Positions 1 through 64,000 of a stretch of 64,000 nucleotides of DNA are shown here, in pieces. Position 1 is the stretch's first letter. Every line of letters starts with the position of its first letter. The position numbers were made by a program, and so were the translations under genes. Location of the stretch: the NCBI GenBank assembly GCA_031276875.1, contig JAISMG010000038.1:1-64000 (forward strand). The letters are read 5' to 3'. The notes under the pieces were generated by a model, which was given only the letters and a program-made list of their open reading frames with translations, was not told where the DNA came from and searched no databases. The DNA comes from Candidatus Peribacteria bacterium. Lineage in GTDB: Bacteria; Patescibacteriota; Gracilibacteria; Absconditabacterales; Absconditicoccaceae.

Positions 1-968
1 TTAGGGGCTTTCGCTAAATACACAGCAAGCTGAAACAAAAACACTTTACACTCTGGCATTCAGATTTTCACCACTGCATCATATACCTGATTGGCTAACA
101 AGAGAGCATTATTGTCTGCTGGTCCAATATCTTCTGAAGCAAAACGCAACAAACGACGTGCTAGATAACGTGGGTCTTCACCAGCCACTAACATCCTCTG
201 TATCCGATAACACGCTGCGTGAGGGTCGCTATCACGGAGGGATTTATGCACGGCTGAAATGATATTGTAATGCTCCTCGCCGTCGCGGTCATAATACATC
301 GGCTTGCCAAACGCTTTCTGGATAATCTCAGAACTCAGCACGCCATCAGGCGACATCATCATCGCTGCTTCTAAAAGATTGCAAGCACTACGCAGGTCGC
401 CATTGGCTAAACTCGCAATCGCAGTCAATACTTCATCAGTAAGCTGAACATTAGGAAAAAAAGTCTGAATTTTTTTCTGATTTTGCTGAAAAAACTGTAC
501 GATATCCGCTTCACGCAATGGCTCAAAAACCAGCACTTTGGTGCGGGAAAGCAACGCGTTATTGATAGTAAAACTGGGATTTTCTGTCGTTGCACCTATC
601 AACGTAATCAATCCACTTTCTACAAACGGAAGCAAAGCGTCTTGTTGGGCTTTATTCCAGCGGTGAATTTCGTCGAGGAAGAGCAAAGTTTTTTTCCCAT
701 AGGCTTTATTGGTTTCTGCGTGTTCGAGAATGAGGGTTAAATCCTCTTTTTTACTTTTTACTCCCGAAAGTTCAAAAAAATCTGCCTGCAAAACGTGAGA
801 AAGAATGTGTGCCAAGGTGGTTTTTCCACATCACGGTGCTCCCCAGAAAATCATTGATGGCACTTGTCCTTTTTCGAGGAAAGAGGTAATAGTTTGGCGA
901 AGAGGTTCTTGACCGACCATCTGGTCTAGGCTGGTAGGACGAAGAGCGTAAGCGAGAGGTTGGTGCAT
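1..968 (-). CDS. rarA: Replication-associated recombination protein A (RarA/MgsA AAA+ ATPase), C-terminus runs off left edge
   Basis: Start MHQPLAYALRPTSLDQMVGQEPL; Walker A GAP[TGA]CGKT; LLFLDEIHRWNKAQQDALLP; reads through TGA at 60-62 into GMPECKVFLFQLAVYLAKAP. TGA read as Gly. Confidence 0.93.
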
Positions 969-993
969 AAGGACGAATAGGAAAAAATAAAGT

Positions 994-2061
994 TTATGGT
1001 CTGAACTGTGGAAGATATTGTCCCAATAAAATCGCTATGGCTGTTAATCCCAAAATCCCTTGAATAAGCCACAGTTTCATTACTATTGTACCTTCTTTCA
1101 TTCCTTTATGCTCTAAATAATGATGGAAAGGTGCGATAGGAAACAGCTTTTTTTTGAAACATTTTTTCCAAAACATTTGCAAAGCACTACTCCCCAATTC
1201 CACGATAAACAGCAGAAACAGCACCGCAAACGGCAAGATAACCCCTATTCTCATATTGAGTAAATACAGCGTAGAGGCAATAATTCCTCCAAGAGCAAAC
1301 GCACCACTATCGCCCATAAAAAGCTTTGCAGGATTGATATTGTAAAACATAAACGCGATTAAAATCGCCACCGCAACCCCAAGCACCGTAGTGGCAATAT
1401 AGGTATGATTGAGAAACGTAGCCACTGCCAGCACCACCAACACAATACTACTCATCCCACTCGCCAATCCATCCAATCCATCAGAAATATTGATAGCATT
1501 AACAATCAATATTGTGGAAATGAATGTTAAAAGCGGAGATAAAAATCAGATTTCTAGTCTGCCTGCAAACGGTCGCAAATTGACGTAATCCACGCCCAGT
1601 TTGACATAAAATCGATAAGAAATCCACGCTGAAAAGAGGATCATTCCAATCATTTTGGCTCTAATGCTCAAGCCTTTTACTTTGCCGATATTTTTGATAT
1701 TGAGGATATCATCAATCAATCCAATAATCCCCATACTAAAAAACCCAAACAGAATAATGTACGTTTCCTGCTGATTTCGGAGAGAATGTGTGATAAGTTG
1801 CAATTTTTGTAACAGGAGAGAAGCCAAAATCATTACCAGCATTACTACGAGAAAAAGTCCGCCTCCCATTGTGGGAGTACCTGCTTTATGTTCGTGAAGT
1901 CTAACGAAAATTTCAGACTTTTCTCCGGTGGCAGTGTGATTGCGGATAGTTTTTCAGGCTTTTAATTTTTTGAGTAAAGCGATATACCAAGGATAACAGA
2001 CCAAGGTAATAATAAAGGTAATAAGGATAAATCCTAGAATAGGTAATAAATATACCAACAT
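994..2061 (-). CDS. mraY: Phospho-N-acetylmuramoyl-pentapeptide-transferase
   Basis: KAGTPTMGGG, NAINISDGLDGLA, MGDSGAFALGG, APFHHYLEHKG; joined across TGA codons from MLVYLLPILGF to QFRP-TAA. Confidence 0.93.
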
Positions 2062-2258
2062 GGAAATGGGGAAAAATAAAAATGCAATATAGTGATAGTA
2101 TGTTTTATGGATAAAAAATGCAAGAGAATGTTAGTTGGAGAAAATTATAATTCAAAATGCACCACTAATCAGTCAGAGTAGCCTACTCTTCTACAACTTA
2201 TATTGCACTTCCATTGATCAGTCATTCTGACCCCGCAGGATTGCAGGGGAAAAATCCA

Positions 2259-3371
2259 CTAGGAATTCTGAAAGCAGCGAACCGAGAAGCCGTAACCACG
2301 ATCATTGTTGTCATACACGTACACGTAGGACGTACCCAAGCCCAGATAGCGGGCGTAGGTGCCATCGGGACTAGACGACCAGTAGGCGCCGTTGTCACCC
2401 TGATTGTAGACCGACGCAGACGAGTACATACGGTAGCCAGCCAGCGGTAGACGAAAATCATTCATAAATTGTGTAGTTTTTGGGATTGAATCACTAAAGT
2501 AAGGCAATCCAAGAATTATGTCTATAGAAATTCCTCCACTTCCTACTGCATTCCATCGTGCAGTAATCAATCCTCACCATTCTCCGGCACTTGGCACGTG
2601 ATAGCCTACTGGACATGGTCATTGTCTTTCGATTCTCTCATTTCCACTATCTCGTCCACTAGCTTGATTATCCCCACTTCCTCATCGCAAATGGTGATTC
2701 TTTACACTTGACCAATCAGAACCTGCTGTGATAAAAGTGCCACTATTGTATCGATTTGTAGGACCATATCCTGAAGCATCTAGCTTGGTACTACTCGTAC
2801 TAGGAAGTGTACCACTATTTGCAAATCCATAATTATTTCACCACTGATAATAGTCTCCTATACTTTCACTCCGACAAGTAGTACCATTAGTAGAGGTTAT
2901 ACATCCATCCTGATCGTTTATTTTTCCAGTTCCTGCTACGGTTGCTCCCAAGTTTTTATCCATAATCGTATAGGTAGTACTTCCATCAGTTACGGTAATA
3001 GTTCCTGCACCAGTATCGTGATATACTGCTGGTGGTACATCTAATTTACATTCTTCATCCACTGCATCTCGCACATATTCTGCTCTACAACTAAAACTAC
3101 AAGCTCAAGATAAGTATCCACTACTAAAAGTAGCTACTCCTGCGTCTGGTTCCCAAACATTATGGCTCGTCTCTGTTTGTGTGACAAGTGCTATGTCTCC
3201 TGTCTCATTAAGAGCTGTATTCCAAACAGCATTGGCAGGAAGTATGGCTCTACACACCGCTTTATACTCAATATGCATCCCCCCGCCTGCTAAACTTTTG
3301 GCTCACCATAACACTATTCCTCCTATGGCTAGAACGCTTAACGTTCGTATTAGTATTGTTTTTTTCATCAT
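2259..3371 (-). CDS. Secreted/surface protein with FISUMP-like (Fibrobacter major paralogous) C-terminal domain
   Basis: N-terminal signal MMKKTILIRTLSVLAIGGIVLWG; DKNLGATVAGTG; C-terminal YWSSSPDGTYARYLGLG...GYGFSVRCFQNS-TAG; several TGA-Gly joins. Confidence 0.75.
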
Positions 3372-3819
3372 ATTATTTGATAGTTTGATAAAAACTTTTT
3401 TATAAAAAACCTCCTTTTGCATTGACAAAAAGGAATGAAACGTATTACGAAGTGTTGAAAAAATTATAAAATAGTGATATATATATCGAGAGTTATTGAG
3501 ATGGTTCCATTTGGAAAGGACATTACTCTAACGAAATGCAGAAATAAAAATTATTCGCTGTTCATGTTCTGCATTGCTATTTGGTGTATGAGATAAAATT
3601 TCACGTAAAGTAGTTGCTGTTCGCTGAAAGGTATATGTTTTTGAATGTGGAATGCAAATGTTTTTTTATGTTTACCACCCTCATCATCCTACAAGACATT
3701 CCAACAGCTTTTTCATTTAGACTTGATTTCTCCCGCCATACTCCTATAGTGCAAGAGCTATCAACACTACCTTGCTTTTAAGAACCTACATACTTCTTTA
3801 TTCTCTTCTATGAAACATA

Positions 3820-4761
<942 letters not shown>

Positions 4762-4805
4762 GTTGGAAACATAACGAAACATAATGAAGCATACTATGCT
4801 ACCCA

Positions 4806-6140
4806 ATGATTTTACCCTCTATGTCTTATGATATGCTGTTGATTGGTGATATTCATATCAATGCCAAATATAAAGATAAAATTCTGACTGCCCTCAAAGA
4901 GCGTATCGCAAACCATCCGGAAGAACAGCATTTGATTTTTCTCGGTGACTTTGTGTATCATTTTAGTTATGATAGAAGTTCCCTTTTGGCACTCTACGAT
5001 TTGTTTTTGGAGCTGTATCAACAGGGAAAATCCTTGTATATTCTGGCAGGAAATCACGACCGACTGGGCAATAATTTTGTGTTTGAGGAAGCGAAAAAAG
5101 CTTTTCAGATGTTCAGTCAGCTCTTTCCCAAAGAACAAACAGCACAGGGGAAAAGTGGCAGTATTCAGTTTATTACCACGCCATTGCTGACGACGATTGA
5201 AGGAAAACCATTCTGCTTTCTTCCTTATATGTTGGATATCAATTTGGCAGTATATCCCGGTATCGAGCAGTTGCAAGACCACCACTATGAAGCCCAACTG
5301 CAAACAGGAAATAAAAATCTGATACTCTCCGCGAAATTACACCTTCTGCTCCAATATTTCAAACAGCACCAACCAGCATTAACAATAGTGCATCATTATT
5401 ACTTTGATAATGTGGCATTTCCCGGTCAAAAGTCCAAATTTTCCTTTCGTGATGTCGCTCTGAGTAGTCAACGGTTGGATGACACGGAAATACAGTTTAT
5501 TTCTGGGCATTTGCACCAACCGTTTTCTTACAAAAATTATTTCTGCACTGGAAGTGTCCGAGCAACTTCTCCTCTGGAAGAAAACCAACTGAAAGGTATA
5601 CGGAAATACGCCCAAGGGAAACGGTCTTTTTATCAGTTAGGGATTAACTTTTATTTTTCCATCCAAAGGAAAGAGCAAACGAATGCTGGACTTTTTGCAA
5701 CAGAAACGCCTCTGACACTTGCCGATATTCACCAGCACCATCTTCAGCTTCAGCAACAGTTTAATCAGCTTTTTTCTTCTCTTTCTTTGCCTTGAAAACA
5801 ACATACAAATAATGCTGATGAAGAACGCATTACCTATCATTTCCTACCGCATCTAGATTTGAAGTCGCTCGTGCTTGCTCTGAGTGTAGAACGTTTGGAT
5901 TATCAGCAAATGGACAAATTCATCACTCCCGAAGCACAAACCCAACTCGCTGACGTGAAACTCAAAAAACAACAAGCAACCGTGGATGACCTGCTCGAAA
6001 GATTACAAAAACCTGATAGCACCACCCTAAAACAAGGATTTGGATGATGGATTGACTTGCTCAAAAGATTTTTGAGGAAACAATATCCAGAACAATATGA
6101 AGCATATGAAAAGATGTTACACGATTTGAAATTGGTATAA
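4806..6140 (+). CDS. Metallophosphoesterase / SbcD-like nuclease
   Basis: LLIGDIHINAKY, FLGDFVYHFS, AGNHDR, SGHLHQP motifs; continues past TGA at 5793 and 6045 to TAA 6138-6140. Confidence 0.75.
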
Positions 6141-6225
6141 AAGGCATGGTAAAATTTATTCCTTGATTTCTGATACATAAACATTATTTTTACAACAGAT
6201 TTTTTATCTTTTTACAACAAGGACA

Positions 6226-9556
<3,331 letters not shown>

Positions 9557-9579
<23 letters not shown>

Positions 9580-9779
9580 CATAATAACCATAGATATGGT
9601 TAGTGATTTTATTTTGTATCAATAAAGGCGTTCCATCTTTTTGAAATTCACAAATTCCTCTGATAGTTTTTCCTCCTCTCTCTTCAACAAGGATTTCTTG
9701 ATAGGCATTAAAAAGGAATGCACGCACCTATGAGGAGCAACAAAAAGAAAATTTGAAGAGATTTAAGCATTCTTTCCAT
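9557..9779 (-). pseudogene. Small lipoprotein-like ORF with apparent frameshift at a T5 run
   Basis: MERMLKSLQIFFLLLLIGACIPF-TAA (lipobox LIGAC); shifting one base in TTTTT gives ...IPFNAYQEILVEERGGKTIRGICEFQKDGTPLLIQNKITNHIYGYYVNSQQYS. Confidence 0.4.
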
Positions 9780-9843
9780 AGAAAAAAAGTAAAGTCGAGT
9801 GAAAATAAGTATACTATTATGAGGAGAAAAATTAAGATAAAAT

Positions 9844-10794
9844 TTAGTTCTTTTTACAGTAGATGAGTTTAATATAAGGATTTTGGATGTTAGTTGATGT
9901 TTGAGAATATGAACTCATATTACTATTATCATATTCTGACCATTTAATAGCTCCATACCTGGGTCATCATTGGCTATTGCTTAAATTACTACTCGTCCTA
10001 CGTAAAAAAGTAATTGCCATATTATCTTCGTCTGTCTTATTTGACCCATAAAGATTTCATGGAAGTTGCCAATCATTACGATAATATCCATTACTAGCTC
10101 CCCTCTCCAAATTTAATACTGCTCTTCCATTCTCCAAATATGCGGTATCTTCCACATAATGAGAATGTGGGGGCAATTGATTCCAAGCTAATGTAATAGA
10201 ACTATTCCCTCCTTTTTCTTTAGAATTAGTGTTTGCTCCCATAATAAACCTATTATCTGCATCAGCAAATCTTGTCCATCCACTCGGACAGGCGGACAAG
10301 TCAAATGCCATTACTGCCCCTGCTGGGATACTGTCTCCTGCTTGATTACTTATGGTATTATTGAGAGCATTTAGTAGATTAGTCAAATTGGTAATAGTAG
10401 TTGTATTTGTACTTGTACTTTCACTCAAAGTATTTACACGAATTGTTAAAGTAGAGATAGCAGTTGTATTTGTATTTACGTTTCCACTCACGGTAGTTAT
10501 ACGATTGGTCAAATCAGTATAATTAGAAGCGGCAGTCCCACTGAGGGTATTGATACGACTATTTACAGTTGAAATATCACTTATAGTAGACTTTACTTTA
10601 TCCACTAAATAATCCCGATTCTGTGCGGTAAGTTGGTTATTAGCATTGATAGATTTCACTGCATCCAATGACGAAGGCAAAGCTAACGTGATAATGGTAC
10701 CTCCTAAAAGCACAACTGACACAAAAATAATCACACTGACCAGAGATTTCAAACTCCATTGTTTGAATTGTTGAAAAAGCATTGTTTTTTTCAT
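9844..10794 (-). CDS. Secreted/membrane-anchored coiled-coil protein with tail-collar-like C-terminal domain
   Basis: N-terminal TM; long coiled-coil/Thr-rich region; SIPAGAVMAFDLSACPSGWTRFADADNRFIMGAN; ends YIKLIYCKKN-TAA. Confidence 0.7.
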
Positions 10795-10866
10795 TGAAAT
10801 AGAAAAGAAAGAATAAAAGCACCACTCAATGCCTTTTATAACTAAAAAGACACCATAGAACGTGGT

Positions 10867-11010
10867 GCATTAACTTCATAACAGTAACTTTAACGATAAA
10901 TATTACAGTCAGAAATCTCACGAACTACAGTGTCGTTTATTCTGACTAAAAAATATCTATCATTAAAGCAGTTCGGAAATTTCCGTTACTGATTTATATG
11001 AAGTTAATGC
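10867..11010. repeat. 144-bp imperfect palindrome (nested inverted repeat)
   Basis: GCATTAACTTCAT...ATGAAGTTAATGC perfect 13-bp termini; AGTAAC/GTTACT; TTTAACGATAAATATT/AATATCTATCATTAAA; AGTCAGAA/TTCTGACT. Confidence 0.85.
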
Positions 11011-11093
11011 AATTGCAATATATGCATTTTAGATACGATTGCAACTAAAAAAAGAAGAAAAATCAGAAAATTCACTCCCTCCATCAAAACACC

Positions 11094-12425
11094 TTACTTC
11101 TCCCCCATAACCCTAATCCATTGTTGAAATAAGTCCCCTTTTTCTTCAAAGTTTTTCCAAACACTATAACTTGGCGATGCAGTAGACAATAAACAAATCT
11201 TTCACGGTGAAGTATGTGCATATGAAAATTTCACTGCTTCTTCCATATTTGCAGTAGAAAGCATTGTATAATGTGTAGTTTCTCAGTTGAGCATTATTTT
11301 AATTTTTTCTCCACTGTCTGGAAAAAATACGAGCTGTTTAATCTGACTTTTTTTTATCTTTTCTACTAAGGGCAAAAAATCGTATCCTCTATCCAATCCA
11401 CCCAGCAAAAGCGTTTCTACCTTTTCCCCTAAAGCCTCCAATGCTGCTATCGTTGACTCTGGCGTGGTAGAAATTGCGTCATCATAAAACTCAATCCCTT
11501 GAAAGGTTCCCACATATTGCAATCTATGACGTACCGGCTGAAACTGTTTAATCGTCTGATGAAGAATGCTACGGTTCACTTCCAACACATCGGCTAATGC
11601 TACAATTGCACTAATATTCCACAAATTATGTTCTCACAGTAATTGCACATCACGTAAAGGAAACACAGGTTCTCCCCTGATAAGGAAAAAATCCGTATTC
11701 CAATCATATGCGGTTCATTTCCCACAGTTCACCAATTTGGCAGATGAAGGCAAGCTGTCTTTTCACAAGGAATGCAACAAAGAAAGTGTGGAATTGAACA
11801 CGATATTGATGTCGCTTCCCTGCAAAATACGCAATTTGCTTTGTTCGTAGGCTTCTTTGCTTCCGTGTCGGTCTAGATGTTCTGGAAAAAGCGAGCCCAA
11901 AAGAGAAATAAAATTCTGCTTTTTCAACGTTTGCAACATATAACTTGAAAGCTCTATCACGACATAATCGTACAACGTAGAAAAATCTATTTCATCAAAA
12001 ATAGGAACACCGATATTTCCCACCAATTTTACACGTTTTCCGGCATTGTGGAGCAGTGCGTAGGCAAGCGAACTCATCGTGGTTTTGCCTTTACTCGCAG
12101 TGATAGCAATGACATTCCCGCGATAGTGGTCAAAGAAAAATTGTGCCTGCGTAATCAGTTTATCTGCAACCGCTTGCAACGCAGGAAGATAAGGAATTCC
12201 CGACGTCTTAAAAATCACATCATATGCCTGCAAGTGTTCCAGATACTGTTCTCCAGAAACGATACGAATATGTTTATCAGGTATCTCTTGTATGTCTTTA
12301 CGGTCGAGAATGGTAATTTGTTCAGGAGCTATCCCAGAACGTAATAAAAATCTGAGCGTAGATTGCCCTTCCGCTCCATATCACAGAATTGCTATTGAGG
12401 TATGTTGATATGCTTCTAATTCCAT
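11094..12425 (-). CDS. murD: UDP-N-acetylmuramoylalanine--D-glutamate ligase
   Basis: AILGYGAEGQSTLRFL, ITASKGKTTMSSL, VIELSSYML, LFPEHLDRHGS, VRHRLQ, LLSTASPSYSVWKNFEEKGDLFQQ; joined across TGA codons. Confidence 0.88.
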
Positions 12426-12527
12426 TCTGTTCAATGCGTTTTTCAAGTAAAGATATGCAACTATATGTAAATTTGAGTAAAAAATCAATTGAAAAAGCTC
12501 TGGAGTTTCGTATCGTAAGGAAAAGAT

Positions 12528-12613
12528 GGAAGATTGGCCGAGTGGCTGAAGGCGCACGTTTGGAGTACGTGTACACGCTCTGCGTGTCTAGGGTTCGAAT
12601 CCCTAATCTTCCG
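12528..12613 (+). tRNA. tRNA-Ser(GGA)
   Basis: Acceptor GGAAGAT/ATCTTCC, anticodon stem CACGT/ACGTG with loop TTGGAGT, long variable arm, T arm GGGTTCGAATCCC. Confidence 0.93.
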
Positions 12614-12648
12614 ATGTATTCAGCTTTTTATTCTTTATGTAGAGTACT

Positions 12649-13236
12649 ATGTCAAAAACTATCAACAACCTCATTACCGCATTCCTCGGAGAATGCCAAG
12701 CCAGAAACAGATACACCTTCTATGCTTCTGCTGCGAAAAAAGAAGGGTACGAACAAATCGCCGAAATTATGACCACTACCGCAGAACAGGAAAAGAAACA
12801 CGGAAAAACCTTTTATGAATTTTTGGTAAAGCTCAATAAAGAAAATGAAACTCCTACCAAAATTGACCTTACGATGGAGATGAATATTGAAATTGTCCTC
12901 TGAACAACTGCGGAAAATCTCAAATCCTCTATTGCACTGGAAAATGATGAATTTGCTAGTCTGTATCCTAAATTTGCTGATGAAGCGGAAGCGGAAGGCT
13001 ATCCCGACATTGCAGCCAAATTTAGAGCTATCGCTCACGCAGAAGAGCACCACAGAATGAATTTTGAAAAACTATTAGCATTAGTGGAAAGCTGAACGTA
13101 TTTCAAGGGAAGAGGGGTACAAGTTTGGGTATGTCGTGAATGTGGATATATGGTAGTGGGAGAAGAAGCTCCAACGATTTGTCCATCCTGCGACCATCCC
13201 CAAGCCTACTTTGAGAGATTGCAAAATGAGTTTTAA
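12649..13236 (+). CDS. Rubrerythrin
   Basis: Ferritin-like ECQARNRYTFYASAAKKEG...EHHRMNFE; C-terminal rubredoxin-like VCRECGYMVVG...CPSCDHPQAYFE; two TGA-Gly. Confidence 0.93.
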
Positions 13237-13271
13237 CCATTGTTGTTCTTTTATTTCAGTTTTATTTTCTG

Positions 13272-14093
13272 ATGGTAAATTTCTTTCGTAAACTTTTTTC
13301 TCGCAGTCCTTCTTCCTCTCGTAAACCACCGAGAAAAGGACGTTTTGTGCTTGTGTTGTCTGGTGGAGGAATGAGAGGATTTTATACGTTGGGAATTTTA
13401 AAAGCAATAGAAGAAAGCTGACTCAAACAGCAAATTGATGCCATTTACGGAGTGAGTGCAGGAGCTATAGCGGCAACCTATCGAGCCGCAGGACGAAAAG
13501 CTCAAGATATTTTTGAAAGGCTATTTAGTCTGGATATTTCGCCTACAAAATGGATACATCTTCCACCTACTGCACATCTCCTCAAATCTACGTTACCTAA
13601 AAAATATTTTGAAGAAGATTTGCCAAAAACCTTTGAAGAACTTTCTATTAAAACATATGTGTGAACTACAGATATGTATACTGCAAATTTTATTTTGTTT
13701 GACCAAGGCGAGATTATTCCTCCACTTTTGGGAAGTACAGCATTACCGGGAGTATTTCCGAGCGTGAAATATCAGCAGTATTTACTCAATGATGGAGGAA
13801 TTATTGATAATTTTCCTACTACTATTGCAAAAAAAGCTTATCCCCAGCACCATATTATCGGTGTCGCACTCAATAAATTTAAAGAACATCAAAAACCCAA
13901 AAATGCTATAGAAACACTCTTACTTGCTCTGGAAGTGATGATGAGAAAAGATTTGGTAAAAAGGAGCAAAGATATTGCTATTGCTTTTTATGAAGATATT
14001 GACTGTAGAGTATTGGAAACGGACAAGAAAAAGCGGAAAAAAGTATTTGAACAAGGCTATCAATCAGGGATGAAAAAAGTTTATGAAAAGTAA
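13272..14093 (+). CDS. Patatin-like phospholipase
   Basis: SGGGMRGFYTLGIL, GVSAG, NDGGIIDNFP; TGA-Gly joins. Confidence 0.85.
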
Positions 14094-14140
14094 GTATGGA
14101 TAATTTTATAATATATTTTTCCTAATAATTTTCCTTGCTC

Positions 14141-14938
14141 CTAATCCCCTTCCAATTCCTTCAATTGGTCGCGAATGACTGCCGCATCTTCAAATCTCCA
14201 TTCCTTGATAGCCACATCTAGCTGAGACTTTAAATCCTTTGCAATCAGCATTTTTTCTGCTTTGGTCATTCTCTTGAGACGTTTGACTTTTCCACGCGTG
14301 AGAGACGAAAATTGTTGCGTGAGTTCTTCATCCGTTTTCACGATTTCCAAATCCTTGACGTTGGAAGTAGCTGCTTTGGGCGTGATACCGTGCTTTTGAT
14401 TGAATTTCTCCTGAATGTTGCGACGACGATACGTTTCTCGCAAGGCCTTCAACATTGATTCAGTAAACGTATCCGCATACAAAATCACTTCACTTTTGGG
14501 ATTTCTGGCAGCACGACCGATAATTTGGATTAAGGAAGTCGTCGAACGCAAAAATCCCTCCTTATCTGCGTCCAGCACGGCAATCAAACTCACTTCTGGC
14601 AAATCAATCCCTTCACGAAGCAAGTTCACTCCGACGATAATATCAATCACGCCTGTCTTCAGCTTTTTGATAATCTCTCGTCTGTCCATTGTCGCCACTT
14701 CACTATGCAGATAAAAGGCTTTATATCCTTTGGATACGAGAAAATTGGTGATTTCTTCAGAGGATTTTTTGGTCAATGCAATCAAAAGGATTTTTCCTTT
14801 TTGAGCGATATGTTCATCAAATTTTTTCAATAAATGCTCCAAAAAGCTATCCTGTTGTGTGGGAGTATTTTTTAGCTTGGTGAGTTCTTTTTCAGAACGT
14901 TGCAGGTAATGGGTGAGTTGCTGTTGGTTGTGAGACAT
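14141..14938 (-). pseudogene. uvrB: UvrB C-terminal fragment (helicase C-terminal part plus UVR motif only)
   Basis: VGVNLLREGIDLPEVSLIAVLDADKEGFLRS, QIIGRAARN, UVR-motif DLKSQLDVAIKEWRFEDAAVIRDQLKEL; in-frame TAA 14 codons upstream of ATG, no N-terminal ATPase domain. Confidence 0.75.
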
Positions 14939-14977
14939 CCAGGGAAAAGAGAAAAATAAAGCTGACTGAACTATAAT

Positions 14978-15292
14978 TTAAGCAACTGCTAATTCGTTAT
15001 ATTGAGATACAGTCTTTTTAATGACACTGAATACATTTTGTTCTTGCTTTGAACGTTCTACCATTTGTAAATCATACTTGGTCTGGAATTTCATCCAGAT
15101 TTCAGCAGAAGTACCAAAAACTAAGGAAAGCCTAATTGCTCGGTCAGCATTAATATGTCTCTTTCCTGTAATAATATGATTTACTTCTGCAGGAGATTTT
15201 TGAATGATTTTTGCAAATTTTTTTTGTGTTCGCCCTCTTGCTTTGAGTTCATCAGCAATAAATTCCCCTGGATGAATAATCATTTCAGTCAT
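14978..15292 (-). CDS. higA: HigA-family antitoxin
   Basis: MIIHPGEFIADELKARGRTQKKFAKIIQKSPAEVNHIITGKRHINADRAIRLS. Confidence 0.9.
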   Translation of the reverse strand: MTEMIIHPGEFIADELKARGRTQKKFAKIIQKSPAEVNHIITGKRHINADRAIRLSLVFGTSAEIWMKFQTKYDLQMVERSKQEQNVFSVIKKTVSQYNELAVA

Positions 15293-15308
15293 TGTTGTAA
15301 GTTTAAGA

Positions 15309-15611
15309 TTAAAAATTTGGTTGGTAATGGTTATTTACGTCTATTATCTCTATAACAGTTATCTTCCCGACATTATCAACATCAAATACAATCCTCCATT
15401 GTTGATTTATTCTAATACTATGATATGCTTTATATTTTTCATAGTGAAGACTTTTAAGGTCATAGAGTTCTTGGATGGAATTCATATGTTCAAGATATCT
15501 ACATTTCTTAACATAACTTCTTTGAATTTCATAGGACATTTTTCTATGACGATAATCTTCGTCCCTATAAAGATACTCTAATTCTTTATGTTTGAATATA
15601 AGTTGTATCAT
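15309..15611 (-). CDS. higB: HigB-family (RelE/ParE-like) toxin
   Basis: MIQLIFKHKELEYLYRDE...HSIRINQQWRIVFDVDN; directly upstream of higA. Confidence 0.85.
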   Translation of the reverse strand: MIQLIFKHKELEYLYRDEDYRHRKMSYEIQRSYVKKCRYLEHMNSIQELYDLKSLHYEKYKAYHSIRINQQWRIVFDVDNVGKITVIEIIDVNNHYQPNF

Positions 15612-15788
15612 AGTAATTGGATAAAATAAACAACAATGGTAGTATACAAATTTGTATACTTTTTACAAGAGATTTGTATACTTTTTTGTACATTTTAGTA
15701 AACCGAAAAAATAAGTTCAAAAATAGCATTGCTCTTGTAGTCCACGAGAAAATACATACAATACACATTGTTTATCTCTTCTGTCTCA

Positions 15789-16742
15789 ATGCACGTTCTC
15801 ATAAAAGGCTACTACGGATTTAAAAATCTGGGTGATGAACTCATCCTTTTTGCAGTACTTCAACGAATAGAAGAAACCCTCCACCCCAAAAAAATCTCTC
15901 TGATTTCCGGAGACCCTCAATGGCTAGAACATCGACTTTCCATGCATAAAGCATTTTTTCCACCGATTTTCAAAAAGCTGACCTTTCTTCCCAAGCCAAG
16001 TTTCACTGACCATTTGCGAACCTTTTTGGGCAAAGAAAGAGGAACCTATGATTTTATCGTCTTTGGAGGAGGACAAGTGCTGGACGAGGAAAGAAAATTT
16101 CCCTACAACGGACGAAATCTCCCGCTCCTCTACTGACGAACCATCCACAAAGGAACCTTTGCTCTCATAGGAGGTATTGGAACACAGAACAAAGACGGAA
16201 CAGCAGCACTCCAAAAAATGTTGTTGGAAAGAGCAAAAATCGTGATACTCAGAGACAGTTTTTCGGAAGGATTATCAGAAAAACTCTTGCCAGAAGCAGA
16301 ACGGCACAAAGTGCAAACGGTGGGAGATTTGTCGTTACCGATTTTGGAAGAGAGTAAAAAGCTCTTTGAAAAAGAAAAAACAAAAACCACCAGAGACCCT
16401 TATGTACTGATAAATAGTTCCCCATTATGCTCGTTTGACCAAGCTGTGAAAAAGATAAAGAATTTCCTGAGAAAGTTTCCTCACGCCCAACCGCTCTATT
16501 TCCCTGCTCATTGGGGAGAAGATTTGCAATATTTTGAGAAACTCCAAGAACATCTTCCTCCGCTGGAACTTTTTGACTGGACGAAAGCAGGAGTAGCCAC
16601 AACGATGAAACTTTTCTATTTTGCACAAGGAGGCATTGGAGCGAGATTGCATTTTCTCTATCCGTTAAAATTTTTTGGAGTACCGTATGAAGTGCTCTAC
16701 AATAGTCATAAAAATCAGATTAATTTAGCTGATATTGATTAA
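15789..16742 (+). CDS. Polysaccharide pyruvyl transferase (CsaB-like) family protein
   Basis: YYGFKNLGDELILFAVLQ...DFIVFGGGQVLDEE...LIGGIGTQNKDG...GARLHFLYPLKFFGVP. Confidence 0.8.
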
Positions 16743-16747
16743 AAATA

Positions 16748-18358
16748 ATGTTTCTCCTCTCTTTTACTCTTTCACTTGCCATTTACACGATTTGGCTGAA
16801 TGCTCCCTTGGGAATGATGATTTCAGCAGGGGTATTGGGAATATTGCTGTTGGTGTGTGGATGGAAACGTCAACGAAAACAGTGTGGACGAATATTTGCA
16901 GGAAATCTGCTCGCTCTCCTCCTCATCAGTGGAAATCTTTTGCGAAGAAATACCGATGATGGCAGTAAAGATGATTTGCATAGTTTTCGATACGGAATAA
17001 CCCCTCCAGTATCTTCATCTCCAACGTTTGAGGACAAGCCAACTCCAACTCAACGAGAGACCTTCAATGGATTTGGAACTATCATTGATACACAGAAATA
17101 TCACGTGTATCTGTTTGAAGACGAAAAAGGAAATGTCCGACGTTTAAGCTCAAAGCAAACCTACCATATCGGAGACCAGCTTTTTTTGTCTGCTAGTCTT
17201 TTGCGTTTACAACTCCAGAAGGTGTTTAATGCGAATTTCATTCCGCCACGAACAGCGGAATTTTGGGACTATCAATTCAACTACGATAAACGAATTTTTA
17301 TGAAAGGCATCGCGGGAACCGCATATGAAAAGCAATCAATCCTCGTAAATCCGCAGCACCCCTGAACGATTAACGGAACGTTTCCACCAGAAAGAAAACT
17401 CTGATGACTGGAGCGTATCCGTGCCTGAATGCAAACCTATGTAGAGCATATCTACGGACAAAATCAATATGCAGGACTACTATTGGGACTATTGATTGGT
17501 GATAAATCGTTGATACCTACAGAACAGTATGACACCTTTGTGGAAAGTGGATTGGTGCATATTATCGCGGTAAGCGGTGGGAATATTGCAATGGTCGTCA
17601 TTCTGCTTTCTTTTCTATTGAAATGGATACCGTTATATGTGAGGAATGGGCTTATCATTGTAATGATTGGCGGATATGCAATGATTTGTGGAGGGGATAG
17701 TAGCGTCATCAGAGCCGCTCTAATGGGAAGTTTGACGTTGATTGCTCTGTTTTGGGGACGTGAAATTTCGATACGAAGAACGATGAAATATGCTTTGGGA
17801 GGCATTTTGCTTTTTAGTCCTTTTAGTCTGGTGTATGATGTGGGATTATTGTTAAGTTTTAGTGCGATTATGGGGATTGTGTTGGTGCAGAAACTTTCAG
17901 AACAGTATGCTCTCCATTTGCAACCTCTGGCAACGCGTTCAGGAAATATCCAACAAGGAAAAAAAGCTGGCTTGCTCCAGAGTAAGTTTTGGAAAGAATA
18001 TGTAGTGCCAACGATTGGAGCGAGTTTGGGAACGGCTCCTGTGTTACTCTTTTTTATGAATGGGGTCAATGTAGTAGGAATTGTGCTGAATATCGTAATC
18101 GTTCCGCTTATTCCAGTGCTTACTATCTACGGATTTGCTTCATTGTTGCTTTCTGCTCTTGTGCAACGAGAGGGGCGAATATGGGGAGAAGTCCTGATGA
18201 TGAAATTGGTATACGGGTTGTCGAAATTTGGGAAAGAGTACGCAATTGTAGTGCAAGCAAAAAATGTGGTAGCGAAATATGTATTGATGGGACTGTTCAT
18301 TGTGGGAGGAATTTGGGGATATAGAAAAGTAATGCAACAGCAAACCCCTTTGAAATAA
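16748..18358 (+). CDS. comEC: ComEC/Rec2-like competence membrane protein
   Basis: GLLIGDKSLIPTEQYDTFVESGLVHIIAVSGGNIAMVV, SSVIRAALMG; TGA-Gly at the junction after NPQHP. Confidence 0.85.
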
Positions 18359-18438
18359 AAAAAATCCCCTTGCAAAATCGCTCATTATTGATATGTTCAT
18401 CATATGCTTATTTTCTCATTTTATTTTCCATTCTTGTA

Positions 18439-19545
18439 ATGTTCAACTCCTTTTGAATGCTCGGTGCATTAACCTTAATGACCCTCCTTCTTACTACCGC
18501 TCTCTACTACATCATCACCAGACGAAGTCATCTCTTTAATGCCTCCTTCACCAGCAAATTCACCTTTCTCATCAGCTTTCTCATCACCTTGCTAGTCCTG
18601 GGAATGATGATAAGTCAATTTAATGAACACAAACTTTTTTCTCTCCTGTCAAGTATCGGTTCTCGACTGCTAATGCTCATACTCATTGTGACGCTATTAT
18701 TGGCACTGGAACAGCTTCTCAGCTTTTTAGTCAGCTTTACTCCTTTGAACCTCCCGCAAGGACCAGCAAGAGGACGAATAACCTTCAGCATTTTTCTCTT
18801 ATTGTTTGCTTATGGCGTCCATCAAGCACTCACCACCAAACTCACCGAAACCACCATCATCACTGACAACATTCCTCACGATTTGAAGATAATGCTGGTC
18901 GCTGATTTTCACGTTGATGACCTGATTGCTACGTTACATTTACAAGAGCTGAAAAAGCAGATTGCACTCCAAAGTCCCGATATCGTGCTTATCGCAGGTG
19001 ACTTTTTCAATAAAGCTGATGTCAGACAAGCGAATTATTATGCAGTGCTTTCGGGAATACAAGTTCCAATGTATGCTGTAGAAGGTAATCACGACACAAT
19101 GGGGAAACAGCTTGCACTTCGCCACATTGAAGACCTCACTCCCATCAAATTTCTCTACAATGAAAGTGTCATACTTCCAGAGTTGAACCTCCAACTTATA
19201 GGACTGAAAGAAGCAGGACAATGGAGAAATTCAACGCTGGACAACGTGCTTGCCACCAGCAATATTCAAACAGGAGCAACCTTCAACATTTTGATGACCC
19301 ATCAACCCATCAGTTTAAAAAAGCTGACCAATGTTCCCATCGACTTGGAAGTAGCAGGACACACCCACAGAGGACAAATTCGAGGAGTGAGCTATTTGGT
19401 GGCATTGGTGAATGACTACGGATACGGGAAATACACTGAGAAAAACAAAACTGCTTTCGTCACGCAAGGAATTTGAACACGAGGACTTCCTGTGAGATTA
19501 GGAACAAGAAGTGAAATTGTCATAATTCATCTCCAGAAAAGATAA
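18439..19545 (+). CDS. Membrane-anchored metallophosphoesterase
   Basis: N-terminal TM helices; MLVADFHVDD, IAGDFFNKADV, EGNHDTMG, AGHTHRGQIRG, VTQGI[G]TRGLPVRLGTRSEI. Confidence 0.85.
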
Positions 19546-19616
19546 ACTCAATCTTTTCTTGACTTCAAGTATTGCTTCATTACACTATATGCAATATTTA
19601 TATCATTACTATAATA

Positions 19617-19898
19617 ATGTCTACTGATACAATAACTTTAGAAAGGCAATCTTTGATTGCAGAACGATTGGTGAGTATAGCAAAACCTCTTAGAGTAAAG
19701 ATAGGAGAAAAAATAATAGAAATTGACCCATTAGTGGATTGGGATATAGATGAAAATGGAGAAGCTATTGTGACACCAGAAAATATCAAAGCTCATCAAC
19801 AAGCAATGCAGGAACTTGCAAACGGAGAAACAACTCATCTTGATTTGAACAGCATAAAAAGTTATGAAGATTTTATGAAAATAATAAAAACCGAGTAA
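19617..19898 (+). CDS. Putative type II antitoxin
   Basis: MSTDTITLERQSLIAERLVSIAKPLRVKIG...; stop overlaps downstream toxin ATG (TAATG). Confidence 0.6.
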   Translation: MSTDTITLERQSLIAERLVSIAKPLRVKIGEKIIEIDPLVDWDIDENGEAIVTPENIKAHQQAMQELANGETTHLDLNSIKSYEDFMKIIKTE

Positions 19899-20155
19899 TG
19901 CAATACCAAATTGAACTCAGTAAAACGGTAAAGAAATTTATAGCTAAACACGAGGAAATTTCTTATAGGTTTTTCTTCGCTCTCGAAAAAATAGCAGTAA
20001 ATAATACAATATTTCTAGACATTAAAAAACTTCAATGAACAGAAAATAAGTATAGATTGAGAATTGGAAAATACAGATTTTTATATGAAGTATTTGAAGA
20101 AAAAATCTTTATCTATTTTTATGACTCTGACTCCAGAGGAGATATTTATAAATAA
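19898..20155 (+). CDS. RelE/ParE-like toxin (missing from the ORF track)
   Basis: MQYQIELSKTVKKFIAKHEEI...LDIKKLQ[TGA]TENKYRLRIGKYRFLYEVFEEKIFIYFYDSDSRGDIYK. Confidence 0.75.
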
Positions 20156-20170
20156 TAGAATAACCACCCA

Positions 20171-21277
20171 ATGAATAGTGTCGCATTAGACAAACTCAGA
20201 AAAAAAATTTGAAAACTTCCTATGGCACTCATAGAAATGACCATAGCGTTTTTTATAGTACGAGGAATGCTCTTTTATGTGGGAACAAGAATTGCATTTG
20301 TTTTTTCGCTCCCCATTGGAGTATGGGCAACCGCTTCAATGATTATTGCAGGAGTAGGAGTCCTCATCAGTTTTGAATATGCAGGGAAAGGGAAATGGCG
20401 GGATTATATCGGCATTATTTCAATGTGGATTTTTGCTCTTTTGACTACGGCAACCGTCGTATTAGCAGCCGAACATCTATTTAAGCTCAGCCTTTTAATT
20501 CCCAGTATTTTAACGGTATTACTCATTTCTGCTATCACGCTGCGAGGATTTTTGAGAAGTAGAACCATTATCCATACCCATTATACTATCATTTCAGATA
20601 AAATCAAAAAAAATCTGAAAATCATTTTCATTAGTGATATTCATTCCGATTTGGTCTACGGAAAACGACATCTCAAAAAAATTGTAGACCAAATCATCGC
20701 AGAACAGCCAGATATGGTGTTGGTAGGCGGTGATATTGTCAATACGCCACAAGCTACCTACGTTGCTGCATTTAATGAATTTCAAAGAATTAAGGTACCA
20801 ATGTATGCCGTCATCGGCAATCACGACGTTTATTTTGGTCCCTTTACGGAAGTTATTTCAGCAGTGTTTCGTACTGCCAAGATGCTTCCTCTGAGAAATA
20901 AAAGCATTATCCAAGATGGCATCCAAATTGTAGGTATTGATGACTGCAAACTTCGAGGAAAGAAAACCCTCATAGACACGATGAACGCGTGCAATATTCA
21001 ACGTCAAGGATTATTTACCATTTTCCTGACCCATAGACCTATCCATCTTTCCAAGGTAAGAAATTATCCTATTGATTTGGAGCTTGCGGGACATACGCAC
21101 AATGGACAAATTCGAGGAGTGCATTTTATTTCTCATATGGTATTTGATTATAATTATGGGAAATACACACGAAAAGATAGGACGGCAATCGTTTCTCAAG
21201 GATTGGGAGCAGGGATACCATTTCGTATTGGAACTGAAGGTGAAATCGTTATACTCCATTTAGAAAAGAAAAAGTAA
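20171..21277 (+). CDS. Membrane-anchored metallophosphoesterase (paralog of 18439-19545)
   Basis: IIFISDIHSDLVYG, LVGGDIVNTPQ, IGNHDVYFG, AGHTHNGQIRG, VSQGLGAGIPFRIGTEGEI. Confidence 0.85.
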
Positions 21278-21345
21278 AAATCAAGGAAATACACACCAAA
21301 AGTTGACTTCCTTTTTAATAGGACTTGCAATTCCCAATAAAAAGA

Positions 21346-21375
21346 GTAAGTATCTCTGATAGAGATGCTTTTTGA
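21346..21375 (+). terminator. Rho-independent terminator or attenuator
   Basis: AAGTATCTCT-gat-AGAGATGCTT followed by TTT. Confidence 0.6.
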
Positions 21376-21400
21376 TTTTTACTCTTTTCTTATTATCATT

Positions 21401-24139
21401 ATGAAAAAACCTGCTTTGTTTGTTCTCTTTACTTGTTTTTTATTCCTGACTGCCTGTGGACCGCAGCCTCAGAGTGAAATTACTGCTTCTTCCGTCGCTG
21501 TTCCAGCGTCAGGAACTGTGGCTTCCTCTTACGCGTATACGTGGAAAATGCTTCAGCCTTCTGTTATTGATATGACCAATCGAACCGCGATGAATGAAGG
21601 CTTTCACGAGCAACGAACAACGGGATATGTTTTGAGTACAGGAGAAGTTGACAGACGAAAAGCAGAATGTCCTGAGATAACGATACTCACAGAGGGACTT
21701 TCTACTCCAAAAGATTCTCCCTCTCTGGCTACCGTGCTTTCTTCTTCAAAATTAGTTGCTGGTGCGACTATTCCACTTACGGGATACTGGAACGCTAAAA
21801 GTATGATAAACTTATCCGATACCGAGAAACAGCAAGTTGCAACTAGAGGACGAACTATTGTTGGAATTGATAGATTAAACAGTCGATACCCTATTAGTTA
21901 TGCGAAAGAAGATTCTTCTGACATGGCATATAGTGAAGAATGGGCAACTATCTATGATAAAATCTGAGGTTCAACTGAAGAAAATAGAAGGTACCCCTTC
22001 AATACGATGCTGATTACCAATGATTTGTTGTTGCACATTTATCACAAACTCTTTGATAATGGACTCAAATATTACGAAGAACAAATCGCGAGACCCACGC
22101 TTACTACCCTTTCTGAAACACTTTATCAGCAGTATCTCACCGCTTCCCAGCAGGAAAAAAATCCTGAATTACAATCTTTCTATGCGTTTCTCGCGGCGTA
22201 TTGGGCAGTTCCTCATATCTTTTTGCCTTCCAATGACCAGCTCATTGCACTTTCCCAACAAGCGATGAACCGTGCCCGAGAAAATAATGACTATGATAGT
22301 TCTCCTAATATTGGCGATGAAGCCCTTGCAACCTTCCTTCAGCAGAGAATGCAAACGATTACTTCCACGCTCCCTGCTCCCTATCAAACGCTCCTTCCTC
22401 AAATCGTAGAAAAAATCCTGAAAGCTGACGAACCAAAAGCGATGGATGAATTTCTCGCGGTGCTTGCTGAGGACGAACTCCTCCAAAACGGAATGCAATT
22501 GCAACAAGATTACACCCAATTCAGACCTAGAGCACATTATACGGACTCTTCATTACTCAAAACGTATTTTATGGCGATGAAATGGTTGATGAGAGAAAAA
22601 TTTTACTTCCAAAGTCCTACACTGACCAAAGCTGCTCTTATCTTGGGAAGTACCATTGATGAGCAAGATTTACAGAAACTCAACCAGCTTTCTCAGCAAA
22701 TAAGCCAATTGATAGGAACCGACGATGACTTGACCTTAAACGAACTTCTGCAATGGCAAGCAACCAAAAACTTCACCACACCTTCAACGATGCTTGCAAA
22801 CTTCAACGAACAACTTCGCACCGAACTTGCTTCGCTTCATCCTCAGAACATCCAATCAACTGCTTATAGTACCGATACTGTAATGATGACCACCGAAACG
22901 GAAGCCAAACAGGCGACCGATGGATTTGTCTTTTTCGGGGAGAAATTCACGTTGGATAGTTATCTGTTTGACCTCACAACGGCCGGAAGTGCTGAAAAAG
23001 AATTTGCTTACAAACCCAATATCCAAACTGCTCTCATCGTTCCCGACATCTTGGAAGATAACGCTTTGGCTCATCAGCTCGTGAAACTCCGACTTTCCGA
23101 AAAAGCTGATGAGAACAAAATTAGAGAAGATGCTGCGTCAGGATTCACGCAATATTCCAGTTATGAAAAGGTAAAAGAGGAAGCAAAAGCTGCTCTTTCC
23201 GCATTACGAAACAAGGAATGACCAGAGACTTCTCCAATAGTCAACAATATCTACCACAACTGGCTTTCTCTTCTCGGATTGCTTGTGAAAGCTCCTCTGG
23301 AAAATGCTCCATACTTTCAGCTAGACCCGCTCTATCAGCTCAAAAATCTGATTACCTATCTGGGTTCTTATACAGAACTCAAGCACGACACACTTCTGTA
23401 CGTCAAACAGGCTTATGCTGAACTGGGAGCTGGAGGTGGTGAACCGTGTGTTATTGAAATCCCAAATCCTGCTCTACCTGTTCCCAAAGGCTATCTTGAT
23501 GTTCAACCAAACTTTTTAGACCAATTGATACAACTGAACGCCAAAACTGCTCAATACTTTGATGAAACCTATGAACAAGAAAAATTCGTTGAATTCTGAA
23601 ACATCCTCCAAAAATTCAAGGAAATGCTGCTCAAACAACTGCACAACGAAATTATCAGTGATGAAGACTTTGAATGGCTCAGACTTTTGGCAAGTTATCA
23701 AGGTACCCTCTCTAAGCTCCTTCTCCCGACCAAAACCATTGGCGAACCTACTCAAAAAGAAATGAGAGGAGCGTTGATTGCGGATATCTTCACTTCTGAA
23801 GGAGGAAATCCTCTGTATGAAGCGATTGGTCGTCCTGCGTTGATGGTGCTGATGGTCAATGATGTGAATGGGGCGAGAGTAGTGCTTTGACCTGTCTTCA
23901 CGCATTACGAGTTTTACCAAAGTGATGAGATTATCCCGTCTGATAGTGCAACAAGATATACGGATGAAGACCGACAAGACCTTCTTCATTCAGAAAGTCG
24001 TGGCGAAGAGTATTATCAATATTATCCAGAAATGGGAGAATTCCAACCAGCTCTCAATTCTCAGCAAGGACTTTCTATTGTGAGTAAAGAATTCTTAAGC
24101 GAGTTGCTCATTGAAGATTTATTACCACTATGGCAATAA
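21401..24139 (+). CDS. DUF3160-like lipoprotein
   Basis: MKKPALFVLFTCFLFLTACGP lipobox; LITNDLLLHIYHKLFDNGLKYYE; VMLNDVNGARVVLGPVFTHYEFYQ-type C-terminus; one ORF across three TGA-Gly. Confidence 0.8.
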
Positions 24140-24140
24140 G

Positions 24141-24941
24141 ATGAAAATCTCTTCTCGCTCTCTTGTCTCTTCTGTTGTCCTCGGTATCAGCATTTTGCTT
24201 CTGATTGTCCTTTTTCGGTACTTTAACGAGTCAAAATCAAGTCAAAAAAGCTGACTCCATTTCGCGATACTCCCGCATTTTATGCTTGCTTCCGAGAAAG
24301 TAGACGCATTTTACGCCTTCCTCAAAGCAAAACGATACGCTGATACTGACCCGATGACGATTATTCTGCTTTCTCCCAACCATTTTCACCCTTCCTCTAC
24401 CACCCCACAAACGCTTTGCACGTCCAGCGAAATCTATTTCAGACAACAAAAGTATTTCCTCACTCCGTATCCAGAGATTGCGTGTGATAAACAGATTTTT
24501 TTCCCGTTTGGAAATGCTATTACGACCAAGGAACACGGTATCGGTGAACATCTTCCGCGGATTAAACGCTATTTTCCAATGACGAAAACGATTATACCAT
24601 TGGTGCTTCCTACTCATCAACGCCCTATGTTGCCACAGGAGGTTGTATTGCCTGACCATACGCTGGTGATTGCGTCGGTAGATTTTTCTCATTATCTGCC
24701 TGAGGCTGTCGCACAAGCAAATGATACCGTGAGTATTAGCACTTTACAAAGCTGAACGTGAGAATGGATAGATTTCCGCTGATTGGATGTGGATTGTCCA
24801 GCGTGTTTGTATGTAGTTCATCAATTGGCTGGAACCCATCAACAACAGGCAAACGTGTATTGGAGGGATAGTTCAAGTACGATACTTGGACGTGATATGC
24901 AAGAGGAGAACACGTCAAGGGTTTTTGTGTGGTATGAATAA
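24141..24941 (+). CDS. MEMO-like (AmmeMemoRadiSam system protein B) family protein
   Basis: TIILLSPNHF, EHGIGEHLPRIKRYFP, LVIASVDFSHYLPEAVA, LGRDMQEENTSRVFVWYE-TAA. Confidence 0.75.
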
Positions 24942-24967
24942 AAAGACACCGTTTGTGATGTCTTTTT
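24940..24967. terminator. Bidirectional rho-independent terminator
   Basis: AAAAAGACA-ccgtttgtga-TGTCTTTTT. Confidence 0.75.
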
Positions 24968-25009
24968 AAAATTCTTGGGAATTCTCGGAATACATTCTCC
25001 GAAATTCTT

Positions 25010-26671
25010 CTAGTACATATCCATTCCTCACATTCCACCCATTCCTGCACCAGCTCCAGCTCCTGCGTTGTGAGAACAACATCCTTTTTCTTCTTTTCCA
25101 TCAACTACTACCGCTTCAGTAGTCAAAATCATCGCAGCAGTCGAAACCGCATTTTCCAGACTAACACGCAGTACTTTCGCTGGGTCGATAATTCCAGCTG
25201 CTTTCAAATCTTTGAATTCTCCGGTTCTAGCGTCAAATCCGTAATGCATATCGTCAGATTTTTTTACCTCTTCGACTACATAATCACCTTTAAACCCTGC
25301 ATTATCGGCAATCTGTTTCACAGGATATTGGATGGCTTGTTGCAAAATTTCTACCGCTACCTGTTCGTCTTCATCTTCCAAGGTGAAGGTTCCAAGAGTT
25401 TTAGAAAGCTGCACCAAAACGCTTCCTCCTCCTGCTACAATTCCTTCTTCAATCGCTGCTCTGGTCGCATTCAAGGCGTCTTCAATTTTGAATTTCTTAT
25501 TTTTCATTTCCATTTCTGTGGCTGCTCCTACTTTGATAACGGCAATACCTCCCACGAGTTTTGCTAACCTTTCAGCGAATTTTTCTTTGTCGTAATCGGA
25601 TTTGCTGTTTTCAATCTGACTTCTAATCTGATTTGCTCTCGCTTCAATTTCTGCTTCATCACCTTTTCCAGCAACGATAATGGTTTCGTCTTTGTTTACG
25701 ATGACTTTGTCGGCTTTTCCGAGCATTTCCAGTGTAGCGTCTTCAAGTTTAATCCCTACATCTTCGGTAATCAATGTCGCTCCGGTTACCGCAGCAATAT
25801 CTTTCAAAATCTCCTTTTTTCTGTCTCCAAATCCCGGAGCTTTTACAGGCACGGCATTCAACGCCCCTTTCAATCTATTGAGAATGAGAGATGCAAGGGC
25901 TTCTCCTTCCACGTCTTCTGCGATAATAAGCATATCTTTTCTTCCAGTCTGAGCCATTGCTTCCAATACTGGCAAAATGTCTTTGAGCGAGCTGATTTTT
26001 TTATCTGTTATCAAAATGTATGGCTTATCGATAATGCTTTCCATTCTCTGCGTATCGCTGACAAAGTAAGGACTCAAGTATCCTTGGTCAAATTGCATTC
26101 CGGTTTTGATTTCTTTGGTCAGTCCGATAGTGTTGCCTTCTTCAACGGTAATTGTTCCGTCTTTTCCGATTTCTTCAAAGACATCAGCAATCAGATTTCC
26201 TACCTCTTCATCTTGAGCGGAAAGAGTAGCAACTTGTTTGATGAGTTCTTTGCTATCACCGATTTGTTGAGCAGATTTCTGGATTTCTTCCACGAGTTTA
26301 TTTACGGTTTTGTGCAGTCCGCGACCAAGTGCGAATGGATTGATACCGCTATCAATGTATCTGAGCCCTTCTTTGGCGATAGCGTGAGCGAGGACTACGG
26401 TAGAAGTGGTTCCATCTCCCGCTTCTTTATTGGTTTTTTCGGCAGCTTCTTTGACCATACTTGCTCCGACGTTGTGTACTTTGTTTTCGAGTTCGATTTC
26501 TTTGGCTACGCTGACTCCGTCATTGGTAACGGTAGGTGCTCCATAGGATTTTTCGAGAATGACGTTTCTTCCTTTGGGTCCCATTGTCACTTTTACGACG
26601 TTGTTAACGATTTCTAGTCCTTCTAAAAGGAGTTTTCTTGCGTTTTCCGCATAATGGATGTCTTTTTTCAT
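25010..26671 (-). CDS. groEL: Chaperonin GroEL
   Basis: MKKDIHYAENARKLLLEGLEIVNNVVKVTMGPKGRNVILEKSYGAP...; C-terminus GAGAGMGGM[TGA]GMDMY-TAG. Confidence 0.98.
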
Positions 26672-26833
26672 AGGTGTTTGTAATATAAAGAGTAAAAAAG
26701 TTTTAAAGGCTGAATAGTAATTTTCTCTTGATTTTGTATTATTATTATGTATAATATTAAATGTCAATGAGTAGTTTTCTATTTATTGACTGCAATCCCT
26801 GAAGCAGTTAGAGGGGAAACAAAAATAAATATT

Positions 26834-27022
26834 ATGAATAAAATAATTCTTTATGTGTTTACAGTCTGTGCACCCCTATGTCTTATTCTCACAGGATATT
26901 TCTTGGGAAGGTATCATATTTTTGATACTTTGAAAGAAGCAGTTCTTACTGGAGTCTTTAGCACATTATCAATAGCATTCTTCTATGGAAGAGCTATTGT
27001 ACGAAAGGATATTCAGTACTAG
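26834..27022 (+). CDS. Small membrane protein
   Basis: MNKIILYVFTVCAPLCLILTGYFLGRYHIFDTLKEAVLTGVFSTLSIAFFYGRAIVRKDIQY; hydrophobic. Confidence 0.45.
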   Translation: MNKIILYVFTVCAPLCLILTGYFLGRYHIFDTLKEAVLTGVFSTLSIAFFYGRAIVRKDIQY

Positions 27023-27051
27023 ACTAGTAAACACAAGATTTAAGTCTAACT

Positions 27052-27080
27052 AATCCTTGCTTTTAGGCGAGGATTTTTTT
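27052..27080 (+). terminator. Rho-independent terminator
   Basis: AATCCTTGC-ttttag-GCGAGGATT-TTTTT. Confidence 0.7.
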
Positions 27081-27141
27081 AAGTAACAATTGTGTCTCGC
27101 CCCTTTGGGGCTGTGTTATGTTAGTTGTTCCTTTTGTTTTT

Positions 27142-27519
27142 TTACAATGTGATTTTTTTTATTGCTCCGTCTGGTTTATCAAATTGTAATGAAGTTGGTG
27201 CATCTTCAGGTTGTGCTTCAATAAGCCTCCACCCATCAACTGTATGGTTCAAGATAACTTCCCAAATTTTCCTATCAATAGTATTGTTTTGTAATCGTTC
27301 TTCCATTTCTAGAACATCATTTTTAACTTTTTCGTTAATTTCAATACTAGAATTTTCGGAATGTTCTTGAGTGTAAAATCTTCTAATAGCTTCTTCATAT
27401 TTACGAAGTTCTGCTGAAGACATATATTCTATTTCTGTTGAAAGTTCTTTTAGTAATAATTCTAATTGATTAGCAGGTGGAGTAGAGATTTCTCTCTCAG
27501 GTATTTTTGGATTTTCCAT
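27142..27519 (-). CDS. Hypothetical protein
   Basis: 125-aa ORF, acidic/helical composition, no recognised family. Confidence 0.5.
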   Translation of the reverse strand: MENPKIPEREISTPPANQLELLLKELSTEIEYMSSAELRKYEEAIRRFYTQEHSENSSIEINEKVKNDVLEMEERLQNNTIDRKIWEVILNHTVDGWRLIEAQPEDAPTSLQFDKPDGAIKKITL

Positions 27520-27545
27520 TGAATAATCATAAGTGAATAAAAGGG

Positions 27546-28427
27546 TTATTTTTTCCTTAGCTTTCTTTTCTGTTTTTGTTGTTTTGAAAGGTTATTTTCT
27601 GGGGAAAGGAGAGGCTTTTTAGCAGCGATTTCAAATTTTTCTTTGGTCTCTCTCACAATTTCTACAGATTGGTCTACACACGCTCCTACTTCGTTAAATC
27701 CTTTTGCATTATTTCCTTCCATAATTTCTTTTGCTCCTGCTTCTGCCATTTGGGTTAATTGGATTTCCATTGCTGTCATATTATCTCTGATATTATCATT
27801 GGGAGCAAGCCCTTTGAGTGTTCTAATGTCTGAAGCATCTATCTCATCACCAAAGATTTTATAGGTTTTATTTGTGATAATAGCATATTCTATGCCATTT
27901 TCAATTCCTCTCATTCGAAGTTCATCCGTAAAGGTATTTCTGGTTGCTATTCCTTGTATTCTCTTTTTTATCCAATCTTCCGTCATTCCTTTATGTTGAT
28001 ACATACGAATAGCTCTGGCTCTCGCTCTTTCAATGCCAAGTTCTGGATTATTTATTTCTTCTAACCTTTCATTTCCAAGCGAGGCAAGTCGTTGTTTGAG
28101 AGGTTCTGCATTGGGAGAGGGGATGGATTGAATGATACGGAGTGCGATTTGGGTATTGGCTGCATCTGATGTATACCTTTTCCCATCTGCTGCCATAAAT
28201 TTCAGTTGGTGACAATTTGTCACCATCTCATTTCATTCCTCTTTCAACCTCTGTTTTAGCTTGTTTCGATATTTTCTCCCATCTACACTTCCCGATAAAA
28301 TCCCAACAATATCTACCACGGAAAAGTATCGCTCATCTTGATGCCATTGTTTTCTAATGCCAGACTGTTCATTAAAGAGTGTAAAGTCAGCATTAGTAGG
28401 GGTGAAAAGACTGGTTTGTTGTTTCAT
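27546..28427 (-). CDS. BRO-N / DinD-like DNA damage-inducible protein family
   Basis: FNEQSGIRKQWHQDERYFSVVDIVGILSGSVDGRKYRNKLKQRLKEE[G]NEMVTNCHQLKFMAADGKRYTSDAANTQIALRIIQSIPSPNAEP. Confidence 0.75.
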
Positions 28428-28507
28428 TATAAGCTATAAAAGTATTAAAACTTCTTTGCTTATAAACAAACATTACTAAATTTCAAGAGATTTTTTGATA
28501 GCAATGG

Positions 28508-29140
28508 TTACTCTTCCAAAATGTCCACAATCTGCTGTAAAATGTCTTCTACGTTTCCTTTTCCAGTGGTCCCTTTTCCTCCGTTGTAGGCATTGTACAG
28601 AAGCATCATCACATTTCCTCTGGAGGCTACTCCATCTTTGTTCCAGAATTTGCTGATATCCAGCCCAAGTTCCATCGCTCTTTTGTAATAGTTATCTGCT
28701 CGATGGGAAAGTCAGCTTTCAGACTGATAACCATCAATCATTCTTACTACTACTGTAATGCTTTGGGCGTTCGTGAGGTTTTGGCTAGGGTAGATGTAGT
28801 TACCGTTCCCTTTGAGAAATCCATAGCTACAAGCGTCGGTGACATAGGTTTTTAAATCTGACCGTGCAGCATTCAAATCGTAGAATGAGCAGTTATTTCC
28901 ATAGGAATAATTCATATTCCCGTTAACTCTGGCGAATTCTACAAAGAATTTTGCTGCTTCATCTCTTCTCAGCGTATCATATGCCCTAAAAGAGTTTGTG
29001 ATACTAAAGGAAGTGAGGCCTTTGTCATATCCCCATTGAACAGCGTCTTCTAGTACAGCAGCTCCGCAGTAGTGCGGAACAATCCCAAATCCTAGCATTG
29101 TCACCCCTAACATAACGAGGGTTGCATTCAGTTTTTTCAT
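28508..29140 (-). CDS. SLH-domain-like secreted protein
   Basis: Signal peptide; WGYDKGLTSF...DTLRRDEAAKFFVEFARV...ACSYGFLKGNGNYIYPSQNLTNAQSITVVVRM; join across TGA at about 28712. Confidence 0.65.
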
Positions 29141-29144
29141 CTGC

Positions 29145-29441
29145 TTATTCTTTAGCAAGTAAAGAGGAGTGTTTGATGACGAGGTATTTCACTTTTTCGT
29201 CGCCTTCTGACACTTCGATTTCGTCAGGAGCGTATTGGGTGAAATACACGGTATCCCCAATTTGTACGTCCATAGGACTTCTTTGTCCTGTTTCGAGGAT
29301 TTTCCCAGCTCCTACAGCAATGACTTTCCCTTTATGGGGTTTCTCTTTGCTGTCTGGGAGAATGATGCCACTTTTTGTGGTGTTCTCTTCCACGAGAGGT
29401 TTAATCAACACGTGGTCTTCTAAAGGTTGTAATGTTGCCAT
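29145..29441 (-). CDS. groES: Co-chaperonin GroES
   Basis: LQPLEDHVLIKPLVEENTTKSGIILPDSKEKPHKGKVIAVGAGK. Confidence 0.96.
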   Translation of the reverse strand: MATLQPLEDHVLIKPLVEENTTKSGIILPDSKEKPHKGKVIAVGAGKILETGQRSPMDVQIGDTVYFTQYAPDEIEVSEGDEKVKYLVIKHSSLLAKE

Positions 29442-29677
29442 AGCATAAAAGTATAAAAGATAAAAAGGCTGAACGTAAACGCTTGGTGTATCACAAGAAA
29501 CGCTTACGTGCTATGTTATACGAAAAAAAAAATGAATTGCAAGAAAAAATGATAGGAAAAAATTATATTCCATAAAATGGGTATCAGCTTTTTTTTATCT
29601 TGCTCTGGACATTTACCCTCCAAATCCCTAGTATACAGAAATACTCCCCTTTTTATTCCTTTCAACTTTTGCTTTCT

Positions 29678-30241
29678 ATGAAAAAATCCTTCACCCTCTT
29701 TGAAATGATACTGGTCATCGTTATTGTCGGCATTATCAGTCTAATGATTATGAGATTGACGGGCAGCCAACTCCAAAAACTCCAACGAAAAACTGAAAAA
29801 GACACCCTCCTCACTGCCTACCAAAACCGTTATTCCAAAAATCTGACTTCTTCTCTTTTTCTTGGAACAACATATGCAATGATGCAAATGACCTTTGCGA
29901 CAGGAGCAAATAATATCGCAATCGCCTATTTTACCGGGGAAGAACAGCCCTTTTTCACCGACAGCATTCAAGGAGACTTTCAAATCGAACAAATTATCAC
30001 CAATCCCAATGTTGTTGGGAATGTGCAAACCACAGACACACTCACTCTCACGCTCAAGCCTTATGAAATCCCTTGCACGTTAGAGAACAAAGGAAACAAT
30101 CTTCCGGAAATCATTCTTATTATCAAAATGAAAAAGCAGAAAAAGTATTGCTTTAGTATTTCCCATAAGAGCTGTAGAATGAGAGAAGTCGTATGTACTT
30201 CAAGACGAGACCCAGAATATCTTCCTGATTTCGCAGAATAA
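29678..30241 (+). CDS. Type IV pilin-like / pseudopilin
   Basis: MKKSFTLFEMILVIVIVGIISLMIMR N-methylation motif. Confidence 0.8.
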   Translation: MKKSFTLFEMILVIVIVGIISLMIMRLTGSQLQKLQRKTEKDTLLTAYQNRYSKNLTSSLFLGTTYAMMQMTFATGANNIAIAYFTGEEQPFFTDSIQGDFQIEQIITNPNVVGNVQTTDTLTLTLKPYEIPCTLENKGNNLPEIILIIKMKKQKKYCFSISHKSCRMREVVCTSRRDPEYLPDFAE

Positions 30242-30302
30242 CTTGTTTTTGGTGAGAAAATACGTATACCATCATCATCCTCTTTACTTTGTTGCTCCTC
30301 CT

Positions 30303-30938
30303 ATGCGTAAAGCTTTTACTCTCGTAGAAACCTTAATCGTGATTGCTGTCTTTGGGACAGGGATTTTGGCAGTGCTGTATGGTATTACGCAGACCCTTGG
30401 CAATCAAGACAAAATCAAAACGCAAATCACCTCTTCTTTTCTCGCTAGAGAAGGCATAGAACTGATGTATCATCTCAGAGACAGTAATTACCGCAAATCC
30501 TTGCCTCGAAATTGTGTATTTCAACCTTGGAATGGATGAGGAGGTGAGCCAATAAATCCAGAAACGAACCCTTTTTGTCCTAAGTATTTCACATCAGGAA
30601 TGGTACTCACGGTAGCAATGGACCCAGAACAGTATGTGAAAATCACCACAGAAGAACTTTCCCCATCGTTTGAAGAAAATTTCACCAAATTTCAGCTCTC
30701 TTATGCGACAGGAGATATTCCTCCTTTTCAGTATGTACAAAAGAAACAACATGCTGATACTTCCGACGAACAATCGCTCCGATACGCCAGATACCTGCTT
30801 CTCTTACCTGTGTATGAAAATGGAACAGCACTTCCCACCGACCATATTCTCAAAATTGAATCTCACGTCCTCTTTCAGAAAGGTGCACTCACCGGTGAAA
30901 AAGTGATGGAAAGTTTTATCTGAAATTATGAATTCTAA
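30303..30938 (+). CDS. Type IV pilin-like / minor pilin
   Basis: MRKAFTLVETLIVIAVFGTGILAVLYG; continues across TGA to SFI[G]NYEF-TAA. Confidence 0.8.
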
Positions 30939-31619
30939 ATGCGTAAAGCCTTTACTCTCGTAGAAACCCTCATCGTCATTATCATTATTGGGATTTTGGC
31001 AGCAGTGCTGATAGAGTCGTATTTGACGATTACCAAAATTGCTTTTAAAATCGAACAGGAAAAAAATCTGTCTGAAGAAGCCCTGATGATTACGCAGATT
31101 TTTCAATCTATTGCCGATACTGCAACGATTGATTATGAGAAATACACAGAAAATAATATCAATCTATCGGGAGAAAACGGATTTGTAAATACGTTGTATT
31201 TGACGGGAGGACAACGAACAGGAGCGAGCATATATTCAACGGGAACGTGTTTATCAGGGAATGCATTTGCAATGCAAAACGGTGTCTATCCTGACGCTTC
31301 CGCAATTATTTTTGCACATTCAGGGTGTCAACTGCTACTCTCTCAAAATGGAACCCATACTCCCCTCCTCGCTACTCAAAAACTCATTCCCTCCAAAGCA
31401 CTCTTTAAAGTCATTCCATTTGATAGTGAAGAACACTATTTCAGTGAAAATTATAAGGGACAAATGCTGATAAATGAAATCGCTAAACCTGCTTTTCGAG
31501 TCTTTCTTCATCTGTATTCGCCTTTTTATCAGCCAGTCGGACAAAATAATATTGCTCAGCCTTTACAACTTTTTTTCAATCTCAATGCCCCACTTCCTTC
31601 GCTCTTTTCTCTGAACTAA
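30939..31619 (+). CDS. Type IV pilin-like / minor pilin
   Basis: MRKAFTLVETLIVIIIIGILAAVLIESYLTITKIA. Confidence 0.82.
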   Translation: MRKAFTLVETLIVIIIIGILAAVLIESYLTITKIAFKIEQEKNLSEEALMITQIFQSIADTATIDYEKYTENNINLSGENGFVNTLYLTGGQRTGASIYSTGTCLSGNAFAMQNGVYPDASAIIFAHSGCQLLLSQNGTHTPLLATQKLIPSKALFKVIPFDSEEHYFSENYKGQMLINEIAKPAFRVFLHLYSPFYQPVGQNNIAQPLQLFFNLNAPLPSLFSLN

Positions 31620-32451
31620 TCCCTCACATTGACGAAAACAAGGGAATATTTCTCTGCTCGTGATTTTTGTGCTGTTGGCTTCGTCGCTGATTGCACTTTT
31701 GGCAATGCACCAAATCAGAAATCTGATGACCTATGGAGCGACCACCTACAATTATTTCAGGGCTCATTATTTGGCGAGAGCGGGACTGGAACTTGCTTTG
31801 ACGGAAACTCACCTTCGCGACGCAGGATTTCAAATGGGAGCTAAACAGGGAATTGCCTCCGGTGATGCTATCGTCTCTGAAAATGTTTGGTCAGAATATG
31901 AAGCATTTGCACCATATTTCACAGTACATATGGAAGCAAGGAAAAAAGAATATCGTAAAGATTTGACACCAGGAGAAAGTATCGTAATTCCGCTTTTTCT
32001 GGACAACAAAGAGTTGGGACATTCTGGATGGTTGACTGGCGTTAAAGCAGAAGAGCTTGAAAAGTACACGCAAAACATTTCTTTAACAAATGAGAAAAAT
32101 GCTGACTTATTTTTTGGGATTTTTGCTTTTTCAGGGGAACAGAGCGATGAAATGGTCGGAATGGTCTCCAAAACTGGAAAAACTTTAGCTACTTTTTTGG
32201 GAGATGGAGAAGTAAAAGCCGTACTCGCAAATACTGCTCTAAGAAAATATTTGACGATTGTAAATCCTACATCTAATCCTACAGTATCCATAACTTTAAC
32301 TGCTACTTCTCAGCCTTTTGCAATAGCTGATACCCATATCAACGTTCAAGCTCATTATGGAGATACCGACGTTGGATTGGAAGCAATCTATACTGAACCC
32401 TTCCCAAATTTCTTACAAGGAGTAATGGGTTCAGAGTCTAGTACACCTTAA
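31585..32451 (+). CDS. PilX-like minor pilin assembly protein
   Basis: MPHFLRSFLGTNPSHGRKQGNISLLVIFVLLASSLIALLAMHQIRN; overlaps preceding gene end; same cluster. Confidence 0.6.
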
Positions 32452-32472
32452 TACTCATCGCAATCAATGCTC

Positions 32473-33234
32473 CTATACAGCATTAAACACTACTTCTGCA
32501 CCATATATCTCTCCCATTTTACGAACAACAGTCGCTAACGCATAACGCGGGTCTTGCTGATTGTGATAATACCATTTATGCGGGTCAAATACTACAATCT
32601 TTTTTAAACAAGCATAAGGCTGAAACACTTCCGAATGCGTCACAACAATAGGTCAAACCGTACCTTTTTTGATAGCTCGCCAATGAAGGTCTTTTCTGAG
32701 TTGCGTATCGGTAGATGCCAAATGAAGCACTTCTGGAGAAGATAATAAGTCGGAAGAAAGCGTATTGTACCTCGTCCAATTGTCAGGGAAAATGAACAAA
32801 TGCTGTCCCGCAGGCGACAAAGGGAACTCCCCCACCATTGTCACATCAGATTTTTTTTTCACTTTTACTTTATGCTCTCTCATCAGCAAATCAGTAATCT
32901 CTGTGGAAACAAAGTACCTGATGACGGATTTGTAGCTAGAATACCACCAATACACCATTCGATGAAGAAAAGAAAGAAAATGCTGAGGAAAAAATGCGGG
33001 AATAAGCACGTTGACGGACTGCTCAGGATAAAACTGTGTATAAGTTTCTGCAAAAGCGATTTCCTCGCCCAGATTAAGCAGAATATCATCTGAAGTTTTG
33101 AGTAAATCACCGCTCTGCCCCACAGGAAAGTTAGCTTGAAATACTCTATCCTGTCCTGCAAATTTGGTGAACGAAAAGAGATACATCACAGCACAAAAAT
33201 AGATAAAACGACTGCCACTCCCAGAACTATACAC
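32473..33234 (-). CDS. Putative PriA-like helicase remnant
   Basis: IVVTHSEVFQPYACLKKIVVFDPHKWYYHNQQDPRYALATVVRKMGEIYGAEVVF resembles PriA motif II/III region; no Walker A; start uncertain (GTG or upstream). Confidence 0.35.
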
Positions 33235-33348
33235 AAGTCGTTCAAAAGTGCAAGTGGTCGTTGAAAATAAAATTCTAGACAGATTTTTTGCTTTTTTTTC
33301 AATTTTGAGTATACTTACGTTGTCTCTTTATTTTACTTCCAGTATCTT

Positions 33349-36057
33349 ATGCAAGAAAATCCTCTATACCCCAATGAGCGAAAAACATCCCTACAAGCAA
33401 TAAAAGAATATATTTTGTCATTATTGAAAAAAAAGCAATCATTCCACGAAACCACAAAAGAACTAGAAGACACGTTGAATAGTGAAAGTAAAGAAGCATT
33501 ACAACAAAAACAAGAGCAAAACTTTCGAGAAAAAATGAAAAAAAAGCTCTTTGAAAAAGAAAAAGCACAAAATACTTCTAATAAATGATATATATATCCA
33601 GATAATTTAAAATTTCCTCCTGAAGATAGCGATGAATATCTCCCTCAAGATATGGAAGTAGGAGAAACAAACGGAGAAGCAGAACATTTTTGAGAAATTT
33701 ATCCGGTATACCGTGGATACTATCCTATCGGTAAAAAATCCTATTTCGACCCCAAAACAAATCTTTGGTCCAAAAAGAAACAGCTTGTCCCTTTGGAACA
33801 CAAAACCGAAAACGGAAAACAGCTTTTTTCTTATGTTGGCTATGTTCAGTCTGGGATTACCGCTATTCCTTTGCCCGAAACAGCAATGCCCGACACGTTT
33901 TCTCTCGTATATCACGGGAAAGATATGCCACTTTTTCAGAGAGACCAAAATTATTGCATTTATATAACGAGCAAATCAAAACAAATTATCAGTTTTCAAT
34001 TTGCCTTGAAGGAAAAAGATTTTAAACAACCTCCCCTTTCTGCCGATAGTGAAAAAGTCATTTTTTCTTCACTTACCAAAGCAACACAAGACCTCCTCGC
34101 AAGATTACGTGGAACTTCAACAGCTCAACAAATCTGATATACTCTCGCAACCTACATCAATACCGCGAAAAAATATGCAACTACCAAACAGGGAACGCTC
34201 CGAAACCAATCTCACAGCAAAAATTATATTACCAATCTGGATAAATCTCCTATTTTGGAATGTTTTAGTGCAAACAGCCTTTTAGTAGCTCTGTGTAGAG
34301 AACTAGGAATTCCTGCAAGATTGGTGGTAGGACACCTAGTACAATCCGCAAGCAAAGATGGAAAAGCTCATCTCAGTACTAATAATGGACACGCCCGAAC
34401 GGAAATTCGAGATGGAAATCAGCGAATAAGATTTGATGCTACTCCCAAACAAAAAGAAAATGGAGAAAATGCTGGCGAAAACGGGGAAGACCTAGCAGAA
34501 AACCAAGCAAAACCATCTGGAGAATGAGACAAATGAAGCCAATGAAACCAATGAAACCAAAAACCACAAAGCCCCGAAGGGGCGACAGAACATAACCCAG
34601 GGCAACGCCCTGGGGACACAGAGAATTCCGAACACTCTGAGAACTCCGAACACTCCGAGAACTCTGAACACTCCGAGAACTCTGAACACTCCGAGAACTC
34701 TGAACACTCTGAGAACTCCGAACACTCCGAGAACTCTGAACACTCTGAGAACTCTGAACACTCCGAGAACTCCGAACACTCTGAAAAGGCTGAACAGTTC
34801 GAAAAGTCCACTCCTAAAAGTCCTGATGAAATGCTCGACGAATTCATCCAAAAAGCCAAAGAAGATTCCCTCACCAAACAAGGAGAACAACTCAAAAAAG
34901 CACTAGAACAATTAGAACAAGCTGACACCAAAGAACAGATGAGAGAAATTCTGGATAATGCACAGCTGAACGACTTTGCAAAAGAACTCCTAGATGAACT
35001 CGGAAATAAAGGCATCCTAGAACAAGAAAAAGAAGCATTAAAAAACATAGAAGATGAAAAGGAACTGGAAGAGAAACTCAAAGATTCCCTTCTCGACCCA
35101 GAATACAAAAAGAAACTGGAAGCATACGCAGACATCATCAGAAAAAATATTGAGGAGCAAAAAAAGAAACTAAAAACCGAAATGGAAAGATTTTGATTTA
35201 AAGAACAAGAACTGACTCTCTATAAAAAATATAAAGAATTGGAAAAAGAAGTCCGACCAGAAGTAAAAAAACAGGTTGCAGAACTCCAAAAAATTCTCCC
35301 ACCAAATTATATCTTCCAGAGAGATGAAGAAAATAGGTATCATAGCGGTTCTAAACTTGATAGAAATAAACTGGTAAACTGGAAACTAGAAGGAAATACC
35401 AAACTCTTTCAGAGGTCAGAAATCAAAGAAGAACTCCAAGAAATCAATATGTTTGAAACCATCATCATTGACCGTTCTGGGAGTATGGGAAGCTTTAGTG
35501 ATACTACTTCTCCCTTTTATCAATCTATCAAAGCAGCCATCACCAGAGCTAAAGTTTTGGAACAGTTCAAAGTCCAGATGAGTATTGTGGTGTTTGATGA
35601 TAGTATTGACGAAGTAATGCAATTTGGAGAAACCTTTTCGGAACGTAAAACCCATATTCCTTCCAAACTGATGAGAGCAGCCACCACGAGAAGCGGAGGG
35701 AATAGTCAAGAACCTATCAGCTTTGTGTATACCAATATGAAAAAAAAGCTGAAAGAAAGCTGATGAAAATCATTTGGAAATATTTCCTTCATCGGAGATG
35801 GCGACCTGTATAATTTTAACCAAGTCCCTCCACTCAAAGCAATGATTAACGAACTGAAAAAACAAGGAATGGGTATCACTGCATATTATATCAATCAAAG
35901 TAAAGAAAAAATGCCATTGATAGAATATTACTTTTGATCTCCAGATGAAGGAACTACCATCTACGCAAAAGATAGTCCCGATTTATCACAGAAAATCATC
36001 AATAACCACAGGTCAAAACTATCTTTACTTATCAAAAAATACCTCAAACAACAATAA
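33349..36057 (+). CDS. Transglutaminase-like plus von Willebrand factor A domain protein (about 902 aa)
   Basis: FSANSLLVALCRELGIPARLVVGHL...GHARTEI...IRFDATP transglutaminase core; C-terminal ETIIIDRSGSMGSFSDTTSPF VWA MIDAS; single frame with many TGA-Gly. Confidence 0.8.
34567..34614. repeat. Double-hairpin element inside the transglutaminase-VWA gene
   Basis: CAAAGCCCCGAAGGGGCGACAGAACATAACCCAGGGCAACGCCCTGGG; GCCCC-gaa-GGGGC and CCCAGGGC-aac-GCCCTGGG; encodes PQSPEGATEHNPGQRPG. Confidence 0.8.
34621..34782 (+). repeat. 18-bp tandem repeat x9 encoding ENSEHS hexapeptide
   Basis: GARAAYTCYGAACACTCY repeated 9 times in frame. Confidence 0.95.
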
Positions 36058-36095
36058 AAAATAATCTACTTTTTATCACTTACCTATACCACACT

Positions 36096-39000
36096 ATGAC
36101 CAACACAGACATCAACGCTTCACACAGCACAGAGTCATCAACACTTGAGAAAAAAGAAACTCCTGCAAAATTTTTTATTGAACTACTCCCGATAAAAGAT
36201 AAGAAAGATAAGTTTTCCTATCTCACGAATTTATCTTTAATAAAAAATCTTACAGTAACAGAGTTAAAAAACCTCTGACTAAAATTAAATGATAAAAATG
36301 ATTTCATAACAACAGATAATCGAAAAACATTCTTAGTTTTAAAACAAAATCTTATAGGAATAGGAAATAAACACAAAACTTTACCCTCTATAAAAATAGA
36401 GGATTTTATGAATTCTCATGTTCTACTTTTCCAAGCAAAAGAAATAGAAATAGATACATGAATATTGATTATCACAACAACTGATAATCTAAAATTTTAT
36501 GGAAATATTGAATCATACCTTTTAAATTGATTACAAAGTTTAATGGAATGAACTGATAATAAAATCAAAGAATATCTGATAACAAAAAAAAAAGAACAAA
36601 CCTATAATTTTCAAAAGCCACTACTTACCATCAAAACTTCAAAGAAAACACTAAACACCTGAGCAGATGATTACTGCATTACCAGTGAAGAGCAAAAAGA
36701 ATTCTGTGTCCTCAAAGACAATACAATAGCTACCTACAACTACACCGATGACGCTATCAACAACCTCTCAGATTACTATGACCTCAGTAATTATGGAACC
36801 GTCAAACAGATAAGAACCGACATCAATAATAACTTCTACTTTATCATCACCGAACAGGATGAAAAATCCCAGCTCAGAATACTCAATAGAAACTCTTTGG
36901 AAGAAGTGATGCAGTTCGTTGACCTCACAAAAATTGTCCACCTCAGTAATGAACAAGGGAAACTCTTGTGTATGGACAAAGACGGCTACCTGAGAATTAT
37001 CACTATCAATACCAAACAGCTCCCGAGAGGCTATGTAGACCACAACCCTATCAATGCAGAAACTCAGAAACAAACCGTCATAAAAATCGAAGACAAAGCT
37101 CGTAGCGACCTCAAACAAACTATCGAAACAGGACTTACTCTGGAACTTAATGAAAATGGAACAACTCCCCTGTCCGAAGACGCCCATACTGATGAAGTTC
37201 TCAGACAAAAACTCCGAGATACAAAAATCACTATTCCTCATCATCCTGAGGACGCAACAGAATGAAATGAAGACGAGAATAAGAAATCTGAAAATAATAA
37301 ACAAATCACCCTCAAACAACTCTTCATTTCTGCCACTAGCCTCCCAGACATTAACCAAGTCTATACGCTCGCCCAACAGCTCAAACTCAATCCAAAAGTT
37401 GCAGCAGTAAAAGGACTCATTGACCCTATCATCCAAGAAATCTCAGAAAAAAAAGCAAAAATCAGATTGGAAACTATCTCTCAGAGCCTTCAACATATCG
37501 TAGAACATCTCCCAACTGCTTCAGATTTCTCTGACTTTTTAACTATCAAACAACAGCTTGCTGAGATTAAAAAAGAAAGAAGTCAGATACTGGTTGCTGA
37601 TAAAGCATTTGATGTCCTCCTCAAAGAAACTATGCAAAGTATCGAAGAAAAAATCAAAGAATATCAAACGACTCACCAAGAAGAAATAATGCAAATGGTG
37701 GAAGAAAACCTAAAAACCATTCAGAAAGCTTTGGCAGATATAGACCATCTTCCTCACATCAATGAAATCATAAGACATCCTGTACGAGAACAAACTAAAA
37801 AACTTCTTACCTATCTCCCTGATGAAGAGAAAAATAAGCTAGAAGAAAAACTCCAGCAGATAAAAAAGCAGAGACAAAATGTGCTGAAAGCACTTGCTCA
37901 CAACGAATTCAAAGACCAACAACAAGCACAGGCTAAAAAACTTTTGGAACTAGAAAATAGTCTTAAAGAAATCAAAGATGTTATCCTGAGTATCAATGAA
38001 GAAGAAACTTTGGAACAGGTAGAAAAATCTGACCCTCTCGTACTAGCTACTAAACAAGAGCTAGAAACACTCCCTGCCACTCAGAAAGTTCAAGAGCTCT
38101 CACTCAAATTGGAACAAATGTTTAAAGAAAGAGCTTTGAGTATCAAATTTTCCAAAGAAGAAAATACTACTTCGTTCAAAACGCTAGACCAATACGGCAT
38201 CCCCAAAGCACTCTACTTTGTTCCAGAAATTGAAAAAAAAGTAAAACGAGATATCTATGCAAAACCTCTTCCAGATGAAAAATATAGACTACAATTTCAT
38301 TCTTCTGCAGGAAATATCATCGAACCTAATCTCAACAAAAAAATACTCGGAAATTACAAATTTGTATATACGGAAGAAGAATTTATTGATTTGAAAAATA
38401 CCATCCATCAACGAACTACCAATGGAACAAAAAAAACTTTTTACGAACTCTTGAAAAAACCTAATAAATCTGACGAAGAACAACAAACATTTGCTCAAAT
38501 GGAACAAAAATATTATATCCCCAGAATGATAGACATTATGAATACCATTACCGGAGAAGGTAAATTACGAAATCTCCATCAGAGAAAAAATCTGCCCCAT
38601 ATGGACTCCAAAACCGTAATTACCCCAAGCATTCAAGGAAGATTAGGTGAACGAGGAAATAGGATGACCCAGCAATTGGTGAATCATCAAGGATATATGA
38701 TTATCGAAAGTGATGCTGGAACGGGAAAAAACTTCAAAGTTGACCTCATCGGAAAGCTCACCAATAGAGAAATTTTTGATATTTCTTGTAATGCTCATAT
38801 GGAAAAAGAAGACCTGCTTTTTTCTCCAGAAATCAATACTGATGGTACCTACCGCCAACCTAGTGAACTCATTAGAGGAATTCAGACTCCTGGAGCCATT
38901 ATCCTGCTAGATGAAGTTAATACCCTAAAACCCGGAGTAGCAAAATTATTAAATCCTCTCCTAGATGGACGTAGATATATCAATGACCCTCAGCTTTGAA

Positions 39001-39518
39001 AGATACACGTACACCCTTCTGTGATTATTATCGGTGCGATGAACCCTAGAGATTATCTAGGAACTAATCCTCTGCCTCAGGAACAAGTTTCCCGTGCAAC
39101 GTTTGTAAATGATGACTATCTCCCTGCTGAGGAAGAAGCATTTATGATAAGCAAACATCTAGCAGGAGCAGTAAGTAGCTTAACGTGGGAAGAATTTAAA
39201 ACATATCGGGAAAACTACAATATCAGAGATGAAAAACCTAATAATAAAACCCTGTATCATCTGTTCAAAGCAATGCAAAAAGTAGTGAATATAGCAAATA
39301 AACTCAGAGACATAAGAATGAAAACCCAGAGATGAAAAGCTGAGATTGGTGAAGAATTGGAATGGTTATTTTCTCCTAGAGAAAGTATACAAATTATCCA
39401 AGATTATAATACTTCCAAAGATATTCACAAGTCTATAAACCGTATTGTCTTGCCAAAAATTGCTGACTTAGAACAGAGAGAATATGCACAAAAAATTATT
39501 GAAGAAGTGATGAAATAA
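36096..39518 (+). CDS. Giant (1140 aa) MoxR/CbbQ-type AAA+ ATPase with long N-terminal extension
   Basis: Walker A IIESDAGTGKNFKVDLIGKL, Walker B GAIILLDEVNTL, IIIGAMNPRDYLG; single frame with multiple TGA-Gly. Confidence 0.85.
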
Positions 39519-39546
39519 CAACAGTAGGTTATTTAAAATACTGCCA

Positions 39547-39957
39547 TTACTTTATCTCCAGTTCTTCCAAAATCTGCCTTATCCCCTCTTTGAGTTCGTC
39601 AATGAAAAAAGAAAACTGGTTTCTCATAAATCCATCCTCCAACAGCAACGTATCCAATGCGTCCGTCGTCTGCAAAAGTCCTCCCACGATAGCACGCAAT
39701 GCTTGTTCATCAGTAATCAATCCTTTGTTGATTTCTTGTGCAAGCCTGAACGTATGATACTTAATTTTCAAGAGTGATTGCACAACTCTATCCACAAATT
39801 CGCTATCAAACTGTTGGAGCACACCGCCCCCATAACTTCCTACTGACTGTGCATTTACTTCCAAAGCAGAAATCAGTGCATCACAAGTGGTGGTAATCTG
39901 TTCTACCAGATGAGAAACTTTGGTAGTAACAGTAGATTGAAGAGTGAGATTTTCCAT
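39547..39957 (-). CDS. Hypothetical helical protein
   Basis: MENLTLQSTVTTKVSHLVEQITTTCDALISALE...; 136 aa. Confidence 0.5.
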   Translation of the reverse strand: MENLTLQSTVTTKVSHLVEQITTTCDALISALEVNAQSVGSYGGGVLQQFDSEFVDRVVQSLLKIKYHTFRLAQEINKGLITDEQALRAIVGGLLQTTDALDTLLLEDGFMRNQFSFFIDELKEGIRQILEELEIK

Positions 39958-40040
39958 ACTAATAAGGTATAAAGAATAAAAGAAATCTTTTTTGCCTGAA
40001 ATAAGTATACTCCAAATATCCAAAAAAAGCAAAAAAAGCA

Positions 40041-40088
40041 AAAAGTCTGACTTCCTTACCTCTTGCGAAAGAGAAATCAGACTTTTTT
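40041..40088. terminator. Bidirectional terminator
   Basis: AAAAGTCTGA...TCAGACTTTTTT. Confidence 0.7.
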
Positions 40089-40126
40089 ATACTTTACTTT
40101 GAGGAATGTTGATGATAAATTGATAA

Positions 40127-41212
40127 CTAAGAGTTTGCAATCAACGCTTGAGCAACTACTTTTCCACTCGTCCAACATCGCTGTAAATTATATCCTCCTG
40201 TTTTGCCTGTAACATCCAAACATTCTCCCGTGATGAAAAGCCCCGGGACAGTTTTTACTTCCAACTGTTCTGTAAGCTGTTCTCCACAAATGCCCCCACC
40301 ACACACTTTTGCTTCGGTGAGCGGTCTGAGACGATGAAGTTTCGTTGTCAACGTATAATGAGCTAATTTAGGAGCAGAAAATCCTAAATAAGCGAGTAAT
40401 CTTTTGGTTATTGCTGCTTTGGGAAGAGAAAGTTTGAAAGTAAACTGCTCAGGAGGAAGTCCTTGCATTGCAAGCGTGGAATTAAAAATTACCGGTCCCG
40501 ACAATCCCCAATGCGTAAACAGCACCGGTCAAACCTGCTGATATACTAATGTATTGCGATGAAACAAAGCTCCCTTCCCTACCACCGACGAACCAGCGAG
40601 AAAAGACAGATTTTTTTCAGTTTCTACTCCTACTAATGCAGGATAAAAGGGAATAAACGTCAGCTGAAAATCCTTGGCAACTTGCAGAGCAATTTCACTA
40701 GAACCTAACTGAGGAAAACTCGGACTTCCTGTAGCCAGAACTACCTGTTTGGCATAAAAGACATCAGAAAGTGTATGTAAAATAAAATATCCTTGCTTGG
40801 TTTTTTCGAGACGTTGAAAGTCTTGATGATAAAGGATTTCTCCGCCCTGTTCACTCACTTGATGGAGCAGGAAATCACGAAATAATGAGACTTTTCTTGA
40901 AGTAAGCAGTATTCTCCCGTTGTCTTCTTCGTGAAATGCAATATCGTGTGCAGTCAAGAATGCGAGAAAATCACGAACCGTATAGGATTGAAATATCTTT
41001 GCAACAAATGCGGGATGAGAAGTCTGATAATCAGATAACGGATGAAGCAAAGTATTGGTCAAATTTCCTCTCCCTTGGGCTGACATCAAAAGTTTGGATG
41101 CGGAAATCGAAGATTTTTCGAGCAAAAGAACACGCTTATTTTTGGGCAAATGTGCCGCACAAAACAGCCCACTAGGACCTGCTCCGATAATCACCACATC
41201 TCGTATTTGCAT
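40127..41212 (-). CDS. HI0933/BaiN-family flavoprotein (NAD(P)/FAD-dependent oxidoreductase)
   Basis: DVVIIGAGPSGLFCAAHL...AQGRGNLTNT...LFTHWGLSGPVIFNST...GLFITGECLDVTGKTGGYNLQRCWTSG. Confidence 0.87.
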
Positions 41213-41236
41213 TGCTCATTGGGTGGAAATAAACGA

Positions 41237-42538
41237 TTACAGCAGTACATCAATCAACTGCTTTTTAGACTTTTTCTTTACAATTTTTTGCTTTTCTATA
41301 TGAGTTTGAAACAAGATTTTTCGGACAAGTACATTGGTTGCCAAAATACAAAATCCCAATAAAAATCCTCCCAATACCTCTATCATTCAATAGGAATACA
41401 ACACCATTCTACTCATTCCTATCCCTAATGCACTCACCATCATTATTGCCAATAGTACGTGCCTCATTCGTAGAGCCTTTATTTGCCCGTGAAACACATA
41501 CCAACAGAGTAAACATACTACCAAACTCATCATCGCATATCCACTCGGAAAATTAAAATCATTGAGAGGAAGAAACGAAGGGTCTGGGCTAGACCTTTGG
41601 AGAAGCACTTTGACAATCGGAAACAGCAACAACGTAGACAACATACTAGAAATAAACACTGTAAGATGATATAATAATCTTTTACGATATAAATATACAA
41701 TAATAATAAGCCCCAAAATCCCTATTCCCTGAATAGTAAAGAGACGATAAATCTGAGGCATTAGCACTTCCCAAAACGGAAAACGAGCAAAAAACTGTTG
41801 CATTCGGATATCCATATGGGCAAAGAATGCACTGACTGCGTAAAGATGTTGTGCAATCAGAGAAAAGATAATCACAGAAAGAATATTCCCCAACATCAAA
41901 AGAGAAAATCCTTTTCTGAAAATATGATACTCACTCTTGAAATATCGAAATAGCACAGCAATCGCAATACTGAGAATAATGCCTCGCGTAATAAACTTTC
42001 CAATATATCCCGCCAGGAGTTCATAACTTTCTCACAAACAGTAACCTATCAGAAAAAATACGGCTCCCCACAGCATATTGCTAATTCCTGTAAACAATAC
42101 GATTTTGGGTAAAGGAAGTCTGATAACTCCCGCCATAAACGGAAAAACTCCCCTCGTCCATCCATAAAATTTAGATAAAATCATTCCTCCCAATAATTTT
42201 TTTTTAAGAATTTTCTCAGTACTCTCTAGGACATCATCCGTAATTTTGATATATTTTCCATATTTCTTTAGAAATCCCATCCCATATTTTTTCCCTATTG
42301 CATAAGCAAACAGTTCTCCTATCCAAGCACCTATAAATATATATATAAATGCTATCAGAGGAGACATTAGCCCAATATTAGCAAAAAATCCTCCAGCAAT
42401 CACCAAATTTTGACCGGGTACTAAAATTCCTAATGGGGGAATTCCTTCACAAATCGTCGCCAAAAAAAGGATAATATACCCAAAGGTTTGGATAATTGAT
42501 GGAGGAAGGTTCATAATCTGCGTAAGTAAGGTATCCAT
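41237..42538 (-). CDS. DedA-family membrane protein fused to PAP2-like domain
   Basis: DedA: LFLATICEGIPPLGILVPGQNLVIAGGFFA...FLIGYCL[TGA]ESYELLAGYIGKF; then PAP2-like KVLLQRSSPDPSFLPLNDFNFPSGYAMMSL; same frame throughout. Confidence 0.8.
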
Positions 42539-42577
42539 TTCACAATGCTAAGTAAAGTCCTAGAAAGGTTGTCAGCT

Positions 42578-43186
42578 TTATTTGTCTTCTAAACTTTCTG
42601 CAACGTGTCCAGCAATTTTGATAGAAGGATTGAGGGTTTTGAGTCCAACATTCCAGCTCGCTGGGCAAGCGTGTCCCGGATTATTCCTTACAAAATCCAA
42701 AGAATGAATTTTTCTCAGCAATTCATTGGAGGCTCTTCCAATAGGTTCAGTGACAATTTCTACTGATTTGATTTCTCCATCTGGAGAGATAATGAAGGTA
42801 CCTCTTTCGCTATTTCCTGTAGTCGCATTCCATACGCCGAAGAGTTTGGAGATTTCTCCTTTTCTATCACTTATCATAGGAAGCGTGAACTGCTGAAGCA
42901 GATGTTCGGTTTCTACCCACCTTTTGTGAGAGAAAACGGTATCCGTACTCACCACAAAAAGTTCTGCATTCAGATTTTTGAGCTCTGGAGCAATAGTCAT
43001 CAAGTCTTTGAGCTCGGTCGGACAAACAAAGGTAAAATCTGCTGGATAAAAGAAAAGGATGACCCATTTTCCTTTGTAGTCGGCAAGTGTGGTATTTACC
43101 ACAGCATCTGTTGCAACGTCGTAGAAGTCAAAGCCAAAGTTTGGAACAATACTTTCCAAATGAAGTGTGTTTTCTGTGTTTTCCAT
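42578..43186 (-). CDS. ahpC: 2-Cys peroxiredoxin (AhpC-like)
   Basis: WVILFFYPADFTFVCPTEL...VSTDTVFSHKRWVE...HACPASWNVG. Confidence 0.93.
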   Translation of the reverse strand: MENTENTLHLESIVPNFGFDFYDVATDAVVNTTLADYKGKWVILFFYPADFTFVCPTELKDLMTIAPELKNLNAELFVVSTDTVFSHKRWVETEHLLQQFTLPMISDRKGEISKLFGVWNATTGNSERGTFIISPDGEIKSVEIVTEPIGRASNELLRKIHSLDFVRNNPGHACPASWNVGLKTLNPSIKIAGHVAESLEDK

Positions 43187-43417
43187 AGTGTTTTCGTAAT
43201 CAAAGAATAAATAAGGAAATATGTAAGAATTTTATGGCGTGGAGTCAGTATACGAATATGAAAAAAAAAGTCCACAAAAATTTGACTTTTTTGGGGGCGA
43301 ACTTTTTTCAATTGCAAGCTTCCCGTAAATCACTATACTCCCCTTATAAATATCTTACCATTCTCTGAAATTCTCTGGTTTCATTCTCTGAAATTCTCCT
43401 ACATTCTCCTCATTTAT

Positions 43418-44158
43418 ATGCTCCCAAATGCTCCTATGCACCCCATCACCCTCAAATTCCTCGAAGCAGTAAAGCTCAATAATAACGTCAAACGAATGCA
43501 CCTCCACCGTGACCTCTATCTCCAAGAAAAAGAAAGATTTTTCACGTTTGTAGACAGCCTTTTGGAACAGTTGAAAAAGCTGGACTCCAACTTGGAAGAC
43601 ATCACCACCAAAGACTGTATCTTCAGATTTAATAAAGATATCCGCTTTTCCAAAGATAAATCCCCTTACAAAACCCATTTTGGAGCATTTATTTCGTCCG
43701 GAGGCAGAAAATCACCACTCCCGTGATACTATCTGCATATTCAACCCGGAAATCAGAGTGGCATTTCGTGAGGTTCGCGATGTCCTAGCATTCCTCAGAG
43801 AGAAGCAATCATCCTCCATATTTGGAATAATCGAACTAAACGACAGCGTATCATAACAAATCCCCCATTTAATAAACAATTTGGTACCTTAGTCGATAAA
43901 CAAGCAGAAGTAAGCTTGGAAAGAAGATTGAAAAGCCATAAAACTCAACAACTATTGGAACAGCTTGGAAAAACCAAAGCCAAGCAGATACTCAACAATA
44001 AAGAAGCATTAGAACTCCTCCTGTATCCTCGTTTCTGCGTGCGACATCCAGTGAGTGATAAAGAAGTCCTTCAAACTGATTTTGCACAAAATGTGATGAA
44101 AGGATTTCAGCTTTTGCAACCGTTTAATGAATTGATACTGGAGGGGATGATAGGCTAA
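43418..44158 (+). CDS. DUF2461-family protein
   Basis: DCIFRFNKDIRFSKDKSPYKTHFGAFISSGGRKSPLP[G]YYLHIQPGNQSG; rejoined across two TGA. Confidence 0.75.
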
Positions 44159-45099
44159 TTGATTTCTCCTTGTAGTGCTTTTACAATCATTTCTTTATGG
44201 TCAGGGAAAGCAAATGGAATTGTATCTATATCCTGTGGAGCCACTTTGACAATAGTTTTGGCATCATCGCCTGCTTGTAAATCTCCGGAAAGAATACTAC
44301 ACAAAAATGCGTGAGCAATGTTATGAGCACGGGGATCTCTGTCTGGATTATCCCAATATCCCAAATATTTTTCTATTTGAACCTCTGCACCTATCTCCTC
44401 TTGTGCTTCTCTTTTTGCAGCGTCTTCAATTCTTTCACCAACATCAATAAATCCTCCCGGTAAAGCAATACCCTGAGGGTAATTTTTCCTTTCTATAAGC
44501 ACCAATTTCCCTGCTTTATCAAAAAGTACAATATCCGCAGTAATTCACGGAACTTTTCTTTCGTGTTGAAAAATTTCTTTTAATCTCTGGGAAGCGTGAA
44601 TGGTATCTAAAAAGCTGACCGTATCTTCGGAAAGTACTTGTACCAATCATTGATGATGATTACGAGCCAACCATTCTCTAATCGTAGAACCTTTTACCAT
44701 TTCTCTGACCTGCAAGGGGATAATCTCTTTTCCTGTTCATTTGAAAATTTCTTGCACTCGTACATTCCCTGAAATAACATATTGAAACTCAGGAAGTTCT
44801 TTGAGGATATAATCTCTTCGACGCTGATTGTCTCCAATATCAGGCACCGGGAAAACTTCCACTTGCAAACTCTGCAAAAGATGGTGTGATGAGATTTCTA
44901 TCATTTGCTTTCTTTCCTCATAGGTAAAGGGATTTTCTGCAGTAAATTCTTTATTGGAAGATCCCACTCAAATCAATACATTCGTAATTCCTTGTTCAAT
45001 TGCTTGTTGTAATCCATCTAGATGTCCTTTATGCAATCACGGTTGAGCACGCGTAATAAAAAGTCAGGTTTTCCCTTCTGGTTTCATTGTTCATTTCAT
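44155..45099 (-). CDS. nadM: Bifunctional NMN adenylyltransferase / Nudix hydrolase
   Basis: LFITRAQP[G]LHKGHLDGL nucleotidyltransferase motif, GSSNKEFTAENPFTYEERKQMI; C-terminal Nudix GGFIDVGERIEDAAKREAQEEIGA; five or more TGA-Gly. Confidence 0.85.
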
Positions 45100-45130
45100 T
45101 ATATAGATAAGTAAGAAATAAAATGCTGAA

Positions 45131-46711
45131 TTATCCTACCATTAATAATTTTTCATCAGGAACTTTTAATTTTTCATTAGGCACGTTCGGTAATTCTGTT
45201 TTACAGGTTCACATATTAAGATTTGATAATAATTTTGTTCTCACTTCTTGGTGCATTTGCTGAGTAATCGGACTCTCCACTGTCGGAAATGCTGTCAAGG
45301 GAAGTGTTATTAAAAGTCTATTTCTCGCTTCATCAATCGCAGCAATATCATTATCATCATAGAAAAGTTTCCCATTTTCATATACTTTGTGGAGCAATCT
45401 TTCTCCTCTGACTTCTTCATCTTCTTGGACAAGATATCTTACTCCATCTCTAATTTCAATATTGAGGATTCCGGGAACAGGTTCTTTATCAATATCATTA
45501 GAAAGTTTTCCAGTAGGTCAATATTCGGTAGCTGTTAATTTGTAGGCTGCTGAAAGCGAATCTCTCGTCTTATCTTTGGAAACAAGTAATCCTCCAATAC
45601 CATATTTTAGTAATTCAGTGGAAAAACCAGCTTCTTTTACCTGATTTTCTAAAGCTTGGATGTCCTCAATACTAGATAAACCTTCTGAAACCGTAATCGT
45701 ATCTCTGGTCGTATCAAGCATTCAACGTTCTTTTTGCTTTTGGAGAGCTTCCAACAAAAGCGTAGGAATATCGCCACTATCAAGTCTTAGTGTAATATTT
45801 TTATTTGTATTTCTATACTGCTCTTTCAAATCAAGAACTTTATCAATCCCACTATGCGTATCTACGAAATCTGTCAACAACGTTATTTTGTCCGTTTTTT
45901 TGACTGCATCCTGCATCGCTTCATCTTCACTCGGATATGAAGCATAAAATCTATGAGCAGTAGTCCCTCAACAAAGGAGTTGTGGATATACCAAAGCAGC
46001 TGCATCATTAGAAGTATATTTGAGTCACGCTCCTACAATAAGAGAGCTTACCGCATCTAAATGAGCTTTTTCATTGATGGCTGCTCTTTTACCTTGTTCA
46101 CACACTTTCGTAGCAAAGGTTGCATTTCCATCTGGTAATATTTCTTCTAATCTATGAGCATCTGTAGCTACTTTACTTTTGAAAAAAGGTCTAATCCAAT
46201 CTGGTTCAAAAATCGCAGCTAATTCAGCAGGTCAAGTCACTACCATTGCTGGTTCTTTGGGCTTTAATGCTGTTCCATCTGCTACCGCATAGATGGTTAA
46301 AGGTAAATAGCCTCCCCCATCTACTACGCCTTGTCGCATATCAGTGTTAAAATAACCAGTTGCTCCTTTTTTGGTCTGGTCTGCATAAAAATCTTTTGCA
46401 AAATCCAATTCTTGTTGAGTAATGGGATACGACAACATTTTCTTTAATGCTGACCTAATCCCATCTATAATGATATATATATCAGGAGATTTTCTCATTG
46501 ATAAGGTAAAGGTTTCTTGTTGTTTTGCTCTTTCTCCTTTAATGTATGTCATTGGTCTATTGTAGGTATCTGTTTGAATGATTTTATTTCTTTGGGAAAT
46601 ATCTTGCCTTACTGACTCATTGGTAATAGCTTGATATTCCTCATACGTAAGAGTAGGGAACATTTGCATTTTCCTTTCATAGGCTTGGACATCAAAGGTT
46701 GGTGTATTCAT
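45131..46711 (-). CDS. pncB: Nicotinate phosphoribosyltransferase-like
   Basis: GTTAHRFYASYPSEDEA, ITLRLDSGDIPTLL, ITVSEGLSSIEDI, YGIGGLLVS; rejoined over TGA. Confidence 0.82.
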
Positions 46712-46753
46712 TGGAATAGTAATAAGAAATAAATAATGTTATTTATACAATAA

Positions 46754-47515
46754 TTATTGAGTAAATTTTTTTGAAAGCAGAGTAGCAAGTTCAGATAAAG
46801 TAATAATATCTATATGTCTTCTATCAAACTCTTTCAGTATAGCTTGGGTAGTTTGTAGAGCTACTCCTCTTATTGCCTCTTGAATAAGATAAGGTTCATA
46901 GCCTAAATCTTTTGCATCAAGTGCAGTTTGTCCCACACAGTAATCAATAGCTACTCCACCAATCAGTAGAATTTTTTTCTTTTGTTTCCTTAAAGTCTCG
47001 TCCAACACGGTTCTATCAAATCCACTATAGGCTTCTCTATCAGCTTCTTGCCCTTTTAAAATTTTAACATTAAAGTCTGATTCCTGCAAAGGTGGCATCA
47101 ACTGTATCCCTTCAGTTCCTACAAGGGAATGATTTGGTCGAAGTACTTGTTGTTGAACTTCTGCCAGAAAACGTTGTACTTCTCTTACATCAAAGGTTGC
47201 TTTATCAGAAATTCCATTCTGATATGATGTCCATTGTTTCACTTCGTCATAGGTAAGTACATCATAAGGGTGTTTATTTTTGTAGCTCGTAGCTAAAGAA
47301 AGGTGTCCCCTTGGATGTTCTTCCAATACATTGATAATCATAATTCCATACGGTTTACAAAGATTGATAAGCTGTTTGGTAGCTTGAGCTACTTGTTCTC
47401 CTTCTGGAACATAAAGCTCATTGAGACGTTTATCTTCAAAAGTTTGAGTATTATCTACACTCACTACTGCAATATCCTGTGGAGTATTGCAAATTTCCAA
47501 TATTAGATTTTTCAT
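46754..47515 (-). CDS. pncA: Nicotinamidase/isochorismatase-family hydrolase
   Basis: VVSVDNTQTFED...KILLIGGVAIDYCVGQTALDAKDLGYEPYLIQEAIRGV. Confidence 0.75.
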   Translation of the reverse strand: MKNLILEICNTPQDIAVVSVDNTQTFEDKRLNELYVPEGEQVAQATKQLINLCKPYGIMIINVLEEHPRGHLSLATSYKNKHPYDVLTYDEVKQWTSYQNGISDKATFDVREVQRFLAEVQQQVLRPNHSLVGTEGIQLMPPLQESDFNVKILKGQEADREAYSGFDRTVLDETLRKQKKKILLIGGVAIDYCVGQTALDAKDLGYEPYLIQEAIRGVALQTTQAILKEFDRRHIDIITLSELATLLSKKFTQ

Positions 47516-47558
47516 AATAGAAAAGATTAAAAGATAAAGAATGTTTTGTTATTTTTAT

Positions 47559-47575
47559 ATTGTATTATATACAAT
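47559..47575. promoter_or_regulatory. Palindromic operator/-10 (proximal, pncA)
   Basis: ATTGTATTATATACAAT; minus strand carries TATAAT. Confidence 0.6.
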
Positions 47576-47604
47576 ATCTAAAGAATAAAAGAAAGCTGAT
47601 AGTT

Positions 47605-47648
47605 GATGAACGGCGTATTCACAGTCCGTCGGAATCACCTCCATCCAT
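47605..47648 (-). ncRNA. Conserved leader/small RNA element, copy A
   Basis: ATGGATGGAGGTGATTCCGACGGACTGTGAATACGCCGTTCATC (minus strand). Confidence 0.45.
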
Positions 47649-47677
47649 CGAAATAATTTCTTCTCTCATCTTTAGTA

Positions 47678-47694
47678 ATTGTATTATACACAAT
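47678..47694. promoter_or_regulatory. Palindromic operator/-10 (distal, pncA)
   Basis: ATTGTATTATACACAAT. Confidence 0.65.
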
Positions 47695-47742
47695 TACTTT
47701 TCAATTTCAAGACTTTTTTCTGGAAAAAATTAAAAATAAACA

Positions 47743-47772
47743 AAAGCCCGTAAGTAGTTAACCACGGGCTTT
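47743..47772 (-). terminator. Rho-independent terminator after the VWA operon
   Basis: AAAGCCCGT-aagtagttaacc-ACGGGCTTT. Confidence 0.75.
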
Positions 47773-47809
47773 AAATTAAACAATATACTTGAGGAAAAAA
47801 ATTCCTCTT

Positions 47810-48586
47810 TTATCCACCAAACCCACCGAGGCTGGTTTGGCTAAACAGAGCAACACTCTGTGAAGCTCTCACTGCTGACTGACTAAAAACCTGAAAGGCC
47901 TTTCTAATATCAGATGGATTTGAAGCTGCTGTTAATACCCACTGATCAGGAATTCCCATTTCAGCAAATATTTTACGGAAATCACAATCTCCATTATCAA
48001 ATCCCATAGCTGAAATGATGTGTTCTTCTGTCCGAAGCATATCAGACACAATTTTCTTTACATCATTGGCTGTTGAAGTTCGAGAATGACAATCTTCACC
48101 ATCAGTCAAAATCAGCGTAATTGTACGCACCTGAATACCATTATTTTTGAAGTCCTGAGACTTCGAAATAACAGTCGCAAGTAATTTTGCAGTTTCATCA
48201 AATAGTGGAGTACCACCATTTGGGTCATAATTCTGAGAAGTCATCTCAGGTACTAAACTCAACGGCGTGTAAGGATACAGCACCGTACCATTTAAGTAGC
48301 GATTCACTACTTCAATATTGTCCTGCTGTTTACTTTCTTTGAGAGACTTAATCAAAAGATTATGACCATCACGAACCGCCTGAGCATTCCCAGCAAATCG
48401 AATTGAACCTGAATCATCAACCAACACATTGAGTAAGATGACTTCACTAGATCGTATCGAATCCACTGGAATCCCTAATCCCTCTTGGATTGTTTGTCCC
48501 AAATCGGGAATTTTTGTCAATGCATCCAATGAACCTTGGGAAATATCTCCCTCATTGAAAGCATTCTTTAATAAATCTATTGACAT
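47810..48586 (-). CDS. VWA-domain protein (TerY-like)
   Basis: LNVLVDDSGSIRFAGNAQ MIDAS, LILTDGEDCHSRTS; upstream AGGAGG. Confidence 0.75.
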   Translation of the reverse strand: MSIDLLKNAFNEGDISQGSLDALTKIPDLGQTIQEGLGIPVDSIRSSEVILLNVLVDDSGSIRFAGNAQAVRDGHNLLIKSLKESKQQDNIEVVNRYLNGTVLYPYTPLSLVPEMTSQNYDPNGGTPLFDETAKLLATVISKSQDFKNNGIQVRTITLILTDGEDCHSRTSTANDVKKIVSDMLRTEEHIISAMGFDNGDCDFRKIFAEMGIPDQWVLTAASNPSDIRKAFQVFSQSAVRASQSVALFSQTSLGGFGG

Positions 48587-48614
48587 AATTTATCCTCCTT
48601 TATTAAAATTTTTA

Positions 48615-49640
48615 TTACATTAATTTACCTGTATCCACTCCCGGCCATTGGTCGATGGGAGTGATTGACTTAACTAAATGCATTCCTGCACTTTCAAAGC
48701 TCTTAAAAGCCTGATTACCTTGTTGGGTAAAATCAATAACGTTCGGTATGATTACCGGAGACGTGCAATCTTCCAAAAGATAGACTTTGGATGCTAACGC
48801 CGGATCTTTCGCCTGAATTTCTGTAAGCAAATCTTCAATAGAAAACGCTACACAATGCGACTTGGCTTGTCCACCAATTATCACAATGTCATAATTTAAA
48901 AGCGTCTCTATAAAACGAGCATTCTTTTGGGCGATAGATGATCCATCCGCAGTATTTAACACCTCGGGACTCAGTACCGAGTAATTTTCCGTCAGCGGAT
49001 TTCCACCCTTTATTTCAATACCTGGCTGCGAATTGCGAGCAATGGTATGAAAGAAGATTGCTTCTTCAAATAGTGGAATTAAAGCGTGTCCAATTCCACC
49101 AAGCATTGCGTGATAGTCCCAAATAATGAGACTATACTTTCCGTTTTTTTCAAGCGTTTCCGTGTAATGGATAACGTGTCTTTTTAAAGAAGTATAGCTC
49201 ACATTTAGAGCACCAGCCACCGCCGGATTAACAGCATATTTTCCACTCTTCAAGTCTGCAGATGAAATCACTGTATTTGGTTTTACCAAATCACCATTTT
49301 CATCAATAAAAAATAAAGAATGAAAAATCTGCATTGACGTATGTGTATCCATCGTCGGGAAAATCTTGGTGATATATCCCAAATTACGATAGATAAACTC
49401 TGAAAAACGTTTGGTATCTTCCGGTGCATTTTGAACATAAAGTTCATGTCCCGGAATACCAAATGTTATCTGCATATCGATAGGCATCACAGCAATTTTG
49501 TATTTGTCTGTAGCCGCATTCGTTATGCCTTCAGCTTTTTTAAAAGCTGTTGCTTGGTTTGCTAACCCTGCATAGTCTACTCTGTAAACTAGGCCAGCCT
49601 TACTAGGGTCATAATGACCCGGAATTTTAAATTCTTTCAT
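48615..49640 (-). CDS. Isochorismatase/nicotinamidase-family cysteine hydrolase
   Basis: IAVMPIDMQITFGIPGHEL...DIVIIGGQAKSHCVAFSIEDLL...VYLLEDCTSPV. Confidence 0.75.
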   Translation of the reverse strand: MKEFKIPGHYDPSKAGLVYRVDYAGLANQATAFKKAEGITNAATDKYKIAVMPIDMQITFGIPGHELYVQNAPEDTKRFSEFIYRNLGYITKIFPTMDTHTSMQIFHSLFFIDENGDLVKPNTVISSADLKSGKYAVNPAVAGALNVSYTSLKRHVIHYTETLEKNGKYSLIIWDYHAMLGGIGHALIPLFEEAIFFHTIARNSQPGIEIKGGNPLTENYSVLSPEVLNTADGSSIAQKNARFIETLLNYDIVIIGGQAKSHCVAFSIEDLLTEIQAKDPALASKVYLLEDCTSPVIIPNVIDFTQQGNQAFKSFESAGMHLVKSITPIDQWPGVDTGKLM

Positions 49641-49668
49641 TTTGAATTTGTTTTAAAAAATTTAACAT

Positions 49669-51531
49669 TTACTTTATTGAAATAAGATTTATTTTTTGTT
49701 TACTCACTACATAGATACCTTGTGGGGATACTATGAGCTGAGAATACTGATTAACATAAGATGCTGTATCACTAAAAACTTTCGTTTCCAAATTTCCACT
49801 AGCATCTATGCTAAGACGGATAACACCATCATTACTTGGACAGAAAAGAAATCCACCTACTGCAGATTTTCCTTTAATCTGATCAAGCCAAGAAGTATCA
49901 CCCTGTTCATTAGTTATATCAAGCAAAACTTTCCCCTGTGCATTAAGAATAATGCAATGATTGATATATTTTGCCTGATATTTAGTAGAGAGCAAAAGCC
50001 AAGCTCTTGTCTCACTAAGATAACATTTTGCATCAATAATTTCTCCCTTGATGAAAGGAAGTTGCAAGCTATCATTGATAACTCTACGTCCTTTTTCAAA
50101 GATAAACCCTTGCAAAATGTGCCCTGCTTTGTACATCCCAAAACCGAAACTGGCTCCTGACCAAATCAAGGTTTGATCAGCGATACCTTCCCCAACTTTT
50201 GTGGGGGTGTATTCTAACCCCAAAGGATTAGCGTGCTGAATTACCCCATTTACAACCCAGAAAAGGTCATTTTCTGTAGTGGAAAAGATGGGAACATTTC
50301 CGACACAATCCACAGAAAGTTTGGACATCGTGCCATTTTTGCAATATTGCACCGTAGTGGCTTTGGCAAAAACCGTAGCCGACCCTTGCAACGCAAAATG
50401 CAACTCTCTATCCAATTCTCCTGTACAAATTATTTCAGACGTTTCTCTTTTGTATTCACCGTTTTCGTGGTACAAATAACATAATTTTCCATTGTGGAAG
50501 GCGACACTCATAATGACGCCAACTGTTTTGAATACTTCGTGTACTTGTATATTTCCACTACTTACCGCGATAGGAATAATTATTCCCACACTACATATCG
50601 GACAATGCATTCTTGCGTGCTGTATCCCACATTTGGGACAAGTTTGCCAATGCATTGAAGATAAGAGTTGTAGAGGAAATTCTCCACGTCTATCGTGAAT
50701 AAATACTTCTTCAAAATGCTGCATCAGTTTCTCCGGCAAGACTTTATAGTCATAAGCGTGCTTAGGATAAATGACTTCCGGATGAAATACCGTAATGCGA
50801 TTTTTAGGTCGCAATTGCTGTTTCACCCTTTTTGAAGTGTCATTAGGTTTATAAACACCTCCATACGGATCCACGAAGAGCAAGGTTTTGAATAATAAAG
50901 CATTGAATGCATACCAATCCCCGAAAGGATTATGCGGCTTAGTCATTGTCCAAATCCCATTTTGAAGACCACACAAAAGCGGGTCAACAAATTTTTCTGT
51001 ATACATCGTGGACAGAAACCCTTCAAATTGCCAACTGTCAGTATCTATCCAGTATGCTTCATTTCCTTTCACGAGAATATTCATATCATTAAAATCTCCA
51101 ATCACAACTCCGTGCTGATGAACAGCCTTTAAAGTCTGATGAAGATGAATAAAAATATCTCTAATCTCATTATTGGAAATATTTTTGCTTTCCCGAAACT
51201 GTAAGTCTCCGTAGGTTAACAGAGTTTCCGCTTTGATAAATGACATTACATAGCCAACAATTTCTCCTTGACTATCTGTCAACAACGCTTTGGGTCCAAT
51301 CACATTAGCTGGTAAACCAGAGGGAAAAGCTGAAAGCTTTTGTCTGATTAATGATAATCTGATTTTTGCCGCCTGTTGCTCCGAAGAGGAACCCGCATAA
51401 TACGGGTCATTGGGCTGACGATAGAGTTTTGCAACTAACCCGCCACCAATGGCATACACAACTGCCTCTTGACCTGCTCCAATTTCTTGGAGCGAAGTGA
51501 GAGGCTTTCCATTACAAAACACTTGTTTCAT
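49669..51531 (-). CDS. Serine/threonine kinase-like protein with Zn-ribbon and C-terminal repeat region (TerY-P kinase-like)
   Basis: IGAGQEAVVYAIGGGLVAKLY, HQHGVVIGDFNDMNILV, YWIDTDSWQ; CPKCGIQHARMHCPIC zinc ribbon. Confidence 0.75.
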   Translation of the reverse strand: MKQVFCNGKPLTSLQEIGAGQEAVVYAIGGGLVAKLYRQPNDPYYAGSSSEQQAAKIRLSLIRQKLSAFPSGLPANVIGPKALLTDSQGEIVGYVMSFIKAETLLTYGDLQFRESKNISNNEIRDIFIHLHQTLKAVHQHGVVIGDFNDMNILVKGNEAYWIDTDSWQFEGFLSTMYTEKFVDPLLCGLQNGIWTMTKPHNPFGDWYAFNALLFKTLLFVDPYGGVYKPNDTSKRVKQQLRPKNRITVFHPEVIYPKHAYDYKVLPEKLMQHFEEVFIHDRRGEFPLQLLSSMHWQTCPKCGIQHARMHCPICSVGIIIPIAVSSGNIQVHEVFKTVGVIMSVAFHNGKLCYLYHENGEYKRETSEIICTGELDRELHFALQGSATVFAKATTVQYCKNGTMSKLSVDCVGNVPIFSTTENDLFWVVNGVIQHANPLGLEYTPTKVGEGIADQTLIWSGASFGFGMYKAGHILQGFIFEKGRRVINDSLQLPFIKGEIIDAKCYLSETRAWLLLSTKYQAKYINHCIILNAQGKVLLDITNEQGDTSWLDQIKGKSAVGGFLFCPSNDGVIRLSIDASGNLETKVFSDTASYVNQYSQLIVSPQGIYVVSKQKINLISIK

Positions 51532-52370
51532 ACTTTAACCTCCTTTAGTGTAATTAATGTCGTATCATCAGGAAGTAATCCAGGGAAACGTTGGATATTT
51601 CTTCCCTCCCAATCAATACGCCTTTTTTCTGTATTGATCACAGTAAGTTTATTTCGCATCCAAATAGGATTAGTAAAATAAATATCCTCTGACCAAAACT
51701 GATCAATTGATCCAATCAATGTTTCTTGAGCTGGCAAAGGTCTCTCTGCCAAATTCACTAAATCACCAACTCCATCCGTCCCTATCATCAGAGAATGTAC
51801 CTCTGAAGTCGGGATAATCAGATTGCGTTGAATCTGTAACAACGTGGCATCACTATCCGTAATCTCGCTACCGGTCAAACCATACACCAGATACGGGGGT
51901 TTATTGTCCTCAAAGGGACCAATTTCTTGGAGTCCGCCATTGATGGCAAAAAACCCATCTCCACAGGAAAAGATACACGTAGTATCTTCCCGTACCACTA
52001 CACCAACTAAGGTTGCTAGAAAATAATCCCGCAGGACACTCCACCAATCTTCCCCCATTGTCTGGGCAATTAAGCGAATTCTAGCTAACACATCGTGGCG
52101 AATTTCTTCCCACCATTGTGCACAATGGAATAATTTTTCGCTTTCTATTTTTTTCCCTCGTTTAAGATATTCTGCTACACAATGAGCAAAAATCGTCGAA
52201 AGAATCCTGCTTCCCACTTCAGAATGCTTTGTAGATCCACAACCGTCTGAAACGATAGCAACCACAAACTCCTCCGTAAAAAGCCAGTGAAAGAAATCTT
52301 GATTATTTATTCCACGTTTCACGTGAGTAGTGCCAGCAACTGAAGCACCGGCAATTTCAAATTTTTTCAT
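51528..52370 (-). CDS. PP2C-like protein phosphatase
   Basis: KRGINNQDFFHWLF...VVAIVSDGCGSTKHSEVGSRI...FSCGDGFFAING...LMIGTDGVGDL...LPDDTTLITL; TGA (ATGA overlap) at the end. Confidence 0.8.
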   Translation of the reverse strand: MKKFEIAGASVAGTTHVKRGINNQDFFHWLFTEEFVVAIVSDGCGSTKHSEVGSRILSTIFAHCVAEYLKRGKKIESEKLFHCAQWWEEIRHDVLARIRLIAQTMGEDWWSVLRDYFLATLVGVVVREDTTCIFSCGDGFFAINGGLQEIGPFEDNKPPYLVYGLTGSEITDSDATLLQIQRNLIIPTSEVHSLMIGTDGVGDLVNLAERPLPAQETLIGSIDQFWSEDIYFTNPIWMRNKLTVINTEKRRIDWEGRNIQRFPGLLPDDTTLITLKEVKV

Positions 52371-52534
52371 TATCTCCATATTTTATTTATATTAATTTTA
52401 CCAATTTATAATTGACTTTTATGTTAAAGATCTCATCCCAGATTTTCATCTGACGGGTTTTATTATAACGTAGTAGTAGTAGTACAAAGTCAAGTCAATT
52501 TTGACTTTTTTTTATTTTTTATCACTACTAAAAT

Positions 52535-52551
52535 ATTGTACTATATACAAT
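52535..52551. promoter_or_regulatory. Palindromic operator (proximal, PP2C operon)
   Basis: ATTGTACTATATACAAT. Confidence 0.6.
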
Positions 52552-52656
52552 AAGTAGTGAGTAAAAAAAATTCTCTTCATTTATGATATAACTGTTAAAG
52601 ACCATCTTATACGGAATTTTCCGCAATGTTCTCGTCTAAGAAAGAAACCTTTACTT

Positions 52657-52700
52657 GATGAACGGCGTGTTCTCTGTCCGTCGGAATCACCTCCATCCAT
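52657..52700 (-). ncRNA. Conserved leader/small RNA element, copy B
   Basis: ATGGATGGAGGTGATTCCGACGGACAGAGAACACGCCGTTCATC (minus strand). Confidence 0.5.
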
Positions 52701-52727
52701 TCACATATTCTTTCTCTTTCTAGAACA

Positions 52728-52744
52728 ATTGTATTATACACAAT
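52728..52744. promoter_or_regulatory. Palindromic operator/-10 (distal, PP2C operon)
   Basis: ATTGTATTATACACAAT; minus strand TTGAAA-N16-TATAAT. Confidence 0.7.
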
Positions 52745-52899
52745 AAGTAGTTAATTTCAAGAGAAAATGTATTTTTTACATTTAGTAGGTAAGAATTGTA
52801 AAATAATACAAAAAAGGTATAAGAAATTTTCCTATACCTTTCTTCATTGTGTTAGAAAAAATTAGAATTTTAAGTTGTAATATCTATATTAGCAATCCC

Positions 52900-53466
52900 T
52901 TATTTTTTTGTTCAAGGAAAAGGTGATTTTATTCTATAGGATAGAGAATTGGTGCCTTGTCTATAATCAACAACACCGTTATATACTTCTCCCTCTTCTC
53001 CTCAAAGATATTTTTTATTCCGCCATTCACGTATTACGTTACCATATGACCACGTATCATATAGTACCTCTATAGTTATCCATGTATAATGTTCTAAATC
53101 TTTATCTGGTGGAATGATTTCTTTACAAGTTTCATTAAATATACATATAACATCTTCTTTAGTGAATTTTTCCATCTCATTTAATATTTTTTCTGCAATA
53201 CGTGCAATTTTTATAGAGAAATCTATACATTCAGTTCTTCATACAAATTTCTTATTTATCTTTGTAGCTGCATCTTTTGATACCAAAGATATGACAGGAG
53301 CACTTTCTAATAAATCAGAAACACGTTTACGATAGTGTTCCATGATTTTTGCATTTCTGGCATCTCTTTCACGTAAGTGTTTTTCTATATCTGCTATTTG
53401 CTCCGCTGCTCAACCAGAGTGTTTTTCTTGTATAGAATTTTGGTGAGTAAATATTTTTTTTCACAT
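52900..53466 (-). CDS. Hypothetical protein (188 aa, absent from the ORF track)
   Basis: MGKKIFTHQNSIQEKHSGGAAEQIADIEKHLRERDARN...KYLGGEEGEVYNGVVDYRQGTNSLSYRIKSPFPGTKK; five TGA-Gly. Confidence 0.7.
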
Positions 53467-53570
53467 AATGAATTAAGATAAAAGATAAAATTTATTATAA
53501 TAGTATAACGATATAACAATAAAAAGCAACTTTTAGATGACTTTTTTCATTTTTTTATCACTACTAAAAT

Positions 53571-53587
53571 ATTGCACAATATACAAT
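53571..53587. promoter_or_regulatory. Palindromic operator-like site (proximal, 53466 gene)
   Basis: ATTGCACAATATACAAT (degenerate). Confidence 0.5.
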
Positions 53588-53685
53588 GAGTAAAAAAATT
53601 TCTCTTCATTTATGATATAGCTGTTAAAGACCATCTTATACGGAATTCTCCGCAATGTTCTCGTCTGAGAAAGAAACTTTTACTT

Positions 53686-53729
53686 GATGAACGGCGTGTT
53701 CTCAGTCCGTCGGAATCACCTCCATCCAT
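53686..53729 (-). ncRNA. Conserved leader/small RNA element, copy C
   Basis: ATGGATGGAGGTGATTCCGACGGACTGAGAACACGCCGTTCATC (minus strand). Confidence 0.5.
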
Positions 53730-53756
53730 TCACATATTCTTTCTCTTTCTGGAACA

Positions 53757-53773
53757 ATTGTATTATACACAAT
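53757..53773. promoter_or_regulatory. Palindromic operator/-10 (distal, 53466 gene)
   Basis: ATTGTATTATACACAAT. Confidence 0.7.
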
Positions 53774-53890
53774 AAGTTGTTAATTTCAAGAGAAAATGTA
53801 TTTTTTACATTTAGTAGGTAAGAAGTAAGAAACAATACAAAAAAGGTATAAGAAATTTTCCTATACCCTTTTTCATTACGTTAAAGAAAA

Positions 53891-54316
53891 TTAGAATTCA
53901 TAATTTTTCTTTAACTCTCGTTCTGTTTGAACCCAGCAATCGTCAAGGTCAGCTTCACCAGCTTTTTCATTATAGCAACGATAAGCTGCTTCCTTAACAT
54001 AATAGTCCATAACCCCATCTTTTGTTTTGATAGAGATTATCTTGCCAATCGGCAATAACTCTTCATCAACCCAAATTGGAACCTTATCAAACAAATTAGG
54101 TCCAACTTTACTCCATCCAATAGGAGCCTTTTTCTCCTTATTTGGCTGAACCAAATGGGAAACAGACAACTCTTCTTCCTCATTTACTTTAAGAAAAGCC
54201 CCATCAGGAGCATTCTGAAAATTTCCTGGACCCCATTCACTTGATTTGTCTATCGTGATGGGAGATGGACAGAATAGAAAGAAAACATTTCTTTGTTTTG
54301 AAAACACTTTTTTCAT
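53891..54316 (-). CDS. Hypothetical protein
   Basis: MKKVFSKQRNVFFLFCPSPITIDKSSEWGPGNFQNAPDGAFLKV...; no recognised family. Confidence 0.6.
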   Translation of the reverse strand: MKKVFSKQRNVFFLFCPSPITIDKSSEWGPGNFQNAPDGAFLKVNEEEELSVSHLVQPNKEKKAPIGWSKVGPNLFDKVPIWVDEELLPIGKIISIKTKDGVMDYYVKEAAYRCYNEKAGEADLDDCWVQTERELKKNYEF

Positions 54317-54477
54317 TTTTATAAAACTTTAATTTTGCTTACTTAATTAAGGCATCAGCTTTCCTTTTTTTTATTTATAAGGAATATAGTATAACTAATA
54401 ATAATACAAAATCAATAGAAAATATTCACAAACTTATTAAAATATTATATAGTAATACAAACAAGAAGAAAAAGTAA

Positions 54478-56178
54478 TTATAATAAAGGTTTTTCTGCGA
54501 TTAAGAAAACATTGGTAGGAGGATACTCTAATGCAACAAGGTTTTCTTTTCCATTCTCCTCTACATTTTCTTCGAAAATCTCTACTTTTCCTTTTCGTAC
54601 ATTATCTATCAGTCGAGGATTAGTATAAGATGTACTATCGGAATGTAAAGTAAATCCTGCTTTTTCTAGCATTTCTTTCCAATCTGAAAATGCAAAATCA
54701 CAAAATCTTTCGTGCATTTCAGATTCTCGATTACCAGTATATTCTTTTTTGGACATAAATTCACAAATAGATGCATACGATGCTTTGATATATTGTTTTC
54801 CAGCTTTTTCTACTTTTTCATAGGAAATTTGATCGTTTTCTTCTTTTCTAAAGTCTTGAGCAAAACGAAGAAATCTCTCATAGGTAGAAAGACTTTCCAA
54901 ATGATTTTTCAATGCTGTTTTATACATCTCATAATTATTCTTTTTTAAGTCCTCACTAGGTGCAGGATGAGGTTCCTTTCCATCAGTCTGAGAAAATGCC
55001 GCCAAAACCATTTTATTGCCTTCTTCAGGTCATACAACATCCACATTAATTCGTCTACCTCAAGGTTTCAACTGAGTAAAAAGCAGATGAATCATTTTTT
55101 CTAATGCTTGTTTGGACTGATAAGAATACACTTCGTGCGTAAGAGAAAAACTGGTAAAAATATCTATAAAATTTTCTCTAAAAATCTGATTATCTACTAC
55201 ATTTTTTTGCAAAAAGAAGACACTATCATTTTTGAAATACTGACCACTTTCCTTTCTCTTGATACATTCGTCATACAATATTCTTGCTACTTCAATCCCA
55301 TAAAAATCAGCATTCTGTTGTAATGTTGGATTTTTCGTCATTTGCTCAATGAGAGAACCTGAACAACATCCAATATCAACAATTTTACCGGGATAAAGAT
55401 ACTTTTTAATCTGTGCATATTTTCTTTCTGCTCCATCATCAAAAGATCTGAGATATTCCCTATAATCTCTCGTAGAAGTTAAATCTCCATCTCCTCCCAA
55501 AAGTCCATCTTCAAAAAGATTACGAATATAAGGAACTAATTGGTAGGTTTCATAGAGTTTCCTAGTACTTTTACTAACTTTATCTAATACGTTATCATCC
55601 ACATTTCGATAAGAACCATTTTTTGCTAATGTAACTAAATATTCTACCCATTCCCAAGGTCTTTCTGCTAAATATTCTGGTTGTTCTAAGGTTCACGGTT
55701 TTAGTTCTGCAGGTAAAATTTGGTATCACAGACGTTGAAACTGCTTAATCACATTGGGAGTTGAAGTCATCACCACCATATTTTCTGGTGTAAAATTAAA
55801 ACGTCCCTGACTTTCCACATAAATTTTTTTGATCATATACTCTGCAAAATGATCTGAGACAGGAATATCATCAATAGGATATTGAAACGTGCTCACAGGT
55901 AATGTTTGTCCAAAACGATCTAAAAGCATTGTCCTTTTAGACAAATCCAAAGGATTTCTTTTGGTTCCGCTATGATTTGCTGAAGTAATAGCAAAAATCA
56001 CATTAGCAGCTTTTTTTCCTTGTTGGAAATTAAGAGGAGTATTTTGTACGGATAAACTCTGACATAACTCTTTAGCTACAACTTTTTCAATATACTGTTC
56101 CCAATAAGTAGTAGTCAGATGATGTCTCCCCGGAACAAGAATACTAACTTCTGGCATATATATATCTTTTTCTGACAT
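54478..56178 (-). CDS. Fusion: NMNAT-like nucleotidyltransferase domain + SAM-dependent methyltransferase
   Basis: MSEKDIYMPEVSILVPGRHHLTTTYWEQYI...FAITSANHSGTKRNPLDLSKRTMLLDRF; then IVDIGCCSGSLIEQM...LFTQLKP[G]GRRINVDVV; one frame across four TGA. Confidence 0.65.
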
Positions 56179-56365
56179 AGTATAAAAAAAGAAGATAAAA
56201 TATTTATATATAATGAGTATAATTATTTCATTTATTATGTCAAGTAAAAGTGCAAACAATAACACTATTTATACGATAGTTCAAACAATAATAGCTAAGA
56301 AGCTCTATTTCACGGTCGTTATACTATATTTTTTTCTAAATGCTTCTACAACATTCAATAAATCT

Positions 56366-58315
56366 TTACCAAGAAATTTTTTCTACTTCTTCCAATCGCA
56401 CATTCGCCTGTGCATCACTCGGCATTCTCCAATCTCCTCTAGGAGAAAGACTTACACTTCCTACTTTGGGACCATCTGGAAGACAGCTTCTTTTAAACTG
56501 TTGAGCGAAAAATCTCTTTAAAAACACTTTCAATCGTTTTTTGATTTCTTCATTAGAATAGTCATCCTGAAAGGTAAGCATTGCTATATCAAAAATCTTT
56601 CTAGGACTTGCACCATATCTCATAAAATGATACAGAAAGAAATCGTGCAACTCATAAGGTCCCACAGTATCCTCAGTTTTTTGTTGAAGATTTCCTTGAA
56701 GGTCTGGAGGTAACAACTCAGGACTTACGGGCGTATCCAAAATATCTTTCAAAGTCTGCTGTAAATCAGCATTTTTTGTCTGTTGAGCAACATAATCTAC
56801 CAGATAACGCACAAGCGTTTTGGGAACAGAAGTATTCACTGCATACATACTCATATGGTCGCCATTATAAGTACACCGCCCAAGTGCTAATTCTGAAAGG
56901 TCTCCTGTCCCAATCACTAATCCTCCTTTTTTATTGGCAATATCCATCAAAATCTGTGTTCTCTCTCTAGCTTGGGTATTTTCATAGGTAATATCGTGTA
57001 CGTCAGGATTATGTCCAATGTCTTTAAAATGCTGAAGAGAAGCATCTTTCACAGAAATCTCTTGAAAACTAGCTCCATACTGCTGAACTAATTGTAGAGC
57101 ATTTTGATAGGTTCTTCCCGTTGTCCCAAATCAGGGCATCGTAATCGCAATACACTGTTTTGGACTAATCCCCAATTTTTCATAGGCTTTCATAATAACT
57201 AGAAATGCTAACGTAGAATCTAATCCTCCAGAAATGCCAATAACTGTAGTTTGTATTCACGTATGTTGTAATCTTTTTGCTAATCAGCTTGCTTGAATAT
57301 TGAGGATTTCTTCACATACTTGAGCTCTTTTTGAAAGAGTACTAGGAACAAAAGGAGTTTTTTCATATGTTCTTAGGATGTCCGTTGGAGTATCTGCTAA
57401 TTGCACAGGAATTTTTCTGTAAGGAGTTTTCAGCTTTTTGGCTCCGTGCATATAACTCGTAGTTGTACGCCTATCGTGAAGCAATTTCTGAGTATCAACA
57501 TCAGCCACAGTAAGCTGACTTTCTGGAGTAAGTCTTTCTCATTGCTGAAGCAATGTTCCATTTTCAGCGATGAAACTTGCACCACCAAACATCAAATCCG
57601 TTGAAGACTCTCCTACTCCTGCAGAAGCATAGACATATCCAGAAATATGTTGAGCAGAAAGTGCTCTCACCAATTGCTCTCTATATGCTGCTTTTCCTAC
57701 AACCTCATTACTTGCAGAAAGATTGAAAGTAAGTAAAGAACCTGCTAAAGAATGTTCAGCACTGGGAGGAATAGGAACCCAAGCATCTTCACAAAGTTCT
57801 ACTCCAAAAGCACACTGAACATTATGCACATCGTGAAAAATAATATTCGTACCAAAAGGAACTGTTTCTTTGCCTAATGATACTTGTGTAGAAAGAGCAT
57901 CATCAGCTGATGCAAACTGTCTTTCTTCATAAAATTCCCCATATCAGGGCAAATAGGTTTTGGGAATTACTCCTAGTACTTTTCCCTGTTGTGCTACTAC
58001 ACCAACATTAAAAAGCTGATTATCAAGTGGAAGAGGCATTCCAAGAATAAAAATAATATCTCCTTGAATGGAAGCAAGAATAGTTTCAAGTCCTCTTTTT
58101 GCTTGGGATAATAAGATGTCTTGTGTAAAAAGGTCTCCACACGTATATCCAGTAATGGAAAGTTCTGGGAACGTAAGGATTTGAACTCCCTGCTCCTGAG
58201 CCTTAAGGATTTGAGCAATGATTTCTTGGGTATTAAAGCTTACATCAGCTACTTTAAGCTGGGGAACTGCTGCCGCTACCCTCAGGAAACCGTGTTCTGA
58301 TATTAAAGTATGCAT
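56366..58315 (-). CDS. nadE: Glutamine-dependent NAD+ synthetase
   Basis: N-terminal nitrilase ILTFPELSITGYTCGDL, GVELCEDAWVP; C-terminal VIGISGGLDSTLAFLV, LVIGTGDLSELALGRCTYNGDHMSMYAVN. Confidence 0.93.
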
Positions 58316-58364
58316 AGAAAAGAAGATAAGAAATAAAAGTCTGATTTTTCTTTTGGTTTAGTAA

Positions 58365-58381
58365 TTGTATTATAAACAATT
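58365..58381. promoter_or_regulatory. Palindromic operator upstream of nadE
   Basis: ATTGTATTATAAACAAT; upstream ATGTATAAATTACAT. Confidence 0.65.
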
Positions 58382-58531
58382 AGATAGTAATTTCAAGAGA
58401 AAATGTATAAATTACATTTACTGGTTTATACCTGTTATCTTACAGAAATACCTCTCAAACATATCTTCCCTTGAAAATTATGATAAAAACCATATCTTTT
58501 GTATTAGCTTTTTAGTCCTTATGGAATACTA

Positions 58532-59191
58532 ATGATTACACAGGATATCTTTGTTACTGTAGATAATGTCATCTTTACTATTATCAATGATAAACTTCAA
58601 ATCCTTTTTATCAAAAGGTGAATAGAACCTTACAAAGAAATGCGAGCTCTACCGTGAGGATTTGTTTTGGAGGAAGAAACACTAGAAGAAGCTGCATATA
58701 GAGAATTGGAAGAAGAAACGAGTGTAAAAAATGTGTATCTGGAACAGTTGTATTCTTTTTCTGATATCAAGAGAGACCCTAGAGGAAGAAATATTTCTGT
58801 CGCTTATATTGCATTGGTTGCCAGAGAACATATCTTTGTAAAAGGAGGTTCTGATGCTAGTGAAGCAAAATTTATCCCTGTAGATAAACTTCCCAAATTA
58901 GCATTTGACCACAGAAAAATTGTGGATTATGCGATAAAAAGATTGAAACGAAAACTAGAATATACCAACATTGCTCAATACATTCTCCCCACAAAGTTTA
59001 CCTTTACCCAGCTTCAAAACGTCTACGAAGTTGTTTTAAACCAGAAACTAGATGTCAGAAATTTTAGGAAAAAGATTGATAAACTCTGAATTATCAAAGC
59101 AACAGGAGAAAAAGAAATGGGGAACCAATACAGACCTGCGAAATTATTTCAGTTTGTAAATAAGGATTTGGAAATTGTAGAGATATTGTAG
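58532..59191 (+). CDS. nrtR: NrtR-like Nudix-related transcriptional regulator
   Basis: MITQDIFVTVDNVIFTIINDKLQILFIKR[G]IEPYKEMRALP[G]GFVLEEETLEEAAYRELEEETSV; C-terminal wHTH FTFTQLQNVYEVVLNQKLDVRNFRKKI. Confidence 0.87.
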
Positions 59192-59304
59192 AGTAAAAGA
59201 AAGTAGAGAGAAAAGCAGAAACCCTATGCAAGGTATTCCCATTTGCATTCCAACCCCAAATACCTATACTCATCACCATACTTTTATACGCTCATCCTTG
59301 TGAG

Positions 59305-61650
59305 ATGTTTAACTTTTGAATTCTAGGGAATAACGCCAGAAACCTCCAATATATCAAAAAATTTAATCCCAGAAAGTCCGTCCGCCTCGCTGACAATAAG
59401 CAAAAGACTAAAAATTTCTTGGGAGAAAGAGGAATTGCTTTTGCTGAAACCTTTGCCATCATCAGAACTAGACAAGAACTGCGTACGTTCGATTTTTCCA
59501 CATTGATGAAAGCAGAATTTGTCGTGAAACCCAATCACGGTAGCAAAGGAAGAGGAATTTCCATCGTAAAAAAACTCCCCTCCTCCCCTTCACAGCCCCT
59601 CTTGTTTAAAATCGGAGAACATACATTGACGGAAACAGAACTGAAACATCAATTGGCGGATATTTTGGATGGAGCGTATTCAATGACGTACAATGACAGT
59701 ATTCTCATTGAGGAAAAACTGCTCCCGTGAACAGAATTCAAAATTTTTTGTACCTATGGGCTGGCAGATATTAGGATTATCGTCTGTAATCTGGTGCCTG
59801 TGGCTGCAATGATAAGAATTCCCACCGAGAAATCTGAAGGGAAAGCCAATATTGGTGCGGGAGGATTGGGATGTGGCATTGATATGCAAACGGGAAAAAT
59901 CTTTTCTTCGTTTGTGAACGGGAAACTCTACAAAGACCATTTTCCCACAGAAAGTCAGCCTTATCAGGATAAAAAGCTGCCCTTTTGGGATGACCTGCTT
60001 TTTCTTTCTAGTAAAATCCAATATTTCGTGAATTTGTGATATTTGGCACTTGACCGAGTCATTACGCCAGAATGACCCAAACTTCTGGAAATTAACGCCA
60101 GAGCAGGACTAGAAATCCAAAAAATCTCCGACATCAGACTTAAAAAAGTGTTAAATAAAATTGAAGATTTGCATATCCAAGACCCTTCACAAGGTGTAGA
60201 TATTGCCAAAACCTTATTTGGACAAACGAGAACCCACGAAAGAGATACGTATAAAATCTTGTATCTTTCACAGAGAGGAAAACTCAAACTCCAAAAAGAA
60301 GAACATTCAGAAGAAGTGGAAGTAGAAGTACAGGTGGATTTGCAGAAAAAGAAAAATTATATTTCACCAGAACTGTATGCTCAATTATCGCAGACGAAGC
60401 ACGCTCTCCATATTGAATTGCCAGAAAATAGCATTCTCCTCCGCCAATTGGAATTCTTCCCTTCAGAAACCTTGCAACAAACCATCATTTTGGGCAGGAA
60501 TGTTGCGGAAAACTTTCTCATCAAACCGCAAACGAAACAGCAAATCACCATCAATATTGTGAAGCCGGAAATGTTGATTGAAAGTGAACATATCGCTTTA
60601 CATCAGCTGGATGAAAATATTGAACGCTTACACAAAAGATTAAATCTGACCGCCAAACTCAGACCGCAGAATTATTTGAATGAGCTGGACAATTTCATTA
60701 CTCGATGAGGAAATTATGCTCCCGTATTTACCTATAATTTCCCCGATGAAAGGAAACTCCAACAGCGAAATGATGAACTGAAGTATCTGAAAGAAAGCTG
60801 CACGAATGGCACTTTGAAAAGTCCACTTATCAAACTGTTTAGTGAAAAACTGGACGAACTTTTTATCAGACTTGACCTTTTGAGGGCGTATAAACATCAA
60901 GATTTCGCGAAGATTGAAACAGGGAATCGCCTGTTGTGGGGGGATTTTGACGAAGAGCTCATCAAAATCAGCAAGGAAAAAAGTCAGGAAACAGAGCATA
61001 GGGAGCTTTTGGGAGCAAAAGTCAGCTTTAAAGAGGTGAAACAACAGATAGAAAAAAAGCTGAATACACTAGAAATTTTCGGGGTGAATATTGTAGAAAA
61101 TGCTTCTAATCTTTCGCGTATTTCGCTCACGATGGGAGAAGAAACCACCATCAACATTTCTCAAGGTGTGGAATTTAGAGAACAGGAAATTGAAGCCATT
61201 TTCGCCCACGAAATCGAAACGCATTTAGTCAGATATGTAAATGGAGTAAAAAGCTGACGAAAAATCTTTGCGTCGTGAACAGGGAAGTATTTGAAAGATG
61301 AAGAAGGATTGGCGATTTGGAATGCGAAGCAGAAATTGCCGGAAGGAATGGAAAGTTTAGGAATGTGGAAAAAATATTATCTTCTCTATGAAGCCAGAAA
61401 TCTGCATTTCAAACAGCTTTTTGATTTGGTAAGTATTATATATCCTCAATATTCATTGGAAGGAAAATTTAAAACGTGCATTAGAATAAGAAAAGGAAAT
61501 ATTCACAATACAACAAGAAATATCGGTCATTGCCGATGAAAAAACAAAATCTATTTGGAAGGATACGAAAAAATGAAGGAACAGAAAACTCTTGATAAAA
61601 AACTCTCTTTGGGTAAAATCAAACAAGAAGATATCATTTATATTATATAA
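59305..61650 (+). CDS. ATP-grasp (RimK-like) fused to DUF1704 (QEGLA-motif, MATCAP-like) domain
   Basis: ILGNNARNLQYIKKFNPRKSVRLADNKQKTK, FVVKPNHGSKGRGI, LLEINARAGLEIQ; C-terminal IFAHEIETHLVRYVNG, DEEGLAIW, YLEGYEKM. Confidence 0.82.
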
Positions 61651-61659
61651 CTACTGCTA

Positions 61660-62517
61660 ATGAAATTTTTTTTCGTGGTAAAAAGCTCTATAGCTAACCT
61701 TAATGCTAAACAATTGTTTCAACAAGCTTGTGCCCAACGCAACATTGAATTTGTGGAAGCCACGCCAAAAACCTTTAACTATCTCACTGTATCGGTGCAA
61801 CCAAATGACTTGGTCTATAGGTCTAGTGGAACAGATGCTTGTAGAGCCATTGAATATTTCCTGTTACGTAATAATGCCATTTCTTACTATACTACACTTC
61901 TACGTGGAATGAGTACACTTAATGATAGTTTTTTCATCAATGCAATGGTAGGATTACCCATTATCCCTACAATCCCTGATATAAGTAATAAACAAACATT
62001 AACAGAATATGTAGCATATCTCTGAGGATTTCCCATTATTGTAAAAGCTACAGGAAGTAGCCACGGTGTAGGTGTGATGAAAGCAGAAAGTATCGCAGGA
62101 TTACGTTCTTTGCTGGATTATGTATCTGCCACACAGACAAAAACTATTCTTCGTAAATTTATTCCTCATACTTCTCAAGGAAGATTAGTGGTAGTAGGTG
62201 ATAAAGTAGTGGCAAGTGATAGGGCTACAATGTCGATTACCCACGACTTTAGGTCAAATATTGGAGATGATACCACCAGAATTTGGGAAGCTCATACCTA
62301 TACTAAAGAGATAGAAAACCTAGCTGTACAAGCTGTCAATGCTTGTGGTGTTGAATTTTGATGAGTGGATATTTTATTTGAAACTTCAACAGGAAATCCT
62401 TATATTTCTGAAGTAAATGCTCCTTGTGATTTTGCAGGAACACAAAAGAAAACTGGTAAAGATATTGCAGGAATATTGATAGACCATCTTATACAAAAAG
62501 TCACAAAAGCTCAATAA
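61660..62517 (+). CDS. RimK-family ATP-grasp ligase
   Basis: [G]GFPIIVKATGSSHGVGVMKAES...ILRKFIPHTSQGRLVVVGDKVVASDRA...PYISEVNAPCDFAGTQKKTGKDIA. Confidence 0.83.
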
Positions 62518-62555
62518 CTAACAAATATGTATTTTATTTATTACCACTCTTCTCA

Positions 62556-64000
62556 ATGAATAAACTCTTTTGATATCTCTTCTTCAGCCTTTTTTTACTC
62601 TTGGGAACTACACTTGCTCAAAGTGAATATCCCATTGAACAAACCACAGAAACGTCCATTCTCTGTGAAGATACTTTTACACTTAACGGACCAGAAACCG
62701 TGTATCTGGGAGAAACGTTGAATTATTCCATTTCCCCAACGGTAGACCCCAATTTGGTATTTCCTGTTTTTTATACACTCACCGTCAATAGTGAAGAAAA
62801 AAGCCAAGAAACCAGCAAAAATTCCCCTTTACAGCTTTCTTTTGATACAGAAGGAACACAAACCATCACTGCAACCATCACGAAAGGCGAATGTACCTAC
62901 ACCCTAGAAAAAACGCTGCATATTTACCAAAATGCTCTCGTATATTTTTGAGAAGATGAAAATGCTTTTCAGCTCAATTTTGAACAGAATTTTGCGAAAG
63001 AACATACCTACTTTAGTAAACTCTTGATGGAACGTAATACCCCTGAAGAAGAGATAAAAACGCTGCTTAGAACAAAACTTCGTGACCTTTCCTACAGTAA
63101 AGGGATTATTATTAAATACACCAATTTTGACCATATCCTGCACGCCTACATTGAACTGCTCCAACAAGGATTGATTGATGGAGAAGGAAAAAGTATCTAC
63201 ATCGTCAGCAGTAGAAATCAGTCCTTTACCAATAGAGTATTGTCACTATTTATTCCTGACCTTTCTCCTCAGCAAGTCTTTACTGTTAAGAGTTCAGATT
63301 TTTTGAACTTATTAGCTGTACTTTCAACGGAAATAAAACCTATCACTACCTTCGCAACTCCTCATAATCTCCAAAACCAACATACTGCACGATACTTTGT
63401 CCTTTCGTATTTGGTAGACCAAGCTATTATGCACGGCATTTCTTTGCATATCCTCGGAACGCTCTTTGTGATAACATTATTGGTATTAGTTATCAGTACC
63501 TTGAGGCAAATTGTGGGACTTTCGGTATTTGGAGTATATCATCCACTACTGTTTGCATTAACGCTTTTTCTCATTGGACGGAAAGCTACGTGTTTTTTTG
63601 TAGTCATTGCTTTGCTGGCAAATTTCATTTGTAGTACGTTTTCTCATTATATTCGTCTCTTACAAAGCGGGAAAATCAGCCTTTTAGTGTGTTTATACAT
63701 TTTTCTATTATTGGTCGGCTTCCGAATAGATGAACAGTTTGGAATAAATCTTTTGGGAACCACCACGCGAAACACCAATGCAATTATCTTGCCGATTGTT
63801 ATTTTTATTATGGTAAGTGATAAGCTGTTTGATACCTTTAATATCACTAAAAAATCTGGTCGAATATCTCTTTTGGAATTTGCTTTGATTACGTTTGTTT
63901 CACGGTGGATGTTGGATAATCAGCTTTTTAGAACGTTTCTTTTGAGTTATCCAGAAGTGTTATTGGTGGTACTGCTGGCGATTATCATTGTCGGAAGATT
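62556..64000 (+). CDS. 7TM protein of the inactive-transglutaminase/7TM family, runs off right edge
   Basis: Signal peptide MNKLFGYLFFSLFLLLGTTLAQS; STLRQIVGLSVFGVYHPLLFALTLFLIGRKATCFF and further TM helices. Confidence 0.75.

Follow-up and report, generated by a model that had tools for sequence, protein, structure and literature searches.

The closest described relatives of the protein studied here are the archaeal NMN adenylyltransferases (NMNATs) of the NadM type (PRK01153/TIGR01527; MJ0541 and MTH150), with which it shares the fold, the order of elements, the SAxxSxTxxNP block, the GR at the end of strand 1 and a context of NAD genes. Unlike NadM, the protein lacks the T/HxGH and SGTxxR signatures and is joined to a methyltransferase, and in several genomes it coexists with a separate intact NMNAT. 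The bifunctional NMNAT/Nudix proteins (PRK05379) likewise combine an NMNAT domain with a second catalytic domain in the same gene cluster, but in the fusion this second domain is a methyltransferase, and the catalytic signature is missing from the NMNAT domain. The methyltransferase has the fold and SAM motifs of class I enzymes such as PRK06922, UbiE/Coq5 and phosphoethanolamine N-methyltransferase, although it falls far below the NCBIfam cut-offs and has a C-terminal extension of its own (ExxExFC, TN). NNMT (PF01234) resembles it in being SAM-dependent and in its vitamin B3 context, but differs in architecture, with no family match. Literature searches found neither a published fusion of an NMNAT with a methyltransferase nor a comparable pathway to methylated pyridine nucleotides, and a survey of NAD metabolism in viruses describes NadM-Nudix and NadR and mentions no methyltransferase (PMC9503650).

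The window, the whole stretch of 64,000 nucleotides analyzed, lies on a 72.5-kb contig of a 1.23-Mb genome that is 68% complete, and reads in code 25 (NCBI). The fusion gene is on its minus strand, which the preliminary description had not given for this reading frame, and encodes 566 amino acids from an ATG at 56178 to a TAA ending at 54478:

54478-56178, minus strand: pseudo-NMNAT/SAM methyltransferase fusion gene (566 aa, code 25), supported by homologs and by glycine enrichment in TGA columns

The four in-frame TGA codons (residues 151, 162, 373 and 383) were read as glycine; under table 11 the frame is split into ORFs at 54478-55011, 55060-55602 and 55726-56265. Nine standard-code genomes carry the fusion as a single unbroken ORF (516-536 aa), and their homologs have glycine at residue 151 in nine of nine, at residue 373 in eight and at residue 383 in seven. 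Across 29 TGA columns, taken from the window protein and a recoded relative from genome G032 (25 TGA codons), glycine fills 113 of 243 cells (46%) in the nine standard-code homologs, compared with a background of 5.6%. The proposal that four glycine-coding TGAs make one 566-residue protein is borne out by these data, and the homologs are fused single ORFs rather than separate genes.

The search for the same fusion in other genomes gave ten full-length homologs, all in Patescibacteria: the nine standard-code genomes and G032, a Candidatus Absconditabacterales bin of the same family as the window genome. Among these ultra-small symbiotic bacteria the fusion is rare and patchy. It was found in 2 of the 50 genomes from the family of the window, in the same two carriers among 357 genomes of its class, in 5 of 381 genomes sampled across the phylum, in 8 of 295 genomes of one distant family (f43) and in 1 of 16 genomes of a third class. 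Identity to the window protein is 29-41% across the homologs, and the nearer relative is that of G395, from another class (41%), rather than that of G032, from its own family (29-33%). The window and G395 also share the gene order VWA, isochorismatase-like, kinase-like, PP2C, and are paired in the 11-protein tree (86/84). This suggests that the fusion spread horizontally between classes; since the branches are long, the tree is not decisive and the transfer stays a suggestion. Scans of GTDB contigs with one or two query sequences recovered G032 as the only full-length relative, and their sensitivity was low, as homologs found later had been missed. Neither scans of viral contigs nor tblastn against phages and plasmids found a full-length relative. 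The match in G078 was set aside because the sequence, when read, looked unrelated, as were the short matches in G241, G265, G301 and G310, which are confined to the methyltransferase region.

The N-terminal half of the protein has the following elements:

55609-56178, minus strand: N-terminal domain of predicted NMNAT fold, residues 1-190 (archaeal NadM type), from profile and structure matches
56098-56133, minus strand: PGRHHLTTTYWE, residues 16-27, at the place of GRFQPFHxGH; PGRH invariant, T/S kept, Gly and second His lost
55951-55986, minus strand: TSANHSGTKRNP, residues 65-76, corresponding to SAQxSHTxxNP of archaeal NMNATs; nearly invariant
55654-55662, minus strand: RPW, residues 173-175, at the place of SGTxxR/ISSTxxR; Trp175 invariant, Arg lost

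Scanning the domain as a single sequence gave weak NMNAT matches only, while PRK01153 was matched by the N-terminal domain in 11 of 11 proteins. In a PDB profile search the best match was MJ0541 (E 1.6e-7) and the significant matches were archaeal NMNATs only; hhalign against the canonical NMNATs of the carrier genomes gave 96.2% with E 2.2e-9. The AlphaFold2 model of the domain (pLDDT 85.2, pTM 0.84) matched 1f9a in Foldseek with an E of 4.5e-6, reached a TMt of 0.68-0.75 to the archaeal NMNATs MJ0541 and MTH150, and had archaeal NMNATs as its only matches with E<1e-3. By AlphaFold2 and Foldseek the domain thus has the HIGH-superfamily Rossmann fold of the NMNAT type, and, judged from its profiles and model, it is descended from an archaeal-type NMN adenylyltransferase. 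The nucleotidyltransferase-like domain with a degenerate HxGH of the preliminary description is therefore recovered, with the fold present and the motif lost.

The T/HxGH ATP motif is present in 0 of 11 proteins, and T/S-x-x-[Q/W/E/L] stands in its place. It aligns with T-x-[F/W/Y/A]-[Q/W/E], and in G032 with S-x-P-L; its first position stays T or S, and the Gly and the second His are replaced in all 11. The C-terminal SGTxxR/ISSTxxR motif is also found in 0 of 11 proteins; in the alignment the place of SGTxxR is taken by a conserved segment, (R)PWxxV, in which Trp175 is invariant and the Arg is lost. The block on the mononucleotide side, TSAxHxxTxxNP, is nearly invariant: TSA(N/D)HxxTxxNP and PGRH are kept, with Arg74 in 10 of 11, and the 21 invariant positions of the domain across these diverged proteins are clustered in PGRH and TSAxHxxTxxNP. 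From the sequence alignment, and in a numbering of our own, we take the equivalents of Arg11 (11 of 11) and Arg47 (10 of 11) of the Methanothermobacter thermautotrophicus enzyme to be kept. In this alignment-based mapping the equivalents of its Arg136, His16 and His19 are presumably lost. We infer that the domain is a non-adenylylating NMNAT domain, which has most likely kept the ability to bind a pyridine mononucleotide.

The C-terminal half agrees with the class I methyltransferase that had been proposed from VDIGCCSGSL:

54481-55464, minus strand: predicted class I SAM methyltransferase and C-terminal extension, residues 239-566, from Pfam, Foldseek and invariant motifs
55357-55377, minus strand: SAM-binding motif I, DIGCCSG, residues 268-274; invariant

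Pfam Methyltransf_11 (PF08241) was matched with 23.1 bits against a cut-off of 21.2, and the top Foldseek matches were class I methyltransferases. Motif I, an acidic residue at strand 2 (E296), THExxSY, INxDVVxP and ExxExFC are invariant in 11 of 11 proteins; with RDYxxY and a TN near the C-terminus, the last three make up the conserved blocks of the methyltransferase's own. The nearest named model, PRK06922, for which we know of no citable function, was matched by all 11 far under its cut-off, and the domain resembles many small-molecule methyltransferases and none specifically. Its motifs and model indicate that it is an intact SAM-dependent methyltransferase. In the full-length model (pTM 0.59) the relative orientation of the two domains is uncertain. 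A 740-aa protein of the TGA-recoded genome G097 (L009:1385-3607, minus strand), adjoining pncB and pncA, has a related methyltransferase with the C-terminal extension and some 400 other residues that match nothing in Pfam, but lacks an NMNAT domain; this domain is thus not always required.

The preliminary description had placed the gene beside nadE and linked it to pyridine nucleotide metabolism. The link recurs at every homologous locus, and the window gene does adjoin nadE. Placement beside nadE is nevertheless too narrow a description: the gene belongs to an NAD-salvage cluster of 14 kb, and homologs are retained in some genomes that have lost nadE. On the minus strand of the window the order is nadE, the fusion, two small genes, PP2C, kinase-like, isochorismatase-like, VWA-like, pncA, pncB and NMNAT-Nudix, and an NrtR-type gene diverges from nadE:

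58532-59191, plus strand: NrtR/NtrR-type Nudix-related repressor of NAD genes (NF050029, E 4e-46, under the curated cut-off)
56366-58315, minus strand: nadE, glutamine-dependent NAD synthetase, directly upstream of the fusion (NCBIfam PRK02628, E 1e-264)
47810-52379, minus strand: VWA-like, isochorismatase-like, kinase-like and PP2C genes; G395 has all four in this order, and G522 has three
46754-47515, minus strand: nicotinamidase, pncA (NCBIfam PRK11609, E 6e-26)
45131-46711, minus strand: nicotinate phosphoribosyltransferase, pncB (NCBIfam, E 3e-34)
44155-45099, minus strand: a further NMNAT in which HKGH is intact, joined to a Nudix domain and resembling PRK05379 members (PRK01153, E 1e-26; NUDIX, E 3e-18)

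In G032 the order is pncA, pncB, nadE, NAD kinase, a CysQ-like phosphatase, a Nudix-like gene (by inspection) and the fusion. The f43 loci have varying sets of nrtR, pncA, pncB, nadE, a histidine phosphatase, an ADP-ribosylglycohydrolase and an APH-Nudix protein. NAD genes surround 12 of 12 loci (the 11 fusion loci and that of the methyltransferase-only G097 relative), and an nrtR-like gene is near the fusion in eight.

Several neighbors were noted in their own right. VWA-like, kinase-like (with zinc-ribbon-like cysteines) and PP2C genes form a triad in the NAD-salvage clusters of the window (47810-52379, minus strand), L026 (1755-6114) and L027 (5267-10007), accompanied in the window and G395 by a divergent isochorismatase-like gene and preceded by the shared putative operators described below. 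The triad presumably resembles the TerY-P type phosphorylation triads; we know of no earlier link of such a triad to NAD. The 188-aa protein encoded at 52900-53466 (minus strand) weakly matches the Pfam family of the type I Thoeris inhibitor Tad4 (E 4e-4; 21.1 bits, cut-off 25) and has a putative NrtR operator of its own in front; padloc gave no match for it and no defense-family match for the fusion. Proteins that combine APH-type kinase-like and Nudix domains are present in the NAD clusters at L029:4182-5624 (minus strand), L028:13901-15415 (plus) and L041:17048-18529 (plus), with opposite domain orders in G605 and G590; Pfam confirms that of L029 only. ADP-ribosylglycohydrolases are encoded in or near fusion-bearing clusters at L010:18143-19144, L041:10709-11803 (both minus strand, PF03747) and L042:1917-2957 (minus strand, by similarity).

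Most of the 11 fusion loci have NrtR-like operator palindromes. In G605, G590 and G1042 the interval between pncA and the fusion contains a palindrome of 21 bp, TTAGTGT-N7-ACACTAA, which as a rule occurs twice at a spacing of about 40 bp; other loci have it in front of nadE, PP2C or pncA/pncB. Within the clusters, 1,655 bp of intergenic sequence contain 22 sites, a count that is not independent because the motif was derived from those regions. Its genome-wide rarity is independent: the 788-kb genome of G605 has 4 sites in total, two of them at the fusion promoter. The core in the window is different, with the same architecture:

58359-58428, no strand: double palindrome between nadE and nrtR, putative operators 58362-58382 and 58400-58420 (palindrome scan)
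53751-53822, no strand: similar double palindrome upstream of the gene at 52900-53466
52722-52793, no strand: similar double palindrome upstream of the PP2C gene
47676-47696, no strand: perfect palindrome TAATTGTATTATACACAATTA in front of pncA

TAATTGT-N7-ACAATTA thus occurs at 47676, 52726, 53755 and 58362, with a second copy 38 bp on at three of the four sites, and stands upstream of pncA, PP2C and the nadE that adjoins the fusion. With two mismatches allowed, the window pattern was found 5 times against 0.92 expected; with three, 12 times against 9.9, near chance. About 250 bases including the double operator look duplicated upstream of two genes (52520-52800 and about 53570-53830). The putative operators (7-N7-7) share their N7 spacer with the mycobacterial NrtR site, an 8-N7-8 palindrome, GTTTTCGA-N7-TCGAAAAC (PMC6800001), and may be NrtR sites. 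No such palindrome is present directly upstream of the window fusion, which would therefore need to be co-read with nadE across a gap of 187 bp.

Contrary to our expectation, the fusion is not tied to complete NAD synthesis. The G605 genome, in six contigs and 99% complete, has intact genes for pncA, pncB and the fusion. The full genome, searched with PF01467, a T/HxGH motif scan and a local NMNAT profile, showed no detectable NMNAT: the fusion itself gave a weak PF01467 match, the profile gave nothing significant, and no ORF had the nucleotidyltransferase T/HxGH in convincing surroundings. NadE is also absent from it: the sole PF02540 match is weak, of a kind seen in almost every genome examined, and is probably another PP-loop enzyme. 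G522 (99% complete) has no NadE. In G590 (99% complete) PF01467 matched nothing, and a frameshift, possibly an assembly error, interrupts nadE. The window genome and G032 each have a separate intact HxGH NMNAT, and G1102 and G395 have separate HxGH candidates.

Computation shows the family, fold, motif loss, conservation and NAD context of the fusion; its substrate, chemistry and regulation are proposals. The reading we favor, though tentatively, is that of a two-domain enzyme of NAD salvage, in which the former NMNAT pocket holds nicotinate mononucleotide (NaMN) and the methyltransferase methylates NaMN or a derived compound. Nicotinamidase and nicotinate phosphoribosyltransferase would supply NaMN, the pocket would hold it (NMN or a dinucleotide being less likely), and a methyl group would move from SAM onto NaMN or a compound made from it. 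NaMN is proposed as the ligand and methyl acceptor mainly because pncA and pncB of G605 end at NaMN, with no known route on. In NMN and NaMN the ring nitrogen is already ribosylated and N-methylation is impossible; the acceptor site would be the carboxylate, a ribose hydroxyl or a ring carbon. Several points count against this reading: the methyltransferase has no specific counterpart among small-molecule enzymes, the G097 relative does without the NMNAT domain, and the domain orientation in the full-length model is uncertain. With two phosphate-binding arginines kept, slow adenylylation is also conceivable, since E. coli NadD H19A retains 0.62% activity and the archaeal enzyme is described as working mainly through substrate positioning (PMC1249556). 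A narrower form of this proposal, which we regard as possible but doubtful, is a side branch, in which NaMN from pncA and pncB is methylated instead of adenylylated to an undescribed methylated pyridine nucleotide that may serve as cofactor, signal or protected storage form.

It is unlikely that the pseudo-NMNAT is instead a sensor of NaMN, NAD or ADP-ribose, with the methyltransferase modifying protein or RNA in NAD stress signaling together with the kinase, PP2C and VWA proteins. Pseudoenzymes often serve as sensors, the clusters of the window, G395 and G522 include all three of these genes (that of G1076 includes only PP2C), operator sites stand in front of PP2C, and cap and tRNA methyltransferases are among the weak matches. 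However, the triad is absent from most f43 fusion loci within the stretch read, the nearest classified methyltransferases are mostly small-molecule types, and no RNA- or protein-binding domain was recognized.

Methylation of the free base, disposing of excess vitamin B3 as trigonelline or 1-methylnicotinamide, would function without NMNAT or NadE and would suit a gene that is always in an NAD-salvage locus, frequently divergent from nicotinamidase. We consider it quite improbable: the NNMT family PF01234 is not among the Pfam matches of the fusion up to E 10, and the retained NMNAT domain with its conserved block, the pocket that holds NMN or NaMN, suits a mononucleotide better. The nicotinamide methylation of the preliminary description is accordingly one rival among several, and not the favored one.

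We give little credence to a bifunctional enzyme in which the N-terminal domain, its active site rewritten, is still a (nicotinate) mononucleotide adenylyltransferase acting before methylation. G590 and G605 are without another recognizable NMNAT, the first T/HxGH position stays T/S, and the two phosphate-binding arginines stay. Against this, the Gly and second His of T/HxGH and the arginine of SGTxxR are gone in 11 of 11 proteins, the window genome, G032, G1102 and G395 have their separate HxGH candidates, and NaAD would be a dead end in G605 and G522, where NadE is absent.

An artefact, in which read-through of the four TGA codons of the window frame joins separate or decayed genes, has virtually no chance of being right, as it is already refuted by the nine unbroken standard-code ORFs and the glycine-rich TGA columns of the homologs.

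The standard-code homologs make the NaMN methylation that we favor directly testable in E. coli without recoding. To our knowledge, no NAD salvage route includes a methyltransferase, and a repurposed NMNAT domain that hands a mononucleotide to one would extend a very well-studied pathway by a new reaction. The phylum is known for life on other cells and for cofactor scavenging; the side branch, if true, would be one that survives in epibiont-type genomes without NadE and, in G605, without a recognizable NMNAT.
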